9,903 nucleotides of DNA from Chloroflexota bacterium (GTDB taxonomy: Bacteria; Chloroflexota; Dehalococcoidia; SHYB01). The DNA lies in the NCBI GenBank assembly GCA_016200725.1, contig JACQEE010000011.1, positions 1 to 9,903 on the forward strand, read 5' to 3'. A program made the translations under genes and the position numbers. Of the stretch, positions 1 through 9,903 are shown one piece after another. Numbering within the stretch: the first letter of the stretch is position 1; the number at the start of each line of letters is the position of its first letter. The notes beneath the pieces were generated by a model. The model searched no databases. It worked only from the letters and a program-made list of their open reading frames with translations, and had not been told where the DNA came from.

Positions 1-1
1 T

Positions 2-919
2 CTGAGCATGCTCTCAGGCTTCAACGGTATCGGCAACGACCGCGCCGCCGACCTCATGTCTCGCGCCTACAACGACTGGGTCATCGACTGGTGTTCAGCC
101 GGCCCCGAGCGCCTATTCCCTGCCGCCGTCCTCCCTCTCGTGTCGGCCACCGACTCCGCGAACGAGATGCGCCGCGTCGCAGCGAATGGCTTCAAACTCG
201 CGATGGTGCGCCCCATCCCGCTCCGTGGCCTCTACCCGCTCCAGCGTGAGTACGACGCCCTCTGGCACTCCTTCTGCGAGACGCGCCTCGTCGTCGGGAT
301 GCATACCCTTGGCGGCCCAGGCACACCTTGGGGCGATCTGCTCGACCGCGCCGCCGACAAGGCGCAGATGCCCGGCCCTGCGCCCACGCGCTGCCTGGGC
401 TTCGTCCACGAGGCGATGACGTTCGTGGCGAGCATGCTCCTCTCCGGCTTCTTCGAGCGCTTTCCCAACATGCCGCCTATGGCCATCATGGAGTCCAACG
501 CCACCTGGCTCCCCATCGTCCTCGAGCAGTGCGACCGCGTCGCCAAGAGCAAGAGCGGCCCGCGCCTTGCCGCGCTCCCTAGCGAGACGTTCATGTCGCG
601 CTGCTTCATCGCCTTCGAGGGCGACGAAGAAGGCGTCCATAAGCAGCACACGTACTTCGAGAACATCGGCATCTGGTCATCCGACCTTCCCCACATCGAT
701 GGCTCCGACGCTTGGACCGCCATGCGCGAGATGGATGAGGCCGGCGTCCCCGAGAAGGTCCAGGGCAAACTCCTCGGCGCCAACGCCTGCCGCATGTACG
801 GCATCCCTGCGAAGACGTTCACCACGACCGAGCCTGAGAGCTACGGCCCGCGACCAGCCTGGTTCCCCAGCGACGCTGACCTCGACCGCGAGTTCGCCAG
901 CCGCGTGGCCCCTCGATAA
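2..919 (+). CDS. Amidohydrolase-2 family metal-dependent hydrolase, 5' truncated by window edge
   Basis: The frame is open to the left edge, so the first ATG (position 8) is probably internal. The N-terminal metal-binding D/H-x-H strand of the TIM barrel is missing. Alignment with the paralogue at 925-1941 suggests roughly 70-80 residues lie outside the window. Counting from the ATG at 8, the visible part has the barrel His (H99 in VGMHT), the acidic residue of the M-E-S-N-A-T-W-L-P segment (E162) and the metal-ligand Asp in SSDLPH (D226), with F-E-G-D-E just before it. These are hallmarks of amidohydrolase_2 enzymes (the ACMSD-like group: decarboxylases and hydrolases of carboxylated or cyclic substrates). 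The substrate cannot be told. It ends with TAA 5 nt before the next start, so the two paralogues are probably co-transcribed. The protein is cytoplasmic, with no signal peptide or membrane segment in the visible part. Confidence 0.88.
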   Translation: MSMLSGFNGIGNDRAADLMSRAYNDWVIDWCSAGPERLFPAAVLPLVSATDSANEMRRVAANGFKLAMVRPIPLRGLYPLQREYDALWHSFCETRLVVGMHTLGGPGTPWGDLLDRAADKAQMPGPAPTRCLGFVHEAMTFVASMLLSGFFERFPNMPPMAIMESNATWLPIVLEQCDRVAKSKSGPRLAALPSETFMSRCFIAFEGDEEGVHKQHTYFENIGIWSSDLPHIDGSDAWTAMREMDEAGVPEKVQGKLLGANACRMYGIPAKTFTTTEPESYGPRPAWFPSDADLDREFASRVAPR

Positions 920-924
920 CCTCC

Positions 925-1941
925 ATGTCACCGACGATTCCCCAGCGGCGCGTGTTCGACGCCGACGCCCATCTGGTCGAGGCTCCGTTCCTCGTCGATT
1001 CCTGGAAGTCCGCCGCCGGTCCCCCGGCACCGATGGCTCCGGGTCACTACGAGCATTCGCGCGATCGCCTCGCTCGGATGGACGCGCAGGGCATCCAATG
1101 CGCGCTGCTCTTTCCCACCCTCTTTCAGCACATCGGTCTCGTCGGTGATGTGACGGCGAGCACGACGCTTGCTCGCGCGTACAACGATTGGGCGCACGAC
1201 TACGCCTCCGCCGACGCAACGCGCCTTCTTCCCATCGGCATCCTTCCGCTCCAGGGCATCGACGCCTCGAACGTCGAGGTCCGTCGCGTCGCCGCCCTAG
1301 GCTTCCGCGCCGTGCTCGTGCCGCCGCAGTTGATCGATGGCCGCTACGTCACGAGCGCGCACTTCGATCCCCTCTGGAAAGCCATCGCCGACGCTGGCCT
1401 CCTCGCCTCGGTCCATCCGCCACTCGCGGCGGTGGGCAATGAGATGACGTCCTACGCAAAGGTAGCCGCGACCGCAGGCGCCTGGTCTGGCGTCGGCGAC
1501 GCGCTTGCGGCGATTGCCCCGGCGATGGACTGCAACGCCTTCCTCATGACCTTCATGTCGCGCGGCGTGCTCGAGAAATTCCCGACGCTGCGCATCGCCT
1601 TCTTCCACGCCGGCGCCGCATGGCTGCCGCTCGCCCTCGAGAAGACCGAGACCGCGATGTGGCTTTGCAATCAGCGCGACCCTGTCAGCCTGGAGCCCGG
1701 CCAGGTGTTCGAGAGCCGCAGGAACTTCGTCACGTTCGGTGCGGGCGACGGCAGCGTCCGCCGCATGCCCGATACCTTCGCTCGCCTCGCCGCCTGGGGC
1801 TCCCACCACCCGTACCCCGGCACTGGCTCAGCTGCCGATGCCATCGCCGACCTCAAGCGCGGGGGCGTTCCCAAGGCCACCATCGCTGCGCTGATGGGTG
1901 GCAATGCGGCCCGTGTTCTCCAGGGAGTCACCGCACGATGA
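925..1941 (+). CDS. Amidohydrolase-2 family protein, paralogue of the upstream gene, with altered metal-site Asp
   Basis: A 338-aa protein with amidohydrolase_2 landmarks: D-A-D-A-H at residues 12-16, barrel His H164 (ASVHPP), and FFHAGAAWLPLALEK at 226-240. It shares the RAYNDW block (85-90), R-R-V-A-A-x-G-F (120-127) and a matching C-terminal helix (GGVPKATIAALMGGNAARV) with the upstream gene, pointing to a tandem duplication. The unusual point is the position of the usual metal-ligand/catalytic Asp (family pattern W-G/A-S-D-x-P-H), which here reads WGSHHPYPG, with H294 instead of Asp. The protein may therefore have altered metal chemistry, be non-hydrolytic (a decarboxylase or hydratase type), or be inactive. 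The ATG at 925 is chosen because it lies just before the conserved first strand; no strong ribosome-binding site is visible. The stop overlaps the next start as ATGA (1938-1941). Confidence 0.87.
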   Translation: MSPTIPQRRVFDADAHLVEAPFLVDSWKSAAGPPAPMAPGHYEHSRDRLARMDAQGIQCALLFPTLFQHIGLVGDVTASTTLARAYNDWAHDYASADATRLLPIGILPLQGIDASNVEVRRVAALGFRAVLVPPQLIDGRYVTSAHFDPLWKAIADAGLLASVHPPLAAVGNEMTSYAKVAATAGAWSGVGDALAAIAPAMDCNAFLMTFMSRGVLEKFPTLRIAFFHAGAAWLPLALEKTETAMWLCNQRDPVSLEPGQVFESRRNFVTFGAGDGSVRRMPDTFARLAAWGSHHPYPGTGSAADAIADLKRGGVPKATIAALMGGNAARVLQGVTAR

Positions 1942-2339
1942 CCACTCAACCCTTCCAACCTGGCGGGTTCGCGAAGCACCTCGCCATGACGCTCGAGCGT
2001 GGGGAGTTGGGCACCGCGCGCAGCCGCATGACCGTGTTGCCGATCCATATGCAGAGCGCGGGGGTGATGCAAGGCGGCCTGCTCGTCGCTCTGGCTGATA
2101 TGGCCATGTCGGCCTCGCTGGGCGGGATGCTCGAGCCGGGACAGGTGCCCACAACCATCGAGATGAAGGTCAACTTCCTCCGGCCAGCCCTCCTGGGCGA
2201 CGAACTGGTCGCTGAGGCACGTGTGGTGCAGAAGGGCAAGAGCGTTGCGGTAACCGACGTGGAGATCCGTAACGCCAAGACCGGCAAGGTGCTGCTCAAG
2301 GGGCTGGGGACTCAGATGTTCGTCCCCAAGACTAACTGA
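1938..2339 (+). CDS. PaaI-type hotdog-fold acyl-CoA thioesterase
   Basis: A 133-aa single hotdog domain, the normal length for PaaI/YbgC-like thioesterases that hydrolyse acyl- or aryl-CoA thioesters in the cytoplasm. The signature is at residues 37-57: H-M-Q-S-A-G-V-M-Q-G-G-L-L-V-A-L-A-D-M-A-M, matching N-x-x-G-x-x-H-G-G-x-x-x-x-L-x-D, with the putative general base D54. The central helix is followed by the strand IEMKVNFLRPA (74-84), typical of the fold. The common H-G-G histidine is Q45 here, so the active site departs from the consensus. The start at 1938 overlaps the previous stop (ATGA). GGGAG at 1923-1927 could serve as a weak Shine-Dalgarno site, and translational coupling is likely. 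It may release CoA products of the amidohydrolase unit; that is an inference from position. The 3' end overlaps the convergent oxidoreductase gene by 8 bases. Confidence 0.87.
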   Translation: MTTQPFQPGGFAKHLAMTLERGELGTARSRMTVLPIHMQSAGVMQGGLLVALADMAMSASLGGMLEPGQVPTTIEMKVNFLRPALLGDELVAEARVVQKGKSVAVTDVEIRNAKTGKVLLKGLGTQMFVPKTN

Positions 2340-3561
2340 GCAGCCCCCGCACGTTGAACGCCGCGTCCTGCAACTGCGCGAGTTTCGTCGAAAGGTCCGT
2401 CTTCCGCTGGATGAGGCGCTGGAAGACCGGAAACTCCTTCGCAGACGTGTTGACCGAGAAGTAGGCTCGCAGCACGTGCTGTTTCAGATACAGCACCACG
2501 AACGCCTTGTCCTCCATTTTGCCGCGCACCAGCGCCTGGTCGTGCTCCGATTCGTCGCCCGCGAACTCGAGGTGTAGGTCGAAGATGTCGGACCACACAT
2601 ACGTCAGCAGGTTGTAGGGCGTCTCCTTCCCCGCCATGTTCATCCCCGCGATCTGTCCCGTGTACTCCGCGTGGCCCCAGTGCTCGACGCGCCGCCGCTT
2701 GCCGAAGACGGGGTCGGGGTAGTTCACCACGTCGCCCGCAGCGAAGATGTTTGGGTGCGACGTATGCATCTTCTCGTCGACCACGATCCCGTTATCGACG
2801 CGCACGCCGCCCGCGATGGCCACTTCCGTCCGCGGCCTGATACCCACGCCGACGACCACGAAATCGCAGGGGTACTCCCGGCTCTGCGTCTTCACCGACG
2901 CAACTCGTCCGCTGCCGTCGAACGACTCCACGCCGTCGCCCGTCACGAATCGAACGCCGCGCTCCTCGCAGTAGCGCTTCACGAAGCCGGCGAGTCCTGC
3001 GCCCGCGAACTTCGGCCAGATATGCGGCAGTGCCTCCAGCACCGTCACCTGCACGCCCTTCTTCGCCAGCGATGCCGCGACCTCGAGGCCGATGAAGCCC
3101 GCACCCACCAGCACCGCCCGCTTCCCCGGCAATGCCTCCGCGCCGATGGCCTGCGCATCCTCGACCGTCCTCAGATAGTGGATGCCTCCGAGGTTCGACC
3201 CTGCCAAGCGCGTCAGCCGCACCGGCTCGCCGCCCGTCGCGATGAGCAACTTCTCGTAGTGACACGTCTCGCCGTTCGACAGCGACACCGTCGCCTTCGC
3301 CGGGTCGAGCCCCTCGCCCTTCGTCCCCAGCAGCACGGTGATGTTGTTCTCGCGATACCACGCCTCCGGAGCGAGCAGCACCTTCTCGAGCGGCATCTCC
3401 CCGCGCAGAAAGTGTTTCGATAGCGGCGGCCGGTTGTACGGCACGAGCCGCTCTTCCGACACGAGCGTGATGCTCGCCGTCGCGTCCGCCTTCCGCAGTT
3501 GCTTCGCCGCCTCCAGCGCCGCCATTCCGCCCCCGATGATCAGGTACTTCGTCGACTGCAT
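2332..3561 (-). CDS. FAD/NAD(P)H-dependent oxidoreductase, ferredoxin/rubredoxin-reductase family
   Basis: A 409-aa flavoprotein with the full two-dinucleotide-domain layout. An FAD Rossmann motif G-G-G-M-A-A lies at residues 10-15 (after YLII), and PYNRPPLSK at 41-49 is typical of ferredoxin reductases. LLIATGG (105-111) follows, then the NAD(P)H Rossmann motif G-A-G-F-I-G at 153-158, with E175 ending the next strand, which favours NADH. The second FAD motif is HPNIFAAGDV (269-278), and EHWGHA at 293-298 precedes the C-terminal reductase domain. There is no redox-active CxxxxC, so it belongs with putidaredoxin, rubredoxin or ferredoxin reductases rather than glutathione reductase. It would pass electrons to an iron-sulfur partner or oxygenase, which is not visible here. 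The start is well supported: on the minus strand GGAGG (3573-3569) sits 7 nt before the ATG. It is transcribed divergently from the selenoprotein operon and converges on the thioesterase gene. Confidence 0.92.
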   Translation of the reverse strand: MQSTKYLIIGGGMAALEAAKQLRKADATASITLVSEERLVPYNRPPLSKHFLRGEMPLEKVLLAPEAWYRENNITVLLGTKGEGLDPAKATVSLSNGETCHYEKLLIATGGEPVRLTRLAGSNLGGIHYLRTVEDAQAIGAEALPGKRAVLVGAGFIGLEVAASLAKKGVQVTVLEALPHIWPKFAGAGLAGFVKRYCEERGVRFVTGDGVESFDGSGRVASVKTQSREYPCDFVVVGVGIRPRTEVAIAGGVRVDNGIVVDEKMHTSHPNIFAAGDVVNYPDPVFGKRRRVEHWGHAEYTGQIAGMNMAGKETPYNLLTYVWSDIFDLHLEFAGDESEHDQALVRGKMEDKAFVVLYLKQHVLRAYFSVNTSAKEFPVFQRLIQRKTDLSTKLAQLQDAAFNVRGLLS

Positions 3562-3592
3562 ACCTCAGCCTCCAACAAGACCGGCCTCGACT

Positions 3593-3618
3593 ACGCTACC
3601 AGTCGCGTATGGTAGCAT
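3593..3618. promoter_or_regulatory. Inverted repeat and putative divergent -10 boxes between oxidoreductase and selenoprotein operon
   Basis: In the 63-base gap between divergent genes, GCTACCA (3595-3601) and TGGTAGC (3610-3616) form a perfect 7-bp inverted repeat around 8 bases. Each arm contains a TAnnnT-type -10 candidate facing outward: TAGCAT on the plus strand (3613-3618), 6 nt before the ATG at 3625, and TAGCGT on the minus strand (3598-3593), about 31 nt before the ATG at 3561. This may be a symmetric divergent promoter or an operator shared by both genes. The very short plus-strand distance would imply a nearly leaderless transcript. No good -35 box is seen. The repeat is observed; its role is inferred. 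Confidence 0.4.
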
Positions 3619-3624
3619 CAGGCC

Positions 3625-4638
3625 ATGAACCATCGGTTTCACTCCCCCGAAATCGCCACGGAAGGCCCGGTGGCTGCTATCGAGACCTGCTTCGACCGGG
3701 GCTGGACCGACGGCCTGCCGGTGATGCCGCCCACACCCGACCGAGTGGCCGAGTTCCTCGATGTCGTAGCGCTCAAGCCCGACGAGGTCATCGGCGCGGT
3801 GCCCACTCGAGAAGTGGTCATCACTGCTGAGAAAGTGGCCATCAACGCCGTCATGGCGGGCTGCCTGCCTGAATATATGCCCGTGGTCGTGGCCGCCTGC
3901 CGCGCCATGTGCGATGAGCCGTTCAACCTCCACGCCAACTCCGGCACGCTTTCCGGCGCGGCGCAGATCGTGGTCGTGAATGGCCCCATCCGCAAGGAAC
4001 TGGGCATCAACTCCGGCCTCGGTGTCTTCGGCCCGGGCTTCCGCGCCAACGCGACGATTGGCCGGGCCGTACGTCTGGTCATTCGCAACGTCACGCGTTC
4101 CATCCCTGGGTTTCTCGATCGGGCTTCCTTCTCCCAGCCCGGACGGTTCACCTGGTGCTTCGGCGAGAACGAGGAGGACAGCCCCTGGACGCCCCTGCAC
4201 GCAGAGCGAGGCCTGGCCCCCGAGGCGAGCGCGGTAACGCTCTTCGCGCCGATGGATCCGGTCAAAGCCACGGGCCTGCACCCGAAATCGCCTGAGTCGT
4301 TCCTCGAACGAGCGGCATTCCTGGTGCGGACGGTCTGGACATACAAGCAGTCCTCCAGTTACGACTCATGCCGGAGCCTGCTTGCTGTCATCGGCTGGGA
4401 GCATATGAACCTGTGCCTCCAGGCCGGGTGGAGCAAAGCCGACATCCGGAATTATCTGTTCCCTCGGCTCAGGGCGCCGGGTAATGGGTGGGAGTTCCGA
4501 TCGCCCATTGCCAGTCCCGACAATATTCTCGTGGTGGCCGCCGGCGGGCCAGCCGTGATGCAGAGTTGGTTCATGGTGCCGTTCCCGAGCCATGGCCCGG
4601 TGACGCGGGCGGTCGAGCCTGCGAGGAGGACGTCATGA
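3625..4638 (+). CDS. Conserved protein of unknown function, translationally coupled to the UGSC selenoprotein
   Basis: A 337-aa protein whose biochemical family I cannot name. Blocks that look strongly conserved are GWTDGLPVMPPTPDRV (26-41), VAINAVMAGCLPEYMPVVVAA (in residues 71-91), IVVVNGPIRKELGINSG (115-131) and GPGFRANATIGRAVRLVIRNV (in 137-156). A C-terminal strand-like segment ILVVAAGGPA lies at 301-310. Seven cysteines are present (22, 80, 92, 96, 178, 249, 264); C92 and C96 are close together, and C80 sits in the M-A-G-C motif. There is no signal peptide or transmembrane helix, so it is probably cytoplasmic. Its TGA overlaps the ATG of the selenoprotein gene as ATGA (4635-4638), the strongest hint of function: the product probably acts with, or is the redox partner or catalytic subunit for, the UGSC protein. 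The start at 3625 is chosen by the frame limit and the nearby -10-like box; no Shine-Dalgarno site is obvious. Confidence 0.85.
   Translation: MNHRFHSPEIATEGPVAAIETCFDRGWTDGLPVMPPTPDRVAEFLDVVALKPDEVIGAVPTREVVITAEKVAINAVMAGCLPEYMPVVVAACRAMCDEPFNLHANSGTLSGAAQIVVVNGPIRKELGINSGLGVFGPGFRANATIGRAVRLVIRNVTRSIPGFLDRASFSQPGRFTWCFGENEEDSPWTPLHAERGLAPEASAVTLFAPMDPVKATGLHPKSPESFLERAAFLVRTVWTYKQSSSYDSCRSLLAVIGWEHMNLCLQAGWSKADIRNYLFPRLRAPGNGWEFRSPIASPDNILVVAAGGPAVMQSWFMVPFPSHGPVTRAVEPARRTS
4624..4629 (+). promoter_or_regulatory. Ribosome-binding site of the UGSC selenoprotein gene
   Basis: A perfect AGGAGG, embedded in the last codons of the upstream gene, lies 5 nt before the ATG at 4635. It fixes the start of the selenoprotein gene and argues against the longer upstream frame that begins at 4488. 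Confidence 0.75.
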
Positions 4639-5189
4639 CAGCGACCGCGAACAAGCCGTACGTGATTCTCGACCCCACCTCCGGCCCGCTGCGGGGCAAG
4701 GACTCGCGTCCGATGGCGAGACGCCGGGTCACGCTGGATGGCGTGGTGCTGGGATTGCTCTCCAACGGAAAATCGAATAGCCAGGAATTGCTCGACGCCG
4801 TTTTCGCGGAACTGGCGAAGAGTTTTGAACTGCTCCAGTCGCTGCGATTCCGCAAGGACAGCGTCTCCGTGCCGCCACGCAAGGAACACTTCGCGCAACT
4901 GACGCGCGAAGCCGGGGCCGTGGTCACCGCGATAGGCGACTGAGGGTCGTGCTCGTCGCGCAGTATGCGCGACGCGATCGAACTGGAGTGGGCCGGCGTG
5001 CCGTCGGTGGCCATCATCGCAGAGCCGCTGGTCGGTTCGGCGGAGGCGATGAAGCGCCTGAGCGGCGTTCCCGATTACGAGTACATCGTGGTGCCGTTCC
5101 CGGTCGGCGGCCTGAGCCGCGAGCAGATCGAGGCGCGGGCGAAGGAGATCGCGCCCGCCGTCATTCGACTCCTGACAGCCAAACACTAG
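4635..5189 (+). CDS. UGSC-family selenoprotein with in-frame UGA read as selenocysteine
   Basis: Read through the in-frame TGA at 4941-4943, this gene encodes 184 residues and ends at TAG. The N-terminal half carries YVILDPTSGP (9-18), RVTLDGVVLGLLSNGKSN (31-48), an amphipathic helix (51-66) and GAVVTAIGD (94-102). Selenocysteine is residue 103, giving D-U-G-S-C-S-S-R-S-M-R-D-A-I-E-L-E (102-118), followed by GVPSVAIIAEP and a C-terminal helical region. This is the layout of the family called UGSC (seleno)protein, whose cysteine forms read CGSC. The U-x-x-C arrangement resembles thioredoxin-like redox motifs, but the true function is unknown. The downstream half alone begins mid-domain and has no ribosome-binding site, so it is not an independent gene. 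A SECIS-like hairpin follows the UGA. Stop/start overlap couples it to the upstream gene. Sec insertion would need selA, selB, selC and selD elsewhere in the genome. Without that machinery, only a 102-aa truncated product would be made. Confidence 0.93.
4941..4943 (+). other. In-frame UGA codon, predicted selenocysteine
   Basis: The TGA lies in the same frame as both the N-terminal half (4635 onward) and the downstream open frame to 5189. It is followed directly by GGG TCG TGC (Gly-Ser-Cys), so the codon occupies the U of the UGSC motif, where other family members have Sec or Cys. A conventional gene caller would end the gene here and start a spurious one at the ATG at 4965. Confidence 0.92.
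4954..4974 (+). promoter_or_regulatory. Putative bacterial SECIS element
   Basis: Arms CGTCGCGCA (4954-4962) and TGCGCGACG (4966-4974) pair perfectly over 9 bp around loop GTA (or AGTAT if the closing A-U pair opens). The apical loop begins 19 nt after the UGA and has G in its first two positions. Known bacterial SECIS elements lie inside the coding region just after the UGA, with the apical loop about 16-37 nt away and a G among its first two bases; this hairpin fits. Its predicted role is to bind SelB carrying Sec-tRNA. The loop is small compared with the E. coli fdhF example. Confidence 0.75.
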
Positions 5190-5210
5190 ATCGCGAACTC
5201 GGAGATCTGC

Positions 5211-6371
5211 ATGCGGGCGTACAAGACCATCTCCGCGGACACACACCTGGAGATCTCTCCGGAGCAATGGACGTGGCGGTTGCCCGCGAAGTACCGGGAT
5301 CGAGGGCCGCGCGTCGTCGCGCTCACCGAGAAGGACCTGCCGCCGGGGCTGCCCGTGTTCGGCGAGGGGTGGATCGCCGAAGGCATCGACCGAGTCGTGC
5401 CGCTGGGCATGAACCTGGCGGCGGGGAAGAAGCCTCAAGAGCGCCGCACGTACGGTTGGTACTACCGCGAACACCACGTCGGCGCGGGTGACGCAGCGCA
5501 GCGAGTGCGCGAGATGGACCAGGATGGCGTGGACGCCGAGGTAGAGTACGCGGCGGTCGCGGGCCCCGGTTTCCTCGGGCGCCTCAAGGACCGCGATCTC
5601 TACCTCGCCTGCATCGAGGCGTACAACGACTTCCTGGCCAAGGACTTTTGCGCCTACTCCCCCGAGCGTCTGTGGGGCCTGGCCCAGGTGCCGGTGACCG
5701 GCATCGAAGACGCGGCGGCGGAACTGAAGCGCACGCGCGACTACAAGACCCTTAGGGGCTGGCAGTTGGGCTCATGGCCCAGCGGCAAGAGCCACCCCTC
5801 GCCGGAGGACGACGCATTCTGGAGCCTCGCGCTCAGCCTCAAGGCGCCGCTCACCGCGCACGTCACCTTCAGCCCGGAGGCCGCCGGCGAGTCGAGGCGC
5901 AGCGGGCAGATCCTCGAGGGTACTGGCGCCCCGCTGCATTCCGTGATGGCCGGCGGCTGCCCGCGCCCTGCCTACACCGTGTGCCAGATGATTGTTCATG
6001 GCGTGCTCGACCGCTTCCCCAACCTGCGCATCCATTTCGCAGAGACCGGTGCGGGCTGGGCCCCGTACTTCATGGAGCATGCCGATCAGATCTATGAGCA
6101 GTTCGGTCCCGCCAAAGGCGTCAAACTCAACCGGCTTCCCAGCGAATACTTCAAGCGATTCGCCCTCCTCGGGTTCCAGACCGACCGCGCGGCGATGCGG
6201 AACCGGCACGCCATCGGCGTCCAGAACCTCTGCTGGGGCAACGACTTCCCCCATTCGGCGGGCGACTGGCCGGAGTCGCAGCGGGTGATCGCGGAGCAGA
6301 TGGCTGGCGTGCCCGGCGACGAGCGGCGGAAGATGGTGGGAGAGAACGTCGCACGGTTCTACGGAGGATGA
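5211..6371 (+). CDS. Amidohydrolase-2 family metal-dependent hydrolase in the selenoprotein operon
   Basis: A 386-aa TIM-barrel amidohydrolase with all expected ligands: SADTHLEI at residues 8-15 (D10, H12), barrel His H217 (LTAHVTF), RIHFAETGAGWAPYFMEHAD (in 273-292) with E278, and the metal or catalytic Asp in CWGNDFPHSAGDWP (D345). The N-terminal D-x-H-x-E pattern and long insert (about residues 35-95) fit the larger amidohydrolase_2 members that act on aromatic or heterocyclic acids, but no substrate can be assigned. GGAG (5201-5204) lies 6 nt before the ATG. It starts 21 nt after the selenoprotein TAG and is followed by the VOC gene one base after its own stop, so it is a central operon member. 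It is only distantly similar to the two paralogues at 2-1941. The protein is cytoplasmic, with no signal sequence. Confidence 0.92.
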   Translation: MRAYKTISADTHLEISPEQWTWRLPAKYRDRGPRVVALTEKDLPPGLPVFGEGWIAEGIDRVVPLGMNLAAGKKPQERRTYGWYYREHHVGAGDAAQRVREMDQDGVDAEVEYAAVAGPGFLGRLKDRDLYLACIEAYNDFLAKDFCAYSPERLWGLAQVPVTGIEDAAAELKRTRDYKTLRGWQLGSWPSGKSHPSPEDDAFWSLALSLKAPLTAHVTFSPEAAGESRRSGQILEGTGAPLHSVMAGGCPRPAYTVCQMIVHGVLDRFPNLRIHFAETGAGWAPYFMEHADQIYEQFGPAKGVKLNRLPSEYFKRFALLGFQTDRAAMRNRHAIGVQNLCWGNDFPHSAGDWPESQRVIAEQMAGVPGDERRKMVGENVARFYGG

Positions 6372-6372
6372 C

Positions 6373-6900
6373 ATGACCGACTGGAAAGGCATCAACCACC
6401 TCGCGCTCGTCACCGGCGACATGGACGCCACCGTGCGCTTCTACCGCGACACCCTCGGCATGCCTCTCGTCGCCACCATCGGCACCCGCGAGGGCCAGAC
6501 TCCCTGGCGCCACTACTTCTTTAAACTCAGCGACGGCAACACCATCGCCTTCTTCGAGTGGCCCGGCGTCAAGGGTGTCCACAAGCCCGCCGGCGAACCC
6601 GTCACCGGCAACGTCCAGTTCGACCACCTCTCCTTCGGCGTCGAGAACGAGGCTGCGCTGCTCGATCTGCAAAAGCGTCTGCGCGCCGAAGGCATCCGCG
6701 TGACCCGCGTCGTCGACCACGTCTTCATCAGGTCGATCTACTTCACCGACCCCAACGGCATCGCCCTCGAGGCCTCCTACTGGATCAAAGACGCTACCCT
6801 CGGCGAGCCCGACTACAGCGACCGCATGCTCTTCGCCGACCCGAATCCGGTGTCGTCGGTGAAAGAGCGCCTGCCTCGCGAAGCACCCACGCGCCGGTAG
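6373..6900 (+). CDS. VOC-superfamily (glyoxalase/dioxygenase-like) metalloenzyme
   Basis: A 175-aa protein with the paired beta-alpha-beta-beta-beta modules of the vicinal oxygen chelate fold. Module 1 opens with INHLALVTGDMDATVRFYRD (in residues 7-26) and ends at IAFFEW (58-63). Module 2 opens with FDHLSFGV (83-90) and ends with FTDPNGIALEASYW (124-137). The four metal ligands are in the expected places: H9, E62, H85 and E133. Relatives include glyoxalase I, fosfomycin-resistance enzymes, extradiol dioxygenases and epimerases, so the exact reaction is open. The H/E/H/E set favours a glyoxalase- or isomerase-like use of metal over the His-His-Glu dioxygenase triad. GGAGG (6363-6367) lies 5 nt before the ATG, and the previous gene stops one base upstream, so it is the last member of the operon. 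Its TAG is followed immediately by a REP palindrome that may end the transcript. Confidence 0.92.
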   Translation: MTDWKGINHLALVTGDMDATVRFYRDTLGMPLVATIGTREGQTPWRHYFFKLSDGNTIAFFEWPGVKGVHKPAGEPVTGNVQFDHLSFGVENEAALLDLQKRLRAEGIRVTRVVDHVFIRSIYFTDPNGIALEASYWIKDATLGEPDYSDRMLFADPNPVSSVKERLPREAPTRR

Positions 6901-6901
6901 C

Positions 6902-6928
6902 GGGCGCAATTGAATTGCGCCCCTACAG
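6902..6928 (-). repeat. REP palindrome 1, after the VOC gene
   Basis: Arms GGGCGCAATT (6902-6911) and AATTGCGCCC (6913-6922) pair perfectly around one base, followed by CTACAG. On the minus strand this reads CTGTAG then GGGGCGC, the same head as the other two copies. It starts two bases after the VOC stop codon, and its TGTAG head supplies the TAG stop (6925-6923) of the transposase gene. The stable hairpin could act as a transcript end for either converging gene, although no T-tract is present. Confidence 0.85.
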
Positions 6929-7489
6929 GAGAGTTCGTCGGACCCGAGGTCCGGCGTGATCGAGTCTGAGAAACCGGGGATTGTCCGAATCGTCGTTCCA
7001 ACGCTGGGGATTCTCCCGGATGTATCGCCGAATGCTCACCATCTCTTCAGGCCTTCGCAGTACATGCTCGTGAAAATTCCGTTGCCATAGTGGCAACCCA
7101 TCGCCGCCACGAGTCTTGTTGACAGTGCGGGTCGAAAACACCTTGAACGCTCTCACCACGTCACCGAGCCGGTACTCTTTTGTAGGGGCGCATTTAAAAT
7201 GTGCCCGTCCTTCCGACGGCGCCAACCCCACAAGGCCATGCAGATGGTTCGGCATGACCACCATTGCGTCCAGCACGAGGCCATCAAAGTGTTCCGCCAT
7301 CTCCCACCAGCATCGCTCCACAATCTTTCCGGCCTCGTTCAGTACCATGCGTCCTTCGGTCACCTCCCCAAACAACGCCTCCCGATGAAACGTGCAGAGC
7401 GTGACGAAGTACCACCCTGTCCGGTGATAGTCGTACTCCGGAAGCCGGATCGACTGCCGGTTTTGGTTGTACCAGTCCCAGGGAGTCAT
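6923..7489 (-). CDS. REP-associated tyrosine transposase (RAYT, Y1_Tnp/HUH family)
   Basis: A 188-aa protein with RAYT marks: the start context PEYDYHRTGWYFVTLCTF (17-34), the HUH metal-binding motif in VVMPNHLHGLV (77-87; H82 and H84), WQRNFHEHVLR (125-135) and the catalytic-tyrosine block IRRYIRENPQRW (143-154, Y146). RAYTs nick and join single-stranded DNA at REP hairpins. They are usually single-copy and seldom jump like IS elements, and this protein is near normal length. The frame stays open upstream to 7633, but that extension is a translation of REP palindrome 3, so the ATG at 7489 beside the conserved N-terminus is preferred; no Shine-Dalgarno site is visible. Residues about 95-104 (RAHFKCAPTK) are encoded by an internal REP copy in the variable loop after the HUH motif. 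The stop codon is part of REP 1. Confidence 0.9.
   Translation of the reverse strand: MTPWDWYNQNRQSIRLPEYDYHRTGWYFVTLCTFHREALFGEVTEGRMVLNEAGKIVERCWWEMAEHFDGLVLDAMVVMPNHLHGLVGLAPSEGRAHFKCAPTKEYRLGDVVRAFKVFSTRTVNKTRGGDGLPLWQRNFHEHVLRRPEEMVSIRRYIRENPQRWNDDSDNPRFLRLDHAGPRVRRTLL
7181..7207 (+). repeat. REP palindrome 2, inside the transposase coding region
   Basis: TGTAG is followed by arm GGGCGCATTT (7186-7195), one base, and arm AAATGTGCCC (7197-7206). One position is a G/T mismatch that can wobble-pair. Head and arm match REP 3 closely. On the coding strand of the transposase it is translated as part of RAHFKCAPTK without breaking the frame. Confidence 0.85.
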
Positions 7490-7558
7490 AAAAGCACTGT
7501 ACGGAGAGACGGCAACATGCGCGAGGGGTAGTTGGCACAGGGGATGAGGACGATCTTC

Positions 7559-7585
7559 TGTAGGGGCGCATTTCAAATGCGCCCG
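7559..7585 (+). repeat. REP palindrome 3, upstream of the LLM gene
   Basis: TGTAG is followed by perfect 10-bp arms GGGCGCATTT (7564-7573) and AAATGCGCCC (7575-7584) around one base. It lies 25 nt before the LLM start codon and just before a -10-like box, so it may influence promoter access or block read-through transcription. Confidence 0.85.
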
Positions 7586-7595
7586 ATCCATGCGG

Positions 7596-7601
7596 TAGAA
7601 T
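7596..7601 (+). promoter_or_regulatory. Putative -10 box of the LLM oxidoreductase gene
   Basis: TAGAAT preceded by TGCGG (extended -10-like TG) ends 9 nt before the ATG at 7611. The surrounding GGTAGAATCCGG closely resembles GGTAGCATCAGG in the same position before the gene at 3625. A start site about 6-8 nt downstream would give a leaderless or nearly leaderless transcript. No Shine-Dalgarno site precedes the ATG, which agrees with that reading. Confidence 0.4.
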
Positions 7602-7610
7602 CCGGTCACC

Positions 7611-8663
7611 ATGCGCATCGGCACGTACCACACCTTCCAGCACCCCGAGTGGACCGACCAGCGCGAGCTGTACCACCAGGAGTTCGAGCGCCTCGAACTC
7701 GCCGAGCGCCTTGGCTACGACGACGTCTGGATCCCCGAGCAGCACTTCACGCGCTACTGCCTCGCCGGCGACCCGCTCGCCCTGGCCAGCCACGCGGCGG
7801 CGCGCACCAAGCGCGTCCGCATCGGCATAGCCGTGATGAACCTCTCGTTCGCGCACCCGCTGCGCCTCGCCGAGGAGGCCGCGATCGTCGACGTCCTCAG
7901 CCGCGGCCGCCTGGACATGGGCATCGGGCGCGGCTACCAGCCGATTCAGTACCCCGTCTTCGGCGTCGCGATGGAGGAGACGCGCCAGCGCTTCGAGGAA
8001 GTGCTCGAGGTGCTGCTCAAGGCGTGGGGCACCGAGCGCTTCACCCACGATGGCCGCTTCTTCCACTACCCCGAGGTCAGCGTCTTCCCCAGGCCGTACA
8101 ACGGCAACAGCGTCTCGCTCATCATGGCGAGCAACAGCAAGGACAGCGCGCAGATCGCCGGCGCGAAGGGCCTCCCCGCCCTCATGGCGCGTCCCTTCAC
8201 CACCAACGAGCGCATCGGCGCCGACCTCGACGCATACACGTCGCACCTGCGCGAGTCGGGCCGCAGCGACGCCGCGATCGACATGCTGCTCGATAAGAGC
8301 GCGGTGATGAAGTTGTGCTACGTCGCGCCGACGGACCGCGAGGCGTACGAGGAGCCGCGCGAGGCGCTGCGCTGGCACGTAGACATTCTGCGCCGCATCA
8401 TGCTCCGCGCCGACGAGCCCGCGCCCGCGACCTACGACCACATGCGCGAGCGCCACGCCACGCTCGAGGCCTTCGACTACGACGCCTGGTGGCGCGACGT
8501 CCTCATCTTCGGCAGCCCCGCCCGTGTCCTCGAGCGCGTCCGCGAACTCCAGCGCATCGGCGTCCGCCGCCTCATCCTCTGGCACGGCCCCGGCGCCGTC
8601 GAGCACGTGAAGGTGGTGAGAAGCATGGAGTTGTTTGCGAAAGAGGTTAGGCCGGGGCTGTGA
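7611..8663 (+). CDS. LLM-class flavin-dependent oxidoreductase (bacterial luciferase-like monooxygenase)
   Basis: A 350-aa TIM-barrel protein of the bacterial luciferase/alkanesulfonate monooxygenase superfamily. Diagnostic segments are the N-terminal strand MRIGTYH, LGYDDVWIPEQHF (34-46, with the E-x-H pattern), IGIAVMNLSFAHPLRLAEE (in 71-89), and D-V-L-S-R-G-R-L-D-M-G-I-G-R-G-Y (94-109), the most conserved flavin-site block. The C-terminal FGSPARVLERVRELQRIGV corresponds to the usual G-x-P-x-x-V helix. Members use reduced FMN (or F420 in some lineages) supplied by a separate reductase to oxidise small organic compounds. The flavoprotein at 2332-3561 is not an obvious flavin reductase partner. 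The gene stands alone after the REP unit and converges on the nuclease gene. The start at 7611 places the first strand correctly. The substrate is unknown. Confidence 0.92.
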   Translation: MRIGTYHTFQHPEWTDQRELYHQEFERLELAERLGYDDVWIPEQHFTRYCLAGDPLALASHAAARTKRVRIGIAVMNLSFAHPLRLAEEAAIVDVLSRGRLDMGIGRGYQPIQYPVFGVAMEETRQRFEEVLEVLLKAWGTERFTHDGRFFHYPEVSVFPRPYNGNSVSLIMASNSKDSAQIAGAKGLPALMARPFTTNERIGADLDAYTSHLRESGRSDAAIDMLLDKSAVMKLCYVAPTDREAYEEPREALRWHVDILRRIMLRADEPAPATYDHMRERHATLEAFDYDAWWRDVLIFGSPARVLERVRELQRIGVRRLILWHGPGAVEHVKVVRSMELFAKEVRPGL

Positions 8664-8678
8664 TCAGCGAAATCATTA

Positions 8679-8691
8679 GACGCTCAGCGTC
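8679..8691. terminator. Small hairpin between convergent genes, possible weak bidirectional terminator
   Basis: GACGC (8679-8683) and GCGTC (8687-8691) form a 5-bp stem around TCA in the 46-base gap between the LLM stop and the nuclease-gene stop. No T-run follows on either strand, so intrinsic termination is doubtful; position is the main argument. Confidence 0.25.
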
Positions 8692-8709
8692 GATCCAACG
8701 ACGCAAGTG

Positions 8710-9540
8710 TTATTCGTTGTTGCCTTGCGACATGATTGACCGAAGTCTGGCCGCCAGCTTGACTTCTAGATCCTTAATGTTGGTATAGAAAAGAGTATTG
8801 ATATGTCGTACGTCGAACGGTAGCGCGGTACCCTTCCTCGCAACGAGAACCGTTGGTCGCGAGAGCGCATGCGCCCACCCAACCTCGTAGAATACATTGG
8901 GGTTGTGATCAGAGAGTTCAGCGATGGTGACACGAGCTCTTTTTATGTGGTCTAACACTTCTTCGATTACGACGTTGCCGTGCTGAATCTCATCTCCCCT
9001 TTTGCACTCCAAGCCTGTGGCCGAACACGCTCTGCGGATCCCGTAGAGATAGGTATCCTCGAGCGTTTCGGCAAAGGGCATCACCACAAACGCGAGTTTG
9101 GGGAATTGGTCGGGAAGCGGCAGTCCGGTTGGGACCTTCGCAACAACTCTCGGCCCAAATATTTCGGGGTTCACTCGGGCTTCGAGATCCTGAAATGACC
9201 AAGTTTCTATATTCGCTGCTTTGGCAGTAGTCTGCGCCTCTCTGGTATAGCCTTTGTAGGCGACCATCAGAGCCTTGTCTATTAGCCCTGCTTGGCGGAG
9301 GAATTGGGCAACTGTTCCGAACTGTAGGACGGCCGACTTTGGTACTGGGGTCGAATAGTACTTACATTCCACTGCGGTACGTACGACCTGACCCGAAGGA
9401 GTTTCCTCTTCCAGATAGAGATCTATCTGGTTGCCTGCTAGGTTGACGTTCTGCCGCACGCGGCTTCCCCCGATGACTCGGTAAATCTGAGCAACAAAGT
9501 CTTCGAATTCCTTCCAATGCTTGACGTCTTGCGGTCCCAT
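8710..9540 (-). CDS. Mrr-like PD-(D/E)xK nuclease fused to a nucleoside-deoxyribosyltransferase/TIR-like domain; putative defence effector
   Basis: A 276-aa two-domain protein. Residues about 8-120 form an Mrr_cat-type restriction-endonuclease-like fold: helix W9-E-F-E-D-F-V-A-Q-I-Y, then D40 in NQIDLYL and E58-C-K60 in TAVECKYY, giving the D-(x17)-E-x-K triad, followed by VPKSAVLQF and a helix. Residues about 147-270 form a Rossmann-like nucleoside 2-deoxyribosyltransferase/TIR-like (DRHyd) domain: LAFVVMPFAE (149-158), KRGDEI (180-185), HIKRARVTIAELSDHNPNVF (in 198-217) and YEVGWAHALSRPTVLVA (218-234). E219 matches the catalytic Glu of that superfamily. Such pairings are typical of prokaryotic conflict systems, where one domain senses or cleaves DNA and the other degrades a nucleotide or NAD; which does what here is inference. 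GGAG on the minus strand (9552-9549) lies 8 nt before the ATG. Base composition is clearly lower in G+C than the genes to its left, suggesting horizontal transfer. Confidence 0.88.
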   Translation of the reverse strand: MGPQDVKHWKEFEDFVAQIYRVIGGSRVRQNVNLAGNQIDLYLEEETPSGQVVRTAVECKYYSTPVPKSAVLQFGTVAQFLRQAGLIDKALMVAYKGYTREAQTTAKAANIETWSFQDLEARVNPEIFGPRVVAKVPTGLPLPDQFPKLAFVVMPFAETLEDTYLYGIRRACSATGLECKRGDEIQHGNVVIEEVLDHIKRARVTIAELSDHNPNVFYEVGWAHALSRPTVLVARKGTALPFDVRHINTLFYTNIKDLEVKLAARLRSIMSQGNNE

Positions 9541-9753
9541 CCCGGGTGCTCCATTTGTACGCTGCTCTGAAGTTAGCGCGCCGCATTCTTAGCTCTGACT
9601 GCGGAGAATAGCATAGACTGATCACCCTGCGGCGCGAGGCTGGTTCGACATTTACTCTGATCCTTTTTCCTCCTAAGCAGATCAACGTACGATACAATAC
9701 CGCAATGCGCATTTGACTAACGCGTTGTCCGGATAATGAGGAGGGGCAAGGAC
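9541..9753. other. Divergent intergenic region with a putative plus-strand promoter
   Basis: This 213-base gap holds no convincing gene. A -10-like TACAAT lies at 9693-9698 on the plus strand, 6 nt before an ATG at 9705 that opens only a three-codon frame (Met-Arg-Ile-stop). It would give a leader of about 50 nt for the gene at 9754. TTGACT (9713-9718) and GATAAT (9732-9737) are also present but only 13 nt apart, too close for a standard sigma-70 pair. On the minus strand, TATGCT/TATTCT-like sequence around 9604-9616 could be the -10 for the nuclease gene. All promoter readings are tentative. Confidence 0.35.
9738..9746 (+). promoter_or_regulatory. Ribosome-binding site of the gene starting at 9754
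   Basis: GAGGAGGGG, a very strong Shine-Dalgarno match, ends 7 nt before the ATG at 9754. It is the main reason to accept that short, window-truncated frame as a real gene. Confidence 0.7.
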
Positions 9754-9903
9754 ATGGTAAGGAAGCCTAAGCAGACAAGAAAAAAGACGAACACCAAGGC
9801 ACGATCGCGTGTTCAATGGTCGTTTCCGCGCGCGACTCTCGAACAGGCTCTCGCGATCCCCTATGCTATCAAGGAACACAACGGCGGAAACCCTTGGGAG
9901 CCA
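9754..9903 (+). CDS. N-terminal part of an uncharacterised protein, truncated by window edge
   Basis: Fifty codons remain open at the right edge. The protein begins with a very basic tail (residues 1-19, eight Lys/Arg among the first 12 residues), then WSFPRATLEQALAIPYAIKE (23-42) followed by HNGGNPWEP. The hydrophobic pattern A-L-x-I-P-x-A-I-x-x-x-N-G-G looks like a conserved helix-turn opening that I associate loosely with uncharacterised accessory-region proteins, but I cannot name the family. A strong ribosome-binding site supports the start. It is transcribed divergently from the nuclease-fusion gene and shares its lower G+C and A-rich codons (AAG, AAA, AAC), so it probably belongs to the same acquired locus. 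Function unknown. Confidence 0.65.
   Translation, partial: MVRKPKQTRKKTNTKARSRVQWSFPRATLEQALAIPYAIKEHNGGNPWEP

Follow-up and report, generated by a model that had tools for sequence, protein, structure and literature searches.

A UGSC-family gene with a conserved in-frame UGA in a Chloroflexota bacterium: a probable selenoprotein with a frequent partner gene and an apparent distant link to GrdB/PrdB

The stretch of Chloroflexota DNA analysed here (the window, 9,903 nt) carries three consecutive genes on the forward strand. The first (3625..4638) encodes a protein of 337 amino acids, a frequent neighbour of UGSC genes that is referred to below as the partner. The second (4635..5189) is a gene of the UGSC family, encoding 184 amino acids with selenocysteine (Sec) placed at residue 103 and a stop codon at 5187-5189; its ATG overlaps the stop of the partner gene by 4 nt (ATGA, 4635-4638). 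The third gene in line (5211..6371) encodes an amidohydrolase (PF04909) and is kept in the two closest relatives examined, the order partner-UGSC-amidohydrolase being common to the window and loci L077 and L078. Three PF04909 genes lie within 6.4 kb of the window (8-1941 and 5211-6371), and only the third of them stays beside UGSC in the two nearest relatives. A divergent gene on the reverse strand (2332..3561) resembles FAD/NAD ferredoxin reductases by its profile matches and is a possible electron donor; a tblastn search found no similar gene in the other 64 loci examined. Further downstream, also on the reverse strand, are a reading frame at 6923-7633 without a Pfam match, which we take to resemble a small REP-type transposase (motif MPNHLHGL), and a gene at 8710-9540 with an Mrr-type restriction endonuclease domain (PF04471) and a C-terminal part lacking an assignment. 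Searches of the window found no tRNA genes and no match to Rfam families.

Translation of 4635-5189 with TGA read as U yields 184 residues with a terminal stop and a single internal TGA (4941..4943), taken as the selenocysteine codon from its conservation and the translation. The residues around U103 read GD-U-GSC-SSRSMRD, so the joined product and its junction are as the earlier note had described them. The start is favourably positioned, as a strong Shine-Dalgarno-like GAGGAGG can be read at 4623..4629, 5 nt before the ATG. Past the UGA, the earliest start codon in frame is ATG 4965, and no Shine-Dalgarno-like sequence precedes it, as had been claimed; the accompanying claim that the second half starts within the motif does not hold, since this ATG sits eight codons after U, past GSC. 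The GC-rich window contains 11 TGA-split frames of comparable size, 4635-5189 included, so the geometry of the reading frames alone is not evidence. What sets this frame apart is its homology, the 13 database proteins ending before U and the hairpin past the UGA. The joined frame scores 176.4 bits against PF24696 (cut-off 25) and 127.6 bits against NF041046 (cut-off 125), both of which assign it to the UGSC family, and the separate halves align to consecutive stretches of the latter model, with 34.1 and 58.7 bits.

The protein database search proposed in the earlier note returned 44 matches, the window's own first half among them. Besides that half, 13 of the 44 terminate exactly at the residue preceding U, with identities to the window from 81 down to 42%. 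Cysteine homologues with CGSC were also found; these are uninterrupted proteins of about 180 residues, which runs against the possibility, raised in the same note, that the downstream half is never joined to the upstream one. Patterns derived from the first half located 26 genome loci, all with TGA at the Sec position, in a search that was built on UGA copies and is biased towards them. One of the genomes carrying such a copy comes from a record named Dehalococcoidia; in its class, PF24696 is matched by 133 of 393 genomes, and each of the strongest matches, those listed, contains exactly one TGA. A second class, that of the Actinomycetota MAG harbouring L008, gave matches in 89 of 247 genomes, with TGA-containing and TGA-free copies mixed. 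Altogether, 177 profile hits extend over the Sec column, with some places represented twice, and reduce to 133 unique UGA copies and 24 unique Cys copies, so that the [U/C]GSC motif with exchange of Sec and Cys between homologues is present. UxxC occurs in every one of the 133 UGA copies. The longer U-x-x-C-x-x-C is found in 88 of the 133 and in none of the 24 Cys copies, and it is lost in the window.

A SECIS stem-loop lies at 4954..4974 on the forward strand, 19 nt after the UGA, with a 9-bp stem (4954-4962/4966-4974) and the loop GUA (4963-4965); six pairs (4957-4962/4966-4971) form its conserved core. All six core pairs are formed in 125 of the 133 unique UGA copies but in 1 of the 24 Cys copies (Fisher 7.8e-20), the Cys set not being matched to the UGA copies for phylogeny; the other 8 UGA copies miss a single pair, so at least five pairs are present in 133/133 and 5/24, respectively. 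The loop starts with GU in all 133 UGA copies. Codon choice follows the stem: for the peptide WSVHD, 13/13 UGA copies have AGT together with the pairing GTC, whereas Cys copies with the same peptide use AGC (4/4), have the pairing GTC in 1/4 and break the pair in 3/4. Resampling of synonymous codons gave full pairing in 1280 of 26600 trials and, for the peptide of the window, in 108 of 5000. In a covariation analysis of 58 of the 87 distinct sequences, 98.6% of the cells pair, and both-side changes occur in four of the six pairs, amounting to 29 cells in total, a number equalled by 0/500 shuffles; two lesser measures were weaker, being reached by 3/500 and 24/500 shuffles. A covariance model built from 22 relatives, the window excluded, picks out 4941-4982 with a score of 45.9 bits (E 1.9e-11), with the next match at 5.8 bits; part of this signal is plain sequence, since three Cys copies reach 20 to 23 bits. 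Folding over a longer stretch was no better than that of shuffles (z -0.69 for 4941-4995; z -2.29 for 4941-4980).

These observations bear on the simplest alternative, in which the UGA is a true stop and the locus represents a 102-residue protein, a pseudogene or a sequencing error. Standard annotation agrees with it, and split frames are common in the window (the 11 cases above). Yet the downstream half is conserved and in frame across classes, independent sequences stop at the same residue, and the stem shows both covariation and matching codon choice; a true stop thus seems very improbable. Annotation is also seen to split the gene in a cultured bacterium, Paracoccus ferrooxidans, as had been suspected: the record of its plasmid pFER4 gives the UGA copy as two hypothetical proteins.

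The difference after the motif pointed out in the earlier note is real and marks a small subclade. The usual SSC-S-VHD is encoded by UGC AGU GUG CAC, and the corresponding codons of the window are CGC AGU AUG CGC. Stem pair 19-29 has thereby changed from U-A to C-G, its 5' side turning Cys into Arg and its 3' side His into Arg, so that a single base-pair exchange in an intragenic RNA element accounts for two amino-acid changes of the window, one from each side of the pair. The same compensated change is present in the two nearest relatives examined (L137 and L062), and Arg occupies each of the two places in 6 of the 133 UGA copies examined. RSMRD was also found in three Cys copies, the stem being broken in all three, which indicates that this peptide is acceptable independently of the stem.

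The selenocysteine machinery was searched for in relatives of the source organism. In six genomes with UGA copies, relatives rather than the source genome itself, tRNA-Sec, SelB, SelA and SelD were above the cut-offs in 6 of 6; the six include the two nearest relatives, G076 and G108, whose first halves are 77% and 68% identical, and in five of them SelD itself contains one TGA. In a wider set of 18 genomes, tRNA-Sec passed in 15 (above 62 bits in 14) and SelB in 14; fragmented assemblies may explain the genomes lacking either. The tRNA-Sec cut-off alone is not specific, as 5 of 14 control genomes pass it, and 3 of 14 do so at E 1e-9. On pFER4 the UGA copy adjoins the partner gene and lies 4.4 kb before selB (loci L249 and L259, 1329406-1331063 and 1334378-1336153); no tRNA gene was found in a 17-kb stretch of this plasmid. 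With a UGA copy, partner and selB on one plasmid, P. ferrooxidans offers a cultured test organism.

The joined protein would likewise arise from any other readthrough, for example by a tryptophan code or near-cognate suppression. Against such a reading, the column alternates with Cys and not with Trp, the partner gene uses TGA (4636-4638) as its stop, a SECIS is present and the Sec machinery is found in relatives; insertion of another residue appears extremely improbable. Conservation of the UGA, exchange with Cys at its column, compensatory changes in the SECIS and the machinery in relatives all bear out the selenoprotein proposed in the earlier note, and it is very probable that 4635-5189 is one UGSC-family gene with UGA read as selenocysteine. 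For the source organism, we infer from the SECIS and the sel genes of relatives that SelB would deliver Sec-tRNA to UGA 4941 by binding the hairpin 4954-4974. It is well supported that the gene is an unusual variant of a known selenoprotein family, and what is fresh in it is the functional lead.

UGSC was among the commonest selenoprotein families in the GOS aquatic metagenomes, with 255 sequences reported there (PMC2398784). A 2026 review (PMC13188914) lists it among families whose functions are largely uncharacterized, in agreement with the view of the earlier note that its function is not established, and no assigned function was found in the literature searched. No Pfam or NCBIfam family covers the partner, yet it has at least 7999 relatives. 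Among 54 UGSC copies from 51 loci, which are not a random sample, the partner is near UGSC on the same strand in 47, upstream in 38 and downstream in 9 (in one of the 9, separated by the space of another gene); 2 of the remaining copies are at contig ends and 5 have no partner. Two records, one from Sporomusa termitida and one from Vibrio europaeus, show fusions in which the partner follows a UGSC-like domain that has Met in place of Sec. By hhalign, this fused domain matches UGSC at 97.6% and the GrdB/PrdB set at 70.2%. These Met-bearing fusions (L251 and L254) are possibly a non-redox branch. They carry the motif DMGTS, are located near aconitase X genes and adjoin an enolase-like or FAD-dependent gene.

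Other contexts were also observed. A UGSC subfamily with UGA and the motif ADUGSCTTCSVHD (L226-L229) has no partner and seems to adjoin secA: four SecA proteins were among 62 neighbours, and L226 was checked singly. On four haloarchaeal plasmids, a DUF6282 protein is encoded next to the partner or a few genes away, and 2 of the 62 neighbour proteins, one of them L222, also belong to this family (the loci are L246, L248, L252, L258 and L222); such a protein is a possible member of the pathway. Thioredoxin reductase adjoins the partner-UGSC pair in L223, in Arthrobacter (a Cys form, together with thioredoxin) and in Roseovarius, and is near the pair in Variovorax.

An AlphaFold2 model of the protein (mean pLDDT 88.2, pTM 0.84) has a Rossmann/flavodoxin-like alpha/beta domain with U103 between strand 95-98 and helix 104-119. 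Sec103 is placed at the start of the helix and Cys106 one turn on, a predicted selenol/thiol pair. A profile of 157 UGSC sequences was compared with the Sec domain of six GrdB/PrdB-like proteins of related genomes (6 of 24 loci passed the motif filter), and hhalign aligned the two at 95.0% (P 3.5e-8), Sec on Sec. Masking of Sec left 91.5% (P 8.8e-7). Variants of the comparison gave a lower 86.5% with full-length GrdB, just 45.5% with short PrdB-like proteins alone and 75.4% with alignment A2; the controls reached 1.2% (reversed) and at most 1.1% (30 column shuffles). The kinship is visible by profile-profile comparison only: when 40 UGSC members were scanned up to E 10, the 8 families listed did not include PF07355 (GRDB), the filters of HMMER discarding most matches beyond about 0.1. 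UGSC thus appears, by sequence profiles, to be distantly related to the catalytic Sec domain of the glycine and proline reductases GrdB/PrdB. The same genome set also contains short PrdB-like genes in which a UGA lies in frame (UPxC), a second GrdB-related selenoprotein group (L196, L198-L200, L204, L206, L207, L211 and L213).

A reading suggested in print makes the UGSC selenoprotein an ordinary thiol/selenol oxidoreductase of the thioredoxin-like kind, its redox motif being UxxC, and the retention of UxxC in all 133 UGA copies fits this suggestion. The predicted fold, with its pLDDT of 88.2, is Rossmann/flavodoxin-like, however, and the profile comparison ties UGSC to GrdB/PrdB with Sec on Sec; a thioredoxin fold was absent among the matches listed, which is not proof of its absence. 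We consider this suggestion unlikely.

In glycine reductase, NADPH provides the electrons, which thioredoxin reductase and thioredoxin pass on to GrdA and GrdB (PMC3091704). This route and the profile link lead us to propose, tentatively and at somewhat less than even confidence, that UGSC serves as the selenol (Sec) subunit of a reductase that resembles GrdB but has another partner. UGSC is probably co-transcribed and working with the 337-aa partner and the downstream amidohydrolase. The selenolate would attack or reduce a small organic substrate bound jointly with the partner, as in GrdB/PrdB; Cys106 could resolve the intermediate, a dithiol donor such as thioredoxin would reset the enzyme, and the amidohydrolase may process the substrate or product. 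The complex, the redox cycle and the substrate are put forward here by analogy. Counted against the mechanism are the missing PF07355 match, the low score with short PrdB-like proteins alone, the lack of detectable kinship between the partner and GrdE/PrdA, the loss of the third Cys in the clade of the window, the presence of a trxB-like gene in only 8 of 65 loci, the variable nature of the other UGSC neighbours and the description of D-proline reductase as NADH-dependent and not thioredoxin-linked (PMC10298544). A broader reading, which we regard as possible but rather doubtful, is that UGSC is a stand-alone branch of the GrdB/PrdB superfamily that forms, with the partner in place of GrdE/PrdA, a new class of reductase dependent on Sec or Cys and driven by dithiols. 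Chloroflexota, Actinomycetota, Gammaproteobacteria, Paracoccus and haloarchaea would use it to break down organic compounds, and the operon of the window would be one such pathway. The partnership, the fusions and the GrdB/PrdB link turn an "unknown selenoprotein" into a testable enzyme proposal.

Compared with known systems, the hairpin agrees with the bacterial SECIS model given in the Fig. 2 legend of PMC13188914: the 3-nt loop with G first, the 9-bp stem and the distance of 19 nt from the UGA are all found, each published constraint is observed, as expected of a selenoprotein gene, and no difference from the model as given there was found. The gene shares with the UGSC family (PF24696/NF041046) a full-length match over the cut-off, the UGSC motif, the Sec/Cys exchange and the SECIS, but has SSRSMRD where SSCSVHD is usual, the third Cys and the His both being replaced by Arg. 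No relationship of the partner to GrdE/PrdA was detectable: its comparison with ten GrdE-like proteins gave 0.4% by hhalign, the same as shuffles, and does not point to a GrdE/PrdA-derived protein. With GrdB/PrdB and the short PrdB-like proteins (PF07355), UGSC has in common the profile match with Sec on Sec, U-x-x-C and the subsequent E-x-x-G-I/V-P and HP/PFP-x-G segments; it differs in having no direct Pfam match and in standing alone, without the rest of GrdB. The motif UxxCxxC, ascribed to GrdB in PMC13188914, is common to 88 of the 133 UGSC UGA copies, while the clade of the window has no third Cys. The UGSC/Unknown_1 fusion described in the GOS selenoproteome (PMC2398784) likewise joins a UGSC domain to a conserved unknown domain, and one might guess from that description that Unknown_1 is the 337-aa partner, but the two fusions found here carry Met at the place of Sec. 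What the present analysis adds is the association with the partner gene, the fusions of the partner with UGSC-like domains, the profile link to GrdB/PrdB and the few operons with thioredoxin reductase.
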